A stretch of 56,516 bases of DNA from Haloplanus sp. (GTDB taxonomy: Archaea > Halobacteriota > Halobacteria > Halobacteriales > Haloferacaceae). Position 1 is the stretch's first letter; each line of letters begins with the position of its first letter. A program made the position numbers and the translations under genes. The stretch is from positions 1 through 56,516 of the forward strand of contig NZ_JAQCNJ010000016.1 in assembly GCF_028275055.1 (NCBI RefSeq), written 5' to 3'. Below, one piece after another: positions 1 to 56,516 of this stretch. Below the pieces are notes generated by a model that saw nothing but the letters and a program-made list of their open reading frames with translations, was not told the DNA's origin and did not search any database.

Positions 1-842
1 TCGGCGATCATCTCGCCGCTGACGAGTTCCGGCGCCGGCGCGTTGGGAATGGACGCCGTCGTGATGACCACGTCCGACTCCGGAACGACCCGCCCCAGTT
101 CCTTGCGTTGTTGTTCGTAGAACTCCTCGCCCATCTCGACGGCGTACCCTTCATCGTCGCCCGACCCCTCCGTCTCTAGGTCGAGTTCGACGAAGTCGGC
201 GCCTAAACTCTCGACTTCCTGTTTCACCTCTAACCTGATGTCGTAGCCTCGGACGGACGCCCCGAGACGCTCGGCGGTCGAGATGGCTTTCAGTCCCGCG
301 ACGCCCGCCCCGATCACGAACGCCTCGGCGGGTTGGACGGTGCCGGCGGCGGTCATCTCCAACGGAAAGAGTTTGGGGAGGCGCTCGGCCGCCACCAGCG
401 TCGCCTTGTACCCGCCGACACTCGCCATCGACGACAGCACGTCCATACTCTGGGCGCGGCTGATCCGGGGCATGAACTCCAGTGCGAAGGCGCTAATCCG
501 GCGGTCACCCAGTTCCGCCCACGTCTCCTCTGCGAGGTCGTAGGGGCCGAGCGTACCGACCACGACCTGTCCCTCGCGGTAGGGGTCCATCGGCTGTTCT
601 GCGTTTGCCGCAAGCGCCCTGACCCGACAGATCACGTCCGCCCGCTCGAACACCGCCTCCCGGTCGTCAACGACCGTACACCCCACCTCACGGTACGCGT
701 CGTTCGACCACTCGGAGCCGACGCCCGCACCGCTCTCGACACACACGCCGACCCCCCGGTCGATCAAGTTCTTTGCCACATCCGGGATGAGTGCGACGCG
801 CGTCTCGTCGACCGCCGTCTCGCCCGGCACACCGACGATCAT
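1..842 (-). CDS. pntA: NAD(P) transhydrogenase subunit alpha (PntA), 3' end outside window
   Basis: Partial gene running off the left edge; about 280 N-terminal residues are present. Translating the minus strand from the ATG at 842 gives the start MIVGVPGET, then the family signature MPRISRAQSMD and the dinucleotide-binding stretch GAGVAGLKAI, all typical of the NAD(H)-binding alpha subunit of proton-translocating transhydrogenase (hydride transfer between NADH and NADP+ at the membrane). Alanine dehydrogenase is related, but the PRISRAQSMD motif favours PntA. The start is supported by GGAGG about 9 bases upstream. The other subunits (alpha-2 and beta) would be expected beyond the left edge. 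A TATA-like element on the minus strand at 987-993 is about 145 bases upstream, so the leader may be long. Confidence 0.9.
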   Translation of the reverse strand, partial: MIVGVPGETAVDETRVALIPDVAKNLIDRGVGVCVESGAGVGSEWSNDAYREVGCTVVDDREAVFERADVICRVRALAANAEQPMDPYREGQVVVGTLGPYDLAEETWAELGDRRISAFALEFMPRISRAQSMDVLSSMASVGGYKATLVAAERLPKLFPLEMTAAGTVQPAEAFVIGAGVAGLKAISTAERLGASVRGYDIRLEVKQEVESLGADFVELDLETEGSGDDEGYAVEMGEEFYEQQRKELGRVVPESDVVITTASIPNAPAPELVSGEMIA

Positions 843-1027
843 CCGTCGGTCCTCCGACCCGCAGGAGCCGCCGACGGGCGCGTCTCGCCCTGCCGGACAA
901 CGGCATCCCGACATCCGTTACCTCGTCCCATGGGTTCATACACCACGTGCGTGTGGGTCACATATCGTGGAATCTCGGAGTGTTCACATAAAATCTCGGT
1001 CGACCCCGGCCTCGGTCGCCGCCTCCC

Positions 1028-2266
1028 CTACTGCTCCTGTGCAGGTGCGAGGTCGTCGAGGTCGACTGACTGTTTGAGGAGCGCCTCCTTCTGGTCGGCG
1101 ACGACGCGCTCCTCTTTCATCAGTTTCTTGTAGGCGCTCTGGGGCGAGAGGTCGCCGATCAGAACGCCACCGACGAGTCTGCCGTTCTTGAACGCTAGCC
1201 GCCGCCACTCCGTCTCGGAGTATTTTCGTTCGCACTCGTCGTCGCCGATGGTCGGGTGGCCGAACGACAGGAACGGGAAGTCGAAGTGCGTGATCGAGTA
1301 CGAGGAGACAAACCGGAACGCCTCCGACTCGGGGGCGAGCATGTTCTTCGCGGCGATGGTCCCCTGTGCCTTTGCGCTGTCCCACGATCCGTTCTGTGCG
1401 CGTTCCCCGAGGATCGTGTCGTGGTACCGCGTGAGGTCGCCGGCGGCGAAGACGTCGTCGACGTTCGTTTGCATGTACTCGTCGACGAGAACGCCGTCGT
1501 CGACCGCGACGTCGGTTCCCTGTAGGATCTCGGTGTTGTAGTTCAGGCCGATGGCGACGCCAACGAAGTCGGCGTCGTAGCGGTCACCGTTGGGGTCGAT
1601 TGCCGCCGTGACGTGTCCGTCGTCGTCGGTTTCGAAGCGGTCGACACCGCTCTGAAACACCGGCTCGACCCCGCGTTCGCGCATCGCCTCGTGAAGGATC
1701 TCCGCGCCCTCCGTCGAGAGGGCGTAGCGCCACCAGCAGTCGCCGCGCATGAGATAGTTGGCGTCGACATCCTGTTCGCCACAGATGGCCGCGAGATCGA
1801 TCCCCAGCAACCCCGCCCCGACGACGACGCCCGTGTCGGCCGCCCCGGCGTCTTCGCGGATCTCCCGGGCGTCCTGGAACGTCCAGAAGTGGTGCACCCC
1901 CTCAGCCTCGCTGTTCTCGACCGGCAGTTCGGTCGGCGTCCCGCCCGTGGCGACGAGGAGTTTGTCGTACTCGATCGTGTCGTCCTCGTGGGTCCGGAGG
2001 CGGTGGGCGTCGGTGTCGATGTCGGTGATCAGCGTGTTGAGACGGAGGTCGATATCCCGTTCCTCGTACCACTCGGGTTCATGGATCGAGACGGGCATCT
2101 CGGGGAGTTTCCCCTTGGCGAACTCCTTGATCAGAATGCGGTTGTAGAGAGCCTCACCTTCGTCGGTGATGACGGTGATATCGGCGTCCTGCGCTTCGTC
2201 ACGGAGCGTCTCGGCGGCGGAGCTTCCGGCGATCCCGTCGCCGATTATCACATACGACTCGGTCAT
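1028..2266 (-). CDS. NAD(P)/FAD-dependent oxidoreductase (pyridine nucleotide-disulphide oxidoreductase fold)
   Basis: 412 residues. The N-terminus reads YVIIGDGIAGSSAAE, a GxGxxG FAD-binding Rossmann motif. The middle holds a second dinucleotide motif (VVVGAGLLGIDLA) for NAD(P)H, followed by the FAD-contacting stretch FAAGDLTRY. This architecture matches nitrite-reductase-like, rubredoxin-reductase-like or ferredoxin-reductase-like flavoproteins, and I see no redox-active CxxC disulphide. It probably passes electrons from NAD(P)H to a partner protein that is not identifiable here. It is divergent from the gene at 2373; a TATA-like ATTAA at about 2290-2297 lies some 25-30 bases upstream of the ATG, consistent with a leaderless transcript. 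Substrate unknown. Confidence 0.85.
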   Translation of the reverse strand: MTESYVIIGDGIAGSSAAETLRDEAQDADITVITDEGEALYNRILIKEFAKGKLPEMPVSIHEPEWYEERDIDLRLNTLITDIDTDAHRLRTHEDDTIEYDKLLVATGGTPTELPVENSEAEGVHHFWTFQDAREIREDAGAADTGVVVGAGLLGIDLAAICGEQDVDANYLMRGDCWWRYALSTEGAEILHEAMRERGVEPVFQSGVDRFETDDDGHVTAAIDPNGDRYDADFVGVAIGLNYNTEILQGTDVAVDDGVLVDEYMQTNVDDVFAAGDLTRYHDTILGERAQNGSWDSAKAQGTIAAKNMLAPESEAFRFVSSYSITHFDFPFLSFGHPTIGDDECERKYSETEWRRLAFKNGRLVGGVLIGDLSPQSAYKKLMKEERVVADQKEALLKQSVDLDDLAPAQEQ

Positions 2267-2372
2267 ATACCGTCCTTTGTGGGTGGGGGTTAATGTCGAT
2301 TGCTATCCGCGAAATTCGCCGCAATCCCCTCCCACCGGTAGCTTGAAGACCGGGGGGGTCCAACGGCCGGCG

Positions 2373-2972
2373 ATGAAACTCCGCCAGAACGTCCGACACT
2401 TCGCCGCCAAACAGGCGCTCACCATGCCGGTCGTCGGCGAGAAGGTCCGTGAGAAACTCGTTGGCCTCCATGTCGATGTCTTCGGCGAGAAGGCCGCCGA
2501 CGGCCGCCGCACAGAGCGCGAACCGCGCCTCGAGGCCTTCTTCGACCGAACGTTCGACACCTACGTCGACGCCCTCACCGCCGGATTCCCCGAGGCAGAG
2601 GCCCGTGAGATCACCCACATCCAGGCCAACTTCGAGTTCTACAACCACGGCTGGACCGAGATGATGGAGTTCCCGGCCGACGAACTGGAGGCCCACCACG
2701 ACCGTTACGGTGACTTTTTCGACCGACACGGCATCACCATCGCCGACCCACTCGGCGAGTACGGCGGCGACCTTCCCGACGCGCCGTCGACGCCCGAGCG
2801 ACTCGACGACCCTGTCCACCCACACGCGGAGGGCGGGTTCGCCGACGACGTCTACGTCGAGAACGGCGACGGGGAACCCGTCGTCGGTGGGTGTGAGGAA
2901 CCCGAGAACGTGGACGTGACCGCCGCCCCTGGTGTCGACGAGGACGACGGCGAGAACGAGGCCCAGGCCTAA
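2373..2972 (+). CDS. Conserved haloarchaeal protein (probably DUF6149 family)
   Basis: 199 residues starting MKLRQNVRHF. It is soluble, very acidic and has no signal peptide or membrane segment. The first 130 residues look helical; a central stretch (around HIQANFEFYNHGWTEMMEF) is rich in aromatic residues, Asn and His. The C-terminal 70 residues are a poorly ordered Asp/Glu/Gly/Pro-rich tail ending at TAA. I recognise it as a haloarchaeal family of unknown function, DUF6149 from memory. The ATG at 2373 is preferred over upstream in-frame codons because a TATA-like CTTGAAG lies at about 2341-2347, 26-32 bases upstream. Its stop overlaps the convergent gene's stop in the tetranucleotide CTAA (2969-2972). 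Confidence 0.75.
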   Translation: MKLRQNVRHFAAKQALTMPVVGEKVREKLVGLHVDVFGEKAADGRRTEREPRLEAFFDRTFDTYVDALTAGFPEAEAREITHIQANFEFYNHGWTEMMEFPADELEAHHDRYGDFFDRHGITIADPLGEYGGDLPDAPSTPERLDDPVHPHAEGGFADDVYVENGDGEPVVGGCEEPENVDVTAAPGVDEDDGENEAQA

Positions 2973-4279
2973 CCCTCGGCGAACAGATCCGCACACTCGA
3001 ACCCCGCGACGACCCCGCCGTTGAGACTCCGCTCGGGGTACTGTGCCCGACTCGCCATCCCGGCGTAGTAGACGCCCTCGGCCACCGCCTCGCTCAGGTC
3101 GTACGGCACCACCATCTCAAGGTAGCCACGCTCGTACACCGGCGCGACCCGTGGGTTGCGCGCCACGCGGAACTCCTCGACCGACGACCGGCCGAACCCC
3201 GGAAACATCTCTTCGATCTCCGAAAGCCACGACTCGCGCAGGGCCGCGTCGTCCATCTGCCACACCGCCTCGTTCCGGTCCTGAACGTAGCTCGCAACGT
3301 AGAGTAGATGATCGCCGCCGTATCGCTCCGGCGGTACGAAGTTCGTGTGTTCGATCAGCGCGCCAAAGGGCGCGTCGTGGGCGACGTTGAGCCAGTACGT
3401 TTCGGTCAGCGGTTCGGCCATCGTCACCACGGCACACACCGCCCCCTGGAAGTCGATGTCGCAGGTGTAGCCCGTCAACTCCTCCAAAACGTTCGGCATC
3501 GTCGCGACGACGACACCATCGGTCGGTCGCGTCTCAGTCCCATCGCCGGTCTCGACGGTGAGCGACTCGACGGTCTTCCCCTGTATCCCGAGGCCGGTCA
3601 CGCGAGCGCCCGTCCGGACGTTCTCGCGACCCACAGCCTCGACGAGGGCGTCGATCAGCGTCGCGAACCCACCGTCGAAGTAGCCGAGGATCTCGCCGCG
3701 TAGGAGGTCACGTTCCCCACGGAATTTGATGCGGCCCAACAGCCACGCCGCGCTCACCTCCTCCTTTCGGTCGCCGAACTTGGCATCCAACAGCGGTTCG
3801 AAAAAGTTCTCGTAGACACCACGGGTCGTGTGGTCCAACAGAAACTCCTTGATCGGGACGGTCTCGAAGTCGGCTAGGTCGTCGTATGTGTCGAACCGTG
3901 GGCGGCCACCTCTGACGTCGACCTCGAGGGTCAGCAGGCCAAGCCGGAACGTATCGTACAGGCTCAGATGCGGGTACGCGGCGATCTGTGGCAGGGTGTC
4001 GAGGGGATGGACGACCCCGTCGACGTAGTAGGCGTTCTTGCCGATCAGCCACTCTACCCGATCGTCGAGCCCCAACTCCTCGGCCAACTCGACGATGGTT
4101 TCCTCGGACTTCGAGAGGTGGTGATAGAACTGCTCGATATCGTCTCCCGCCGTCCCGTACGTCGCGGCCAACCCTCCGATGTCGTCGCTCGCCTCTATCA
4201 CCGTCACCTCGTAGCCGTGGTCTTGGAGTCGGTAGGCGGCGGCCAGTCCCGCGATACCACCACCGACAACGTGGATCAT
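2969..4279 (-). CDS. FAD-dependent amine oxidase / protoporphyrinogen-oxidase-like flavoprotein
   Basis: 436 residues. It begins directly with the FAD-binding motif MIHVVGGGIAGLAAAYRL and the adjacent IEASDDIGGLA segment typical of the flavin amine oxidase/phytoene desaturase/protoporphyrinogen oxidase superfamily. The C-terminus has the matching second FAD motif (YYAGMASRAQYPERSLNGGVVAG). It resembles NAD(P)/FAD proteins near sugar or lipid metabolism genes in archaea, but the substrate cannot be read from sequence. The same frame stays open for 64 codons upstream to 4471; the family fold begins at this methionine, so 4279 is the better start. It follows gatD on the same strand with a 205-base gap. 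Confidence 0.8.
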   Translation of the reverse strand: MIHVVGGGIAGLAAAYRLQDHGYEVTVIEASDDIGGLAATYGTAGDDIEQFYHHLSKSEETIVELAEELGLDDRVEWLIGKNAYYVDGVVHPLDTLPQIAAYPHLSLYDTFRLGLLTLEVDVRGGRPRFDTYDDLADFETVPIKEFLLDHTTRGVYENFFEPLLDAKFGDRKEEVSAAWLLGRIKFRGERDLLRGEILGYFDGGFATLIDALVEAVGRENVRTGARVTGLGIQGKTVESLTVETGDGTETRPTDGVVVATMPNVLEELTGYTCDIDFQGAVCAVVTMAEPLTETYWLNVAHDAPFGALIEHTNFVPPERYGGDHLLYVASYVQDRNEAVWQMDDAALRESWLSEIEEMFPGFGRSSVEEFRVARNPRVAPVYERGYLEMVVPYDLSEAVAEGVYYAGMASRAQYPERSLNGGVVAGFECADLFAEG

Positions 4280-4484
4280 ACCACCTCTGTGCCGGGCAGG
4301 AGCAAGTGGATTGTGGTCGACCGTAGCTCGGAACTGCTCGGACGCACAGACAGCCTGACGCTCCGACGCGTCCGCCCCGTTCCGGACGACACGCACCGTC
4401 TTGTCTGTGACGACCCCCGAGCGGTCGTCCGTTCCACTGTCGGCAACGGACACCGCCACGTTCCGTGGCAACGGGGCATCCCTC

Positions 4485-5729
4485 TCAGAGCCACGGCACC
4501 GATCGCTCCTGTAGTTCCCCGGCCAGCGACTCCTGCATCGCGGCCGCGGGATCCGATCGGTTCGCCAACACCCACATCAGTTTCGCCGTCGCCGTCTCCG
4601 GCAACGTGTCGCCGGCCTCCACGACGCCCGCCCCGAGTAGGTCCCGGCCGGTGTCGTACACCCGGTCACAGACGCGGCCGTCGAGACACTGGCTCGTCAT
4701 CGCGACGACCGTCCCGTCGTCGACGAGGGCCTCGATCCGGTCGATCCAACCGGTTGCGACGTGGCCCAGTCCCGTCCCTTCGATCACGACGCCCGCGGCG
4801 TCGTCGAGGTAGGCAAGCGCAGCGGGGTCCATTCCGGGCGTGAACTTGATGAGTTCGACCCCCGTCTCCAACCCGGGGGCGAGAACGAGGTCCGTCCCGC
4901 CACGCTCCGGGCCGTCACGCCGGAACGAGACCGTCTCGCTCCCGTAGTCGACGCGACCCACCGGCTCTGCTCCGACCGTCTCGAAGGCGTCGCGACGCGA
5001 GGTGTGGTTCTTGCGGACGCGGGTAGCACGGTGGAGCGCACAGGCGTCATCGCTCCCCGACTCGTGCATGCAGACGAGTACGTCCGCCCGGTCGCTTTTG
5101 GCCGCCTCCACGGCACACACCGCGTTCATCACGTTGTCGCTTGAGGGTCGATCCGCCGAGCGCTGGCTCCCCGTGAACACGACCGGGACGGGCGTGTCGA
5201 GCATGAACGCGAGCGCCGACGCCGTGTACTGCATCGTGTCGGTGCCGTGCATGACGACGACGCCGTCCGCGCCGGCCGCGACCTCCTCGCGAACGGCTTC
5301 CCCGAGATCCTGCCACACGCCCGGCGTCATGTTCTCCGAGAGAATGTTGGCGACGACACGGCCGCGGTAGTTGGCCCGCCCAGCGAGGTCCGGCACCGCA
5401 CGCAGGACGTCCTCAGCGTCGAACTGTGCCGTCACCGCGCCGGTGCGGTAGTCGACGGTTGAGGCGATGGTCCCGCCGGTCGAGATGAGCGAGACGGTGG
5501 GGAGGTCGTCGTCGAACTCAATCGTCGACTCGCCGTCGCCGCCGCTACGCCCGTCCACGTCGTGGACGCCCCGTTCCAGCACCTCGATATCGGCGTCGCC
5601 GCGGTCGATGCCGACGTTGTAACCGCCGGGTAGCTTCACGACGAAATGCTCGGCCGTGGTCGAAGGCATGAGCACGCCCTCGTTCTCAACGCCGCCGCGT
5701 TCGACGCGGACACGGTCCCCTGGGTTCAT
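4485..5729 (-). CDS. gatD: Glu-tRNA(Gln) amidotransferase subunit D
   Basis: 414 residues, the normal length for archaeal GatD. An N-terminal AnPRT-like beta-barrel (residues 1-70) precedes an L-asparaginase domain with the signature VSLISTGGTIAS (about 79-90, nucleophile Thr87) and the second catalytic motif MHGTDTMQYTA. In the archaeal GatDE complex it releases ammonia from glutamine, which GatE uses to convert Glu-tRNA(Gln) to Gln-tRNA(Gln). The N-terminal barrel separates it from ordinary asparaginase. gatE is not in this window. An 8-bp inverted repeat (5746-5767) brackets a TATA-like TTCAAG about 26-31 bases before the ATG. Confidence 0.93.
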   Translation of the reverse strand: MNPGDRVRVERGGVENEGVLMPSTTAEHFVVKLPGGYNVGIDRGDADIEVLERGVHDVDGRSGGDGESTIEFDDDLPTVSLISTGGTIASTVDYRTGAVTAQFDAEDVLRAVPDLAGRANYRGRVVANILSENMTPGVWQDLGEAVREEVAAGADGVVVMHGTDTMQYTASALAFMLDTPVPVVFTGSQRSADRPSSDNVMNAVCAVEAAKSDRADVLVCMHESGSDDACALHRATRVRKNHTSRRDAFETVGAEPVGRVDYGSETVSFRRDGPERGGTDLVLAPGLETGVELIKFTPGMDPAALAYLDDAAGVVIEGTGLGHVATGWIDRIEALVDDGTVVAMTSQCLDGRVCDRVYDTGRDLLGAGVVEAGDTLPETATAKLMWVLANRSDPAAAMQESLAGELQERSVPWL

Positions 5730-5745
5730 GCGGCGAGGTACCTGC

Positions 5746-5767
5746 CGGGTGGACTTGAATCCACCCG
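5746..5767. promoter_or_regulatory. 8-bp inverted repeat over the gatD promoter region
   Basis: Arms CGGGTGGA (5746-5753) and TCCACCCG (5760-5767) enclose 6 bases. On the minus strand the enclosed and flanking bases read TTCAAG, positioned like a TATA box for a leaderless gatD start at 5729. It could be an operator or chance; an 8-bp arm somewhere in a gap of this size is not very rare. Confidence 0.3.
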
Positions 5768-5811
5768 TTGCGGGGCGCAAGCCACTTGACCGTCGCCCCC
5801 TCAGTCGGGGT

Positions 5812-6258
5812 ATGAGACGACGCGAATCGACGGCCGACGCCGAACAGGCCGACGGATCGACCGGCGGTCGCTCTTGGTTTGGACTCCGCGGCCGCATTCG
5901 GGGACTGTTCTCCATCCGACCCTTTCTTCTTGCACTCGTTCTCTCGACCGTTGGCCTCGTCGTTGGCGGGAGTGTCCCCGTTATCGGCGTTGCCGGCCGC
6001 TTTCTCGGCATCGCGGTCGCTGGGTTCGTTCTCGCGATCGTCTGGTCGACACGACGCTACGCCGAGGCCGGCCTCGCCGGTGCGCTCGTCGCCGGGTTCG
6101 GGTTCGTGTTGTCCTCGCTCGTCACGCCGCTGTTCCCGGTCGTCGCGGAGTACGGCGTTCAGGTCGCCGGTATCGGTACGACCGCCGGCTCGGTCGCGGC
6201 GTTTCTCGGGCATTATCTCGGGCGTGACCTGCGGGCCGGAGTGACCCAAGAGCTGTAG
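5812..6258 (+). CDS. Hypothetical membrane protein
   Basis: 148 residues. A charged N-terminal tail of about 35 residues (MRRRESTADAEQ...) is followed by four likely transmembrane helices: about 38-58 (FLLALVLSTVGLVVGGSV), 60-80, 87-108 and 115-138. The C-terminus is short and polar. The alternating Gly/Ala/Val helices suggest a small helical-bundle membrane protein; I do not recognise the family. The ATG at 5812 has a TATA-like CTTGAC 23-28 bases upstream. It is divergent from gatD and convergent with the regulator gene ending at 6260, one base after its stop. Confidence 0.7.
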   Translation: MRRRESTADAEQADGSTGGRSWFGLRGRIRGLFSIRPFLLALVLSTVGLVVGGSVPVIGVAGRFLGIAVAGFVLAIVWSTRRYAEAGLAGALVAGFGFVLSSLVTPLFPVVAEYGVQVAGIGTTAGSVAAFLGHYLGRDLRAGVTQEL

Positions 6259-6259
6259 C

Positions 6260-6913
6260 TTACTGCAGTCGCCACTCGCCGTCCATCCGGCCGACCAGAC
6301 CGCGATCCGCGAGGGTGTTGAGCGCCCCGCGGACGGCGTTTGGCGATGCGTCTGCCGCCTCCGCAACCTCCTCGGTCGTCCGTGCACCCGTCGCCACGGC
6401 CGCGAGCACCTCGGCGTGGAACCGACTGTCCGCATCGACCCCGAGATGGTCGGTCAGCCGGTCCAACACCTCCGTGATCCGACCGTACACCCACCGCTGG
6501 GCCAATGAGAGTTCGTCCTCGAGGGTCTGTAACCGGTCGAACGCCTCCGCGAGGTCGTCTACCTCGTCGTCGGCGGTCCCCGGCGCGTCCAGCGAGACGT
6601 GCCGACACTGGCCGTCCATATCGAGACTGGCACTCGCGGGGTAGGCGCTCTTTGTTCCGAACCCGTACGGCGAGACGCTCACCTCCAACCGGAGGTTGCG
6701 CGAGATGTGGAAGTACTTCCGCCGTTGCTCGTCGGTGTGACTCTCAACGAGGCCGGCCTCCTCCAGTTTCTGCAGGTGGTCGATCACCGCCTTCGGGCTG
6801 ACCCCAAGATACTCGCTGATCTCGGTGACGTAGCAGGGTTTCCGTGCCAAAAGTCGAAGGATGCGCCGGCGGTTCTCGTTGCCGAGGAGATCGAGCAGTA
6901 CCGCCGAGTCCAT
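6260..6913 (-). CDS. ArsR-family winged-helix transcriptional regulator
   Basis: 217 residues. The N-terminal 75 residues form a winged HTH typical of haloarchaeal ArsR-like regulators (start MDSAVLLDLLGNENRRRILR, then VTEISEYLGVSPKAVIDHLQKLEEAGLV). A central acidic region and a predicted helix around residues 120-160 are followed by a second short HTH-like segment at the C-terminus (TTEEVAEAADASPNAVRGALNTLADRGLV), so the protein may carry two DNA-binding modules. No membrane segment. The start is supported by a TATA box (GTTATATGC on the minus strand, 6935-6943) about 25 bases upstream. Targets unknown; the nearest candidate is the divergent nitroreductase 530 bases away. Confidence 0.85.
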   Translation of the reverse strand: MDSAVLLDLLGNENRRRILRLLARKPCYVTEISEYLGVSPKAVIDHLQKLEEAGLVESHTDEQRRKYFHISRNLRLEVSVSPYGFGTKSAYPASASLDMDGQCRHVSLDAPGTADDEVDDLAEAFDRLQTLEDELSLAQRWVYGRITEVLDRLTDHLGVDADSRFHAEVLAAVATGARTTEEVAEAADASPNAVRGALNTLADRGLVGRMDGEWRLQ

Positions 6914-7442
6914 GACGTCAGGTAAACGATGGATGCATATAACGACTGTGTATGCCGGAACCGGCCGGTACTGCCGGCCACCGGAGCGGGTGCCCCGGCC
7001 CGTGTGCTGGTGTCGCCGTGTCTCCCGACGAAGTAGAGCAACGACCGGGGCGTCTCCACGATCACTGGGGGTGGTCCCGTTCTCGGCATCCTCGGTTTCC
7101 CCGTGGCGATAAACCGGGCACGGCTCGTTCTGGCGAACGACCCGGCGGCGTTCCGGCACACTGGGGTGGCCCGGAACGACATGGTTGCGGTGTAGACCAC
7201 GTGCTCTCTGCCGGAGTGACCGGCGAGACCACCGTCACAGACGGGTCACTCGGGACGACCAACGAACCCTGCACGTTCACGATCAATCCGCGGGAACGTC
7301 CGCTGGGTAGCGCCGCTGAGCCCGTTTTCGGCCGGTCGCCAGCCCTGTGATTCGTCCGGTATCGAGACGTGATACCGACCCCCAGCCGGCGAGTTCAGCC
7401 GGCTTCACCCGGTTCTTGCCCGCCGAAACCGTACCGTCCTTG
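6914..7442. other. 529-base intergenic region with several short inverted repeats
   Basis: Lies between the divergently transcribed ArsR regulator and nitroreductase genes. Apart from the regulator's TATA box at 6935-6943 it holds a 6-bp hairpin (6963-6979, arms GGCCGG/CCGGCC) and two hairpins near the nitroreductase start (7357-7377 and 7384-7404). Short open frames exist on both strands, but none has haloarchaeal composition or a recognisable domain. No tRNA-like fold was found. Confidence 0.5.
7357..7404 (+). promoter_or_regulatory. Two adjacent hairpins upstream of the nitroreductase gene
   Basis: First hairpin: arms CGGTATC (7357-7363) and GATACCG (7371-7377). Second: arms AGCCGGC (7384-7390) and GCCGGCT (7398-7404). 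They end 38 bases before the ATG at 7443. Either could be a regulator-binding site or a structured leader; no clear TATA box separates the two possibilities. Confidence 0.3.
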
Positions 7443-8102
7443 ATGGAGTTCACAGACCTCACCCGAACCCGCAGATCGGTCCACCAGTACGCCGACACCG
7501 ACATCGACGACGAGACGCTCGTTGCCGTTTTCGAGGATGTCCGGCGTACACCCTCCTCGTTCAACCTCCAGCCATGGGAGTTTCTCGTCGTCCGCGGTGA
7601 CGACCTAGAACGGCTCCGGTCGGTGGCGTACGGACAGGAACACGTCACCGACGCGGCGGCCGCCGTTGTCGTTCTCGGGACGCTCGACCCCAGCGACCAC
7701 GCCGAACGTGTCACCACAGATCTGTTGGAAAAAGGGTATCTCCCGGACGAGGCGGCCGCCGAGGCCCGTCTCGACACCGTCGATGGCCTCGCGGATGCCG
7801 ACGACGAGACACGGCGCGTCTGGACGGTCCAGAGCTGCTCGCTCGCCGCGATGACGCTCATGTACGCCGCGTGGGACCGTGGCATCGCCTCCTGCCCGAT
7901 GGGTGGGTTCGACGCCGATGCCCTTCGCTCGGAGTTCGGCGTCCCCGATGACTACGACCCCGTACTGCTCGTCACGCTTGGCTACCCCGCCGCCGACGCC
8001 GCCGACATCGAACGCGACCGGAAGTTCCGGCGTGACACCGAGGAGGTCGTCCACCTCGACGAGTTCGACCCCGCCGCCCGCGGGCCGCCGGCCGACGATT
8101 AA
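7443..8102 (+). CDS. Nitroreductase-family FMN oxidoreductase
   Basis: 219 residues, standard length for the family. The start MEFTDLTRTRRSVHQYAD carries the basic RRS FMN-phosphate-binding motif. It is followed by RTPSSFNLQPWEFLVV, the canonical PSSxNxQPW flavin-site stretch, and a C-terminal DRKFRRDTEEVVHLDEF tail. These NAD(P)H-dependent FMN enzymes act as dimers on nitro compounds, quinones or related substrates; the physiological substrate is unknown. It is convergent with the KaiC-like gene (one base between stop codons). Two hairpins upstream may be regulatory. Confidence 0.9.
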   Translation: MEFTDLTRTRRSVHQYADTDIDDETLVAVFEDVRRTPSSFNLQPWEFLVVRGDDLERLRSVAYGQEHVTDAAAAVVVLGTLDPSDHAERVTTDLLEKGYLPDEAAAEARLDTVDGLADADDETRRVWTVQSCSLAAMTLMYAAWDRGIASCPMGGFDADALRSEFGVPDDYDPVLLVTLGYPAADAADIERDRKFRRDTEEVVHLDEFDPAARGPPADD

Positions 8103-8103
8103 C

Positions 8104-9156
8104 TCAAAAGATGTTGGCCTGCCGGTAGACGCTCAACCCCTCGCCCGTTATCTCGTACGGCTTTGTCTCCCGGGAGTGGTTCGCGTCGCGGATCTTCTGA
8201 ATCTCAAGGGCGAGTCGCGTCTCCTGAAAGTCAGACGGGCGGACGTACTGCAGAACGAACACCGCGTCAGCGAGGTACTCGATGATCCCGTAGCGCGAAC
8301 TGTACGGGTTGTCGCCGCTGGCCTCGCTCGTGACGAGCGTCGTCACCCCGGCTTCTTTCAGCGCACGGGTGAACTGATACACCTCGCTCCGGCGGTCGGA
8401 GGGGTGGTCGTACATCATCTCCAACAACGACACAGAGTCGAGAACGAGCCGGTCGGCGTCGAACGCCTTCACCAGTTCGGGCAGATCGCTCCGGATGCTC
8501 GTCAGACTGTTCGCCATCTCGATGGGGTCGAGGTGAACGATCGCGAGCCGTCCGTCCTCGGCGTACTCGATGAACGACCAGCCTTTCTCCTCGGCCGTAT
8601 CGTAGATGCGGTCCGTGCTCTCCTCTAAGGTGATGTAGACACCACGCTTGCCGTTTCGCAGCGCCCGGTCGAGAAACTGCAGGCCGAACGTCGTTTTCCC
8701 CGTCCCCGCGGAGCCAATAACCGAGATCAGCGACCGCTCGGGCACCCCCCCGAGGATCATCTCGTCTAACCCTTCGATCCCGAGTTCGATCCGCTCGATC
8801 GACGACTCGAACTCCGCGTCGGCGTCGAACCCTTCACCGCCGAACTCGCCCGACTGCCCGCCTTCGCCGCCGAACCCGCCCCCACCGGAACCATCTTGAG
8901 GGTCAGGCGCGTTCTCGAAGGCGCTGGCGAAGGTTTCCTCGAACGGCGAGTCACCGTCGGCGTCGTCGCTCCGTGGGGTGCCGCTCTCGGGCACACCCGC
9001 ACCGTCGTTCTCGGGCACACCGGTCTCCGATCCCACGTCCGCGCCCGTCCCTCCGTCTCCGTCCGCACCCGTGTCGCCGTCGCCGTCGCCGTCGGCGTCG
9101 CCATCGTTCTCTCCCGCCCCGAGCGCCCGTTCGAACCAGTCCTCGTCGTCGCTCAT
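8104..9156 (-). CDS. KaiC/RAD55-like RecA-superfamily ATPase with low-complexity N-terminus
   Basis: 350 residues. Residues 1-115 are an Asp/Gly/Glu/Pro-rich low-complexity tail. Residues 115-350 are one KaiC-type domain: LGIEGLDEMILGGVPERS, Walker A SAGTGKTT, EES after beta-2 (YITLEESTDRIYD), Walker B LVLDSVS, and a late helix with the conserved SRYGIIEYLAD stretch. Only a single RecA domain is present, so this is not a cyanobacterial-type double-domain clock KaiC; haloarchaea have many such signalling-type ATPases. No histidine kinase or receiver gene is adjacent. The acidic tail has no counterpart in the ATPase fold and may bind a partner or aid solubility. Confidence 0.85.
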   Translation of the reverse strand: MSDDEDWFERALGAGENDGDADGDGDGDTGADGDGGTGADVGSETGVPENDGAGVPESGTPRSDDADGDSPFEETFASAFENAPDPQDGSGGGGFGGEGGQSGEFGGEGFDADAEFESSIERIELGIEGLDEMILGGVPERSLISVIGSAGTGKTTFGLQFLDRALRNGKRGVYITLEESTDRIYDTAEEKGWSFIEYAEDGRLAIVHLDPIEMANSLTSIRSDLPELVKAFDADRLVLDSVSLLEMMYDHPSDRRSEVYQFTRALKEAGVTTLVTSEASGDNPYSSRYGIIEYLADAVFVLQYVRPSDFQETRLALEIQKIRDANHSRETKPYEITGEGLSVYRQANIF

Positions 9157-9297
9157 CGGCTCTCACGGCCACCCGGGCGTTCGCGGCGGTCGTCGTCGGC
9201 CGCTCCCGCGCGGTGCATCATCCTATCGAAGTCCGAACCCTAGTCGCATCAATGTTGTCTCCGGTGCGCTTTTTTTGCCACGGCGCGAGACCGGAGT

Positions 9298-10119
9298 ATG
9301 CACGTCGGTCTTGTCGCACAGCGCGACAACGGTCGGGCGGCAGACCTCGCCGCCGACCTCCGGGACCACCTCCACGAGGCGGATGCGTCGGTGGCTGTCG
9401 ACGCCACCACCGCCGACACTCTCGGTATCGATGGTACCTCCATCGACGCCTTCGACGTCTGCGACCTCGTGGTCAGCATCGGCGGCGACGGAACCTTTCT
9501 CTACGCCGCCCGTGGGGCTGACGGCACCCCGGTCCTCGGTGTCAATCTCGGCGAGGTCGGCTTCCTGAACGCCGTCGGTCCGGAGGAGGCGGTCGAGGCC
9601 GTTCTCGACGAGGTGGCGGCGTTCCGCAGCGACAGCCTGACCGTCCGCGAGGCTCCGCGACTCGCGGCCCGCGGCGACGGGTGGACGGCGCCCCCGGCCA
9701 CCAACGAGGTCGTCGTCCAAGGACCGATCCGCGGGCCGGGCGGTGGCGTCGACGTCGACCTCCGGATCGACGGCGCTCGCTACGCCGAGGGTCGTGCCGA
9801 CGGCGTCCTCATCGCGACGCCGACCGGGAGTTCGGCGTACAACCTCAGTGAGTCCGGCCCGCTGGTCCACCCCGGCGTCGACGGCCTCGTGATCAACGAG
9901 ATGTGCGCGCGCGAGGGGATGCCACCCCTCGTCGTCGGCACGGACAGCGACATCGCAGTCGACATCACCGGTTCGGACCGGGCGGTCGTCGTCGGCGACG
10001 GACGTGTCCTGCACGAACTCGACCCGCCGGCCGAGGTCCGGGTCGGGCTGGCGGACTCGCCGATGCGCGTCGCCGGGCCAGCCACCGACTTTTTCCAGGC
10101 ACTCGACAAACTCGACTGA
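9298..10119 (+). CDS. nadK: NAD kinase
   Basis: 273 residues, full length. The ATP/NAD-binding signature VSIGGDGTFLYA (GGDGT at 62-66) is followed by GVNLGEVGFL, the substrate-binding PTGSSAYNLS motif and a conserved NEV segment. It phosphorylates NAD+ to NADP+ and is cytoplasmic. The start has a T-rich TATA-like element (CTTTTTTTGCC, about 9269-9279) 19-29 bases upstream. It is convergent with carB, with a 33-base gap between stops. Confidence 0.93.
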   Translation: MHVGLVAQRDNGRAADLAADLRDHLHEADASVAVDATTADTLGIDGTSIDAFDVCDLVVSIGGDGTFLYAARGADGTPVLGVNLGEVGFLNAVGPEEAVEAVLDEVAAFRSDSLTVREAPRLAARGDGWTAPPATNEVVVQGPIRGPGGGVDVDLRIDGARYAEGRADGVLIATPTGSSAYNLSESGPLVHPGVDGLVINEMCAREGMPPLVVGTDSDIAVDITGSDRAVVVGDGRVLHELDPPAEVRVGLADSPMRVAGPATDFFQALDKLD

Positions 10120-10152
10120 CAACGGGGACGACGCGGCCCCTCGCGGCGTCGG

Positions 10153-13100
10153 TTACTCGCCGCCCCAGTCTCGGGTCCGACGGGGGCGGTCCGAGGTGGC
10201 CTGTACGTCGATCGGATCGTCGTGGCGGCGCAGGCCCGCAAGCGTCGCCCTCGCGGAGGCGTGTGTCGAGAAGTACGTCACGTCCTCCTCGACGGCGACT
10301 TCGAGTGCCTTGCGGTCCCGGGAGACGATGATGTCGACCTCGCCGCTCCGGATCGCGGAACGGAGGTCGTCGAACTCACGGACGTCGAAAAACTCAGCGA
10401 AGCCGTCGACCAGTGCCCGCCCCGCCTCGCTGTCGGGGTCGGGGAACTCGTCGGCCGAGAGTTCGACCACAGCCGTCCCCTCCGCGGGGATTGGCTTGCC
10501 CGTCGCGGACTGGGCCTTCTCGTAGGCCTTGCCGAACGTATCGGCCGTGCCCATCACCTCGCCCGTCGACTTCATCTCCGGGCCGAGGCGGGGGTCACTC
10601 CCCTGCAGGCGGTCGAACGGCAGAACGACCTCCTTGACGCTCACCTTCTCGGGAACCCGTTCGTCGATGTCGAGGTCTTCGAGGGAGTCACCCGCCATCA
10701 CCTTCGCGGCGAGTTTGGCGATGGGAACCCCCGTTGCCTTCGAAACAAAGGGCACTGTCCGCGACGACCGCGGGTTGGCCTCGAGAACGTACACCGTGTC
10801 GTCTTTAACGGCGAGTTGGACGTTCAACAGGCCCACGGTGTCGAGTTCGCGGGCGATCTCGAGGGTCACCTCGCGGACGCGGTCCATCACGTCCGTCACC
10901 GCGTCCGCCTGTGGCGGGATCATACACGCCGAATCGCCCGAGTGGACGCCCGCGCTCTCGACGTGTTCCATCACGCCGCCGATCAGGACGTCCTCGCCGT
11001 CGGCGACGGCGTCGACGTCCAGTTCCACGGCGTTGTCAAGGAACTCGTCGATGAGGATCGGTTTGTCGGGCGAGACCCGCACCGCCTCCTCGATATACGT
11101 TTTCAGGTCGCCGTCGTCGTACACCACGTCCATCGCGCGCCCCCCCAGCACGTACGACGGCCGGACCAGCACGGGGTAGCCGATGTCGCCCGCCAGTTCG
11201 AGGGCCTCGGCCTCGCTTGTCGCGGAGCCACCCTCCGGTTGCGCGATGCCGCGGTCGGCCATCAGGCGGTTGAACCGGTCGCGGTCCTCGGCGAGGTCCA
11301 TCGCGTCGACGCTCGTCCCGAGGATCTCACAGTCGAGTCCGCGGCGCTCGATCTCCGCTTCGAGCGGGTGGCCGATGTTGACCGACGTCTGGCCGCCGAA
11401 CTGCACCATCACGCCGTCGGCGTCCGCGGCCTCGACGACGTCGGCGACCTCCTCGGCGGTGATCGGCTCGAAAAAGAGGCCGTCGGAGGTGTCGTAGTCG
11501 GTCGATACCGTCTCTGGATTGTTGTTGACGACGTGGGCGTCGATCCCCTCCTCGCGGAGCGCCTGGATGGCGTGGACCGAACAGTAGTCGAACTCGACGC
11601 CCTGTCCGATCCGGATGGGACCGCCGCCGACGACGACGACGCTCTCGACGTCGCGGTCGACGCGGAGTTCGCCTGCGGCCGCGTCGCCCTCGAACGGCCC
11701 GGTGACGAACTCCGGTTTCCGCGAGGAGTAGTAGTACGGCGTTTGCGCGGCGAACTCGCCGGCGCAGGTGTCGACCTGCTTGTACGTCCGGCCGGGGACC
11801 GCCGTCTCGACGGTTCCGACGTCCGACCCCGCGACGGCCGCAATCTCGGCGTTGGTGACGCCTTTCACGGCCGCGTCGGTGAAGTCGCCCTCGGCGGCCG
11901 CGGCGACCGACTCGGAGACGCGCTTGAACCGCTCGACGTACCACTCGTAGATGCCGGTCAGGTCGACGACCTCCTCAACCGTCCACCCCCGGTCGAACGC
12001 CTCGAACATCGCGTACGGGCGGTCCGGCGTTGGCCGCGTCAGATACTCCGCAGTCAGGGTCTCGTCGTCGACCTCGGCCCAGTCGACCGCGGGGTCGTAC
12101 TCCGTCGAACGCAGCGCCTTCAACAACGACTCCTCGAAGGTCCGCCCGATCGACATCGCCTCGCCCGTCGACTTCATCGCCGGGCCGAGAGTGAAGTCCA
12201 CGTCGTCGAACTTATCGATCGGCCACCGGGGCACCTTCGTCACCACGTAGTCGATGGCCGGTTCGAACGCCGCCGTCGTCTCGCCCGTGATCTCGTTGTC
12301 GATCTCGTGGAGGCGTTTACCCAGTGCGACCTTCGCGGTGACGCGGGCGATCGGATAGCCCGTCGCCTTCGATGCCAGCGCGGAGGACCGCGACACCCGC
12401 GGGTTGACCTCGACCACCCGGTACTCGCCGCCCGGGGTGCCGTCGTCGTGCCACGCGAACTGGATGTTACAGCCGCCTTGAATCCCGAGTTCGCGGATGA
12501 CCCCGAGCGCCGCGTCGCGCATCTCCTGGTGGCCCTCGTCGGGGATCACCTGCGACGGTGTGACGACCATCGACTCGCCCGTGTGGATGCCCATCGGGTC
12601 GAGGTTCTCCATGTTACAGATGATGATCGTCGAGTCGTCGGCGTCACGCATCACCTCGTACTCCAGTTCGACCCACCCGGCGATGGACTCGGTGATCAAC
12701 ACCTCGTCGTTCCGGGAGAGGCGCAGTCCCTGCCGGACGCGTTCGACGAGGTCGTCCATGTCGTCGACGACGCCCGACCCCGACCCACCGAGGGTGTAGG
12801 TCGTCCGTGCGATCACGGGCAGGCCACCGACCTCGTCGACGGCCGCCTCAACGCGTTCCCGGAGGGTTGTCTCGTCCATGTCGGCCGCCGACTCGTCGTC
12901 GTCGAGTGTGATCGTCGTCGACTGTGGCATCGGCTGACCGATCTTCTCCATGCGCTGGCGGAACAGGTCGCGATCCTCGGTCGCGTAGATGGTATCCAGC
13001 GGCGTCCCCATGATCTCCACGTCGTGGTTCTCGAGAACGCCCTCCTCGGCGAGTTCCGCGGTTACGTTCAGCCCGGTCTGGCCGCCGAGGCCCGCGATCA

Positions 13101-13389
13101 CACCGTCCGGCTTCTCCTTTCGCACGATCTCGGCGATGGCCTCCGTGGTGATGGGTTCGATGTACACCCGGTCGGCCATGTCGGGATCGGTCATGATGGT
13201 CGCGGGGTTCGAGTTGACGAGGACGACCCGCGCACCCTCCTCCTGCAGCGCTCGGCAGGCCTGTGCGCCCGAGTAGTCGAACTCCGCGGCCTGTCCGATC
13301 TGGATCGGGCCGCTACCGATCAACAGTATCGTCCGGTTCTCGGATTCGGTGGCGGGTGGGGTGTCCGCCACGGTGGCCTCGTCGGTCAT
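10153..13389 (-). CDS. carB: Carbamoyl-phosphate synthase large subunit
   Basis: 1078 residues, the usual full length. Two homologous ATP-grasp halves are visible: the first with ILLIGSGPIQIGQAAEFDY near residue 24, the second with VVVGGGPIRIGQGVEFDY near 565, each followed by its carboxyphosphate/carbamate domain, and a C-terminal MGS-like allosteric domain. With the small subunit CarA it makes carbamoyl phosphate from glutamine, bicarbonate and ATP for pyrimidines and arginine. carA is not in the window. A TATA-like CTTATTACGA on the minus strand (13411-13420) lies 22-31 bases before the ATG. A 1064-codon open frame antisense to it is a composition artefact. Confidence 0.97.
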   Translation of the reverse strand: MTDEATVADTPPATESENRTILLIGSGPIQIGQAAEFDYSGAQACRALQEEGARVVLVNSNPATIMTDPDMADRVYIEPITTEAIAEIVRKEKPDGVIAGLGGQTGLNVTAELAEEGVLENHDVEIMGTPLDTIYATEDRDLFRQRMEKIGQPMPQSTTITLDDDESAADMDETTLRERVEAAVDEVGGLPVIARTTYTLGGSGSGVVDDMDDLVERVRQGLRLSRNDEVLITESIAGWVELEYEVMRDADDSTIIICNMENLDPMGIHTGESMVVTPSQVIPDEGHQEMRDAALGVIRELGIQGGCNIQFAWHDDGTPGGEYRVVEVNPRVSRSSALASKATGYPIARVTAKVALGKRLHEIDNEITGETTAAFEPAIDYVVTKVPRWPIDKFDDVDFTLGPAMKSTGEAMSIGRTFEESLLKALRSTEYDPAVDWAEVDDETLTAEYLTRPTPDRPYAMFEAFDRGWTVEEVVDLTGIYEWYVERFKRVSESVAAAAEGDFTDAAVKGVTNAEIAAVAGSDVGTVETAVPGRTYKQVDTCAGEFAAQTPYYYSSRKPEFVTGPFEGDAAAGELRVDRDVESVVVVGGGPIRIGQGVEFDYCSVHAIQALREEGIDAHVVNNNPETVSTDYDTSDGLFFEPITAEEVADVVEAADADGVMVQFGGQTSVNIGHPLEAEIERRGLDCEILGTSVDAMDLAEDRDRFNRLMADRGIAQPEGGSATSEAEALELAGDIGYPVLVRPSYVLGGRAMDVVYDDGDLKTYIEEAVRVSPDKPILIDEFLDNAVELDVDAVADGEDVLIGGVMEHVESAGVHSGDSACMIPPQADAVTDVMDRVREVTLEIARELDTVGLLNVQLAVKDDTVYVLEANPRSSRTVPFVSKATGVPIAKLAAKVMAGDSLEDLDIDERVPEKVSVKEVVLPFDRLQGSDPRLGPEMKSTGEVMGTADTFGKAYEKAQSATGKPIPAEGTAVVELSADEFPDPDSEAGRALVDGFAEFFDVREFDDLRSAIRSGEVDIIVSRDRKALEVAVEEDVTYFSTHASARATLAGLRRHDDPIDVQATSDRPRRTRDWGGE

Positions 13390-13540
13390 CGTCGAATCGC
13401 AGTTCGCACATCGTAATAAGCCCGACGAAACGGTACGAGATGCGAAACGAAATTACGGATTTCGAAACGCGCCTGAGACGAGGTGTTTCTGAGACCCGTT
13501 GTCGCCGACCGACCGCCGAGACGCATCGTCGCCGACGTGG

Positions 13541-13753
13541 TCAGTTGTTCAGGCGGTAGCGGTACGGGGTTTCTTTGAGTACCTCCACGTCTCCCCGGTC
13601 GGCCCAGCGACCGAGAATCGTCGCGACCCGGTGTGCGCTCTCGAACGCCTCCTGTCGATCCAGCAGCGACAGGATCTCCCGTGCGGTCAACGGCTCGTCG
13701 GCGTTCGCGAGCACGCCCCGGAGTTGCTCGTACTCCGTCGGTTTGGGGCGCAT
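13541..13753 (-). CDS. Small winged-helix protein (haloarchaeal, function unknown)
   Basis: 70 residues from the ATG at 13753 (a GTG at 13762 adds three residues). The sequence begins MRPKPTEYEQLRGVLANADE and reads as a compact winged helix: three helices with TAREILSLLDRQ as the likely second helix and HRVATILGRWADRGDVEVL as recognition helix and wing entry, ending in a basic PYRYRLNN tail. No ligand or membrane region is present. It most likely binds DNA. An 8-bp inverted repeat flanks its promoter (13755-13796), which would suit self-regulation, but that is inference. Confidence 0.7.
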   Translation of the reverse strand: MRPKPTEYEQLRGVLANADEPLTAREILSLLDRQEAFESAHRVATILGRWADRGDVEVLKETPYRYRLNN

Positions 13754-13754
13754 A

Positions 13755-13796
13755 CGTCTCACAACGGCCGGGAACGACTTAGTGTTCAGTGAGACG
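13755..13796. promoter_or_regulatory. 8-bp inverted repeat flanking the promoter of the small winged-helix gene
   Basis: Arms CGTCTCAC (13755-13762) and GTGAGACG (13789-13796) are separated by 26 bases containing a TATA-like CTAAG on the minus strand about 27-31 bases before the ATG at 13753. The inner arm ends one base before that ATG. It is a plausible operator for autoregulation by the encoded HTH protein. Confidence 0.35.
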
Positions 13797-13798
13797 AC

Positions 13799-13818
13799 CG
13801 TCCGACGGTTGTCGGACG
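13799..13818. repeat. Perfect 8-bp hairpin with 4-base loop
   Basis: Arms CGTCCGAC and GTCGGACG around GGTT. It lies between the stop of the gene at 13850 and the promoter of the winged-helix gene. Archaeal termination depends mostly on T-runs and none follows, so it may be an RNA-processing or protein-binding site, or chance. Confidence 0.35.
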
Positions 13819-13849
13819 CGACGGCGTGTTCGGCGCTCGTGGGGGCCGC

Positions 13850-14389
13850 TCAAGCGCTCCGATACACGTCGTCGGCGTCGAGGTCCCGTTCGGCCCGGTA
13901 CTGATCGACAAACGCCGACACGTCGAAATCGACCATCTGACGCTCGAACTCCTGAATCGTGGCGTCGTCCTCTGCGTGGCTGACGGCGTGTTCCATCAAC
14001 TCCACCACGAGTTCGACGACGATTTCGTGGAGCCGGCGGGCGTCGAACGCCGTCACCCACAGGAGCGCGTACCCGACGTCGCCGTCCTCGCTCAGATCCG
14101 CGGTTGCCACCCGGTCGGGAAACTCCTCCAACACGACGCCGAGCAGGTGGGGGGTGTCGAACTCGGGCATCTCCTCGCTCGTCGTCTCGACCGTTTCTTT
14201 CAGAATTTCCACCAGAAAGTCGGGAAGAAACCGTTCCGGCGGGTGGACGTCCATCACGACGGCGTGGGCGTCCCCGCAGGGACAGTCGAACTCCCGCATC
14301 CCGAGGTCAAACTCGGTGTCGCTGACGGTTTCACCGCAGGGCAAGTCGAGTGCCCGCGTTTCACCGCCGGACACGCCGGGACTCGTCAT
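13850..14389 (-). CDS. Conserved haloarchaeal protein with N-terminal cysteine motif (probably DUF5815)
   Basis: 179 residues. The N-terminal third contains LDLPCGE and MREFDCPCGDAHAVVMDVHPP, giving three cysteines and nearby histidines that could bind zinc. The rest is helical and acidic (FLVEILKETVETTSEEM, HEIVVELVVELMEHAVSHAEDD) without membrane segments. From memory this is DUF5815, a halobacterial family of unknown function. It is transcribed on the same strand as the downstream winged-helix gene, 88 bases away with a hairpin between, and upstream lie two small membrane protein genes. Confidence 0.7.
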   Translation of the reverse strand: MTSPGVSGGETRALDLPCGETVSDTEFDLGMREFDCPCGDAHAVVMDVHPPERFLPDFLVEILKETVETTSEEMPEFDTPHLLGVVLEEFPDRVATADLSEDGDVGYALLWVTAFDARRLHEIVVELVVELMEHAVSHAEDDATIQEFERQMVDFDVSAFVDQYRAERDLDADDVYRSA

Positions 14390-14438
14390 AGATTCGTTTG
14401 TGGTTTCGGTCGCTTAAACGTCGCGTTCCGGTCCGACG

Positions 14439-14690
14439 TCACCGCTCGGCCGTCACCCACAGCACCGGCCCGACGACCAGCATCGCGATACCGAGAAACA
14501 GGTAGTGAACGGGCGCGAGCGACTGCGGCGTCATGATGAACACGAGCCCGAACACCGTCGTGTTGATGGCAACGAGCCGACGGGACTTCAACGGAAGCGC
14601 CCCGACAGTGGCGAGGACGAAGACCAACAGCAGCGCCTGCCCGACGTTGTAGTTGAGCAGGAAACTGTCGATGACCTGTAACGGGAGCAT
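14439..14690 (-). CDS. Small three-helix membrane protein
   Basis: 83 residues from the ATG at 14690 (a TTG at 14702 would add four). Three hydrophobic helices: about 16-34 (GQALLLVFVLATVGALPL), 38-55 (INTTVFGLVFIMTPQS) and 60-78 (HYLFLGIAMLVVGPVLWV), with a charged loop KSRR between the first two. The family is not recognised. The start is favoured by a TATA-like TTTAATG on the minus strand at about 14718-14726. It follows another small membrane gene by 60 bases on the same strand. Confidence 0.65.
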   Translation of the reverse strand: MLPLQVIDSFLLNYNVGQALLLVFVLATVGALPLKSRRLVAINTTVFGLVFIMTPQSLAPVHYLFLGIAMLVVGPVLWVTAER

Positions 14691-14750
14691 TCGTACCCAC
14701 AACTCGCCCGGAATCGGGCATTAAAGTTCCGTTTACGAGCCGGCCGGCCG

Positions 14751-14972
14751 CTACCGGCCGCTCGGGCCGGTGATGTCGAGTGGCCTAACCCACCCGTACC
14801 ACAACAAAAACACCATCGTGCTGTACCCGACCACGAACACGAGCGACCCGACGGCTCCATACCCCCGTTCGGCCAGCATCCCTCGGGTGATGCCCGAGCC
14901 GCCGATGCCGACCATCAAAAGCAGGAGTATCAACAGCGTATCGCGGCTCAGAAACGCGTCGATATCGACCAT
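14751..14972 (-). CDS. Small two-helix membrane protein
   Basis: 73 residues. Two likely membrane helices: about 10-28 (DTLLILLLLMVGIGGSGI) and 40-59 (VGSLVFVVGYSTMVFLLWY), with a basic/acidic turn (RGMLAERGYG) between. No homologue recognised. A 14-bp perfect palindrome ends at 14990, 18 bases before the ATG. It sits between the pilin pair and the next small membrane protein; whether the membrane proteins serve the pilus cannot be told from sequence. Confidence 0.65.
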   Translation of the reverse strand: MVDIDAFLSRDTLLILLLLMVGIGGSGITRGMLAERGYGAVGSLVFVVGYSTMVFLLWYGWVRPLDITGPSGR

Positions 14973-14976
14973 ACCC

Positions 14977-14990
14977 CGCGTTCGAACGCG
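14977..14990. promoter_or_regulatory. 14-bp perfect palindrome upstream of a small membrane protein gene
   Basis: CGCGTTCGAACGCG with no central gap, ending 5 bases from the ATG at 14972. It may be a protein-binding site or the stem of a 5' hairpin. A palindrome of this length is only mildly unlikely by chance in this much intergenic DNA. Confidence 0.3.
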
Positions 14991-15014
14991 TCGCTACTGA
15001 ATGTCCCGGTTCAC

Positions 15015-15020
15015 AAAAAA
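15015..15020 (-). terminator. T-run downstream of the tandem pilin genes
   Basis: Six T on the minus strand, starting 17 bases after the stop of the pilin gene at 15038. Oligo-T is the usual archaeal intrinsic termination signal. Confidence 0.5.
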
Positions 15021-15037
15021 TGGAACTGCGGTGCCGA

Positions 15038-15466
15038 CTACGACGGCGTGGTTGACTGGGCGACGGTCGCGGATGTCTCGCCGTTGGGCGAGGTCCAGAT
15101 GACACGGACATCCGTCGACGACCCGACAGAGTCGATACGCGCCGAATCGCCGGACGAAACCGGTGTCCCGTACGTCGACGAGATCCCTGCACCGTTGGTC
15201 AGGTTCAGTTCTTCCGTGTTGTCGTCGTTGAACGTATCCCCACCGTCGTGGGTTGCGGTCACGTTGTAGTCACCACCACCGCCGGTGTCCTCCTCGTAGT
15301 CGAAGGTGAACGTGGCCTGTGGCGCGGTTTCCCGGACCTGGTTGCCGAGTCCGAGAACAAACGTGCCGATGACGGCAGCGAGAATGACGGTGATTGCCAC
15401 CATCAGGATCACGCCGATAACCGGGCTCACCGCACGGTCATCAGTGATGAGATTCTTGAGATTCAT
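15038..15466 (-). CDS. Type IV pilin (archaeal pilin N-terminal domain), second of a tandem pair
   Basis: 142 residues. A short basic leader, [11 protein letters not shown], precedes the hydrophobic pilin segment [19 protein letters not shown], matching archaeal pilins cleaved by PibD and assembled through that helix. The exported C-terminal domain is beta-rich, small and acidic, with NxS/T sequons (NVT, NLT) as possible N-glycosylation sites and a [20 protein letters not shown]-terminal strand. It is nearly identical to the preceding pilin over the first 58 residues and diverges after. Its ATG overlaps the upstream stop (TAATG), so the two are one transcript. Confidence 0.9.
15378..15427. 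repeat. 50-bp direct repeat, copy 1, in the tandem pilin genes
   Basis: Identical base for base to 15794-15843; both encode the hydrophobic pilin segment. The identity at DNA level suggests recent duplication or gene conversion. Confidence 0.9.
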
Positions 15467-15882
15467 TATGATGGCGTGCTGGACCGGGCGATGGTCGCGG
15501 AGTTCTCGCCGGTGGGCGAGGTCCAGATGACGCGGACGTCAGTCGCCGACGAGACACCGTTGAGTGTCTCTGCCGTCCCCGATGACACCGGGAGACTGTA
15601 TCCCACGGTATTGCCGTCCGCGTCGGTCAGGTTTAGTGCGTCTGAGTTGTCCGAGTCAAACGTGTCACCGCCGTCGTGGGTCGCGGTCACGTTGTAGGGC
15701 CCACTACCTTCGTAGTCGAAGCTAAACGTCGCCTGCGGTGCGGTGTCTTGGACTTGGTTGCCGAGCCCGAGAACGAACGTGCCGATGACGGCGGCGAGAA
15801 TGACGGTGATTGCCACCATCAGGATCACGCCGATAACCGGGCTTACTGCGCGGTCGTCGGTCAACAGGTGTTTGAGTTTCAT
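15466..15882 (-). CDS. Type IV pilin (archaeal pilin N-terminal domain), first of a tandem pair
   Basis: 138 residues, start [11 protein letters not shown] followed by the same hydrophobic segment as its neighbour, then [16 protein letters not shown] and a beta-rich domain ending in [10 protein letters not shown]. Sequons NVT and NLT are present. The start at 15882 leaves a leader of about 60-65 bases behind the TATA box at 15972-15981. It probably encodes a subunit of an adhesion or surface pilus; the assembly ATPase and PilC are not in this window, so the pair relies on machinery elsewhere. Confidence 0.9.
15794..15843. repeat. 50-bp direct repeat, copy 2, in the tandem pilin genes
   Basis: Identical to 15378-15427, offset 416 bases. 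It codes for the pilin hydrophobic helix. Confidence 0.9.
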
Positions 15883-15971
15883 GGATGTGTTGACACGCCG
15901 GGCCGGAGACGAGGGGTTCGTTCCCGCACGGTTGCACGTCGGCGTGCTTAGCCTAGCCGAACCCGACAACA

Positions 15972-15992
15972 CGCATAAATCAATTGGCCAAT
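15972..15992 (-). promoter_or_regulatory. Pilin promoter: TATA box with adjoining palindrome
   Basis: On the minus strand GATTTATGCG (15981-15972) is a good haloarchaeal TATA box. Immediately upstream, one base away, is the perfect 10-bp palindrome ATTGGCCAAT (15983-15992), in the position where BRE or an activator would bind. The surrounding 60 bases are clearly AT-richer than the genome. Confidence 0.5.
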
Positions 15993-16089
15993 CATCGAAT
16001 ATGATAACTGAGGCCGACCTATGCCTCTCAAACGGTGCTCGAAACGGTGCTAAGAGGCCGAACGCGGGCCCTCTGTCGTACTTGGGCGG

Positions 16090-17931
16090 TCAGTAGCTCC
16101 GTTCTTTCGGCTCGTAGGTTTTCGCCTCGCCTCTGAGAACGGCCGGCTTGTACCAGATCTCCGGCGACCCGTCCGACCACGACACCATCGTGTGTTTGAG
16201 CCACTCGTCGTCTTTCCGTTCTTGATGTTCCTTGCGCCAGTGTGCGCCCCGGAACTCGTCGCGCGCCAACGCGCCGACCGTGATCATCTCGGCGATGTCG
16301 AGCAGGTTCCGTGTCTCGATCGTCTGGATCAACTCGGTGTTGTACGTACTGGAGGGGTCGGCGACGTACACGTCACGGTACCGCTCCCGCGCGGCGTGGA
16401 TATCGACGAGCGCCTCTTTCAGTGCGCTCTCCTCGCGGAACACGTTGACGTTCTCCGTCATCGTCCGCTGGACGGCCGCCCGGATGTCTGCGTGTTGTGT
16501 CCCCTCGTCGCGGTCACGGAGCCGCTCGACACGCTCCCGTTCCCGTTCAAGCGTCCGTTCGACGACCGTGGTTGCGGTCGCAGTGTCGGCTGTCGCTCCG
16601 CCGTCCGCGACGGCGTCGCCTCTGGTCGCCCACGGTTCGCCGAGCGAGACCGGTGTGTCGACCGACGCGGCTTCTGCGTCGGGTGTCCACCCGGCGGTCA
16701 CCTGCGGATCACCGAGGTCCTCGCCGGCGACGTGACGGCCGGCGCGTTTCCCGAACACGATGAGTTCCGGCAGGGCGTTGCCTCCCAATCGGTTCGCTCC
16801 GTGGACGCTTGCACAGGCACACTCGCCAACGGCGTAGAGGCCGTCGACACAGGTCTGACCGAACTCGTCGGTTTCGATGCCACCCATCGCGTAATGTTGG
16901 CCGGGCTTGACCGGCATCGGCTCCTCCAACCCGTCGACGCCCTCGAAATCCTCGGCGAGGTGGAGAATGTTCTCCAAGCGGTCGACGATGCGTTCCTCGC
17001 CCAAGTGACGCATATCGAGGTGAACGTACTCGTCTTCGATCCCCCGACCCTCGTTCACCTCGGTCAGTTCGGCCCGCGACACCACGTCCCGGGAGGCGAG
17101 TTCGCCGTCGTTGTTCGCGTAACCGCGTTCGAACAGGAACCGCTCACCGTCGTCGTTGTAGAGGATGCCGCCCTCGCCGCGGACCCCTTCGGAGATCAGG
17201 ACCCCCGTCGAGGGGAGCGTGGTCGGATGGAACTGGATCATCTCCATATCCTCGACGGGAACACCGGCACGGTAGGCCATCGCGACGCCGTCGCCCGTGT
17301 TTGCGACCGCGTTGGTGGTGTGGTCGTACACCTGCCCGAGACCGCCGGTTGCGAGGATGACGCCGTCGCGGGCGCGGAACGCCTCGACCTCCCCGGTCGC
17401 CGTCTCGTAGGCGACGACCCCATGACACGACCGTTCCCCCGGGTCGGCATCGTCGGTGGTCGCGAGGTTCAGCACATACCACTCGTCGAACACCTCGATG
17501 CCTCGTTTGACCACCTGTTCGTACAACGTATGCAGGAGGTGATGCCCCGTCTCCGCGCCAGCGTACGTCGTGCGCGGGAAGGACAGTCCGCCGAAGGGTC
17601 GTTGCGAGACACGGCCGTCGTCGTCGCGTGAGAACGCCATCCCCCAGTGTTCGAGTTGGATCACCTCCTCCGGACTCTCCTGGGTGAGTGCCTCGACGGC
17701 GGGCGCGTCGGCGAGGTAGTCCGACCCCTTCATCGTGTCGTAGGCGTGCATCTCCCAGTCGTCGCCGTCGCGCAGGGCGGCGTTGATCCCGCCCTCCGCC
17801 GCGCCCGTGTGGCTTCTGACGGGGTGGAGTTTCGTGACCATGGCCACGTCCGCTCCCGCTTCCTGTGCTGCGATTGCCGACCGCAGGCCGGCGCCGCCCG
17901 CGCCGACCACAATAACATCGTATTCGTGCAT
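16090..17931 (-). CDS. sdhA: Succinate dehydrogenase flavoprotein subunit
   Basis: 613 residues, full length. The FAD-binding start MHEYDVIVVGAGGAGLRSAI is followed by the covalent-FAD histidine motif RSHTGAAEGG, the substrate-site HPTTLPSTG and the late GRN-type stretch HGANRLGGNALPE. It oxidises succinate to fumarate on the cytoplasmic face of the membrane. It is the last gene of sdhCDBA, two bases after sdhB. A long open frame continues 96 codons upstream of this ATG but overlaps sdhB and is not coding. A region around residues 430-470 is Asp/Ala/Thr-rich, a haloarchaeal insertion. Confidence 0.96.
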   Translation of the reverse strand: MHEYDVIVVGAGGAGLRSAIAAQEAGADVAMVTKLHPVRSHTGAAEGGINAALRDGDDWEMHAYDTMKGSDYLADAPAVEALTQESPEEVIQLEHWGMAFSRDDDGRVSQRPFGGLSFPRTTYAGAETGHHLLHTLYEQVVKRGIEVFDEWYVLNLATTDDADPGERSCHGVVAYETATGEVEAFRARDGVILATGGLGQVYDHTTNAVANTGDGVAMAYRAGVPVEDMEMIQFHPTTLPSTGVLISEGVRGEGGILYNDDGERFLFERGYANNDGELASRDVVSRAELTEVNEGRGIEDEYVHLDMRHLGEERIVDRLENILHLAEDFEGVDGLEEPMPVKPGQHYAMGGIETDEFGQTCVDGLYAVGECACASVHGANRLGGNALPELIVFGKRAGRHVAGEDLGDPQVTAGWTPDAEAASVDTPVSLGEPWATRGDAVADGGATADTATATTVVERTLERERERVERLRDRDEGTQHADIRAAVQRTMTENVNVFREESALKEALVDIHAARERYRDVYVADPSSTYNTELIQTIETRNLLDIAEMITVGALARDEFRGAHWRKEHQERKDDEWLKHTMVSWSDGSPEIWYKPAVLRGEAKTYEPKERSY

Positions 17932-17933
17932 GG

Positions 17934-18818
17934 TTACCAGAATTTCAGGTTGCTCTTGACCGCTTCCCGCTTCAGTTCCTGGATGTGTTCGGTGAGGGGG
18001 ATGTCCTTCGGACACACCTCCGTACAGGAAAACTGGGTCTGACACCGCCAGACGCCGTGTTCCTGTTCGATGATCTCCAACCGACGTTGTTTCACCTCCT
18101 CGCCCTCGCGTTCGTCCATCGCGAAGCGGTATGCCTTGTTGATCGCCGCCGGGCCCAGATACTCGTTGTCGCCCGCCGCGACGTTGCACGAGGACATACA
18201 CGCCCCACACCAGATACACCGGGTCGATGTCTTGATCTGCTCCCTGTTTTCGCGGCTCTGCCGTTGTTCTTCGAGTTCCCCCTCCGGCCGGTCGGTCGTC
18301 TGGAAGTACGGCTCCACCGACTCCATCTGGTCGTAGAAGTGTTCCATATCGACGACCAGATCCTTCACGACCTCCTGATGCGGAAGCGGTTCGATCCGAA
18401 CCGGTTGGTCGAGGTCGGAAAGCTGGGTCTGACAGCCGAGTCGTTGCCGGCCGTTGACGAACAGGGCGTCCGAGCCACAGATCGCCTGCCGACAGGAGTG
18501 GCGGAACGTGAGGCTGACGTCGAACTCGTCGCGGGCGTAGATGAGTGCGTCAAGAACGGTCATCCCTTGTTCGTAGGGGACGTGGAAGTCATCGAACCGC
18601 GGCTCCTGTTTCCCCTCGACCTCGGGGTCGTAACGGAACACCTTCAGGTGGTAGCGTTCCGCATCGGCCGTGGCCCGTTCGTTCTCTTTGACTCGTTCGC
18701 GCTCGCGTTGCTCGGCGCGGCGCCTCGCCACCTCGTTGCGCTCGGTTTCGGTCTCGGTGTCGGCTTCGGCTTCCGCGTTGTCCGTCTCGGTCTCGGGGTT
18801 CTGTCGTTGTGTGCTCAT
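17934..18818 (-). CDS. sdhB: Succinate dehydrogenase iron-sulphur subunit
   Basis: 294 residues. A charged Glu/Arg-rich N-terminal extension of about 50 residues is followed by a ferredoxin domain with the [2Fe-2S] motif SCRQAICGSDA and the later Cys in RLGCQT. The C-terminal domain has CIWCGACMSSC and CTEVCP cysteines for the other two clusters. It relays electrons from SdhA flavin to quinone at the SdhCD anchor. Its ATG overlaps the stop of sdhD as ATGA (18815-18818). The long acidic extension is unusual against bacterial SdhB of about 240 residues. Confidence 0.95.
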   Translation of the reverse strand: MSTQRQNPETETDNAEAEADTETETERNEVARRRAEQRERERVKENERATADAERYHLKVFRYDPEVEGKQEPRFDDFHVPYEQGMTVLDALIYARDEFDVSLTFRHSCRQAICGSDALFVNGRQRLGCQTQLSDLDQPVRIEPLPHQEVVKDLVVDMEHFYDQMESVEPYFQTTDRPEGELEEQRQSRENREQIKTSTRCIWCGACMSSCNVAAGDNEYLGPAAINKAYRFAMDEREGEEVKQRRLEIIEQEHGVWRCQTQFSCTEVCPKDIPLTEHIQELKREAVKSNLKFW

Positions 18819-19195
18819 AGTATCGGGAGGAGGTCGATGCCGGCCCACGCGTTCGCCGTTCGGACACCTTGGACGAGAAGGAGGAGGCTTGCGACGCCCA
18901 GAACGACCTGGATGACGCGTCGCTTTGCGCCCGTCAGGCCCGCGTTGACGAGGGCGTTGTAGACGCCGTTAACGCCGTGAAACGTCGCCGTCACGAGAAA
19001 GAGGATCATCAGCGAATAGTAACTCCACTGTTGCATCCGTCCGGCGCTCATCGCGAAGGTCACCTCATCCGCGTGGTGGACGAAGTGGAGGAGAAAAAAG
19101 TGAAAGGCGAGCACGACGATCAGAAAGGCGGCGGTGATGCGCTGCCAGAGCCACAGGCGACCACCCTTCGTGAACGAGGAGTAGCGCTCCGCCAT
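18815..19195 (-). CDS. sdhD: Succinate dehydrogenase membrane anchor subunit
   Basis: 126 residues. Three membrane helices: about 18-38 (ITAAFLIVVLAFHFFLLHF), 58-80 (SYYSLMILFLVTATFHGVNGVY) and 92-112. The histidines in helix 1 and in FHGVNG are in the expected heme/quinone-site positions. It begins [19 protein letters not shown], typical of haloarchaeal SdhD. Its ATG shares one base with the sdhC stop (TGATG) and its stop overlaps the sdhB ATG, so translation is coupled. Confidence 0.85.
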   Translation of the reverse strand: MAERYSSFTKGGRLWLWQRITAAFLIVVLAFHFFLLHFVHHADEVTFAMSAGRMQQWSYYSLMILFLVTATFHGVNGVYNALVNAGLTGAKRRVIQVVLGVASLLLLVQGVRTANAWAGIDLLPIL

Positions 19196-19623
19196 CAGAG
19201 CGACACCCCTGCGAGAAAGGTCGGGACGCTCGCGACGACGATGGCGCCCGTCAGGATGAGCGACGCGTAGAAACTCCGATCCTGGGACCCGAGTCCGAGG
19301 CCGAGGTCTACCAACAACAGCCGGGTCCCGTTCAGGATGTGGAACACCGCCACCGCAAGCAGGCCAACCTCGAGAATGCGAACGATCAACAGGCTCTCCA
19401 GTGCCTGAATCGTCTGCGTGTAGAGGTCCTGATTCGCCGCGACCGTCGCGGGGTCGGCGCTCGCCGACGTGAGCGCCGTGCTCAGAACGGCGACGTGGGT
19501 GAAGAGGTATCCGATCAGCACCCACCCGGTGAACTTGTGAAAGATCCAGGCCCACATCCCGGCCGAAAACTCTCGCCACCGGCCGAAATCCTCGATAAGA
19601 CCCCGGTCGTAGGACTGACTCAT
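19195..19623 (-). CDS. sdhC: Succinate dehydrogenase cytochrome b-556 subunit
   Basis: 142 residues, first gene of sdhCDBA. The motif [17 protein letters not shown] (about 28-44) contains the conserved SdhC helix-1 histidines. Helix 2 is about 75-97 ([23 protein letters not shown]) and helix 3 about 115-138. With SdhD it anchors the complex and forms the quinone site. The ATG at 19623 is preferred; a GTG two codons earlier is possible. A TATA-like ACTTCTATAC on the minus strand (19651-19660) is 28-37 bases upstream, the probable operon promoter. Confidence 0.9.
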
Positions 19624-19650
19624 GCTCACCGGAGCGTCGGGTCCGGCGGG

Positions 19651-19660
19651 GTATAGAAGT
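19651..19660 (-). promoter_or_regulatory. Probable TATA box of the sdhCDBA operon
   Basis: Minus-strand ACTTCTATAC in the 127-base gap upstream of sdhC. It is placed for a transcript with a very short leader. Confidence 0.5.
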
Positions 19661-19750
19661 TACGTACGCGTCGGTCGGTCGAGACGCCACAAATCCGCTC
19701 GTTGATCGCTATATTCGTCGATCGTCACCTCACGGCTCGTCATCCGTCGG

Positions 19751-20749
19751 TCACCGGCCGCCGGCCCGGCGCTCGACGATCCGCGCCGTTCCCTCGTCGA
19801 GTCCGGCGAGGTGACAGACCGGGTTTCCGGGAGCCACCACCGGATTTTCGAGAACACTCAGCAACACGCCCGTGAAAGGGGCCTCGGCCGACGTCCCGTC
19901 GGTTTTGAACGGGTCGGTGATGGTGTAGAGGCGGTCCCCCTCGTGTACCAGACCGCCGCGCTCGTGATGGAGATCGACCAGCCCACCCGCCTCGGCCCGG
20001 ATCCACACCCTCTCGGTCACCACCGCCCGCCATCCCGGCCAGCGAACGGCACCCCTGTCTTGGAGGCCGAACTCGGTGAAGACGCTTTCGACACCGTCGA
20101 GTGCGTCGTCGATCAGGCGCCGTTCGAACCGGTGGGCCTCACCCATTTCGACCGTGATCGTCGGGACGCCCGCACGCGTCGCTTCACCACGGAGCGTTCC
20201 GTCGCTTCCCGCACCGTCGACGATCACGCTCGCGCCGAACGCGTAGGCCAGTCGTGCCACCGCCTCTCTGGTCGTGTCGGCTCGGACGTGGAGCATGTTC
20301 GTCCGCCCGCGTGTCGAAGTGTGGAGGTCGAGTCCGAAATCACAGGGCTCGACGAAGTTGCGGAAGATTCGGCCGGCCATCCGCTTGGCCCCCGTCGACG
20401 ACGCGTTCCCCGGAAACGACCGGTTGAGGTCCCGGTCGTAGATCGGCAGATACCGTTGTTGGGTGAGAAAGCCGGGGACGTTCAACACGGGGAGACAGAC
20501 GACGGTCCCCGCGAGGTCCGTCAGGTCCCACTCGAAGGCCACCTCCCTGACCACCTCGACTCCGTTGAGTTCGTCGCCGTGGACCGCCGCCGAGAGAAAC
20601 ACCGTCGGCCCCGACCGCTCGCCGTTGATGATCGTGACGGGGATACGAACCGGGTCGCCGAGATACGTCTCGCCGACGCGATACCGGAGATTGCACCGCT
20701 CACCCGGGGCGACCGAGCCACCATCGTACCTGAAAGCCCCGGCGGCCAT
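19751..20749 (-). CDS. Succinylglutamate desuccinylase/aspartoacylase-family zinc hydrolase
   Basis: 332 residues. Zinc-site motifs of the M14-like AstE/AspA family are present: AAVHGDELNGVEVV (HGxE, near residue 60) and FGLDLHTSTRGR (third ligand His), plus RDLNRSFPG, which binds the substrate carboxylate. The C-terminal 80 residues form a beta-barrel-like extension (EAGGLVDLHHERGGLVHEGDRL...) common in haloarchaeal members. The substrate is probably an N-acylated amino acid or related amide, but no arginine or NAA pathway gene is adjacent. TATA-like ATTTAACTGT (20771-20780) sits 22-31 bases before the ATG. Confidence 0.85.
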   Translation of the reverse strand: MAAGAFRYDGGSVAPGERCNLRYRVGETYLGDPVRIPVTIINGERSGPTVFLSAAVHGDELNGVEVVREVAFEWDLTDLAGTVVCLPVLNVPGFLTQQRYLPIYDRDLNRSFPGNASSTGAKRMAGRIFRNFVEPCDFGLDLHTSTRGRTNMLHVRADTTREAVARLAYAFGASVIVDGAGSDGTLRGEATRAGVPTITVEMGEAHRFERRLIDDALDGVESVFTEFGLQDRGAVRWPGWRAVVTERVWIRAEAGGLVDLHHERGGLVHEGDRLYTITDPFKTDGTSAEAPFTGVLLSVLENPVVAPGNPVCHLAGLDEGTARIVERRAGGR

Positions 20750-21032
20750 ACCCGTCACTCCGTGACTGGAACAGTTAAATCGTCGAACGCCGTCAAGCCA
20801 CCGTCCGCACCCGGGCACGGAGCCGACCCACGGCCGATAGGCGGTGCGAATCCGAGCGGTCGATGAACCGTCGTTCGACCCGATAAGAGGAGTACCGATC
20901 GGCAAACACGTTCGGCCTCACCGACCGGAACTCCGTTTCAAGCCCTCGCCGTCGCACGGAGACGGCGCTCACGGACGCCACCGTAATCTGTCGTGCGACA
21001 GGATCATAAGCACACGAACATTAGTACAGTGT

Positions 21033-21257
21033 ATGGCTCAAAACGTCGGTGCCACGGACGGAACGATCAGAGTTGGACTGGGTGCCATCGCCGGACTCGT
21101 CTCGCTCGCGATACTCGCGGGGTCGCTCTCGCTCCCGGCGCTTGCAAGTCCCGTTCTGGGACTCGTCGCGGTGATACTCCTCGGTACGGGGGTTACCGGC
21201 GTCTGTCCCCTCTACTCCGTGCTGGGAATGGACACCTGTCCGGCTGACGTTCGGTAA
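21033..21257 (+). CDS. DUF2892 (YgaP-type) small membrane protein
   Basis: 74 residues. Begins MAQNVGATDGTIRVGLGAIAG with two membrane helices (about 17-36 and 38-58) and ends in the family signature GVCPLYSVLGMDTCP. DUF2892 domains occur alone or attached to rhodaneses; function unknown, and no rhodanese gene lies here. A short AT-rich element (CATAAG, about 21005-21010) is in TATA position before a leaderless ATG. A T-run at 21312-21317 may end the transcript. Confidence 0.85.
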   Translation: MAQNVGATDGTIRVGLGAIAGLVSLAILAGSLSLPALASPVLGLVAVILLGTGVTGVCPLYSVLGMDTCPADVR

Positions 21258-21311
21258 CGCCAGCCCCGGACGAGATCGGCGTCGGCCGCCACGCTCCCCG
21301 GGATACCCACC

Positions 21312-21317
21312 GTTTTT
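21312..21317 (+). terminator. T-run after the DUF2892 gene
   Basis: Six T on the plus strand 55 bases after the stop at 21257 and before the hflX promoter, consistent with archaeal oligo-T termination. Confidence 0.35.
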
Positions 21318-21438
21318 TGACCGCTCCCCCCATTGGCCCCCGACCCGACCCGACCGCACGGCGCAAGCGGAGTTTAAGTGGCTCGGGCCCGAATAAGATC
21401 GACATAGTGTCGGCATCACACACATCCCCAGTCGGGTC

Positions 21439-21447
21439 GGAGGTGGA
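21439..21447 (+). promoter_or_regulatory. Shine-Dalgarno site of hflX
   Basis: GGAGGTGGA ends three bases before the ATG at 21451. Strong SD sites are uncommon in this window. A TATA-like AGTTTAAGT at 21371-21379 implies a leader of about 50 bases, in keeping with SD-dependent initiation. Confidence 0.6.
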
Positions 21448-21450
21448 GCC

Positions 21451-22746
21451 ATGAGGGCGGTCGTCGCCAAGCGCGTCGACCGCGGGGACGCCGATCTGAC
21501 CGAAATCGGCGATCTCGCGCGTGCGGCAGGCTACGAGGTGGTCGGCGAACTCGCCCAGACCCGCAATGAGGACGCCGCCTACGGCTTCGGCGAGGGGAAG
21601 GTGGACGAACTGGCGGCCTTAGCGGTCGAGAACGGCGCGGACACCGTGATCGTCGACAACCGCCTCGGCCCGTACCAGACGTACAACATCGGGGGCAAAC
21701 TCCCCGAAGGAATCGAGGTTGTCGACAGGTTCACGCTCATTCTCGACATCTTCGGCCAACGGGCCCAGACCCGCAAGGCACAGTTGCAGGTCGAACTCGC
21801 GGAACTGCGGTACGAACTCCCGCGAGCGGAGGCCAAAACGAGCCTCGCCAAACGCGACGAGCGGCCGGGGTTTATGGGTCTCGGGGAGTACGACGAGAGC
21901 CGCGAACGCGACATCAAAAACCAGATCGCGGATATCAAGCGCGAACTCGACTCCATCGCGGACAAGGAGGCGACGCGGCGCGAACGCCGTCGCGAGTCCG
22001 GGTTCGATCTGGTGGCGCTCGCCGGCTACACGAACGCGGGGAAGTCGACGCTGATGCGGCAACTGGCGGCCGAACTCGATGTGGACGAAAACGAGGGCCG
22101 CCACCCCGACCTGGAGACGACCGCCGAGAGCGAGGACCGTTTGTTCACGACGCTTGGCACCACGACCCGCCGGGCCGACACCGGTAGCCGGGACGTGTTG
22201 CTGACCGACACCGTCGGGTTCGTCTCCGACCTGCCCCACTGGCTGGTCGAGTCCTTCGAGTCGACGCTCGACTCCGTCTATCACGCCGACCTCGTTCTTC
22301 TCGTCGTCGATGCCAGCGAGTCCAGCGAGGCGATGCGGGAGAAACTCGTCACCTGTCACGACACGCTGTACGAGCGCAACGAGGCCCCAATCGTAACGGT
22401 TCTCAACAAGACCGACCGCGTTGACGACGACGAACTCACACAAAAGCGCGAGGCGTTGTCGGCGCTGGCTCCCAACCCCGTCGCCGTCTCCGGTCTCACC
22501 GGCGAGAACGTCGGTGCGCTCCGCGACCGGATCGAGCGTGAACTCCCCGACTGGGAGTTCGAACGACTGGTCCTCCCGTTGGACGACGACGCCATGAGCC
22601 TCGTGTCGTGGATTCACGACCACGGAACCGTCGAGGAGGAGTCCTACGAGGGCGAGCAGATCGTTCTGGAGTTCGAGGCCCCGCCGTCGGTCGTCGGCCG
22701 CGCCAGATCGAAGGCGGGTGACCTCGCGGCCCCCGAGTCAATCTAA
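21451..22746 (+). CDS. hflX: GTPase HflX
   Basis: 431 residues, full length. An N-terminal ATP-binding-like HflX domain (YGFGEGKVDEL, NRLGPYQTYNI) and a coiled-coil linker (about 110-185, rich in Arg/Glu) precede a GTPase domain with G1 AGYTNAGKST (191-200), G3 DTVGFVSDLP and G4 NKTD. HflX acts on ribosomes, in bacteria splitting stalled or stressed 70S particles; the archaeal role is thought to be ribosome-linked. The last 9 bases overlap the convergent moaC gene. Confidence 0.95.
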   Translation: MRAVVAKRVDRGDADLTEIGDLARAAGYEVVGELAQTRNEDAAYGFGEGKVDELAALAVENGADTVIVDNRLGPYQTYNIGGKLPEGIEVVDRFTLILDIFGQRAQTRKAQLQVELAELRYELPRAEAKTSLAKRDERPGFMGLGEYDESRERDIKNQIADIKRELDSIADKEATRRERRRESGFDLVALAGYTNAGKSTLMRQLAAELDVDENEGRHPDLETTAESEDRLFTTLGTTTRRADTGSRDVLLTDTVGFVSDLPHWLVESFESTLDSVYHADLVLLVVDASESSEAMREKLVTCHDTLYERNEAPIVTVLNKTDRVDDDELTQKREALSALAPNPVAVSGLTGENVGALRDRIERELPDWEFERLVLPLDDDAMSLVSWIHDHGTVEEESYEGEQIVLEFEAPPSVVGRARSKAGDLAAPESI

Positions 22747-23241
22747 GCGGCGTTTCGTCTTCTCGGTCACACGCACATCGTCGATCCCGGTGTCGGGGTA
22801 CTCGCCGTTCTCGTCTTTCTCTGCCGCTTTCACCATGTCCCAAACGACGTTCAGTCCCGTCGTTACGCCTTCGAGCGCCTCCATCTCGCAGCCGGTCTTG
22901 CCGGTCGTCTCGACGGTGACGGTGCAGTCGATCCGATCCTCGCCCACGTCGAACGTCGTCTCGACGTTGGTGATGGGGATCTGGTGACACATGGGAATCG
23001 TCTCCCACGTGTGTTTCACCGCCTGCACCGCGCCGACACGGGCGGTCGCCAGCACGTCGCCCTTGCCGATCTCGTCGCCCCGAATCGCCGCCACCGTCGA
23101 GGGCTGGAGGTGGATGGTTCCCCGCGCGACCGCCCGACGGGCGGTGTCGGGCTTGTCGCCGACGTCGACCATCTGGACGTTCCCCTCCGCGTCGGTGTGG
23201 GTGAGGTCGCCCCCCGAGCCGTTGTCGGGGTCGTCACTCAT
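22738..23241 (-). CDS. moaC: Cyclic pyranopterin monophosphate synthase
   Basis: 167 residues. Core motifs are GNVQMVDVGDKPDTARRAVA, the substrate-site MCHQIPITNV (usual CHPL form changed to CHQI, as in other haloarchaea from memory) and EMEALEGVTTGLNVVWDMVK. It acts with MoaA in the first step of molybdenum cofactor synthesis. It overlaps the upstream gene (nnr) by 8 bases and the convergent hflX by 9. moaA is not in this window. Confidence 0.95.
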   Translation of the reverse strand: MSDDPDNGSGGDLTHTDAEGNVQMVDVGDKPDTARRAVARGTIHLQPSTVAAIRGDEIGKGDVLATARVGAVQAVKHTWETIPMCHQIPITNVETTFDVGEDRIDCTVTVETTGKTGCEMEALEGVTTGLNVVWDMVKAAEKDENGEYPDTGIDDVRVTEKTKRRLD

Positions 23242-24673
23242 CGCGATCACCCCACAGCGCCCGCGGCAGTTCGTCCAACAGGTCACTCGCCAACAGCCCG
23301 TGCCCCTCGCGGTCGGCGACCCGGTCGCCAGCGAGGCCGGTCGCGTAGGCGGCGAGGCCGCCGGCGTTGAGGGGACCGACGGTCGCGAGCAGTGCGCCTG
23401 CCGCGCCGGCAAGCACATCCCCGGTTCCACCGACGGTCATCCCCGGATTCCCCGTCCGGTTCACCCGCCGTCGCTCCCCGTCGGTCACTGCGTCGTACGC
23501 GCCCTTTACGAGGAGGGTGTGGCCGAGGTCGGCGGCGAACTCGGCGACCCCGTTGAGGCGCTCGCGCCAGTCGTTGTCGCCGACGGCCGGCCCGCCCATC
23601 GCCCGGAGTTCACCCGCGTGAGGCGTACACAGAAGCGTCGCGTCGGTGTCTACCTCCGGAACGACTTCGAGGGCGTCGGCGTCGACGACCGCGCGTCCGT
23701 CGTAGCCCGTGAGGAACTCCCGGATGGCCGACAGCGTCGGCCCGGAGTCCCCGAGTCCGGGGCCCACGACGACCGTGTCGTGGCCCGCCGCGAGCGACAG
23801 CACACGGTCGAGAATCTCGGGGGTCAGTCGGTCGCCGTCGAACGGGCGGACGATCAGCCCCGCCTCGAACGCCTGCACCTCGCGGGCGACCGATTCGGGA
23901 CAGGCGACGCGGACGAGGTCGGCCCCGGCGCGCATCGCCGCCTGTCCGGCCAGTGCCGGCGCGCCGGTGTACGGGCCGCCGCCGACCACGAGCACCTCGC
24001 CGAACGCGCCCTTGTGGGCGTCGGACGGCCGGGACAGGGGCCGCCGGTCACCCGGGCCGACAAACAGTTCGGCCGTCTCGGGGATGCCGATGTCGGCGAC
24101 GGTCACGTCACCGCCGTCGAGACCGGGTTTCATATCATGGAAGGTGATAACACGGTCGGCGTCGACAGCGACCCCCGTTGCCTCACCCGTAGCGGCGTCG
24201 ATACCGGAGGGCACGTCCACAGACACGACCGTCGCCTCGCTCGCGTTGATCCGCTTGGCGGCGTCGCGTTCGGGTTGACGGAGCGCGCCGGTCACGCCCG
24301 TTCCCAACATCGCGTCGACGATCACGTCGGGGTCGTTGAGATCGAGGGCCCGGGAGTCCCGGACGACCCGGGCATCGTACTCCGCCGTCCGAAGGGCCTC
24401 CCAGTTTTCGCGGGCAATATCGGTCGCGATGCTTTCGGGACGACCCAGTAGGTGGACGGTCGGGTCGTAGCTGTCGAGAAAACGGGCGGCGACGAACGCG
24501 TCGCCGCCGTTGTTGCCGCGGCCACAAACCAACGCGACCCTCGCGCCGGGCGTGGCCACCCGCCTTACGGCCGCCGCGACGGCGTTCCCGCTCGACTCCA
24601 TCAACTGCTTGCGCGGCACACCGAGGGCGGCGGCGTTCTCGTCGACTGCCGCCATCCGATCGGGCGTGATCAT
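23234..24673 (-). CDS. nnr: Bifunctional NAD(P)H-hydrate epimerase / ADP-dependent dehydratase
   Basis: 479 residues, fused form. N-terminal YjeF_N epimerase domain (about 1-205) with CGRGNNGGDAFVAAR; C-terminal ribokinase-like dehydratase domain (about 215-475) with VVVGPGLGDSG, the nucleotide-site GNPGMTVGGTGDVLAG and a late LLASDLLDELP. It repairs damaged NAD(P)HX: the first domain interconverts R and S epimers, the second dehydrates the S form. The 8-base overlap with moaC suggests co-transcription. The divergent regulator at 24819 shares the 145-base upstream gap. Confidence 0.93.
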   Translation of the reverse strand: MITPDRMAAVDENAAALGVPRKQLMESSGNAVAAAVRRVATPGARVALVCGRGNNGGDAFVAARFLDSYDPTVHLLGRPESIATDIARENWEALRTAEYDARVVRDSRALDLNDPDVIVDAMLGTGVTGALRQPERDAAKRINASEATVVSVDVPSGIDAATGEATGVAVDADRVITFHDMKPGLDGGDVTVADIGIPETAELFVGPGDRRPLSRPSDAHKGAFGEVLVVGGGPYTGAPALAGQAAMRAGADLVRVACPESVAREVQAFEAGLIVRPFDGDRLTPEILDRVLSLAAGHDTVVVGPGLGDSGPTLSAIREFLTGYDGRAVVDADALEVVPEVDTDATLLCTPHAGELRAMGGPAVGDNDWRERLNGVAEFAADLGHTLLVKGAYDAVTDGERRRVNRTGNPGMTVGGTGDVLAGAAGALLATVGPLNAGGLAAYATGLAGDRVADREGHGLLASDLLDELPRALWGDRDE

Positions 24674-24752
24674 GGGGGCGTTTCGACCCGGGTGCCGTTA
24701 TACTGTACGGCTCGTCCTGTGGTCGACGGTCGACGGTCGGCGGCAGAACATA

Positions 24753-24768
24753 TCAGTAATATTACTGA
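24753..24768. promoter_or_regulatory. Perfect 16-bp palindrome upstream of the membrane HTH regulator
   Basis: TCAGTAATATTACTGA is fully symmetric without a central gap and entirely AT-rich at the core, in a GC-rich genome. It lies about 20 bases upstream of the TATA-like TTTTTATC (24788-24795), which is itself 24-31 bases before the ATG at 24819. This is a classic operator or activator-site position; the divergent nnr gene start is 80 bases away on the other side. Confidence 0.55.
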
Positions 24769-24818
24769 ATGGGATCGTGGCGAAGGGTTTTTATCGTGGA
24801 TCGGTAACAAACCGCTTG

Positions 24819-25424
24819 ATGTCAGGGTTGTTACCTCGGTCGGAGTCGGACGTGGCCCCGGAGGAGTCCGGTGAGATTCGCGTCCTGTCCCTGACGGACG
24901 ACGACGCGGAGCGGCTCATCGGATCGATCACGTCCGAGACCGCCCGCTCGATTCTGACCGCCCTCGAAGACCACCCCGCGACCGCATCGGAACTCGCAGA
25001 GACCGTCTCGACCTCCCTCCAGAACGTCCGCCACCACCTCGGCAACCTCGAAGAGGCCGACCTCGTTGAGGTGGCCGATACCCGGTACTCGGTGAAGGGA
25101 CGCGAAATGAAGGTGTACGCGCCGACACAGGACTCGCTCGTCGTTTGTGTCGGCTCCGAGAACGACAGGCAGCGGTTTCTCGACTCGCTGGACCGAACGG
25201 TCGGGATCGTGGTGGCGCTCGCCGTCGGGGCTGTCGCCGTCCAGCGGGCGTTCGGCACGGGTGTCGTTGACCTCGGCGGCCCCGGGACGACGCCCCGCGT
25301 CGGTGACGCCGTCGGATCGGCGTCGACCCCACTTTTTGGGCTCGTCCCGCCGGGTGCCGCCTTTCTCGCCGGCGGCCTTCTCGTTCTCACCCTTCTCACC
25401 GCCTGGAACCGGTACGCCGACTGA
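24819..25424 (+). CDS. Membrane-anchored winged-helix regulator (ArsR-like)
   Basis: 201 residues. Residues about 28-100 form an ArsR-type winged helix (LTDDDAERLIGSITSETARS, then TASELAETVSTSLQNVRHHLGNLEEADLV). After a beta segment (MKVYAPTQDSLVVCVG) come two membrane helices: about 130-147 (VGIVVALAVGAVAV) and 175-197 (PPGAAFLAGGLLVLTLLTAW). The loop between them (about 28 residues, Gly/Thr/Pro-rich) would face outside. So DNA binding and membrane anchoring are in one chain. It is followed after 5 bases by the protease gene and preceded by a 16-bp palindrome, consistent with an autoregulated operon. Confidence 0.85.
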   Translation: MSGLLPRSESDVAPEESGEIRVLSLTDDDAERLIGSITSETARSILTALEDHPATASELAETVSTSLQNVRHHLGNLEEADLVEVADTRYSVKGREMKVYAPTQDSLVVCVGSENDRQRFLDSLDRTVGIVVALAVGAVAVQRAFGTGVVDLGGPGTTPRVGDAVGSASTPLFGLVPPGAAFLAGGLLVLTLLTAWNRYAD

Positions 25425-25429
25425 ACACA

Positions 25430-27067
25430 ATGCCGGATGCCCTCCACCCTCGTCTCGTCGCGGTTACCGTTCTCGTCGTTCTCGCGACGGTTCAACCGGT
25501 CCCGGGACCGGATCCGGACGACACGAGCCTCGCCTCGGACGCCGACATCGAGGCCGTCTCCGGCGCGGCTGCCGCGTCGGCGGTGAATCGCCACCCCTCT
25601 AGCGGGAGTGCAACCGCCGACGCCCTCCGGACGGTCCGTGCCGACGCGGCCCACGCGGAGGGACTCACCGGCCACGGCGTCGAGGTGGGTGTCATCGGCC
25701 GCGGCTTCGATTCCGGCGCACTTTCCGATCGGGTCGCCGACCGCCGGCAGGTCGGCGAACGACCGGGAACGACCGCCCACGATACCGCCGTCGCCGAGGT
25801 GGTGGCTGAGACGGCTCCGTCGTCGGATCTGTATCTGGCCGGCATCGGGCGGACGCCCACGCCCGCGGCATATGCCGCCGCAGTCGACTGGCTGACCGAC
25901 CGGGGTGTCGACGTTATCGTCGATTCGGGGAGTTACTTCCCGAGCGCCGCCGCCGACGAGCGACGGATCACCGCCGCCGCGACCCGCGCCACCGACCGTG
26001 GCGTCGTGTTCGTCACCTCGGCCGGGAACTACGCGAACCGGCACTGGGCCGGTGCGGGGTCGCCCACAGCCGATGGCTGGGTCGAAATCGACGACGGCCG
26101 GGCCGCGAACCCGCTTGCGGCCGGTGAACGGCTCCGAGAGCGGGTCACGCTTCACCTGCGGTGGCGCTCCGCCGCCGACTACGACCTCTATCTCTACCGA
26201 CGGCTGCCCGACGCCCCCGACCGCGTCGTCGCGAAGTCGGCCGCCGAGTCGACCGGACCGGGGCTCACCGTCGAGCGCATCGACGTCGCCGTTCCCCGTG
26301 GACGGTACTACGTGGCCGTCTACACGGACGACCCGGCTGTGCCGCCCGGCCGGGTGCAGGTGTTTGCCGCCCGGCACGAACTTGGATACACGACGGCACG
26401 CGGGAGCGTGGTCGCCCCGGCGACGAGCGACCGGGTCGTCGCCGTCGGTGCGAGCGCGGACGGCGAGCGCCTGCCGTACAGTTCCCGCGCCGAGAACGGC
26501 GATGTCGACGTTCTCGCGCCCGGCGACGCCCGGACGAGCGACGGCACCCTCGCCGGAACGTCCGCCGCCGCTCCATACGTCGCCGGGACGGCGGCGCTGG
26601 TGAAATCCGGCAACCGAACCCTCTCGCCCGACGAGGTCGAGTCGATCCTCGAACGCACCGCAGCCGACGGGGACGGGCGGCTGGACGCCCTCGCGGCCGT
26701 CGAGGCCGCCCGCGGTCCGACGGCCGAGACGACGACCACTCGCCCCACGACCGGCCGGAGCGACGACGTCTCCCCGACCGACCGTCGCAAACGGGTGACG
26801 CGGCCGGATCGGTCGCCGACGACACCGGACGGCTCCGAGGCCGGAGCGGCCGTCGAGTCGGCCCAGGGGTCGGGACAGGCCAGCGATGACGCCCGCAACG
26901 TGACCCGATCCGGCGGGCAGGACGACGCTGGCCGCCCCGACGCCGGCTCCGCACCCAACGGATCGACAACGGACACCGACACGAACTCCGAGCGCGACCC
27001 CGATTCGGGTCCGGACCGAACCGACACCGCCGACCGCCGGCGGAGCGACGACGGAGCGGGGCCGTGA
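25430..27067 (+). CDS. Secreted S8/S53-like subtilisin-fold protease with atypical active site
   Basis: 545 residues. A likely signal peptide (HPRLVAVTVLVVLATVQPVPG, about 6-26) is followed by a subtilase-type fold. Compared with subtilisin motifs: the Asp motif reads VGVIGRGFD (86-94), Gly90 in place of the catalytic Asp; the His motif is HDTAVAE (117-123); the oxyanion Asn is in TSAGN (Asn200); the Ser motif GTSAAAPYVAG has Ser378. The segment DWLTDRGVDVIVDSGSYF resembles the S53-like group (CDD Peptidases_S53_like), which uses acidic residues. Residues 206-320 contain a beta insertion like a PPC domain. The last 115 residues are a Thr/Ser/Asp/Arg-rich, disordered tail without a membrane anchor. 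Five bases follow the regulator gene. Confidence 0.8.
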   Translation: MPDALHPRLVAVTVLVVLATVQPVPGPDPDDTSLASDADIEAVSGAAAASAVNRHPSSGSATADALRTVRADAAHAEGLTGHGVEVGVIGRGFDSGALSDRVADRRQVGERPGTTAHDTAVAEVVAETAPSSDLYLAGIGRTPTPAAYAAAVDWLTDRGVDVIVDSGSYFPSAAADERRITAAATRATDRGVVFVTSAGNYANRHWAGAGSPTADGWVEIDDGRAANPLAAGERLRERVTLHLRWRSAADYDLYLYRRLPDAPDRVVAKSAAESTGPGLTVERIDVAVPRGRYYVAVYTDDPAVPPGRVQVFAARHELGYTTARGSVVAPATSDRVVAVGASADGERLPYSSRAENGDVDVLAPGDARTSDGTLAGTSAAAPYVAGTAALVKSGNRTLSPDEVESILERTAADGDGRLDALAAVEAARGPTAETTTTRPTTGRSDDVSPTDRRKRVTRPDRSPTTPDGSEAGAAVESAQGSGQASDDARNVTRSGGQDDAGRPDAGSAPNGSTTDTDTNSERDPDSGPDRTDTADRRRSDDGAGP

Positions 27068-27097
27068 CGCGGCCGGTCGCTCGGGAGCGATCCGCGG

Positions 27098-27484
27098 ATG
27101 GCTGAGCCTCAGGCGGTCGCCGAATCGCGCATCGAGGAGTACTGGGACTGGATCGCGGTCGCGTTGTTTCTGTTGCTCGCCGTCGACCTCCTGACGACGC
27201 TCGCCGCCGCTCGCGTCGTCGGCGTTGGCGCGGAGAGCAACCCGCTGATGCGGTGGCTGTTGGGCCGTGACATCGTTGTGGTGATCGCCGCCCACCTCGT
27301 CGTCGTGGTTCTCGTTACCGGGTGTTTCCGCCTGCTGATCGGCCACCTCCGGCGCACCCCCGCGCCCGCCGACCGGTACTTCGCGCTCCTGATCGAGGCG
27401 TGGCTCGGTGTTCTCGTCGCCGTCGGATTGGGCGTGTTCGCGAACAACCTCGCGGTGATCGTCCTGGGACAGAGCCTGCTTTGA
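27098..27484 (+). CDS. Small membrane protein, probably DUF5658 family
   Basis: 128 residues with four likely helices (about 18-38, 58-80, 88-104 and 106-125). Helix 1 reads IAVALFLLLAVDLLTTLAA and is followed by VGVGAESNPLMRWLLG; the DxxTT...E.NPLM pattern is that of DUF5658 from memory. Function unknown. It lies 30 bases after the protease stop on the same strand and may be the third gene of a regulator/protease/membrane operon. The next gene has its own TATA box at 27491-27500. Confidence 0.7.
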   Translation: MAEPQAVAESRIEEYWDWIAVALFLLLAVDLLTTLAAARVVGVGAESNPLMRWLLGRDIVVVIAAHLVVVVLVTGCFRLLIGHLRRTPAPADRYFALLIEAWLGVLVAVGLGVFANNLAVIVLGQSLL

Positions 27485-27526
27485 GCCGAGCTTTTTATGC
27501 GGGGACGCCGCCAGCATCAGAGTAGG

Positions 27527-29911
27527 ATGGAGGAATCGTGGCGGGCGATCTTCGGCCACGACGAGCCATACCCCGAACAGGCGGATGGCATCGAGACGGC
27601 TATCGAGACGGCCGAACGCGACGGGTTCGCGGTGATCGAAGGTGCCTGTGGAACGGGAAAGACGATGCTCGCGCTGACCGCCGGCATCGACCGGGTCCGC
27701 GACCCGGACTCGGCTTTCGAGCGAGTCGTCGTCCTCACGAGCGTCAAACAACAACTCCGGCAGTTCGAGGCGGACGTGCGCACCATCAACGACGGCTTGC
27801 CGGAGGACTGGCGGCCCGTCTCGGCGCTGACACTCGTCGGAAAGGCCGACGTCTGCCCGTACAGCCGCGAACGCGTCGCCCGGATCGACGACGCGAGCGT
27901 TTACGACCGTTGTGAGGGGCTTCGCGAGCGCACGCGCAACCTCTCCGGGCGTGACGGCCCGACAACCGCGGCCACTCTCACCGACGAGGCCCGCGGTACA
28001 CAAACCGGCCTTCTCGATACCGGCTCCGACGCCAGCGTCGAGTATCTGGAGACGGCAGACGAGCCGACGCCGTATCCCCCCGACACCGCGGAGTACGACG
28101 GAACGGAGTTTTGTCCGTTCTACGCCCGGTATCTCGACGACCTGCCCGAGGACGGCGACCCCGTCGAAGCGGTCCCGTTCGACTTCGTGGACCGTGGCCT
28201 TCTCGACACCGAGGCCCTCGTCTCCCTCTCGGCCGGCCACGGCACCTGCCCCCACTCGATGCTCGGGGCACTCCTCCCCCACGTCGAGGTTGTTATCGGC
28301 AACTACTACCACGCCTTCGATCCCCGGACGACCGGGTCGTTCACCGGCGCGTTGCTGGACGACTCGACCTTTGTCGTTTGCGACGAGGCACACATGCTCG
28401 AACCCCGCGTTCGGGAGCTGGTGAGCGACGGGGTGGCCGATGCGACGCTCCGAGACGCCGAGTCGGAGTTCACCCGGATTATCCAGGCGGTCGACCTGGC
28501 CGACGGGGACCGGCGACCACCGAACGCCCGCCCGGGGTCGGATACCGGCGACCGTGACGCCGACCTCGTCCGTGGCGAACTCGAGGCGGCCGACGTGAGC
28601 CTCGACGAACTGAAAACGACGCGGGCGTTCGTTCGGGACCTGCGCGAGGAACTCGACCGGCGGGTGCGCGCCTACCTCGACCGGGAGCGGCCGTCGTGGC
28701 GGACGGCGATGGACGACCTACCGGACGACGAGATTCCGCTCCGCGATCCGGAGACGCCGGCACCCGATGGACTCACCGAGTGGGCAGCGGGACGGTACGG
28801 GGACGACGTGTGGGTGCGCGCCGAGGCCGTGGGTGCGGTCGTGGCGCGTGTCCTGAACCAACTCCAGGATGCGGACCGCGAGCGCTCGGCGCCAACGGTG
28901 GGGCGGGTGCTGGGGAGGTGGTATCGGGCGGATCACACCCGTCACTTCCGGTCGATCGATCTCTCACGAACGTGGAACGAGACGGAGCCGGCGGATTCGT
29001 GGCGGCGGGGCTACACCGCCCGGCTGTCGATCCACAACTGCGTCCCCGGCGACGCCATCGCCGACCGTCTCGACGACTTCGGCGGCGGCGTGTTGATGTC
29101 CGCGACGCTCGAACCGCTCGACGTGTTCCGGACGGTGACGGGACTCGACGTCCTCGCCGACAACGGCCGGCCCGTCGTCGAGCGCACGTACGGCCTCTCC
29201 TTTCCCGAGACGAACCGGGCGAGTTTCGCCGTCGATGCCCCGGCGTTTACGTTCGAAAACCGCGGGCCACCGGGCGCTGAAAACGAGACCCGGCGGGTGT
29301 ACGTCGACGCCGCCGCCGAGGTGGCCTCGGGTCACGGAAACGTTCTCGTGGGGATGCCCAACTACGCGGAAGCGGAGTGGATGGCGGGTCGTCTCGACGA
29401 GCGTCTCGACTCGCCGGTCCTGCTGGACGAATCGAGCGACGACGGAACGACCGAGGCGTTGAAAACGGAGTTTTTTGCCGGCTCGGGGAAGACACTCGTC
29501 ACCAGTCTCCGGGGGACGCTCACCGAGGGGGTCGACTACCGCGGCGACCGACTCCACGCGGCGGTGGTGTGTGGGGTCCCGCTCGTCGACACGACGCGCC
29601 CGCGAACCCAAGCGCTCGTGACAGCATACGACCGGGCGTTCGGCACCGACGGTCCGGGTGGCGGGACGGGCGGGTTCGAGACGGCGCTGACGGTGCCGGC
29701 GGTCAGAAAGGCGCGGCAGGCGGTCGGGCGGGTGATCCGTGGCCCCGACGAGCGCGGTGTTCGCGTTCTCGTGGACGCCCGCTACGCCCGCGACCGCTGG
29801 GACGGCGTCAGGGAGTATTTCCCGGCGTGGGAACGCGAGGAGTTCGGCGCGGTCAGTCCGGACCTGTTGTCGCTCGGACTCGACCGGTTCGCGGCGAGGG
29901 ACGGACGCTGA
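27527..29911 (+). CDS. XPD/DinG-type superfamily 2 DNA helicase
   Basis: 794 residues. Walker A is GACGTGKT (39-46), the DEAH box is DEAH (286-289), and late motifs include TSLRGTLTEGVDYRG (motif V region) and QAVGRVIRGPDERGV (motif VI). Between motifs I and II four cysteines (about 110, 129, 196 and 241) are placed as in the 4Fe-4S domain of XPD and DinG. It should translocate 5' to 3' on single-stranded DNA in repair. Longer than typical archaeal XPD because of an acidic insertion at 300-420. ATG at 27527 is supported by TATA-like CTTTTTATGC (27491-27500). A second in-frame methionine at 27497 lies inside that box. Confidence 0.9.
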   Translation: MEESWRAIFGHDEPYPEQADGIETAIETAERDGFAVIEGACGTGKTMLALTAGIDRVRDPDSAFERVVVLTSVKQQLRQFEADVRTINDGLPEDWRPVSALTLVGKADVCPYSRERVARIDDASVYDRCEGLRERTRNLSGRDGPTTAATLTDEARGTQTGLLDTGSDASVEYLETADEPTPYPPDTAEYDGTEFCPFYARYLDDLPEDGDPVEAVPFDFVDRGLLDTEALVSLSAGHGTCPHSMLGALLPHVEVVIGNYYHAFDPRTTGSFTGALLDDSTFVVCDEAHMLEPRVRELVSDGVADATLRDAESEFTRIIQAVDLADGDRRPPNARPGSDTGDRDADLVRGELEAADVSLDELKTTRAFVRDLREELDRRVRAYLDRERPSWRTAMDDLPDDEIPLRDPETPAPDGLTEWAAGRYGDDVWVRAEAVGAVVARVLNQLQDADRERSAPTVGRVLGRWYRADHTRHFRSIDLSRTWNETEPADSWRRGYTARLSIHNCVPGDAIADRLDDFGGGVLMSATLEPLDVFRTVTGLDVLADNGRPVVERTYGLSFPETNRASFAVDAPAFTFENRGPPGAENETRRVYVDAAAEVASGHGNVLVGMPNYAEAEWMAGRLDERLDSPVLLDESSDDGTTEALKTEFFAGSGKTLVTSLRGTLTEGVDYRGDRLHAAVVCGVPLVDTTRPRTQALVTAYDRAFGTDGPGGGTGGFETALTVPAVRKARQAVGRVIRGPDERGVRVLVDARYARDRWDGVREYFPAWEREEFGAVSPDLLSLGLDRFAARDGR

Positions 29912-29918
29912 ACCGGCG

Positions 29919-30116
29919 TTAGCGACGGGGCCGGCGACCACTCCAAGCGGAGCGACACTCGTCGTCACAGAAGTGTACGTGTTCGACCGAGCCGTCCTCG
30001 ACCCACGAGACGACGCGGTGGTCGGTCTCCATAACGATCTTTTTTCCGCACGTATGACACGCCGGCGCGGTACTCTCGTCTACGCGTTCCCCGACATCGG
30101 AGGTGGGGTCGATCAT
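29919..30116 (-). CDS. Small zinc-binding haloarchaeal protein
   Basis: 65 residues from the ATG at 30116. A 20-residue acidic N-terminus precedes CHTCGKKI and a later FCDDECRSAW, giving a CxxC...CxxxC treble-clef-like zinc site resembling TRASH/MYM-type knuckles, with hydrophobic VVSWVEDGSVEHVHF between. It ends GRRPRR. From memory haloarchaeal genomes carry several such proteins (DUF7576-like); function unknown. A TATA box (ATTTAATATG on the minus strand) at 30141-30150 is 25-34 bases upstream and is flanked by an 8-bp inverted repeat. It is convergent with the helicase gene. Confidence 0.75.
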   Translation of the reverse strand: MIDPTSDVGERVDESTAPACHTCGKKIVMETDHRVVSWVEDGSVEHVHFCDDECRSAWSGRRPRR

Positions 30117-30127
30117 CGTTCCAGTCA

Positions 30128-30158
30128 GTAGCGGGGTTCCCATATTAAATCCCGCTAC
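30128..30158. promoter_or_regulatory. 8-bp inverted repeat bracketing the TATA box of the zinc-protein gene
   Basis: Arms GTAGCGGG (30128-30135) and CCCGCTAC (30151-30158) enclose 15 bases that contain the TATA box (minus-strand ATTTAATATG). Binding at this symmetric site would block or aid TBP. It also lies just after the stop of the upstream gene (30180). Confidence 0.4.
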
Positions 30159-30179
30159 CTCGGCTCCCGGTCGGGGCGG

Positions 30180-31532
30180 TCAGCCTCCAGGGTGTGAACA
30201 GCGCACCGTGGTCCGAGGATCGGGATCCGTTACGGTCCGCTCGCGACCACCGGGCCAACACACCGTGACCGTTTCCGGGTCGGCGCCGCCGAGACCGAAG
30301 TGAGCGACCGGTTCCATCTGACAGAGATAGCCACTCCCGGGGTCGACGACGCGGGTTTGTCGCCCGTTGTCGGTCGTCAGGGTCACCCGTGCGCCGCGGG
30401 CCGGTGCGCCGCTGGGCGTGAGCGGGCGAACGCGAAGCCAGCCGCCGTCATTGGGTGCGCTGTAGACCGAGAGCGGCTGCGCGTCGCCCTCGCCGTGGAC
30501 GACGACGAGTTCAAGCGTTCCGTCCTCGTCGACGTCTGCGACGGCGGCCCCGGTTCCCATCCCCTCGGGTTCGAGAGCGTCGCCGATACCGGTCTGACTC
30601 CACCCGCCGTCGTGTGTCAGAAGACGGTTGGGCGCGCCGAGGCAGTTCACGAACAGTTCCTGCTTACCGTCGTTGTCGAAATCGGCGGCGACAACGGTTC
30701 GGACCCGCGCCGGGCGCGCGAGTGAAGACGGCGCGGCGTCTTTGAAGGTGTTGTCCTCGCGAACGAACAGACGGTTCTGCCCCTTCCAGTTGCCACAGAC
30801 GATGTCGAACGACCGCGCGCCGTCGGGGGCGACGAGCGTCGCCCCGCGGGCGTTCTCCTCCGGGTCCGCGACGCCGTACTCCCGGGCCACGTCGACGAAC
30901 GTTCCGTCGATGTTCCGGAGCAGGAGGTTCGGCCCGCGTTCGGCTCCGAGAAACACGTCCGTCCGATCGGAGAGAATGGGACCGGCGGCAACCGACCGCC
31001 CACCGGTAACCACGTTGAGCCCGACGGTTTCGGCGAGATCCGTGACGCCGCCGTCGTCGCCCACCTCGTAGAAGCGGGCGGGTGAGCCGTAGCCGGTGAC
31101 GAGCATCCCGTACCGGCCGGTACCGAGGCGGTCGACCGCCACGACCGACCGCCCGACGCGGTAGTTCTCACGCCGGCGGTTCACGGGCGCGGAGAACAGG
31201 TCGCGCCACCGATCGCCGTCCGGTTCGGGATCTAACAGGAGGTCCGCCTCGGTCGAGGTGCCACCGAAGGCGGCGACGTTGTGGACGTACACCTCCTCGC
31301 GGCCGTCGGCGTCGAGATCGGCCGCGGCGACACCGATCGCGTGCCGTCCATCGTCGGCGAGAACGCCACAGGCCGCATCGACGAGTTCGTCACCGTCCCA
31401 CCGGAGAACCCGGTTCGCGTCGCCGAACCCCGCGACGAACACCAACGGCCCGTCGGGTCCCGGCGTGACGGCCGCTCCGTACCCCCTGAGGGGAGCGCCG
31501 CCGGCGAGATCACCCGACCGGTCTCGGAACAT
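30180..31532 (-). CDS. ASPIC/UnbV-domain beta-propeller protein (CRTAC1-like)
   Basis: 450 residues. The body consists of repeated FG-GAP/VCBS-like blades (GVAAADLDADGREEVYV, VVAADFDNDGKQELFVNCL, AAVADVDEDGTLELVVVHG), each with the Ca2+-binding DxDxDG pattern. The C-terminus (about 365-450) is an ASPIC/UnbV domain (LRVRPLTPSGAPARGARVTL, then HFGLGGADPETVTVCWPGG). Such proteins are normally secreted, yet this one starts MFRDRSGDLAGG without a signal peptide; either it is cytoplasmic or the start is misplaced (the frame is open upstream but not hydrophobic). Same strand as the mutS-like gene 43 bases upstream. Confidence 0.85.
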   Translation of the reverse strand: MFRDRSGDLAGGAPLRGYGAAVTPGPDGPLVFVAGFGDANRVLRWDGDELVDAACGVLADDGRHAIGVAAADLDADGREEVYVHNVAAFGGTSTEADLLLDPEPDGDRWRDLFSAPVNRRRENYRVGRSVVAVDRLGTGRYGMLVTGYGSPARFYEVGDDGGVTDLAETVGLNVVTGGRSVAAGPILSDRTDVFLGAERGPNLLLRNIDGTFVDVAREYGVADPEENARGATLVAPDGARSFDIVCGNWKGQNRLFVREDNTFKDAAPSSLARPARVRTVVAADFDNDGKQELFVNCLGAPNRLLTHDGGWSQTGIGDALEPEGMGTGAAVADVDEDGTLELVVVHGEGDAQPLSVYSAPNDGGWLRVRPLTPSGAPARGARVTLTTDNGRQTRVVDPGSGYLCQMEPVAHFGLGGADPETVTVCWPGGRERTVTDPDPRTTVRCSHPGG

Positions 31533-31575
31533 GTTTCTCCCAGTCGGTGCGGGCTTAAGAGTTGTACGCTCCGGC

Positions 31576-33291
31576 TCAGTCCCACGCGTCGGCGAGGGTG
31601 GCTTGAACGGCCTTTTCACCGACCGCGGCCGCGAGGCGCTCGAACCCGCTCCGCTCCCGGCGGTTGTCCGCGTTCGCGACAAGACGCGAGACGATGAACT
31701 CCGGTGTCGACTTGCCGACCGTCCCGAACCGGGGTTGATAATCGACCCGGAGCTCGAGATCCGGGGTCAACCCCTCGGCGAAGATGCCGTCGATCCGGGC
31801 GTTCTCGGGAAGCGGACTCAGGTCGTCGGCGAGGTGGGTGACGTAAACGCCGACTGCGCCGCGGTCGACGGTGAGTTCGACGAGTCCGTTCAACAGGTCC
31901 GCGGCGCGACCTGGTTCGGTGATCGCCTCGAACTCGTCGACCAGCATCAGCGTCCGGCCGTCGTCGGTCAGCGGGGGGACGATCGACTTCAGCGTCGATT
32001 CCAGCACACCGGCGTTGAAACTGGCGTGACGCCGGTGGAAGACGATCGAGTCGAACCGACCCACCGCGGCGTGGTCGGCCGGGACCGGAAGTCCCATACT
32101 GGCCAGTAGAGCGACCGCACAGCAGGTCTCCAACAACGTCGTCTTCCCGCCGCTGTTCGCGCCGGTGAGTACCGCCACACGGTCGCCCGGCCGTGGCGAG
32201 CGGTCGTGATCGCCGACCCCGTAATCCACCGGGTCCGGGTCGTCGAGAAACGGGTTACGGGCCGACTCGACCGCGAGCCCATCGCCGCCGACGACCGGTC
32301 GGGTGAGGCCGTGGGCGGCCCCGAAACGCGCGAGCGACAGCTCGAACGCCACGTCGTCGACGGCTTCGGCCGCCCGGTCCACGTCGCCGCGGGCGTCGGC
32401 GATGGACGCCCGGAGGTCGGCTTCGACCTCCCGCTCCCGTTCGGTCACCCGGCGCTCGTGTTCGTCCACCAGCGCCCGGAGTGCCGTACTCGCGAAGTCG
32501 GCGGCGTCGCGGGCGTCATCGGGGACGGCCTCCTCGACCGCCGACCGCGGGAGCCGAGTCTCGCTCGCAACGTAGTCGGCAAAGGCGTGCCGGAAGTCCG
32601 AGAGGTCGCGCACCCCGGTCCCGCGAACGTCATCGAGAACGTCGAACGCGGAGTTCTCCAGGTCCCGGGCATCGGCGAGGCGGCCCCGAAGGTCGTCGAG
32701 TCGGTCGTCGGCCCCCTCGGCGACCCCGTCGGCGGTCACGTCGCCAAGCGCCGTCGCAGCCTCCCGGATCGCGTCGGGATCGATCTCGCCGAGGGCGTCG
32801 AACGTCGATCCGTCGAGTCCCGCCTCCCGGAGCGCGAGTGCGGCGTCGACGGCGGCACGCTCCGTCCCGCTCGCGGCGTCGTAGTCGTCGAACGCCGCCA
32901 CGACCGCGTCCCGTCCCGCCTCGCTCAGCCCCGTCCACGCGTCGCGGGCCGCCTCGACGGCGTTGAGGCGCGCCTCGATCGCCTCCCGAGACGTGAGTGG
33001 GGTCAACACGCGGATCCGGTCGCCCGCGTGCCGGGTGAGGGCGTACTCCCCGGCTACGCTCAACAGATCGTCGTACACCTCGCGCGTATCCCGCGTTGCG
33101 AGAACGTCCATCCCCGCGTCGGCGGTTGCCCGGCGGAGGATCCGCGTCGCCCGCCCGGCCGTGATCCCCGCGTCGGTCAGCGCCCGCACGTCCGCGGACT
33201 CGATGGCCTCGACCGCCCGTTTCTCGCCCAGACGGTCACGGAGGCGGTCGCTCGTCTTCGGCCCGACGCCCCAGTAGTCCTCCAGTCTCAT
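31576..33291 (-). CDS. MutS-family ATPase with N-terminal helix-hairpin-helix
   Basis: 571 residues. The N-terminus MRLEDYWGVGPKTSDRLRDR is an HhH motif (1-60), then core helical domain (75-340) with a long coiled coil (about 190-310), then the MutS ATPase: Walker A TGANSGGKTT (376-385), the ST motif SFNAGVLESTL, Walker B LMLVDEFEA (448-456) and THLADDL. No mismatch-recognition domain I (Phe-x-Glu) is present, as in MutS2/MutS5-type proteins, and no Smr nuclease domain. It is likely to bind branched or recombination DNA. ATG 33291 is preferred to an upstream GTG (33306); TATA-like ACTAAACCCT is at 33311-33320. Confidence 0.87.
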   Translation of the reverse strand: MRLEDYWGVGPKTSDRLRDRLGEKRAVEAIESADVRALTDAGITAGRATRILRRATADAGMDVLATRDTREVYDDLLSVAGEYALTRHAGDRIRVLTPLTSREAIEARLNAVEAARDAWTGLSEAGRDAVVAAFDDYDAASGTERAAVDAALALREAGLDGSTFDALGEIDPDAIREAATALGDVTADGVAEGADDRLDDLRGRLADARDLENSAFDVLDDVRGTGVRDLSDFRHAFADYVASETRLPRSAVEEAVPDDARDAADFASTALRALVDEHERRVTEREREVEADLRASIADARGDVDRAAEAVDDVAFELSLARFGAAHGLTRPVVGGDGLAVESARNPFLDDPDPVDYGVGDHDRSPRPGDRVAVLTGANSGGKTTLLETCCAVALLASMGLPVPADHAAVGRFDSIVFHRRHASFNAGVLESTLKSIVPPLTDDGRTLMLVDEFEAITEPGRAADLLNGLVELTVDRGAVGVYVTHLADDLSPLPENARIDGIFAEGLTPDLELRVDYQPRFGTVGKSTPEFIVSRLVANADNRRERSGFERLAAAVGEKAVQATLADAWD

Positions 33292-33445
33292 ACCCGAGGG
33301 AGTCACCCGGAGGGTTTAGTCGTTTTCCGGCCCGCCCCCGACACCGTTGAACGAGGGCACCGGTCGGTCCGCTCCCCGCCGTCCGAAGTGGTCCGACCGC
33401 CGCGACAACGACACGCCTTTTCGGCCCCACGAGGAATAGAACGGT

Positions 33446-35563
33446 ATGGACGCGAAGCGGGAACTGACCAGCGTCGACCTCGCGGCCCTCGTCGCCGAAC
33501 TCGGCCGGTACGAGGGGGCGAAGGTGGATAAGGTCTACCTCTACGACGACGACCTCCTGCGGTTCCGGATGCGCGATTTCGACCGCGGCCGCGTCGAACT
33601 GCTGATCGAGGTGGGCGAGGTGAAACGCGCTCACGTCGCCGACCCGGAGCGTGTGGCCGACGCGCCGGAACGCCCACCGAACTTCGCGATGATGCTCCGG
33701 AACCGGCTCTCAGGGGCCGACTTCGCCGGCGTCTCGCAGTACGAGTTCGACCGCATCCTCAGGTTTGAGTTCGAACGCGACGACGAGGACACCACGGTCG
33801 TCGCGGAACTGTTCGGGCAGGGCAACGCCGCCGTTCTCGACGAAAGCGGCGAGGTCGTTCGGAGTCTGGAGACCGTCCGCCTGAAATCACGCACCGTTGC
33901 CCCGGGATCGCAGTACGGCTTCCCCGACTCCCGCGTTCACCCCCTGAGCATCGGCTATGACGCCTTTGTCCGCCGGATGGACGAGTCCAACACCGACGTG
34001 GTGCGGACCCTTGCGACCCAACTCAACTTCGGCGGCCTCTACGGCGAGGAGGTGTGTGCCCGTGCGGGCGTCGAGAAGACCCTCGACATCGCCGACGCGG
34101 GTGAAAACGAGTACGAGGCCCTCTACGACGCGATTGGCCGGATCGCCGACCGCCTCGAAACCGGCGACGTCGACCCGCGCGTGTACCTCGACGACGAGGA
34201 CCGCGTCGTCGACGTGACGCCGTTCCCCTTGGAGGAACGGGCGGACCTCTCGGCGGACGGCTTCGACTCCTTTAACGCCGCCCTCGACGACTACTTCGAC
34301 CGATTGGAGCGCGACCCCGACGAGGAGGCGACGGGCACCGATCGCCCTGACTTCGAGGCCGAGGTCGCCAAACAACAACGCATCATCGAACAACAGGAGA
34401 ATGCGATCGAGGGGTTCGAGGAGCAGGCGGCGGCCGAACGTGACCGCGCCGAAGCGCTGTACGCCAACTACGACCTCGTCGACGAGGTCATCTCGACGGT
34501 CCGGGCCGCCCGCGAGGAGAGCGTCCCGTGGGACGACATCGAGACGACACTCGCCGAAGGGGCCGAACGGGGCATCCCTGCCGCGGAGGCAGTCGTCGAC
34601 ATCGACGCCGCTGAGGGAACCGTAACCGTCAACCTCGATGGGACCCGCGTCACCGTCGATCCGTCCACGGGTGTCGAAAAGAACGCCGACCGCCTCTACA
34701 CCGAGGCGAAACGCGTCGAGGAAAAAAAGGAGGGTGCACTGGAGGCCATCGAGAACACGCGCGAGGAACTGGCGGCGGTCAAGCGCCGCCGCGACGAGTG
34801 GGAGGCCGTCGACGCGGACGACGAGACCGAGAACGGTGACGGGACAGAGAACGACGACGAGACCGAGAACGTCGACTGGCTCTCGCGGTCGTCGGTCCCG
34901 ATCAAACAACCCGAGCACTGGTACGAGGAGTTCCGCTGGTTCCACACGAGCGACGGCTTTCTCGTCATCGGCGGCCGGAACGCCGACGAGAACGAGGCCA
35001 TCGTCAAGAAGTATATGGAGCGCAACGACCGCTTTTTCCACGCACAGGCCCACGGTGGCCCGGTGACGCTACTGAAGGCGACGGGCCCGAGCGAGAAGGC
35101 CCGGGACGTGGATTTCCCCGACTCCAGTCTCCGCGAAGCGGCGCAGTTCGCCGTCTCCTACTCGTCGGTCTGGAAGGATGGCCGTTTCGCCGGCGACGCG
35201 TACATGGTCGATCCCGATCAGGTGTCGAAAACACCGGAAAGCGGCGAGTATATCGAGAAAGGCGGGTTCGTCATCCGCGGCGACCGGACCTACTTCCGTG
35301 ACGTGGGCGCGAGCGCCGCCGTCGGTATCCAGTGTGAACCGGAGACGCGGGTGATCGGCGGGCCGGCGAGCGCCGTCGAACCGCGTGCGGCCACGTCCCT
35401 CCGTCTCGAACCCGGCAAGTTCGCCCAGAACGACGCCGCAAAGCGGTGTTACCGACGGTTCAAAAAGCGGTTCGCGGACGACTCCTTCGTCCGCAAGGTG
35501 GCGAGCCCGGATCGGATTCAGGAGTTCCTGCCGGCCGGCAGGAGTAGCATCGTTGAGGGGTAA
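33446..35563 (+). CDS. rqcH: NEMF/RqcH-family ribosome quality control protein
   Basis: 705 residues. N-terminal NFACT-N domain (MDAKRELTSVDLAALVAEL ... NFAMMLRNRLSG), HhH-like middle, coiled coil (about 305-450 with KQQRIIEQQENAIEGFEEQ) and NFACT-R domain (HWYEEFRWFHTSDGFLVIGG ... NDRFFHAQAHGGPVTLLK). These proteins bind obstructed large subunits with peptidyl-tRNA and recruit tRNA for C-terminal tailing. An acidic low-complexity stretch near 455-475 is haloarchaeal. It heads a plus-strand cluster that includes pelA, also a ribosome-rescue factor. The gene is divergent from the MutS-family gene. Confidence 0.92.
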   Translation: MDAKRELTSVDLAALVAELGRYEGAKVDKVYLYDDDLLRFRMRDFDRGRVELLIEVGEVKRAHVADPERVADAPERPPNFAMMLRNRLSGADFAGVSQYEFDRILRFEFERDDEDTTVVAELFGQGNAAVLDESGEVVRSLETVRLKSRTVAPGSQYGFPDSRVHPLSIGYDAFVRRMDESNTDVVRTLATQLNFGGLYGEEVCARAGVEKTLDIADAGENEYEALYDAIGRIADRLETGDVDPRVYLDDEDRVVDVTPFPLEERADLSADGFDSFNAALDDYFDRLERDPDEEATGTDRPDFEAEVAKQQRIIEQQENAIEGFEEQAAAERDRAEALYANYDLVDEVISTVRAAREESVPWDDIETTLAEGAERGIPAAEAVVDIDAAEGTVTVNLDGTRVTVDPSTGVEKNADRLYTEAKRVEEKKEGALEAIENTREELAAVKRRRDEWEAVDADDETENGDGTENDDETENVDWLSRSSVPIKQPEHWYEEFRWFHTSDGFLVIGGRNADENEAIVKKYMERNDRFFHAQAHGGPVTLLKATGPSEKARDVDFPDSSLREAAQFAVSYSSVWKDGRFAGDAYMVDPDQVSKTPESGEYIEKGGFVIRGDRTYFRDVGASAAVGIQCEPETRVIGGPASAVEPRAATSLRLEPGKFAQNDAAKRCYRRFKKRFADDSFVRKVASPDRIQEFLPAGRSSIVEG

Positions 35564-35568
35564 GGTGG

Positions 35569-36810
35569 ATGAACGGAGCGGACAGGACGGGGGACGTGTC
35601 CGACCGATCGCCCGCCCTCCGTGCCTCCCTGCGCTACCTCACCACGAGTGACGACTGGATCAAGACAGCGGCGATCGGTGGCTTCCTCACGCTGTTCGGC
35701 GTTCTGGTCGTTCCGGCGATTCTGGCCACGGGCTACTTCGTCCGCGTGCTCCGGGCGGCAACGGACAACGACGACCCACCGGCCTTTGATGACTGGAGCG
35801 ACCTCGCGGGCGACGGCGCTCAGGTGGCTGTCATCGGACTGGTGTACGCGGTCGTTCTCGCCGTCACCACGTCGGTGCTTGCCGGGGCTGCCACCGGAGT
35901 CGGTGGCGAGGACGCCGGATCGGCGGTCGGCGGGTTGCTCGCCGTGGCCGCGACTGCGGCGTTCGCCTACGTCTTCCCGGCGGCGGTCGTCGCCTACGCC
36001 GAACGCGGGACGGCCCGGGCCGGGTTCGACGTGGTTGCGTTGCGGACGGTCGTCTCGACCCGTGCGTACGCCGGGACGTGGCTGCGGATGGTCACCGTCG
36101 TGGTCGTGACGGGCGTCGTCGCCGGGCTACTCGGCGTCATCCCATTGCTAGGTGCCGTCGCCGGCGCCGTCGTGAGCTTCTACGGTGCCGTGGTGGCCTG
36201 TCACTTTCTGGGTGGTGCGTGGGGCGACATCCGCGAGATGGAGGCGGCCTCGACCGACTCGGCGACCGCCATCGGCTGGGCGGCCATGCGGCGACGGGTG
36301 CGTCGGCTGTGGACGGAAAACGGGGACGCCGCGTCGGCCGGAGTAGGGGACCTCGTCGACCTCGGGGCCGTCCGCGAGCGGATCGGTGAGAGCGGAGACG
36401 CCGACTCGGCGGGACCGGCCGACCCCGTCGCGTGGAACGAAACGCCGGAGACGGGGCGTATGAGCGAAGGCGAGAACACGACCGTGGTGAAAAACGGCGG
36501 CGACCACGCCGATGCCGACGCCGACGTGACGACACGGCCGGTTTCGGTGGTCGCGGCGCGACCGATCGAGACGTTCGACGCCGCCGATATCGACACACTC
36601 GTCTCCGGACTCGACGCCGGCGACCCGGAAACCGTGGTGATGGCGACGCGGGCTCTCATCGAGACGGCGGGTGAGCGCCCGGGACTGCTCGTTGACTCCG
36701 ACTCCGACGCGATGTCTCGCCTTCGCGACCTGCGACTGTCGGAGACACAACAGGTCCGGACCGTGGCCACAAAGGCGGTTCGACGGTTCGAGGCGGCGGG
36801 GCTCTCCTGA
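35569..36810 (+). CDS. DUF4013 membrane protein with C-terminal soluble extension
   Basis: 413 residues. Residues 18-230 form a DUF4013 domain: amphipathic start ALRASLRYLTTSDDWIKTAAIGG, then about five or six membrane helices including a final VAGLLGVIPLLGAVAGAVVSFYG. After residue 240 the chain is soluble; a disordered acidic linker leads to a helical pair (about 340-410, ETFDAADIDTLVSGLDAGDPE, LRDLRLSETQQVRTVATKAV) that resembles one HEAT-like unit. It starts 5 bases after the rqcH stop and is probably co-transcribed. A paralogue without the extension is at 51271-51984. Function unknown. Confidence 0.8.
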   Translation: MNGADRTGDVSDRSPALRASLRYLTTSDDWIKTAAIGGFLTLFGVLVVPAILATGYFVRVLRAATDNDDPPAFDDWSDLAGDGAQVAVIGLVYAVVLAVTTSVLAGAATGVGGEDAGSAVGGLLAVAATAAFAYVFPAAVVAYAERGTARAGFDVVALRTVVSTRAYAGTWLRMVTVVVVTGVVAGLLGVIPLLGAVAGAVVSFYGAVVACHFLGGAWGDIREMEAASTDSATAIGWAAMRRRVRRLWTENGDAASAGVGDLVDLGAVRERIGESGDADSAGPADPVAWNETPETGRMSEGENTTVVKNGGDHADADADVTTRPVSVVAARPIETFDAADIDTLVSGLDAGDPETVVMATRALIETAGERPGLLVDSDSDAMSRLRDLRLSETQQVRTVATKAVRRFEAAGLS

Positions 36811-36865
36811 CCGCCGATCCGTGTGGAATGGCAAGGCATGAGTCGCTGGACGGCGAGATGTGTGT

Positions 36866-37933
36866 ATGCGAATCCAGAGCCGTGGTCGCGGCGAGGAGGG
36901 ACGCACCCGGCTGACGGTCGTCCCAGAGAACGTCGACGACCTCTGGCACCTATCCTACGTTCTCGAACCCGGTGACGACGTGGCGGGCGACACGAGTCGC
37001 CGGATCCAACGCGACGACGACAAGATGCGCGATACCGGCGGCGAACGCGAACACCTCCACGTCACCCTCGATGTCGAGGAGGTTGAGTTTGCCCGGTTTG
37101 CCAACCGTCTGCGGGTGGGTGGCGTTATCGTCGGCTGTTCCCGCGAGGACCAACTCGGTCACCACCACACCCTCAATGTCGAGGAACACGACGAACTGAC
37201 GATAATCAAACAGTTCAAACCGGATCAGATGGAACGAATCGAGGAGGCCGAGGCGGCGGCGGAGAACCCCGACGTGGCCATCGCCACCGTCGAGGAGGGT
37301 GAGGCCCACGTCCACACCGTTGCCCAGTACGGCACCGAGGAGTACGCCTCCTTCACCCGCCCGACAGGCAAGGGGGAGTACGCCCGGCCTCGATCCGAAC
37401 TGTTCGCCGAGTTGGGCGAGGCGCTGACCCACCTCGACCCCGACGCGGTGATCCTCGCCGGTCCCGGCTTCACCAAACGCGACGCACTCGACCATCTCGA
37501 GGCGGAACACGCCGACGTAGCCGGGAGGACAACCACCGTCGACACCGCCGGTGTCGGCGACCGGGGCGTCCACGAGGTGCTCAAGCGCGGCGCACTCGAC
37601 GAGGTCCAGACCGAGACGCGAATCGCGCGCGAGGCCGAACTCATAGACGACCTGACCGAAGAGATGGCGACGGGCGAGAAGGCCACCTACGGGGCTGAGG
37701 CGGTTGCCGAGGCCGCCGAGTACGGCGCCGTGAAGACGCTTCTGGTGCTCGATGACCGCCTCCGTGAGGAGCGACAGGGGCGGGGTGACTGGACGGTCGA
37801 CGCCGACGAGATGGTCACCTCGGTGGAGCGACAGGGCGGCGACGTCGTTGTCTTCTCCGGCGAGTTCGAACCCGGACAACGGCTAAAGAATCTAGGCGGT
37901 GTTGCCGCCTTGTTGCGCTACCGACTGGAGTGA
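36866..37933 (+). CDS. pelA: mRNA surveillance protein pelota
   Basis: 355 residues, full length. N-terminal Lsm-like domain ([30 protein letters not shown]), central eRF1-2-like domain without a GGQ motif, and C-terminal eRF1-3-like domain ([23 protein letters not shown]). Pelota with aEF1A/ABCE1 splits ribosomes stalled at mRNA ends. The ATG at 36866 fits the family start (MRI); a GTG two codons upstream is in frame. It is 55 bases after the DUF4013 gene and its stop overlaps the following GTG. Confidence 0.94.
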
Positions 37934-38106
37934 GCGTGCGCCCGATTCGCCTCGCCGGCCAGACCTTGCTCGCCGTCGCCACCGTTCTCTTTCTCGCCGC
38001 TGCGGCCGGAACGATCACGGGTCTGATCGGCGTCGGCGAGTCGGTTCCGGTCGTCGGTGCTGCGGTATGCTGTGTCGCCGCCGGCGGGATCCTCGCGCGG
38101 TCGTAG
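37930..38106 (+). CDS. Small two-helix membrane protein overlapping the pelA stop
   Basis: 58 residues from GTG at 37930, overlapping the pelA stop as GTGA. The chain reads a short basic start ([12 protein letters not shown]), helix 1 ([20 protein letters not shown]), a GVGESVP turn and helix 2 ([15 protein letters not shown]), ending ARS at TAG. The frame, hydrophobic pattern and start overlap all suggest a real gene coupled to pelA. No homologue recognised. It ends 4 bases before the stop of the convergent OCD-family gene. A GTG at 37936 is an alternative start. Confidence 0.6.
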
Positions 38107-38110
38107 CGCG

Positions 38111-39112
38111 TTACTCGCGGCCGGTCAGCGCCTCGCTCGCCGGGGCGAACGGAACCGACTCGCCCAGCCCGGCCGCCGCGGCCTTCTCATAGAGCATCGC
38201 GGCGGCGGCCACCGTCTCGACCCCCGTCCCGCCGCTGTCGAACACGGTGACCTCGTCGGCGTCGGTCCGGCCGGGTGTCTTGCCCGCGACCACCTCGCCG
38301 AGTTCGGCGTGGCAGTGGTCGGCGTCGACCGCTCCCGAGTCGACGGCGTGTCTGTACGACCCTGCGTCCTTATCCAGCCGCCCCCGGAGGTCGACCACGT
38401 ACGTCGACCGCGCGACGGTTGTGGTGTCGAGTTCCCGCTTCTCGGGGTGGTACTGCCCCATAGCCGTCACGTGCGTGCCGGGATCGAGCAGGTCACCGTC
38501 GAACACCGGGTCCGAGGCGTCCGTCGCGGTGACGACGATATCCGCACCCTCAACGGCCGCGTCGGACGAGGAGACCGCGGCGACGCTTGCGTCGAGGCGG
38601 CGGCCCATCTCGCCGGCGAAGGACTCGCGATGCTCCTTGGTCGGCGAGTACACCCAGACCGTCGTCAGGTCACGAACCGTCGCGACGGCGCGGAGCTGGC
38701 CGCGGGCCTGTGCGCCCGACCCGAAGACGGCGACGGCCGACGCGTCCGGGCGGGCGAGAACGTCGACGCCGACGGCTCCGGTTGCCCCCGTTTTGAACGG
38801 GTTCATACTCGCCCCGTCGAGGAGCGCGAGCGGTTCGCCCGACGCGGCGTCGTACAGCGGCGTGATGAACCACGCGTCGTTCTCGCCGAAGCCGGCGCTG
38901 TACATGTACCCGCCCATCACCCCGTCGTCGGGCAGGACGGCCGAGTAGGAGGTGAACAGCCCCGGCGGTTCCTCGTTGTAGAGCGCCGTCCGCGGTTCGG
39001 CGGGCGCGCCCTCGCCGCGTTGACGGTACCCCTCGCGGACGGCGTCGACGTACTCGGCCGGCGTCGCCAGTCCCGCAACGTCCTCGCTCGTCAGAAACAA
39101 CGTCTCGGTCAT
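38111..39112 (-). CDS. Ornithine cyclodeaminase / mu-crystallin family protein (possibly alanine dehydrogenase)
   Basis: 333 residues. N-terminal MTETLFLTSEDVAGLATPAEYVD and the substrate loop GGYMYSAGF, then the Rossmann motif VAVFGSGAQARGQLRA (GxGxQ) and the late motif VFDSGGTGVETVAAA. This family includes ornithine cyclodeaminase, archaeal alanine dehydrogenase and imine reductases; catalytic Lys and Asp cannot assign the substrate from sequence alone. TATA-like GGTATAACTG on the minus strand (39135-39144) is 23-32 bases before the ATG. Confidence 0.88.
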   Translation of the reverse strand: MTETLFLTSEDVAGLATPAEYVDAVREGYRQRGEGAPAEPRTALYNEEPPGLFTSYSAVLPDDGVMGGYMYSAGFGENDAWFITPLYDAASGEPLALLDGASMNPFKTGATGAVGVDVLARPDASAVAVFGSGAQARGQLRAVATVRDLTTVWVYSPTKEHRESFAGEMGRRLDASVAAVSSSDAAVEGADIVVTATDASDPVFDGDLLDPGTHVTAMGQYHPEKRELDTTTVARSTYVVDLRGRLDKDAGSYRHAVDSGAVDADHCHAELGEVVAGKTPGRTDADEVTVFDSGGTGVETVAAAAMLYEKAAAAGLGESVPFAPASEALTGRE

Positions 39113-39155
39113 GCCTCCGATTGCGGGCGGCTGGCAGTTATACCATTGCCCCGCC

Positions 39156-39380
39156 TCAGTCGGCGTTCATCCGAGGGCGTTCCGCCGATCCGCCAGCTGT
39201 CTCGTGTTCCGTAGCCACCGGACCGTTGACGAACAACGCGTGCCCGGCGACGAGGGCAGCCACGGCGGCCCCGACCGGCATCGCGATCAGCAGGTCCATA
39301 CCGGCGGCGATCAGGAACGCGGTGAGACCGACGAGCGCCCCGGGGATCAGCCCAAGAACGTAGTCGTAGTATCCGATCAT
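39156..39380 (-). CDS. Small two-helix membrane protein
   Basis: 74 residues. Starts MIGYYDYVLGLIPGALVG; helices at about 7-25 and 30-52 (LLIAMPVGAAVAALVAGHALFV), then a soluble tail GPVATEHETAGGSAERP. I recognise the type from haloarchaeal genomes but not a function. The upstream 218 bases are AT-rich with several TATA-like stretches (for example minus-strand CAGTTATGTC near 39413-39423). It lies 43 bases upstream of the OCD-family gene on the same strand. Confidence 0.65.
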   Translation of the reverse strand: MIGYYDYVLGLIPGALVGLTAFLIAAGMDLLIAMPVGAAVAALVAGHALFVNGPVATEHETAGGSAERPRMNAD

Positions 39381-39598
39381 GACTGTTTCTATTCTACTGT
39401 GACACTCGCAGGCGACATAACTGTTTCGCGTAGCCACAAAGAAACGACGATACAATACACTCAAAACTTTTCTATAACTTATGATTCGTCCGATGGGGTT
39501 CCGTTGTCGCACGGCACATCTCGGACAACGGGTCGGAACGGCCACCGGATCCGTCGCCTCTCGGTGTCGTCGAACACCCACCCGACCGATCGACCACG

Positions 39599-40018
39599 CT
39601 ACCGCAGTTTGAACAGAAGTGCCCGCCAGAGTGACAACCCGACGACCCCGACGCCCAACGAGACGAGAACGAACGTCACCTGGACACCGCCGCGAACGAA
39701 CGGTGCCGCCCGAAGCCCCATGGCGATGGCGTCGGCAAGGAGCCACGACCGAATCGCCAACGGGATGGCCGCTTTCGACGACTCGGCCGCCCCAGGGGCG
39801 TACGCGCCAAGAAGCGGTGCGGCGACGACCCACCCCACAAAGAACGGGGCAATGGTGCCGGCGAGGTAGCCGGGATTCGAGACGACAAAGCCCACGCCGT
39901 TGTGGTGGACGGTTCCCGCGCTGAACAACGCGGCGATGACGAGCAGATCACCCACCGCCATCGGGACGGTCCGGCCATCCAGCCGACGGTGGAAAAAGTC
40001 AGCGACTGCGTTTGCCAT
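39599..40018 (-). CDS. DUF3054 membrane protein
   Basis: 139 residues with four likely helices (about 20-40, 46-68, 85-103 and 110-132). Segments AVGDLLVIAALFSAGTVHHN and WVVAAPLLGAY plus RSWLLADAIAMGLR are characteristic of DUF3054 (found in actinobacteria and haloarchaea). Function unknown. Start ATG at 40018 with a weak TATA-like CATTAG at about 40042-40047. Confidence 0.8.
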   Translation of the reverse strand: MANAVADFFHRRLDGRTVPMAVGDLLVIAALFSAGTVHHNGVGFVVSNPGYLAGTIAPFFVGWVVAAPLLGAYAPGAAESSKAAIPLAIRSWLLADAIAMGLRAAPFVRGGVQVTFVLVSLGVGVVGLSLWRALLFKLR

Positions 40019-40361
40019 ACCCGCGCGTTCGAACGGCCCCCTAATGGCTCCCTCGCTTCGCCCCGAGAACCCTGAAGCCGAAGCTCCGGTCGAGGACCGC
40101 CGCGTCCGCCCCGGCGGCGACGGCAGAGGCCGTCGTACCGCCCCCGGCACGTCGAGTCGAGCCCGCCCGTCCCGTGCCGCCCGCGAGGCCGGCGTCCCGG
40201 CGCGGACACCCCCCCACAGATCGGCTCCGGATCGGTCGCGGGTCCGAGGTGGCCGTAGAATCCCGCGACACCCCGGAACACCCGAACGTCAGGATGCTGT
40301 GCGTTGGGACACCTGCGTCATGGAGGGTCAACGGTTTCCGGGCCGACGACGTGGGTCACCC
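40019..40361. other. 343-base intergenic region, nothing recognised
   Basis: Lies between divergent DUF3054 and GNAT genes. It is very GC-rich. Open frames on both strands are Arg/Gly-rich and match nothing I know. A short palindrome (GTTCGAAC near 40027-40034) is close to the DUF3054 start. An ATG at 40320 in frame with the GNAT gene would add a poor 14-residue extension. Confidence 0.5.
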
Positions 40362-41003
40362 ATGGAGTTCGCCCTGCTCGGCTGGTCATCCGACGGCCCA
40401 ACACTTCGCCTCGACCACCGGCGGTTCGCCTACGCTGGGAAGTTCGTCGTCGGGTCGACCGGGAAGGCGGTCGGACGAGCGACGACGAACGAGGGCGACG
40501 CGCCCGACACGACCGGAGCCCCGAACACGAACCGGCCCCCGAACGCGGCCGTCGACACCGACTACGACGACGACGTACTCGCGGCCGCGTCGTTCAGCGC
40601 CGACCGCACCGATCACGACCGCCTGTGTATCCGGTATGTCACCGTCCGGTCCGACCGCCGTGGCGAGGGTCTGGGCTCTCGACTCCTCGCGTTCGTCGCC
40701 GCACGCGCCGCCGACCGTGGGTACGACCGCGTCCGCATCGCCGTCAACAACCCCGCGGCGTACCGGGCGGCCTACCGCGCCGGGTTCGCGTTCACCGGGG
40801 CCGAGACGGGCCTTGCGGAACTCGTCTGTGAGCGTCCCGCCACCCGGCCCACACCCCGAGACGCCGACATCTACCGCAATGGCTTGGACCGCTACCGCGA
40901 GCGCGAGCTGGACGACGAGACGGCCGCCGAACTGGCGGACGCGCGGGCGGCCGGCCCCCCGGATGTCGTCGACCCGCCGGGCGGCACCGAACCCGGACGT
41001 TGA
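40362..41003 (+). CDS. GNAT-family N-acetyltransferase
   Basis: 213 residues. Acetyl-CoA-binding motif A is clear: LCIRYVTVRSDRRGEGLGSRLLAFVAARAADRGY contains the R/Q-x-x-G-x-G/A pattern, followed by the motif B segment VRIAVNNPAAYRAAYRAGF. The N-terminal half includes an acidic insertion (about 45-75) and is variable. The C-terminal 50 residues are soluble and charged, outside the GNAT fold. Substrate unknown. It precedes fen by 27 bases on the same strand. Confidence 0.85.
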   Translation: MEFALLGWSSDGPTLRLDHRRFAYAGKFVVGSTGKAVGRATTNEGDAPDTTGAPNTNRPPNAAVDTDYDDDVLAAASFSADRTDHDRLCIRYVTVRSDRRGEGLGSRLLAFVAARAADRGYDRVRIAVNNPAAYRAAYRAGFAFTGAETGLAELVCERPATRPTPRDADIYRNGLDRYRERELDDETAAELADARAAGPPDVVDPPGGTEPGR

Positions 41004-41030
41004 AATCGGTCGCCACCGTAATCGCTTGCG

Positions 41031-42011
41031 ATGGGCAACGCAGACCTGCGAGGACTCGCTGTTCTCTCCGAGGTGTCGTGGGACGCGGTGTCTGGTAGCG
41101 TCGTCGCCGTCGACGCGCACAACTGGTTGTACCGTTATCTCACCACGACGGTCAAGTGGACGAACGACGAGGTGTACACGACCGAGGCGGGCGAGGAGGT
41201 CGCGAACCTCGTCGGCGTCGTACAGGGGCTTCCCAAGTTCCTCGATCACGACCTCACACCCGTGTTCGTCTTCGACGGCGGCGTCACGGGACTGAAAGAC
41301 GACGAGGTGGCCAGGCGTCGCGAACAGCGTGAACGCGCCGAAAAGCGACTGACCGACGCGAACGAACGGGGCGACGCCGTCGAGGCCGCCCGCCTCGAAG
41401 CGCGAACCCAGCGGCTCACCGACGTGATCCTGAAAACCACCCGAGACCTGCTCGGCCTCCTTGACGTACCGGTCGTCGACGCGCCCGCGGAGGGTGAGGC
41501 GCAGGCGGCGTACATGGCCCGTCGGGGCGACGTCGACTACGCCGGGAGCGAGGACTACGACAGCCTGCTTTTCGGCGCGCCGTTGACGCTCCGCCGGTTG
41601 ACGAGCAAAGGGAAGCCGGAACTGATGGACCTCGACGCGACGCTCGACCACCACGGGATCACGCTGGAGCAACTGATCGACGTCGCGGTCCTCTGTGGCA
41701 CCGACTTCAACCCCGGCGTCGACGGCGTCGGCCCGAAAACAGCGCTTCAAGCCGTCGAGACCCACGGCAACCTGTGGGGTGTTCTCGACGCCGAAGGATG
41801 GCAGGTGGAACACGCCGACCGGGTGCGCGACCTGTTTCGCGATCCGCCGGTGACCGACGACTACGCCGTCGACACCGACCTCGACCCCGACGTCGCGGCC
41901 GCCCGGACCTACGTGACCGAGGAGTGGGGCGTCGACGCCGACGAGGTGGCACGTGGCTTCGACCGGATCGAGTCGGCGCTGGTTCAGACCGGATTGGACC
42001 GCTGGACCTGA
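41031..42011 (+). CDS. fen: Flap endonuclease 1
   Basis: 326 residues. N-terminal MGNADLRGL, then metal-site acidic clusters: [43 protein letters not shown] and [19 protein letters not shown] with the H2TH DNA-binding region. The C-terminus QTGLDRWT fits a PCNA-interacting (PIP) box. It removes 5' flaps in Okazaki fragment maturation and base-excision repair. The ATG is 27 bases after the GNAT stop; it may be co-transcribed with that gene. Confidence 0.95.
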
Positions 42012-42074
42012 CGGTCCGTCGGCCCGTTTCGGTTGCGCGGCAGGTTTTTCCCTCTGGTCGTTCGTGTCACTCAC

Positions 42075-43244
42075 ATGTCTTTCCTGAACATCGGTCGCTA
42101 CCGACTCGGTTGGTGGGGGTTCGGGGTCGCTCTGGGGGCCGCTCTGACATACGTTGTCTACTCCTTTGTCGGAACGTTCGTTTTCGGCGTGTTCATCTAC
42201 TACGCCACCAGACCGATCTACCGCCGGGTCCGGCGGGTGATCCGACAGCCGAGCCTCGCGGCGGCCGTCTCCCTTCTCGCGCTCACCCTCCCTGCATTCC
42301 TGCTCGTGGCGTACGCCCTGAGTATCGTGTTGAATCAGCTCCGTCGGTACGCCGGCGACGGCACCGGACTGGTGTCGACCCTGCCGTTTGTCGACTCGGC
42401 GCTGATCAGGAACGTCGCGGATCCGGCCACGCTTCTCGAACTCGACCCGACGGAGTATCTCACCGGCGACGGCATCGCGTCGGCGCTCGCGTCGCTCGGT
42501 TCGGCGGCCGACACGGTGGCGTTTCTCGGCGTCGGTGCGATTCACCTGTTCGTGATGTTTGCGCTCGCGTTCTACCTGCTCCGCGACGGGAGTCGGCTCT
42601 CGCGGTGGTCGGTCAACCGATTCGGCGACAACCGCGGACTCCTGCGGTCGTACGGCGAGGCGGTCGACCGCGATTTTAAGGCCATCTTTTTCGGGAACAT
42701 CCTCAACGCGGTGTTCACCGGAACCATTGGCGTTCTCGTCTACTCCGTATTGAACGTTTACGCACCGGCGGGTGTCGCGATTCCAGCCGCCGCCCTTGTT
42801 GGCCTTCTCGCCGGCGTCGCAAGCCTTGTCCCCATGGTCGGGATGAAACTCGTCTACGTCCCCGTCGCCGCGTATCTCGGCGTCGCGAGCCTGCTGAGCG
42901 ATCCGAACACGCTCTGGTTTGTCGCCGTCTTTACGATTGTCTCGTTTGTTGTCGTCGACACCATTCCAGACCTCCTCCTGCGGCCGTACGTCTCCGGCCG
43001 GAGCCTCCACGTCGGGAGCCTGATGATCGCGTACACGCTCGGACCGCTGTTGTTTGGCTGGTACGGCATCTTTCTCGGTCCGATGCTTCTCGTGACGATC
43101 ATCCACTTCTCGCGGACCGTTCTCCCGGAACTCATGACCGCCGATCCGGTCCGGCCGTTCGCCGTTGACCCCGGGACGTTCGCCCCGTCGGACGGTCTTG
43201 ACGACGCAACCGCCGAGGACGCCGCCGGGGGAGCGGGGGACTGA
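42075..43244 (+). CDS. AI-2E/PerM-family membrane transporter
   Basis: 389 residues, about eight membrane helices with the usual pattern: two at the N-terminus, a soluble region (about 85-160), then a helical C-terminal block including FAIFYLLRDG-like text (FALAFYLLRDGSRLS) and GLVSLVPMVG-like text (VASLVPMVGMKL), both family hallmarks. Members export quorum signals, drive Na+/H+ exchange or are of unknown role. ATG 42075 is preferred over an in-frame start at 42033, which lacks hydrophobic content. T-rich GGTTTTTCC at about 42041-42049 is in promoter position. Confidence 0.85.
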   Translation: MSFLNIGRYRLGWWGFGVALGAALTYVVYSFVGTFVFGVFIYYATRPIYRRVRRVIRQPSLAAAVSLLALTLPAFLLVAYALSIVLNQLRRYAGDGTGLVSTLPFVDSALIRNVADPATLLELDPTEYLTGDGIASALASLGSAADTVAFLGVGAIHLFVMFALAFYLLRDGSRLSRWSVNRFGDNRGLLRSYGEAVDRDFKAIFFGNILNAVFTGTIGVLVYSVLNVYAPAGVAIPAAALVGLLAGVASLVPMVGMKLVYVPVAAYLGVASLLSDPNTLWFVAVFTIVSFVVVDTIPDLLLRPYVSGRSLHVGSLMIAYTLGPLLFGWYGIFLGPMLLVTIIHFSRTVLPELMTADPVRPFAVDPGTFAPSDGLDDATAEDAAGGAGD

Positions 43245-43259
43245 CGCGCCCGGCCCCGC

Positions 43260-43535
43260 TCAGCCCTCTGCCTGCCTTCGCTCCCAATCTCGCCGCGCCG
43301 CGAGTTCGCGCCGGCCACGTCTGGTCACCGAGTACGCGTTCGTTCGGCGGTCCTGGGTGCCCTTATCGATCAGCCCCTTCGAGACCAGTGTGTCGAGATT
43401 CGGATACAACCGCCCGTTGTGTATCTCGTCGTCGTAGTAGTCCGACAGCTCTTCTTTGATCCCGAGGCCGTGCGGATCGTCGAGCCCCGCGACGACGTAC
43501 AGTAGGTCGCGCTGGAATCCCGTCAGATCGTACAT
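43260..43535 (-). CDS. PadR-family transcriptional regulator
   Basis: 91 residues. Winged helix typical of PadR: LTGFQRDLLYVVAGLDDPHG, GLGIKEELSDYYDDEIHNGRLYPNLDTLVSKGLIDKG, then the wing NAYSVTRRGRREL. The GRLYPNLDTL segment is the PadR signature. It is short, lacking the C-terminal dimerisation helix domain of longer members, as is common in haloarchaea. TATA-like minus-strand CATATTTATTTTTG (43561-43574) is 26-39 bases upstream. The candidate small RNA upstream is on the same strand. Confidence 0.9.
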   Translation of the reverse strand: MYDLTGFQRDLLYVVAGLDDPHGLGIKEELSDYYDDEIHNGRLYPNLDTLVSKGLIDKGTQDRRTNAYSVTRRGRRELAARRDWERRQAEG

Positions 43536-43671
43536 CTCCCGGTCGAACCGGATATTCCTACAAAAATAAATATGATGAATACGGCACTACTACCTGCCGC
43601 TGTGTTCGGGTACGGCGCTCCAGTGTGTCGGTTCCGACGGGCGGCACGGCCGCTCACGAACACGATCTATC

Positions 43672-43762
43672 AGGAAAAGGAAAGCAAGCCACGCGAAACC
43701 CGCGTGGCGTTGCCGCCCTGATTGGTCCCCGCTGACGCTTCGGCCCTCCAGACGAAGCGTCA
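43672..43762 (-). ncRNA. Candidate structured small RNA with promoter and U-rich end
   Basis: Transcribed on the minus strand. A TATA box (43781-43792) is 20-30 bases ahead of 43762, where the first hairpin begins: a perfect 10-bp stem pairing 43733-43742 with 43753-43762, 10-base loop. A second hairpin pairs 43684-43695 with 43701-43713 (12 bp with one bulged base at 43709, 5-base loop). Directly after it the RNA would read UUUCCUUUUCC, a U-rich archaeal terminator. Predicted length about 90 bases. An alternative is a leaderless 57-residue peptide starting at the ATG at 43763, but it is Arg-rich, not acidic, and hairpins cover much of it. Family unknown. Confidence 0.5.
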
Positions 43763-43780
43763 TTGATTGTTCACTGGTGG

Positions 43781-43792
43781 CAAAATATAAAA
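43781..43792 (-). promoter_or_regulatory. TATA box of the candidate small RNA
   Basis: Minus-strand TTTTATATTTTG, the best TATA match in this gap, centred about 25 bases before the base of the first hairpin. Confidence 0.55.
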
Positions 43793-43981
43793 CTACCGCC
43801 TGTCGGTCGGACGTGTTCCACCCCAACACCCTCGTGATTCGGTTCCGTCTCGGTTGGCTGTGATCGGAGGACGACGTATCGTTCTCCGCCCGTCGATCCG
43901 TCACACATCCCCGTCGATCGTCGTTCGGAGCCGTACGTCCGGGAGCGCCGTGTTTTTATCCGCCGCGAGCGAACGACGGAC

Positions 43982-44683
43982 ATGAAAGTTCGCGGCCGGC
44001 GGGAGTGTCAGGCGTGTGGCTGCCGGTGGTCGTACTACGAAACCGGGAGCGTGGCGTGCCCAGACTGTGAGAGCCTCCGGAGTGTCGGTGTTGACGACCG
44101 TACCCTCCACACAGACGCGCCCGCGACCATCGATCTGACACCGTATCGCACCGCCGAACACGAGGGGTCGTTGTCGGATGCCGTCGACGACTGCAAACAA
44201 CACCTCCGGGCGTACGTCCGGCGTCGTGGCTTTATCCACGGCGGCGAACTCCAACCGCTCGATGACACGTTTCTCGCGGCGACCGAACTCCTCCAGGTGG
44301 TCGACGCGTACCACCGGGAGCGCGACCCGAGCGACGCCGACCGACACTACCTGTTGCTCCTACTCCGGGGGGCCGACGACGGGGAGCGACCGCCACCCGA
44401 CGCCGTCCCTAACACGCTAGCCCCGGCCCGCGGGCTGGCGTACGCGAACGCCGTCGCCGACTACCGCCGTGGCCTTCTCGACTGGCTGGACGAACACCCC
44501 GACGAGGCCGCCCGAGGACCCCTCGGGTCGATCCACGAACGCGCAAAGCGGGTGCGTGCCCTCAACGGCGACGTGTCGCCGGCCGACGCCGAGTCGCTGG
44601 TTCGGGCGATCCGTGAGGTCGGACGGTATCTGACCGACGGCGACGAATCGTCGCTGGCGGCCGCCGAGTCGCTGGTTCGGTGA
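43982..44683 (+). CDS. Haloarchaeal zinc-ribbon protein (possibly DUF7117)
   Basis: 233 residues. N-terminal zinc ribbon: RECQACGCRWSYYETGSVACPDCESL (two CxxC pairs, about 8-33), reminiscent of TFIIB-type ribbons. The remainder is helical and acidic with no membrane part (TFLAATELLQVVDAYHRERD, LAYANAVADYRRGLLDWLDE). The C-terminus contains the peptide AESLVR twice, encoded by an identical 18-base stretch (44588-44605, 44663-44680) 25 codons apart. A role in nucleic acid contact is possible from the ribbon; function unknown. TATA-like TGTTTTTATC is at 43951-43960. Convergent with folD (4 bases between stops). Confidence 0.75.
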   Translation: MKVRGRRECQACGCRWSYYETGSVACPDCESLRSVGVDDRTLHTDAPATIDLTPYRTAEHEGSLSDAVDDCKQHLRAYVRRRGFIHGGELQPLDDTFLAATELLQVVDAYHRERDPSDADRHYLLLLLRGADDGERPPPDAVPNTLAPARGLAYANAVADYRRGLLDWLDEHPDEAARGPLGSIHERAKRVRALNGDVSPADAESLVRAIREVGRYLTDGDESSLAAAESLVR

Positions 44684-44687
44684 CCGA

Positions 44688-45575
44688 CTACGGCAGGTCG
44701 ACGGACACGTCGGTCTGCCGGCCCGTCGCCATAACCGTGTTGTACAGGAGCATCGCGCGGGTCATCGGACCGACGCCACCCGGCACCGGCGTGATGGCGC
44801 CGGCCACCTCCTTTGCGCTCTCAAAGTCCACGTCGCCGACGAGCGTCGATTCGCCGTCGCGGTCGACCCGGTTGACGCCCACGTCGATAACGACGGCCCC
44901 CTCGGTGAGCATCGACCCGTCGACGAGTTCGGGCACGCCGGCGGCGGCGATCACCACGTCCGCCCGCCGGGTCTTCTCGGCCAGGTCGTCCGTCCGGGAG
45001 TGACAGAGTGTCACGGTCGCGTTGCCGTAGTCTGCCTTCTGGACGAGGAGGTTCGCAAGGGGCTTGCCGACGATGTTCGACCGCCCGACCACGGCCACGT
45101 CCGCACCTTCGGTTTCCACGTCGGCGTCTTCGAGAAGTTTGAGAACGCCGTGGGGTGTACACGGCTTGAACACGGGGTCGCCGGCGACCAAGCGGCCGAC
45201 GTTCTCAGGGTGGAAGCCGTCGACGTCCTTCGCGGGGTCGATGGCCCGGATCACGTCACGGTTCGAGACGTGGTCGGGGACGGGCATCTGGACGAGAATG
45301 CCGTTGACGTTCGGGTCGGCGTTCAGATCCTCGACGGTCCCGAACAGTTTCTCGGCGGGTGCGTCGGGATCGAGTTCCACGTCCAGTGCCTCGATACCGA
45401 CCTCCTCACAATCCTCCTGTTTCATCGAGACGTACGTCTCGCTTGCGGGGTCGTCGCTCATCAGAACGGTCGCGAGCGTCGGCGTGACGCCATCGTCCTC
45501 GAGTGTCGCGATGGCGTCGCCGAGCCCGTCGCGAACGTCGCTGGCGACGTCGTTGCCGTCGATGATACGAGTCAT
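44688..45575 (-). CDS. folD: Bifunctional methylenetetrahydrofolate dehydrogenase / methenyl-THF cyclohydrolase
   Basis: 295 residues. YVSMKQEDCEEVGI carries the catalytic Lys of the YxxxK motif; GILVQMPVPDHV, the NADP-site VVGRSNIVGKPLANLL and the terminal ITPVPGGVGPMTRAML are all standard FolD. It interconverts methylene-, methenyl- and formyl-tetrahydrofolate. ATG at 45575 gives the usual MTRIIDGN start; a methionine ten codons upstream is less likely. glyA, which makes its substrate methylene-THF, is two genes away. Confidence 0.95.
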   Translation of the reverse strand: MTRIIDGNDVASDVRDGLGDAIATLEDDGVTPTLATVLMSDDPASETYVSMKQEDCEEVGIEALDVELDPDAPAEKLFGTVEDLNADPNVNGILVQMPVPDHVSNRDVIRAIDPAKDVDGFHPENVGRLVAGDPVFKPCTPHGVLKLLEDADVETEGADVAVVGRSNIVGKPLANLLVQKADYGNATVTLCHSRTDDLAEKTRRADVVIAAAGVPELVDGSMLTEGAVVIDVGVNRVDRDGESTLVGDVDFESAKEVAGAITPVPGGVGPMTRAMLLYNTVMATGRQTDVSVDLP

Positions 45576-45680
45576 GTCCTGACAGGCGTGACCGACCGTC
45601 TTCAACGCTCCGCTTGGCGCAGTATCGACGTTCGAGAGTCATCGGGAGCGCTTTTGACGCGTCGTGTCGAACGACTACCC

Positions 45681-46127
45681 ATGTACGACGACATCCTGCT
45701 TGCCACGGACGGCGAGGTCGGCTCCGAGAACGCGACGACACACGCCATCCGACTGGCATCGCTCCACGACGCCATGCTCCACGCCCTCTTTGTCGTCGAC
45801 GAGGCGGTGTACTCGGCGTACAGCGGCGACGAGTACGTCGACGAACGCGAGGGGCCCGAACACGGGTTGGAGGAGGTCGGCGAGAACGCACTCGCGGCGG
45901 TGCGCGCACGGGCGGCGGACGACGGCGTTGAGACGGTCGAGACGCTCAGACGCGGCCGGCCACACGAGGTGATCGTCGACTACGCCACGGACAACGACGT
46001 TGATCTGATCGTTCTCGGAACGCGCCGTCACCCCGAGGAGTACCGTAGCCTCCTCGGGAGTGTCACCGACCGCGTGGTTCGTCTCTGTGAGAGACCGGTG
46101 ACGGTCATCAAAACGACCGTCGAGTAG
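45681..46127 (+). CDS. Universal stress protein, UspA family
   Basis: 148 residues, single domain. The start MYDDILLATDGEVGSENATTHAIRLA matches the UspA strand-helix start. The nucleotide loop near the C-terminus reads LGTRRHPEEYRSLLGSVTDRVVRLCERPVTVIK, close to the ATP-binding G-x2-G-x9-G(S/T) form though the second glycine is not present, so ATP binding is uncertain. Short T-run GCTTTTGA (about 45650-45657) is in promoter position. Convergent with glyA (4 bases apart). Confidence 0.9.
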   Translation: MYDDILLATDGEVGSENATTHAIRLASLHDAMLHALFVVDEAVYSAYSGDEYVDEREGPEHGLEEVGENALAAVRARAADDGVETVETLRRGRPHEVIVDYATDNDVDLIVLGTRRHPEEYRSLLGSVTDRVVRLCERPVTVIKTTVE

Positions 46128-46131
46128 CGGC

Positions 46132-47385
46132 TCACTCCGCCTCGTACAACGGATGGGCGGCACACAATTCGTCGACGGTGTCGCTCACCTCGGTCAAGAC
46201 GGCCTCCTCGTCGGGCGCGTCGAGAACGCGCGCGATCAGGCCGCCGACCGTCTCCATGGCGGCCTCATCGAAGCCACGCGTGGTGAGTGCGGCCGTCCCG
46301 GCGCGGATCCCACTGGGGTCGAACGGCGACCGGGTTTCGCCGGGGACGGTGTTGCCGTTGAGGACGATGCCCGTCCGTTCCAGCGCCGCCTCTGCGTCGC
46401 CGCCGGAGAGATCCGGGTGGGAATCCCGCAGGTCGACGAGAACGATGTGGGTGTCGGTGCCGCCCGAGACAACGGAGAGGCCGTGGTCGGCGAGCGTCTC
46501 GGCGAGCGTGCGGGCGTTCGCGACCACCGTCTCGGCGTACGACTCAAACGATGGGTCGAGTGCCTCGCGGAACCCGACGGCCTTGCCAGCGATGTTGTGC
46601 ATCAGCGGTCCGCCCTGGACGCCGGGGAACACCGCGTTGTCGATAGCGTCGGCGTGTTCCTCGCTGCACATGATCATCCCGCCGCGGCCGGCCCGGATCG
46701 TTTTGTGGGTGCTGCCGGTGACGAAGTCGGCGACGCCGACGGGCGAAGGATGGACGCCCGCGGCCACGAGACCGGTGATGTGGGCGATGTCGGCGATGTG
46801 GTATGCACCGACGGCGTCCGCGACGGCGTCGACACGCTCCCAGTCGACCCGCCGCGGATACGCCGAGAACCCGGAGACGATGGCGTCGGGATCGAACTCG
46901 TCGGCGGTGTCGGCCAGCCCCTCGTAGTCGAGATACCCCGTCTCCGGGTCGACACGATAATGTTCGACATCGAAGAGTTGGCCGGCGAAGTTCGCCGGGT
47001 GGCCGTGACTGAGGTGGCCGCCGTCCTCCAGTTCGAGCGAGAGAATGCGGTCGCCCGGATCGAGAACGGTGAAGTAGACGGCCATGTTGGCCTGTGACCC
47101 ACTGTGTGGCTGGACGTTGACGTGTTCGGCCCCCCACAGTTCTTTGGCGCGTTCGATGGCGAGTTCCTCGGCGACGTTGGCGAACTCACAGCCCGCGTAG
47201 TAGCGCTCGCCGGGATACCCCTCGGCGTACTTGTTCGTCAGAACGCTTCCCTGTGCCTCGATGACGGCCCGACTCGCGTGGTTCTCCGAGGCGATCATCG
47301 AGAGGGTCGTCCGCTGGCGATCCGTCTCGTCGTCGATGGCGCCGGCCACCGCCGGGTCGGTGGCTCGAACGTGGCTGTAGTCCAT
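46132..47385 (-). CDS. glyA: Serine hydroxymethyltransferase
   Basis: 417 residues. Begins MDYSHVRATDPAVAGAIDDE; SMIASENHAS and NKYAEGYPGERYY are substrate-site motifs, and VTGSTHKTIRAGRGGMI holds the PLP lysine. It transfers the serine hydroxymethyl group to tetrahydrofolate, giving glycine. Start at 47385 is supported by a TATA box (minus-strand GGTTTATGC, 47408-47416) 23-31 bases upstream. The frame stays open far upstream without homology and includes an in-frame MERQVYASVVPRVG that is not conserved. It shares a 165-base divergent promoter region with tbsP. Confidence 0.95.
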   Translation of the reverse strand: MDYSHVRATDPAVAGAIDDETDRQRTTLSMIASENHASRAVIEAQGSVLTNKYAEGYPGERYYAGCEFANVAEELAIERAKELWGAEHVNVQPHSGSQANMAVYFTVLDPGDRILSLELEDGGHLSHGHPANFAGQLFDVEHYRVDPETGYLDYEGLADTADEFDPDAIVSGFSAYPRRVDWERVDAVADAVGAYHIADIAHITGLVAAGVHPSPVGVADFVTGSTHKTIRAGRGGMIMCSEEHADAIDNAVFPGVQGGPLMHNIAGKAVGFREALDPSFESYAETVVANARTLAETLADHGLSVVSGGTDTHIVLVDLRDSHPDLSGGDAEAALERTGIVLNGNTVPGETRSPFDPSGIRAGTAALTTRGFDEAAMETVGGLIARVLDAPDEEAVLTEVSDTVDELCAAHPLYEAE

Positions 47386-47550
47386 ACCAACTCGCGGTAC
47401 AACGGAGGCATAAACCTGTCTCTCCATCCCCCGGTCACCGCCCTCCTCCGGCCCCCGTTCGGATAATTCACACAACGAGACTGGTAAACAAACTCTGTTA
47501 CGAACCGACACCGGCGTTAAAATTAAATACGAATAGTCTGATATCCAACC

Positions 47551-48369
47551 ATGGTTGCCGGGTCGAATCTGCACGGGGAAACCTTCGAGGGGGTGCTGGA
47601 GGCGGCGCTTGAATCCACGGACGACCTGTTGCTGGTCGATCCGACCGCGGAGGCCGTCGAGGCACTCACCGCCGTCGCCGCGGCGGCCGAGACACCGCCC
47701 ACGGTTCGCGTACTGGCGGATGCGGTTCTGTTGAAGGAGGTGATGGACGATTTCGTCGTGGCGAGCAACGCGGCCGATCTGATCGAATCGGGCGTTCTCT
47801 CGGTCCGGACGGGGACGGCGGTCGACAGCGGCAGTCTTCTCGTCACCGACGACGCCGTGTGGTCGGTCGTGTCGGTCGGTGACCGTGTTGCCGCCCTCGG
47901 CGACGACGACGAGGCGTTCGTTGAGGCGGTCACCGAAACCTACGACACCAAGTGGGACGTTGCGTCGGTGTTCGACCTCCGGACACCGCCCCTGTCGCGG
48001 GTCCGCGAGACGCTCGGCGCCGAAATCGGTCGAAAAACCCGTGCCGACTTCGACGACGCCCTCGACGCCGTCGAGTCGGCCCGTGAAACCGCCGGTGAGT
48101 TCGACGAGGTGACGCTCACCCTCCTCGTTGCGGGGCACAACGATGTGTTGCTGTACGACATCAGCAAGTGGGGTGAGGACGTCGGCATCGCGAGCAAGGC
48201 GACCTTCTCACGGACAAAGACCGCCCTCGAGGAGGAGGGGCTCATCACCACCGAGAAGGTCCCCATCGACGTGGGACGCCCACGGCTCCGGTTGAAACTC
48301 AACACCGACCGGTTCGACGAGGTGTCTGCGGCCGAACTCGCTGCCGTGACGCTCAGCCAGTCGGCCTGA
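47551..48369 (+). CDS. tbsP: TbsP/DUF5821-type transcriptional regulator
   Basis: 272 residues. Two parts: an alpha/beta N-terminal domain (about 1-140; LLLVDPTAEAVEALTAVAAAA, then VRVLADAVLLKEVMDDFVVAS) and a C-terminal winged helix (about 185-262; EVTLTLLVAGHNDVLLYDIS, IASKATFSRTKTALEEEGLI, then the wing VGRPRLRLKL). This is the layout I remember for TbsP, the DUF5821 regulator that acts with TrmB on carbon-metabolism genes in Haloferax. The promoter is strong: TTAAAATTAAATAC at 47517-47530. The upstream sequence GTAA...TTAC (about 47483-47501) is a weak inverted repeat. It is followed by the YcaO gene after 40 bases, which has its own T-rich element. Confidence 0.7.
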   Translation: MVAGSNLHGETFEGVLEAALESTDDLLLVDPTAEAVEALTAVAAAAETPPTVRVLADAVLLKEVMDDFVVASNAADLIESGVLSVRTGTAVDSGSLLVTDDAVWSVVSVGDRVAALGDDDEAFVEAVTETYDTKWDVASVFDLRTPPLSRVRETLGAEIGRKTRADFDDALDAVESARETAGEFDEVTLTLLVAGHNDVLLYDISKWGEDVGIASKATFSRTKTALEEEGLITTEKVPIDVGRPRLRLKLNTDRFDEVSAAELAAVTLSQSA

Positions 48370-48409
48370 CGACCCACAGTTTTTGCTCGCGGAGCGTCTC
48401 GGCCGTTGC

Positions 48410-50083
48410 ATGGATATCGGTATCGCGGGGAGCGGGCCGGCCGCCGAGTCGGCCCGTGCCGCCTTTGAGGACACGGACGCGACAACGACGGCGCCGGCCG
48501 AACTCGGCTCCCATCCACTCGGGGTCGTTATCGCCCCCACCGGCGCGCCGGCGTTCGAGGCAGCCGACGACGTGGCGACACGCTGGCTCGCCGTCGAAAT
48601 CGGCGGGCTCGGTGGATACGCCCGGCCGGATCTCGACGCCGCAGTCAGCGTCTTCGCCGACGGCGTGGGGTATCGCGACCTCCGGGAGCGCGTCGACTCG
48701 GCCGCCGACGGGCCGCCCGACGACGGCGACCCAACGGGAGGTCGCAGCGCCGTCCGCCTCGCCGGCGCGGTGGCCGGTCACCGCGCCGTCTCACTGTTGT
48801 CCGGGGCGGACGTGGCCGGAACGGTCGTCGAGGTGCCGGGCGAGGAGCGCGAGTTGCTCGCGGCCCCGTATCCGGCGGACCGCGACCGCAACCTCAGGCG
48901 GACGACCGTAGACCGAAGCCTCGCCGACGCCATCGACCACGCGGAACGCGCCGTCGACGACCGTCTCGGTCTCCTCACCGGCGTGGGCGAACGCGAATCC
49001 TTCCCCGTGCCGTACTACATCGCGGCCACCGCCGACACGACCGTGTACAGCGACGCGCGGGCCGGCTCCTTTGCCGCCGGTGTCGACACCGACTGGGACC
49101 GAGCGTTCATGAAAGCGCTCGGCGAGGGACTCGAGCGCTACTGCGCCGGCGTCTACCGCGGGGCCGAGTTCGACGCCGAGGCGGGCACCCGCGCCGTCGA
49201 CCCCGGGTCGTTCGTCGCCCCCGACGACCGCTCGTCCGCCGAGGGGGCGACCGCGTGGGTGCCCGGTGAGAACCTCTCGACCGGTGCCCCCGTGTCCCTT
49301 CCCGCCGAGTTCGTCCACTACCCGCCGCCGGAAGCGCGCCACCGGCCGGCGATCACGACCGGCCTCGGCCTCGGCACCGACGGCCTCGACGCTCTGCTCT
49401 CCGGGCTGTACGAGGTGATCGAGCGCGACGCCGCGATGCTCTCGTGGTACTCGACGTACGAGCCGTTGGGGCTGGTCGTCGACGACGAGCGGTTCGAGGC
49501 GCTCGTTGCCCGCGCCCGCGCCGAGGCGCTGTCGGTCTCGCCCGTTCTCATCACCGCCGACGTGGACGTGCCCGTCGTCGCCGTCGCCGTCCACCGCGAC
49601 GGCGCGTGGCCCCGTTTCGCCGTCGGGTCGGGGGCCGACCTCGACGCGACGGCGGCGACCCGGTCGGCGCTCGCGGAGGCGCTCCAGAACTGGATGGAAC
49701 TCCGGGCGATGGGCCCCGACGACGCGGCCGACGAGGAGGGGGCAATCGCCCGCTACGCCGAGTTCCCGCCGGCGGCGCGGGAACTGACGGCCCCCGACGA
49801 CGGGGTCCCGGCCGCGAGTGTCGGCCCCGAGACGATCCCAACGGCCGAGGCCGAACTCGACGCTGTCGTCTCACGGGTCGTCGACGCCGGGTTGTCTACC
49901 TACGCCGCCAGGATCACGACGGCCGACGTGGCCGACCTCGGATTCGAGGCCGTCCGTGTCTGCTCCCCGACCGCCCAGCCGTTGTTCGTCGGCGACCCGT
50001 ACTTCGGCGGGCGAGCGGAGACGGTGCCTCGTGACCTCGGATACGAACCCCGACTCGACCGCCCGTTCCACCCGTACCCCTAA
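48410..50083 (+). CDS. YcaO-family ATP-dependent enzyme with N-terminal cyclodehydratase-like domain
   Basis: 557 residues. Residues about 160-557 are a YcaO domain: ATP/Mg motifs GEGLERYC (238-245) and [11 protein letters not shown] (333-343), the fragment [16 protein letters not shown], and a Pro-containing C-terminus PFHPYP typical of azoline-forming YcaO. Residues 1-160 are a Rossmann-like region ([44 protein letters not shown]) reminiscent of E1-like cyclodehydratase partners, but it lacks the zinc CxxC motifs. YcaO enzymes activate amide backbones to form azolines, thioamides or amidines. No substrate peptide, TfuA or dehydrogenase gene is adjacent. CAGTTTTTGC at 48377-48386 is the likely promoter. 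Its stop overlaps the convergent DUF63 gene. Confidence 0.85.
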
Positions 50084-51216
50084 ACGCCGAACGTCGCCCG
50101 GAGCATGTCCCGCGTGCCGGGCCCCAGCCCGACTGCGAGAATGGCAACGAGAAGAAGGATCGTGTACTGTGGGCTTTCCGCGAAGATCCGGTCGTCGAAC
50201 AGCCAGACGACGGCCGTCGCGGCGACGAGTTTCACGACGAGAAACGGCCACGTGTCGCCGACGACCGCGAGAGCCGACGCGGGGAGTGTCGCGGCTGTAA
50301 TCTCGACGATGGCGCGGTTAACCGGGTGTTTTGGGACGAGGTTCGGTCCAGCACCGAGTGCGACCATCCAGTCCAAGCCGACGACGTTGGCGACGCCGTC
50401 GATGGCGTGGCCCCAGATGACGACCACCCCGACCGTACCGGTCCCTGCGTTGATCTCGGGCGCGAACCGCTTTATTACCCCCCAGGTGAGGCCGGCCGAC
50501 GCCGTTGCGCCGACGAGGATGACGGCCAACACCTGCGGGTGGAACGTACCCGGCCGGTCCGGCGAGACTGCGGTCCAGACGAGAAAGCCGAGGCTCGCTG
50601 TGAGCACCGCGCCACCGCCGATCAAAAGCGGCCGCGTGTACCGGTCAACGAGGCCCCATTGGGCGAGCGCCACGCTCGCGAGCAGAGCGAGAAGCGTCAC
50701 GGCGAAGACGGTGAAGTAGATGACGGGGCTGATGATGAGCGTGTTCAGCGGGTATGTGAGCAGGGCATCCGCTCCGCCCGTGTCCGTCGCGTCCTCGACG
50801 ACGCGGAGTGCGCCCCCGAAAAAGACGAACGGGATCAACGCGTAGAACAGTCCGGGATCGGTGCCGACTTCCAAACGCCTGAGCAGAAAGACGAGGCCGG
50901 CGAGTGCAATCAGCAGCACAACGACATAGCCCACCTCGGAGACGAGCGTGTAACCGGGGTACGCGACGGGTTCGGCCGCCGCGGAACACGCCGCCGTGTC
51001 GAAGAGATACCGGGTCGTCCCGCCCTCGCGGACGGCACAGACCGCGGCGTTGGCGTCGGCCTGCACCGGCCCCCAGAAGTAGTGCCAGATGAAGCCGTCG
51101 TAGACGGTTCGCGGGAAGGCGAGCGATCCGCTGATCAGCGCAACGAGAAGGCCGAGGACCGTCCCGACCCAGAGCCGTTCCGGGTCGGTGCCGAAGCGGT
51201 CGGCGACCGTGGACAT
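50080..51216 (-). CDS. DUF63 membrane protein
   Basis: 378 residues, about nine or ten membrane helices. Hallmarks: short N-terminal [41 protein letters not shown], followed by [32 protein letters not shown], and [22 protein letters not shown]63 is a large archaeal family of unknown function. The region [19 protein letters not shown] (about 60-78) would be an external loop with two cysteines. Convergent with the YcaO gene, four-base CTAA overlap. Next on the same strand is the DUF4013 gene. Confidence 0.87.
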
Positions 51217-51270
51217 ACTCCTACGCCGTCGGGACCGCGCTTCAGCGTTGTGGTTGGCGGTCGTCCGTCG

Positions 51271-51984
51271 TCAGACCCACACCGGACCGTCGCCGTCGTT
51301 CGTCCCGGTCGCGCCGCCGACCCCCATCGCGTCCGCGAACCTGTTCCCCCAGAGCCACGCCGCGATGACCTGTCCGTAGAAGGTGACGAACGCACCGGCG
51401 ACCGCGCCGAGAAGCGGAATGAACCCGATGATCCCCGAGACGACCGTCGCGCCGATCAGGACGCCGACCCCGTAGAGCCACCCGACGGTGTAGTCGCTGT
51501 CGACCGCGGCCGTCCGGAGGACGCTCACCTCGAAGGCCGCCCCGACCGTTCCGACGTGCGCGTAGTTCGCAAGCGCAATCAGTGTCAGATAGCCGAACGC
51601 GAGTGCGACCAGCCCCGACAACGCCAGCCCGGTGACCACACCGACGATACCGATGGCTCCGCCGACCTCCGACCCGGTCCCGAGGGCGACGAGCGATCCG
51701 CCGACGGTCACGGCCGCGACGAGCAACGGGACCAACTGGTAGACCAACAGGATCCCGACCGCCACCACACCCTCTCGGAGCAGTGTGCCCCAGTCGTCGA
51801 AGGCCGGTGGCTCCGTGGCCTCGTTGATCCCCGCACGGAGCACCCGGACCAGGTAGCCATACAGGAAAAATGCCGGGACGATCAACACCGCAAACAGCGT
51901 GAGCAGGCCGCCGATGAGGAGGGTCTTGACCCAGTCGTCCGACTCCGTCGGGTACGTCAGGGCACCTTCGATGTCTATCGCCAT
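51271..51984 (-). CDS. DUF4013 membrane protein
   Basis: 237 residues. Start MAIDIEGALTYPTESDDWVKT, then about six membrane helices ending in SGIIGFIPLLGAVAGAFVTFYGQVIAAWLWGN. It matches the first 230 residues of the DUF4013 protein at 35569-36810 (shared TSDDWIKT/SESDDWVKT, PPAFDDW, and IPLLGAVAGA...FYG), but ends after a short GTNDGDGP tail without the soluble extension. Minus-strand TATA-like GATAACGTTTACC (52008-52020) lies upstream. Function unknown. Confidence 0.83.
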   Translation of the reverse strand: MAIDIEGALTYPTESDDWVKTLLIGGLLTLFAVLIVPAFFLYGYLVRVLRAGINEATEPPAFDDWGTLLREGVVAVGILLVYQLVPLLVAAVTVGGSLVALGTGSEVGGAIGIVGVVTGLALSGLVALAFGYLTLIALANYAHVGTVGAAFEVSVLRTAAVDSDYTVGWLYGVGVLIGATVVSGIIGFIPLLGAVAGAFVTFYGQVIAAWLWGNRFADAMGVGGATGTNDGDGPVWV

Positions 51985-52056
51985 GCCGGTCTCTCGGCAC
52001 ACTACCCGGTAAACGTTATCCCACAGGGGGATGGCTCCGCTCGTCCGGGCGTCCCG

Positions 52057-52464
52057 TCACCCGGACTGTACGGGCGCGTCCGTCGCCGACAACGCCTCGG
52101 TCAGGTCCGTCGTCGTCAGGATGCCGACACCGTTTCCGTTCGCGTCGGTCACGGGACAGTGGCTAATACCGCTTTCGACCATCCGCCGGGCAACGACGGG
52201 GATCGGTTCGTCCGGCGCCACCGTCTCCACGGGCGTCGTCATATACTCCTTGACGGTGGCGTCGGTCGGGGCGTGGCCGTCGGCGGCGACGCGAAGCACG
52301 TCCGTCGAGGTGAAGATGCCCTCCGGGCGGCAGGCCTCGCCGGTAACCACGACCGACCTGATTCCCGCCTCCGCCATCCCTTGTGCGGCCTCGGCAACGG
52401 TCGTCTCCGCATCGAGCGTGAGCATCGGCGTGGTCATGACATCGCTGACCGGCGTGTCTGTCAT
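52057..52464 (-). CDS. CBS-domain pair protein
   Basis: 135 residues forming one Bateman module of two CBS repeats: first VSDVMTTPMLTLDAETTVAEAAQGMAEAGIRSVVV...GIFTSTDVL, second VKEYMTTPVETVAPDEPIPVVARRMVESGISHCPVTD...GILTTTDL. CBS pairs bind adenine nucleotides such as AMP, ATP or SAM and signal energy state. No enzyme domain is fused. TATA-like GGTTAAGCAC on the minus strand (52485-52494) is 21-30 bases before the ATG. Confidence 0.92.
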   Translation of the reverse strand: MTDTPVSDVMTTPMLTLDAETTVAEAAQGMAEAGIRSVVVTGEACRPEGIFTSTDVLRVAADGHAPTDATVKEYMTTPVETVAPDEPIPVVARRMVESGISHCPVTDANGNGVGILTTTDLTEALSATDAPVQSG

Positions 52465-52592
52465 ACACTCCCGTAGCGGGCGTGGTGCTTAACCGTTTGT
52501 GGTCGCCGCCGGTCACCGCCAGGTCCTTCGATCACCGCCCCTGTGATTCCGAAGCGAGGGAATTTTGATTCCGGTGTTGTAATCTCCGGTCG

Positions 52593-53840
52593 ATGTCCTC
52601 GCCCTCCATCGACCGCAGAACCCTTCTCGGGACGTTCTCGACCGGGGTCGTTCTCGGTTTCGCCGGGTGTTCGTCGTCGTGTCCGGACTCCGACTCGCCG
52701 GATCCGGACGTCGTGTTCGGCACCGGCGACGTCGGCTCCGGCTTTGACCGTCTCCCCGACGGGTCGTGGCCGACCCTCCGCTTCGACGCCGGCAACACCG
52801 GCAACGCGCGACCCCACCGGACGCCGACGGACCCCCTGTCGCTCCGCTGGCGAACGACACTCCCGAAGCCGGACACCGAGTCGGTGAACGCCGGAACGAG
52901 TCCACCTACCGTCGCCGATGGTCGGGTGTATCTCGTGACCGGGATGGGTGCCACCGCCCTCTCGTTGCGTGACGGATCGACCAGCTGGCGGAACACGGAC
53001 GTGGGTCGTCCGGTCGGCGAGGGCCGCGAATTCGCACCCCCCGTCGCCGGCGACGATGCCGTTTTCGTGGCGACAACGGACGGCCTCTTTGCTCTCGCGC
53101 CCGACGACGGCACGGTAGACTGGCGGTACGCGGCGTCGATGACGGGGCCGCCGACGCTTGTGGACGGCGGGCCGGTTCTCCCCACCGCCGACGGCGTCGT
53201 CGCCCTGACCCCTGGCGGGAACGAGCGCTGGTCGGCCACCGCCGGCGCGGTGAGCGAACCGCCCCTTGCAGCCGCCGACGGCACCGTCGTCGCCGTCGGG
53301 GACGGGGTGACCGCCGTCGACGCGGCGACCGGCGACCGCCTGTGGGAGGCTCCCGTCCGCTCCCGATCCTACCCCGTCGTCAACGACGGGACCGTCTACC
53401 TCGGCACGTACGAGGGACTCGTCGGTCTCAGCCTCAACAACGGGACGGAGCGCTGGACCGCCGACCGCGGTTCGGGACGTGCGTTCTCCGCGCCGGTCGT
53501 CACCGACCGGACGGTGTACGCCGTCGAACGGCCCGCAGAGGCCGGCGACGCCACCTTTGCCTTCGACCGTACCGACGGCGGGTCGCCCTCGCCGCGGTGG
53601 TGTTCCTCCGTTGGCGAGGGAGCCGTCGCCGCCGCCGCCGACGGACACGCCCTCGCCGTCCGGTCCGGTGACGATCTCAGCGGGGGCTCATCAGCCCGTC
53701 TGGTCGCGTTTACGCAACGGTTCGGCGAGGCGACGTGGGCCTTTGCGAGCGCCGGGCGGACGCTCCCGCCGGCGGTTCTCGACCGGGCCCTCGTGGTTGC
53801 GGACCGACTCGGAACCATCACTGCTGTCGGGGGTGCGTGA
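52593..53840 (+). CDS. Tat-exported PQQ-like beta-propeller lipoprotein
   Basis: 415 residues. N-terminus MSSPSIDRRTLLGTF contains a twin-arginine motif (Arg8-Arg9) and then FAGC (lipobox, Cys26), the standard haloarchaeal Tat-lipoprotein signal. The mature part is a beta-propeller with repeated PQQ-type blades (e.g. SLRWRTTLPKPDT, VYLVTGMGATALSLRDGSTS, LFALAPDDGTVDWRY, VTAVDAATGDRLWEA, GLVGLSLNNGTERWT). No PQQ-binding dehydrogenase signature, so scaffold rather than enzyme seems likely. Its stop overlaps the GTG of the next gene (GTGA). Confidence 0.9.
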   Translation: MSSPSIDRRTLLGTFSTGVVLGFAGCSSSCPDSDSPDPDVVFGTGDVGSGFDRLPDGSWPTLRFDAGNTGNARPHRTPTDPLSLRWRTTLPKPDTESVNAGTSPPTVADGRVYLVTGMGATALSLRDGSTSWRNTDVGRPVGEGREFAPPVAGDDAVFVATTDGLFALAPDDGTVDWRYAASMTGPPTLVDGGPVLPTADGVVALTPGGNERWSATAGAVSEPPLAAADGTVVAVGDGVTAVDAATGDRLWEAPVRSRSYPVVNDGTVYLGTYEGLVGLSLNNGTERWTADRGSGRAFSAPVVTDRTVYAVERPAEAGDATFAFDRTDGGSPSPRWCSSVGEGAVAAAADGHALAVRSGDDLSGGSSARLVAFTQRFGEATWAFASAGRTLPPAVLDRALVVADRLGTITAVGGA

Positions 53841-54463
53841 CCGTGTTGGTGTCCGGTCACAGGGTCGCCGGCGGTGTGTCCGTTCTCGGCGGTGTCTGTG
53901 TCGTCGCCGCGTCGATCCCCGCGCGCTGGTTCGGGCCGATGCCCACCGACTCCTACGTCTTCGATCCCCTGACGTACAGTCCCCTGTGGATCGAACGGAC
54001 GGTCATCCCTGCCGTGTCGACCGCCGCGGTGCTTCTGACACTCGCCGGACTGGTTGCGCTTTTCCACCGCGACCGGGAGCGGATGGCGCGGTGGCACCGC
54101 TGGTTCGCCGTTGTGGCGCTTGTTGGCGCGGCGCTCGTGGGGTTTACCACCGTGTTGCTCGCCTCGAACGGCGAGGGTGACCCAACCGGCACGCTGAATG
54201 TCCTGTTCGCCGTTCTACTCGGACTCATCGGGCTTGTTCTCGCCGGTCCCGGCCTGCTTGCGTGGGGGATCGGCTACCTCCGGACGGGGCGTCGACCCCT
54301 CGGGGCCGTGCTCGCCGGCGGGGTGGCCGTTCCTGTTGTTCTCGTGGTCACGGCCGTCGCACTCGATGCCGACTTCGGGGGTCTCGGCGGGATCCCGGTA
54401 TCGCTTCCGGTTGCGCTGCTTGCCGTCGGCGTCGGCTACGATCTGTGGGTCCGGGCGGTCTAA
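53837..54463 (+). CDS. Membrane protein coupled to the propeller lipoprotein
   Basis: 208 residues from GTG at 53837, which overlaps the previous stop. About six helices (about 6-27, 50-70, 84-108, 116-138, 150-170 and 183-203). An external loop following helix 1 reads PTDSYVFDPLTYSPLWIERT. Family not recognised. Overlap with the PQQ-like lipoprotein gene implies coupled translation, so the two proteins may act together at the membrane. An alternative upstream ATG in the same frame would create a Cys-rich extension and is rejected. Confidence 0.75.
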   Translation: MTVLVSGHRVAGGVSVLGGVCVVAASIPARWFGPMPTDSYVFDPLTYSPLWIERTVIPAVSTAAVLLTLAGLVALFHRDRERMARWHRWFAVVALVGAALVGFTTVLLASNGEGDPTGTLNVLFAVLLGLIGLVLAGPGLLAWGIGYLRTGRRPLGAVLAGGVAVPVVLVVTAVALDADFGGLGGIPVSLPVALLAVGVGYDLWVRAV

Positions 54464-54562
54464 GAGCCTGCGACCGGTGACGCCGCGTCGCCGTTCGGTG
54501 GCCGCGTTCCCCCGGCTTTCCGGGTCCCGTCGAACTAACCGTCCCGAGCCCCACTACCTCAT

Positions 54563-55702
54563 GTGCGTAGTTATACGATCACGACCATCTGGGACATCCC
54601 GATCCGGGTCAACACCTCGTTGTTACTCTTTCTTCCGATCCTCGCGTGGCTCATCGGAAGCGGCCAACAGATCGAACTGTACGCCGGCCTCATCGAGCGG
54701 TCCACCGGAGTCGGGTTCGACCTCACGCGACTCCGTGCGGGCGCGACGCCGTGGTTCATCGGCGTCGTGGCGGCGGTCGGCCTGTTCGTGAGCGTCACCA
54801 TCCACGAACTCGGCCACTCGTGGGTCGCTCTGCGGTACGATATCGGGATCGAGTCGATCACGCTCTGGATTCTCGGTGGGATGGCGGCGCTGGAATCGAT
54901 GCCCAAGGAGTGGGACCGCGAGTTCTGGATCGCCATCGCCGGCCCGGTCACGAGCGTTCTCGTCGCCGGCGGTTGTTACGCGGCCGGCCTCGTCGCGCCG
55001 ATGGCCCTACAGGTCCCCCGCTTCGTTCTCGGCTACCTGGCGCTCACGAACCTCCTCCTCGCGGGGTTCAACCTCCTGCCCGCGTTCCCGATGGACGGCG
55101 GCCGGATCTTCCGTGCGCTCCTCGCCCGTAACCGTCCGTACGGCGCCGCGACCCGCATCGCCGCCCGCGTCGGCGTCGCCTTCGCCTTCCTCTTCGCCAT
55201 CGTCGGGGTTCTCAACTTCCAACTCATCCTCATCCTCCTCGCCTTCTTCATCTACGGGGCTGCGACGACCGAGTCCCGAAGCGTCCTCCTTGACGAACTG
55301 CTCGACGGCATCACCGTCGGCGACATCATGACGCGCGACCCGGCGACCGTGTCCGCCGACGCGACACTCGAAGCGTTCGGCGACCGGATGCTCCGGGACC
55401 GAAACACCGTCCACTTCGTCACTGACGACGGTGGGGGCGTCGTCGGCGTCGTCACCCTCGACGACCTGAAGAAGGCCCGAAACGGGGACCACGGGACGAC
55501 CCGTGTCGCGTCCATCGTACGGGAGGTTCCCCGAGTCGAGTCGACGGCCGACGCCTTCGACACGTTATCGTTGTTGAACGGGGCCGGGACGATGACCGCA
55601 TTGGTCGAGGAGGGCGGGACCGCCGTCGGCGTCCTCTCCGAGTCGGACTACACCCACGCCATGACCGTCCGACGGGGCTTCCGGAGCGGCGTCGGTACGT
55701 AG
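54563..55702 (+). CDS. Site-2 protease family (M50) metalloprotease with CBS domains
   Basis: 379 residues, GTG start. N-terminal six-helix M50 domain: zinc motif HELGH (81-85) in helix 2 (LFVSVTIHELGHSWVAL), second motif NLLPAFPMDGGR (170-181, Asp178). After residue 245 come two CBS repeats (VGDIMTRDPATVSADATLEAF..., then STADAFDTLSLLNGAGTMTALVEE...GVLSESDY). Intramembrane proteases of this type cut membrane-spanning regulators, with CBS domains sensing nucleotides. ATG at 54561 is out of frame. TATA-like GAACTAACC is at about 54531-54539. Downstream is an SPFH protein. Confidence 0.9.
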   Translation: MRSYTITTIWDIPIRVNTSLLLFLPILAWLIGSGQQIELYAGLIERSTGVGFDLTRLRAGATPWFIGVVAAVGLFVSVTIHELGHSWVALRYDIGIESITLWILGGMAALESMPKEWDREFWIAIAGPVTSVLVAGGCYAAGLVAPMALQVPRFVLGYLALTNLLLAGFNLLPAFPMDGGRIFRALLARNRPYGAATRIAARVGVAFAFLFAIVGVLNFQLILILLAFFIYGAATTESRSVLLDELLDGITVGDIMTRDPATVSADATLEAFGDRMLRDRNTVHFVTDDGGGVVGVVTLDDLKKARNGDHGTTRVASIVREVPRVESTADAFDTLSLLNGAGTMTALVEEGGTAVGVLSESDYTHAMTVRRGFRSGVGT

Positions 55703-55793
55703 GCGACACGCCCCTGTCTCTCGAATAATGACAACCCCGACACCCGGTGAAAACACGCCCCCTTGAGGTGGGGACACTCCTAATCCCCGGTGT

Positions 55794-56516
55794 ATGCCCC
55801 ACTGGGTCCCGCTACAGTTCTCCGTCCCGTTTCTGGGTACCGTCGGCCTGCTAGTACTCGTCCTCGCGGTCGTGACGGTCTCGCAGATGGTTCGGTTCGT
55901 CGACGCGTACGACAAGGAGGCACTCACCGTGTTCGGCGAGTACCGCGGTCTGCTCGACCCGGGCATCAACTTCGTCCCGCCCTTTGTCTCGCGGACGTTC
56001 CGGTTCGACATGCGGACACAGACGATGGACGTCCCCCGACAGGAGGCGATCACGCGGGACAACTCACCGGTGACCGCCGACGCCGTCGTCTATCTTCGTG
56101 TGATGGACGCGAAGAAGGCGTTTCTCGAAGTCGACGACTACAAGACGGCCGTCTCGAATCTCGCCCAGACCACCCTTCGGGCGGTGATCGGCGACCTGGA
56201 ACTCGACGACACGCTGAACAAACGACAGGAGATCAACGCCCGCATCCGAAGGGAACTCGACGAACCGACCGACGACTGGGGGATCCGCGTCGAGTCGGTC
56301 GAGGTCCGCGAGGTCAACCCGAGTCAGGAGGTCCAGCGGGCGATGGAACAACAGACCGGCGCGGAGCGCCGCCGTCGAGCGACTATTCTCGAAGCACAGG
56401 GTGAACGCCGGAGCGCCGTCGAAAGCGCCCAAGGTGAAAAACAGTCGAACATCATCCGTGCACAAGGTGAAAAACAAAGCCAGATCCTCGAAGCGCAGGG
56501 TGACGCCATCTCGACG
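55794..56516 (+). CDS. SPFH/Band 7 (stomatin-prohibitin) protein, 3' end outside window
   Basis: 241 residues to the window edge. One N-terminal membrane helix (about 10-31, LGTVGLLVLVLAVVTVSQM), then the SPFH domain (about 37-195: YDKEALTVFGEYRGLLDPGINF, RTQTMDVPRQEAITRDNSPV, SVEVREVNPSQEV), then a coiled coil with repeated AQGE units (EAQGERRSAV, SAQGEKQSN, RAQGEKQSQ, EAQGD). These proteins form ring-like membrane assemblies that scaffold proteases. The nearby site-2 protease (91 bases upstream) fits a membrane quality-control role. Leading gap contains a short hairpin (CCCC/GGGG near 55760-55775). Confidence 0.92.
   Translation, partial: MPHWVPLQFSVPFLGTVGLLVLVLAVVTVSQMVRFVDAYDKEALTVFGEYRGLLDPGINFVPPFVSRTFRFDMRTQTMDVPRQEAITRDNSPVTADAVVYLRVMDAKKAFLEVDDYKTAVSNLAQTTLRAVIGDLELDDTLNKRQEINARIRRELDEPTDDWGIRVESVEVREVNPSQEVQRAMEQQTGAERRRRATILEAQGERRSAVESAQGEKQSNIIRAQGEKQSQILEAQGDAIST

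Follow-up and report, generated by a model that had tools for sequence, protein, structure and literature searches.

The minus strand of a Haloplanus sp. contig carries what is almost certainly a genuine non-coding RNA gene, whose product of ca. 90 nucleotides would consist of a near-invariant 5′ module, a 3′ hairpin and a U-rich tail. The analysed stretch of DNA, referred to as the window, comprises 56,516 nucleotides (NCBI RefSeq assembly GCF_028275055.1, contig NZ_JAQCNJ010000016.1, positions 1 to 56,516). Judged from sequence comparisons, the predicted RNA is a feature of the class Halobacteria which is missing from some genomes of two side families. The explanation that we prefer, with a confidence somewhat above even, is that of an independent, trans-acting non-coding RNA, whose 5′ module docks on a partner present throughout the class, more likely a protein or an RNP, and whose 3′ hairpin acts as terminator and stabiliser.

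The gene, termed copy A, occupies positions 43674..43763 of the minus strand according to its sequence, its fold and a covariance model; its ends are approximate, as they are inferred from the distance to the TATA box and from the U-rich run. The predicted promoter (43782..43800, minus strand), recognised in the sequence and in logos of the collected loci, consists of a BRE-like element GGCGGTAG followed by the TATA-like box TTTTATATTTT (43792-43782, read from the sequence), of which the TTTATA begins 30 nt 5′ of the hairpin G at position 43761. Fold and alignment define a perfect 5′ hairpin of 10 bp (hairpin 1; 43733..43762, minus strand) within the near-invariant module, built up by the arms 43762-43753 and 43742-43733 and the loop UCUGGAGGGC (43752-43743). 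It is followed by the near-invariant linker AGCGGGGACC (43724..43733, minus strand; folds and alignment), whose first A closes hairpin 1 and which is unpaired or weakly paired in single-sequence folds that vary among themselves; in the fold of the window sequence, it is partly paired with the U-rich end. The complete linker between the two hairpins of the window reads GCGGGGACCAAU and is G-rich. The 3′ hairpin (hairpin 2; 43684..43713, minus strand), supported by fold and covariation, contains 12 bp and one bulged C (43709), and the adjacent U-rich tail UUUCCUUUUC (43674..43683, minus strand), found at a matching position in relatives, is a probable terminator. TATA box, hairpins and U-rich run all lie where the initial annotation had placed them, and the comparison across relatives described below supports its proposal that a structured small RNA, equipped with a promoter and a U-rich end, is encoded here. 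Folding of the stretch 43766-43666 yields −48.9 kcal/mol (z = −4.05), a value equalled by none of 200 shuffled sequences, and the covariance model R1 scores 77 bits on the window at G000:C55:43676-43762. A further suggestion, namely an alternative fold with a GNRA loop formed by a GGCG-GCAA-CGCC element, holds only in part: the element is present in the window, but the alternative fold is not conserved, since the letters after GGCGGCAA mostly differ in the relatives compared.

Conservation was analysed on 100 fetched loci, all read in one orientation. All 73 loci compared, each representing one genus, carry the 26-nt stretch TGGAGGGCCGAAGCGTCAGCGGGGAC without a single change; they are composed of 54 main copies outside the window's family and 19 padR-linked copies within it. 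Extended by the next base to 27 nt, the core is still identical in 71 of these 73 loci and in 93 of all 100. The near-invariant 5′ module thereby delineated is the hairpin with the loop UGGAGGGC plus the linker AGCGGGGACC. Among three genomes (G073, G008 and G152), the 16S rRNAs are 88.6-90.3% and the 23S rRNAs 84.9-86.4% identical to each other; for the RNA itself, a 56-base stretch including both ends is 90-95% identical. Collecting loci by similarity biases such figures toward conservation, yet just 4 of the 391 class genomes are without a match.

The two hairpins evolve differently. For hairpin 2, 40 of the 54 loci outside the family were aligned; L056, L061, L066, L071, L074, L075, L077, L079, L080, L083, L089, L097, L098 and L109 were omitted by eye as near-duplicates or oddly cut sequences. 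In this alignment two-sided changes are found in 12 of 15 pairs, amounting to 60 cells compared to 19.5 ± 5.1 in shuffles, and 86.0% of the cells are paired compared to 39-53% when the pairing is slid. Single-sequence folds of the 100 loci give a median of 17 pairs for this hairpin. The letters of hairpin 2 thus differ between genera while its predicted pairing is maintained. A covariance comparison of loci 5′ of padR had been recommended in the initial annotation, and at these loci the stems are indeed kept, with compensatory changes in hairpin 2, and the reading frame is not, owing to 1-nt indels in loop and linker. Hairpin 1 is nearly constant, 8 of its 10 pairs never varying among orthologues, and its pairing therefore rests on energy and on two extra copies: L140 has C-G in place of U-A at one pair and U-A in place of C-G at another, and in L139 a single pair has gone on both sides while all others persist.

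All 12 genomes of the window's genus contain two matches each. With a 101-base query at E ≤ 0.1, matches were obtained in every one of 148 family genomes, covering all 28 genera, and in 387 of 391 class genomes, covering 83 of 86 genera, both sets being samples from larger groups; as the loci were collected by similarity to the window sequence, strongly diverged copies would be missed. The 5′ half alone recovered 77 of 80 genus representatives, a set selected from 91 candidates by omission of 11. In the four class genomes without a match (G159; G285, G336 and G412), which belong to two families and of which three are 88-92% complete, the covariance model reaches just 13-19 bits. The best two weak model matches in RNA-less genomes, L166 and L167, looked like chance on inspection; two further matches in such genomes, L168 and L169, reach 13 bits. 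Within a phylum sample of 196 genomes the model matches 33, of which 32 fall into the window's order; the remaining one is a weak match (24.8 bits, E 0.0072) at G531:C86:23102-23185 in a genome outside the class. Carriers known by name are Haloferax profundi and H. mucosum as well as plasmids of Haloarcula sp. GH36 and Halorubrum lacusprofundi. The initial annotation could assign the RNA to no class, and in agreement with this no family of Rfam 15 (4227 families) matches the window at gathering score; a 251-base stretch searched at E ≤ 10 gave three matches, the best with 14.1 bits against a cut-off of 35, and the sole match in the loci of six relatives is a tRNA in L137, separate from the RNA. 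The end of a mobile element was also considered and rejected, as the stretch has no match in a phage collection at E 0.01 and no exact 26-mer in viral contigs; such an origin is disfavoured by the fixed synteny.

Of the 100 loci, 95 possess a TATA-like box, which in 91 begins at −30. This constant distance, together with the matches in nearly all class genomes examined, places the observation beyond chance, and we infer that the RNA is transcribed from its own promoter. An NTG triplet coincides with the hairpin start in 92 of 100 loci (GTG 66, ATG 13, TTG 9, CTG 4), which accounts for the leaderless frame of 57 residues noted earlier; this frame does exist in the window (43590..43763, minus strand) and begins at the RNA start.

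Two alternative interpretations concern the nature of the transcript itself. A leaderless small-protein gene, corresponding to the 57-residue frame in the window, would be compatible with the ATG, GTG or TTG found directly at the hairpin start in 88 of 100 loci. The distance between start and loop, however, shifts its phase between loci (phase 2 in 67, phase 0 in 31 and phase 1 in 2 of 100), the frame lengths scatter, with 79 of 100 frames stopping after 15 to 108 residues and 21 lacking a stop within 120 codons, hairpin 2 evolves by paired changes and indels, and a Pfam search with the 57-residue frame gave no match at E ≤ 0.001. As the frame is not conserved among the 100 loci, we judge it a non-gene and regard a peptide as exceedingly improbable. 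The second interpretation, a cis-acting leader or attenuator, is suggested by the position of padR (PF03551, Pfam 53.6 bits; 43260..43535, minus strand) 3′ of the RNA, an arrangement recurring on the same strand downstream in 47 of the 54 loci outside the window's family. In these 47 loci, however, ca. 196-825 nt separate the RNA start from padR, and the padR upstream regions carry a TATA box of their own, as visible in a logo of 64 loci. Moreover, padR follows on the same strand in only 19 of the 44 family loci and not in the other 25 (B and extra copies), both plasmid copies are without a same-strand padR downstream, and 25 of 104 loci have an Amphi-Trp gene homologue downstream on the opposite strand. 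The distance, the separate TATA box of padR and the copies without padR make a padR leader very improbable, and it was discarded.

The remaining surroundings of the RNA are partly syntenic. In the window, the divergent neighbour encodes a DUF7117 protein (43982..44683, plus strand; Pfam 334 bits) and is followed by the syntenic folD (PF02882 and PF00763, assigned by Pfam; 44688..45605, minus strand). Upstream of the RNA, 45 of 104 loci carry a DUF7117 homologue and 23 of 104 carry folD within the fetched stretch. The logos of the RNA promoter and of the 64 padR upstream regions share no operator beyond BRE and TATA box. Of 13 RNA-carrying genomes tested, 12 possess a padR that is 75% or more identical to the query, the exception being G154 with 52%; the query stems from G153, itself one of the 13, and seven of the 13 were picked because their RNA locus lacks padR. 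The best padR in the four class genomes without the RNA reaches only 45-51% identity. This co-occurrence is confounded by ancestry, as the four RNA-less genomes come from two side families, and would fit a functional pair but also simple descent. For a small transcription factor, the kind of PadR encoded next to the RNA shows good conservation (best hits of 75-91% against the G153 query in 11 of the 12 other RNA-carrying genomes), and most genomes contain several related padR copies.

The window's own genome harbours a second gene, copy B (L002, G000:C82:24980-25032), which is 98% identical over 53 nt. Neither this copy nor the class-wide occurrence had been noticed in the initial annotation. 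In the window's genus, copies A and B have the 5′ module in common and diverge in hairpin 2, which sets a working module apart from the terminator. At least two copies at E < 1e-5 were detected in 22 of 23 family genomes among the representatives (G022 has one) and in only 2 of 54 matching genomes of other families (G249 and G171). The B copies of the family adjoin genes for TrkA, Lrp/AsnC-domain and DUF5813 proteins in 10-11 loci, and others adjoin a luciferase-like gene (named by eye) in 9 loci. One family genome, G032, contains four copies (L137, L138, L139 and L140), and in L137 a tRNA gene is situated ca. 200 nt past the RNA copy. The extra copies L111, L139, L140 and L197 (pHLAC01) are adjacent to a divergent gene for a protein of cluster c27, for which no Pfam family scores above cut-off and which was found by tblastn on 69 haloarchaeal plasmid records. 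A pairing of the RNA with the c27 protein was rejected, since none of the 10 plasmid loci opened among these 69 records contains the RNA; the sole model match there, L208 with 14.5 bits, lies inside a transposase gene and was taken as chance. A copy with 59.5 bits is present at L198:3006-3089 on a 414-kb plasmid of Haloarcula sp. GH36. The missing RNA feature in the plasmid annotation is uninformative, because the plasmid gene table lists no RNA genes. The genome G073 is probably a Haloferax, given that its copy A carries a 25-mer matched only in two Haloferax records. Its copy B (L113:2524-2620) is oriented toward the 3′ end of a convergent chemoreceptor gene (L113:2783-4996; MCPsignal).

According to the preferred mechanism of an independent trans-acting RNA, transcription would start 0-3 nt 5′ of the 5′ hairpin and terminate in the U-rich run, and the 3′ hairpin would serve both as terminator and for protection. 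The 5′ module would be the working part, and both stem strands, the loop and the linker might be fixed because this module docks on a partner common to haloarchaea. This partner would more likely be a protein or an RNP, as expected for a housekeeping or global regulatory RNA, than a single mRNA. PadR may control the RNA or be co-controlled with it, which is a guess. Action on many mRNA targets would account for the near invariance just as well, as would short contacts with rRNA, which are compatible with the chance levels found. Complementarity of the module to such RNAs was analysed. The linker, the loop and the whole module were each compared with three 16S and three 23S rRNAs (18 tests), and the complements on the correct strand stayed within the shuffle range in 17 of them. 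The exception is a 9-nt complement of the loop in one 23S rRNA, a length attained by 4 of 200 shuffles, at a site absent from the other two. In the partner tests, including those on mRNAs given below, no RNA of long complementarity emerged; this renders a protein or RNP partner the likelier reading and leaves multi-target antisense action via short seeds as its main rival.

In the antisense scenario, the linker AGCGGGGACC and the loop UGGAGGG would pair with C-rich stretches of several mRNAs, aided by Lsm bound to the U-rich tail. The layout of hairpin, G-rich linker, terminator-like hairpin and U-rich tail agrees with this role, and Lsm-bound sRNAs have been reported for H. volcanii (PMC3432209); for the present RNA the sole pointer to a putative Lsm binding is the U-rich tail. 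The 11-mer TGGTCCCCGCT, the complement of the linker, however, occurs outside the RNA genes in just 5 of 10 genomes, at nine places, no two of which share a protein at E 1e-10 when perfect 11-nt matches are considered in these 10 genomes. At the padR start, linker and loop pair no better than shuffles (64 loci), and a seed by itself needs no invariant stem. We consider antisense regulation possible, with a probability clearly below even. Alternatively, the RNA might bind to the ribosome by pairing of its loop with the CCUCC end of 16S rRNA or with a CCCUCCA stretch of 23S rRNA. None of the 73 loci departs from the loop sequence UGGAGGG, and the full 7-nt complement of this loop, CCCUCCA, occupies the same place in three 23S rRNAs (L161, L162 and L163; about 2534-2543), which we take to be near the peptidyl-transferase centre. 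In the two 23S rRNAs in which no longer match exists, however, 81 and 90 of 200 shuffles attain these 7 nt; the site is a lead that does not exceed chance. With the 16S end the loop can form 5 bp (−9.8 kcal/mol), but 59 of 300 shuffled loops pair equally well, on account of which a Shine-Dalgarno mimic was rejected. Ribosome-associated sRNAs do exist in H. volcanii (PMC12482152); in view of the rRNA tests, whose one exceptional site is not shared between the 23S rRNAs, we nevertheless rate direct ribosome binding through the loop as unlikely. A more far-reaching version of the protein or RNP reading, offered tentatively and with less than even confidence, would describe the RNA as a housekeeping RNA of the class Halobacteria, acting in an RNP with a translation or transcription partner found in all haloarchaea; padR would be its dedicated regulator, and in the window's family the RNA would have been split into two genes with the same working module and different terminators.

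The kind of molecule, a small non-coding RNA, is already known; new are the family, the degree of conservation and the twin-gene design. Trans-acting sRNAs of bacteria that bind Hfq are composed of a 5′ hairpin, a linker, a terminator hairpin and a U-rich tail. The present RNA has this layout in common with them; unlike them, its stem strands, loop and linker are fixed class-wide, and a second gene shares the 5′ module only. The box C/D and H/ACA guide RNAs are small archaeal RNAs as well, many of them conserved across clades, and the consensus of box C/D RNAs is RUGAUGA plus CUGA. Among 100 sequences trimmed to the RNA, RUGAUGA occurs in none and CUGA in four, which differs from a box C/D sRNA. 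A box H/ACA sRNA would have a hairpin with an internal guide pocket and, 3′ of it, an ANA box. The 10 bp of hairpin 1, in contrast, form an uninterrupted stem that leaves no room for such a pocket, and ACA is found within 25 nt 3′ of hairpin 1 in 6 of 100 sequences; the box definitions follow in part PMC2584109. From the guide RNAs the RNA is also distinguished by the lack of an Rfam match. The haloarchaeal RNA families sot0042 and sot2652 (Rfam RF02656 and RF02657) overlap with insertion sequences and arise by processing of longer transcripts (PMC8303175), whereas the present RNA possesses a predicted promoter of its own, a conserved chromosomal place and, in the window, no Rfam match.

Several sRNAs of H. 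volcanii are likewise small and intergenic, namely H225.2R, hts10, htsf_359, STRG.2577.4, HVO_2908s and H3.2. According to PMC3956466, 22 of 27 H. volcanii sRNAs occur in no other species, in contrast to the class-wide occurrence of the present RNA; H225.2R, hts10 and htsf_359 are reported there in 19, 18 and 12 other haloarchaeal genomes, respectively, and deletion of H225.2R is pleiotropic in H. volcanii. STRG.2577.4 is described in PMC5892119 as an intergenic RNA of 111 nt and the highest-expressed sRNA, above any mRNA. The same study lists an antisense RNA opposite the transducer gene htr36 among the highest-expressed antisense RNAs of H. volcanii, and the position of the G073 copy B at a chemoreceptor gene is compatible with this being the same locus. 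Relatives of HVO_2908s and H3.2 are present in vesicles of two genera, with close ones in Halobacterium, as stated in PMC10927574. The RNA may be one of the anonymous H. volcanii sRNAs; a text search of a collection of papers with six stretches of core letters retrieved no match.

The RNA is found in nearly every examined genome of the class, keeps 26 identical bases across 73 genera and is absent from Rfam 15; constancy of such a degree is often a sign that an RNA is linked to core machinery. With the core, both copies and the synteny defined, annotation pipelines could name the RNA by means of a covariance model. If the housekeeping reading were true, haloarchaea would possess an RNA whose core is held more strictly than ribosomal RNA as a whole.
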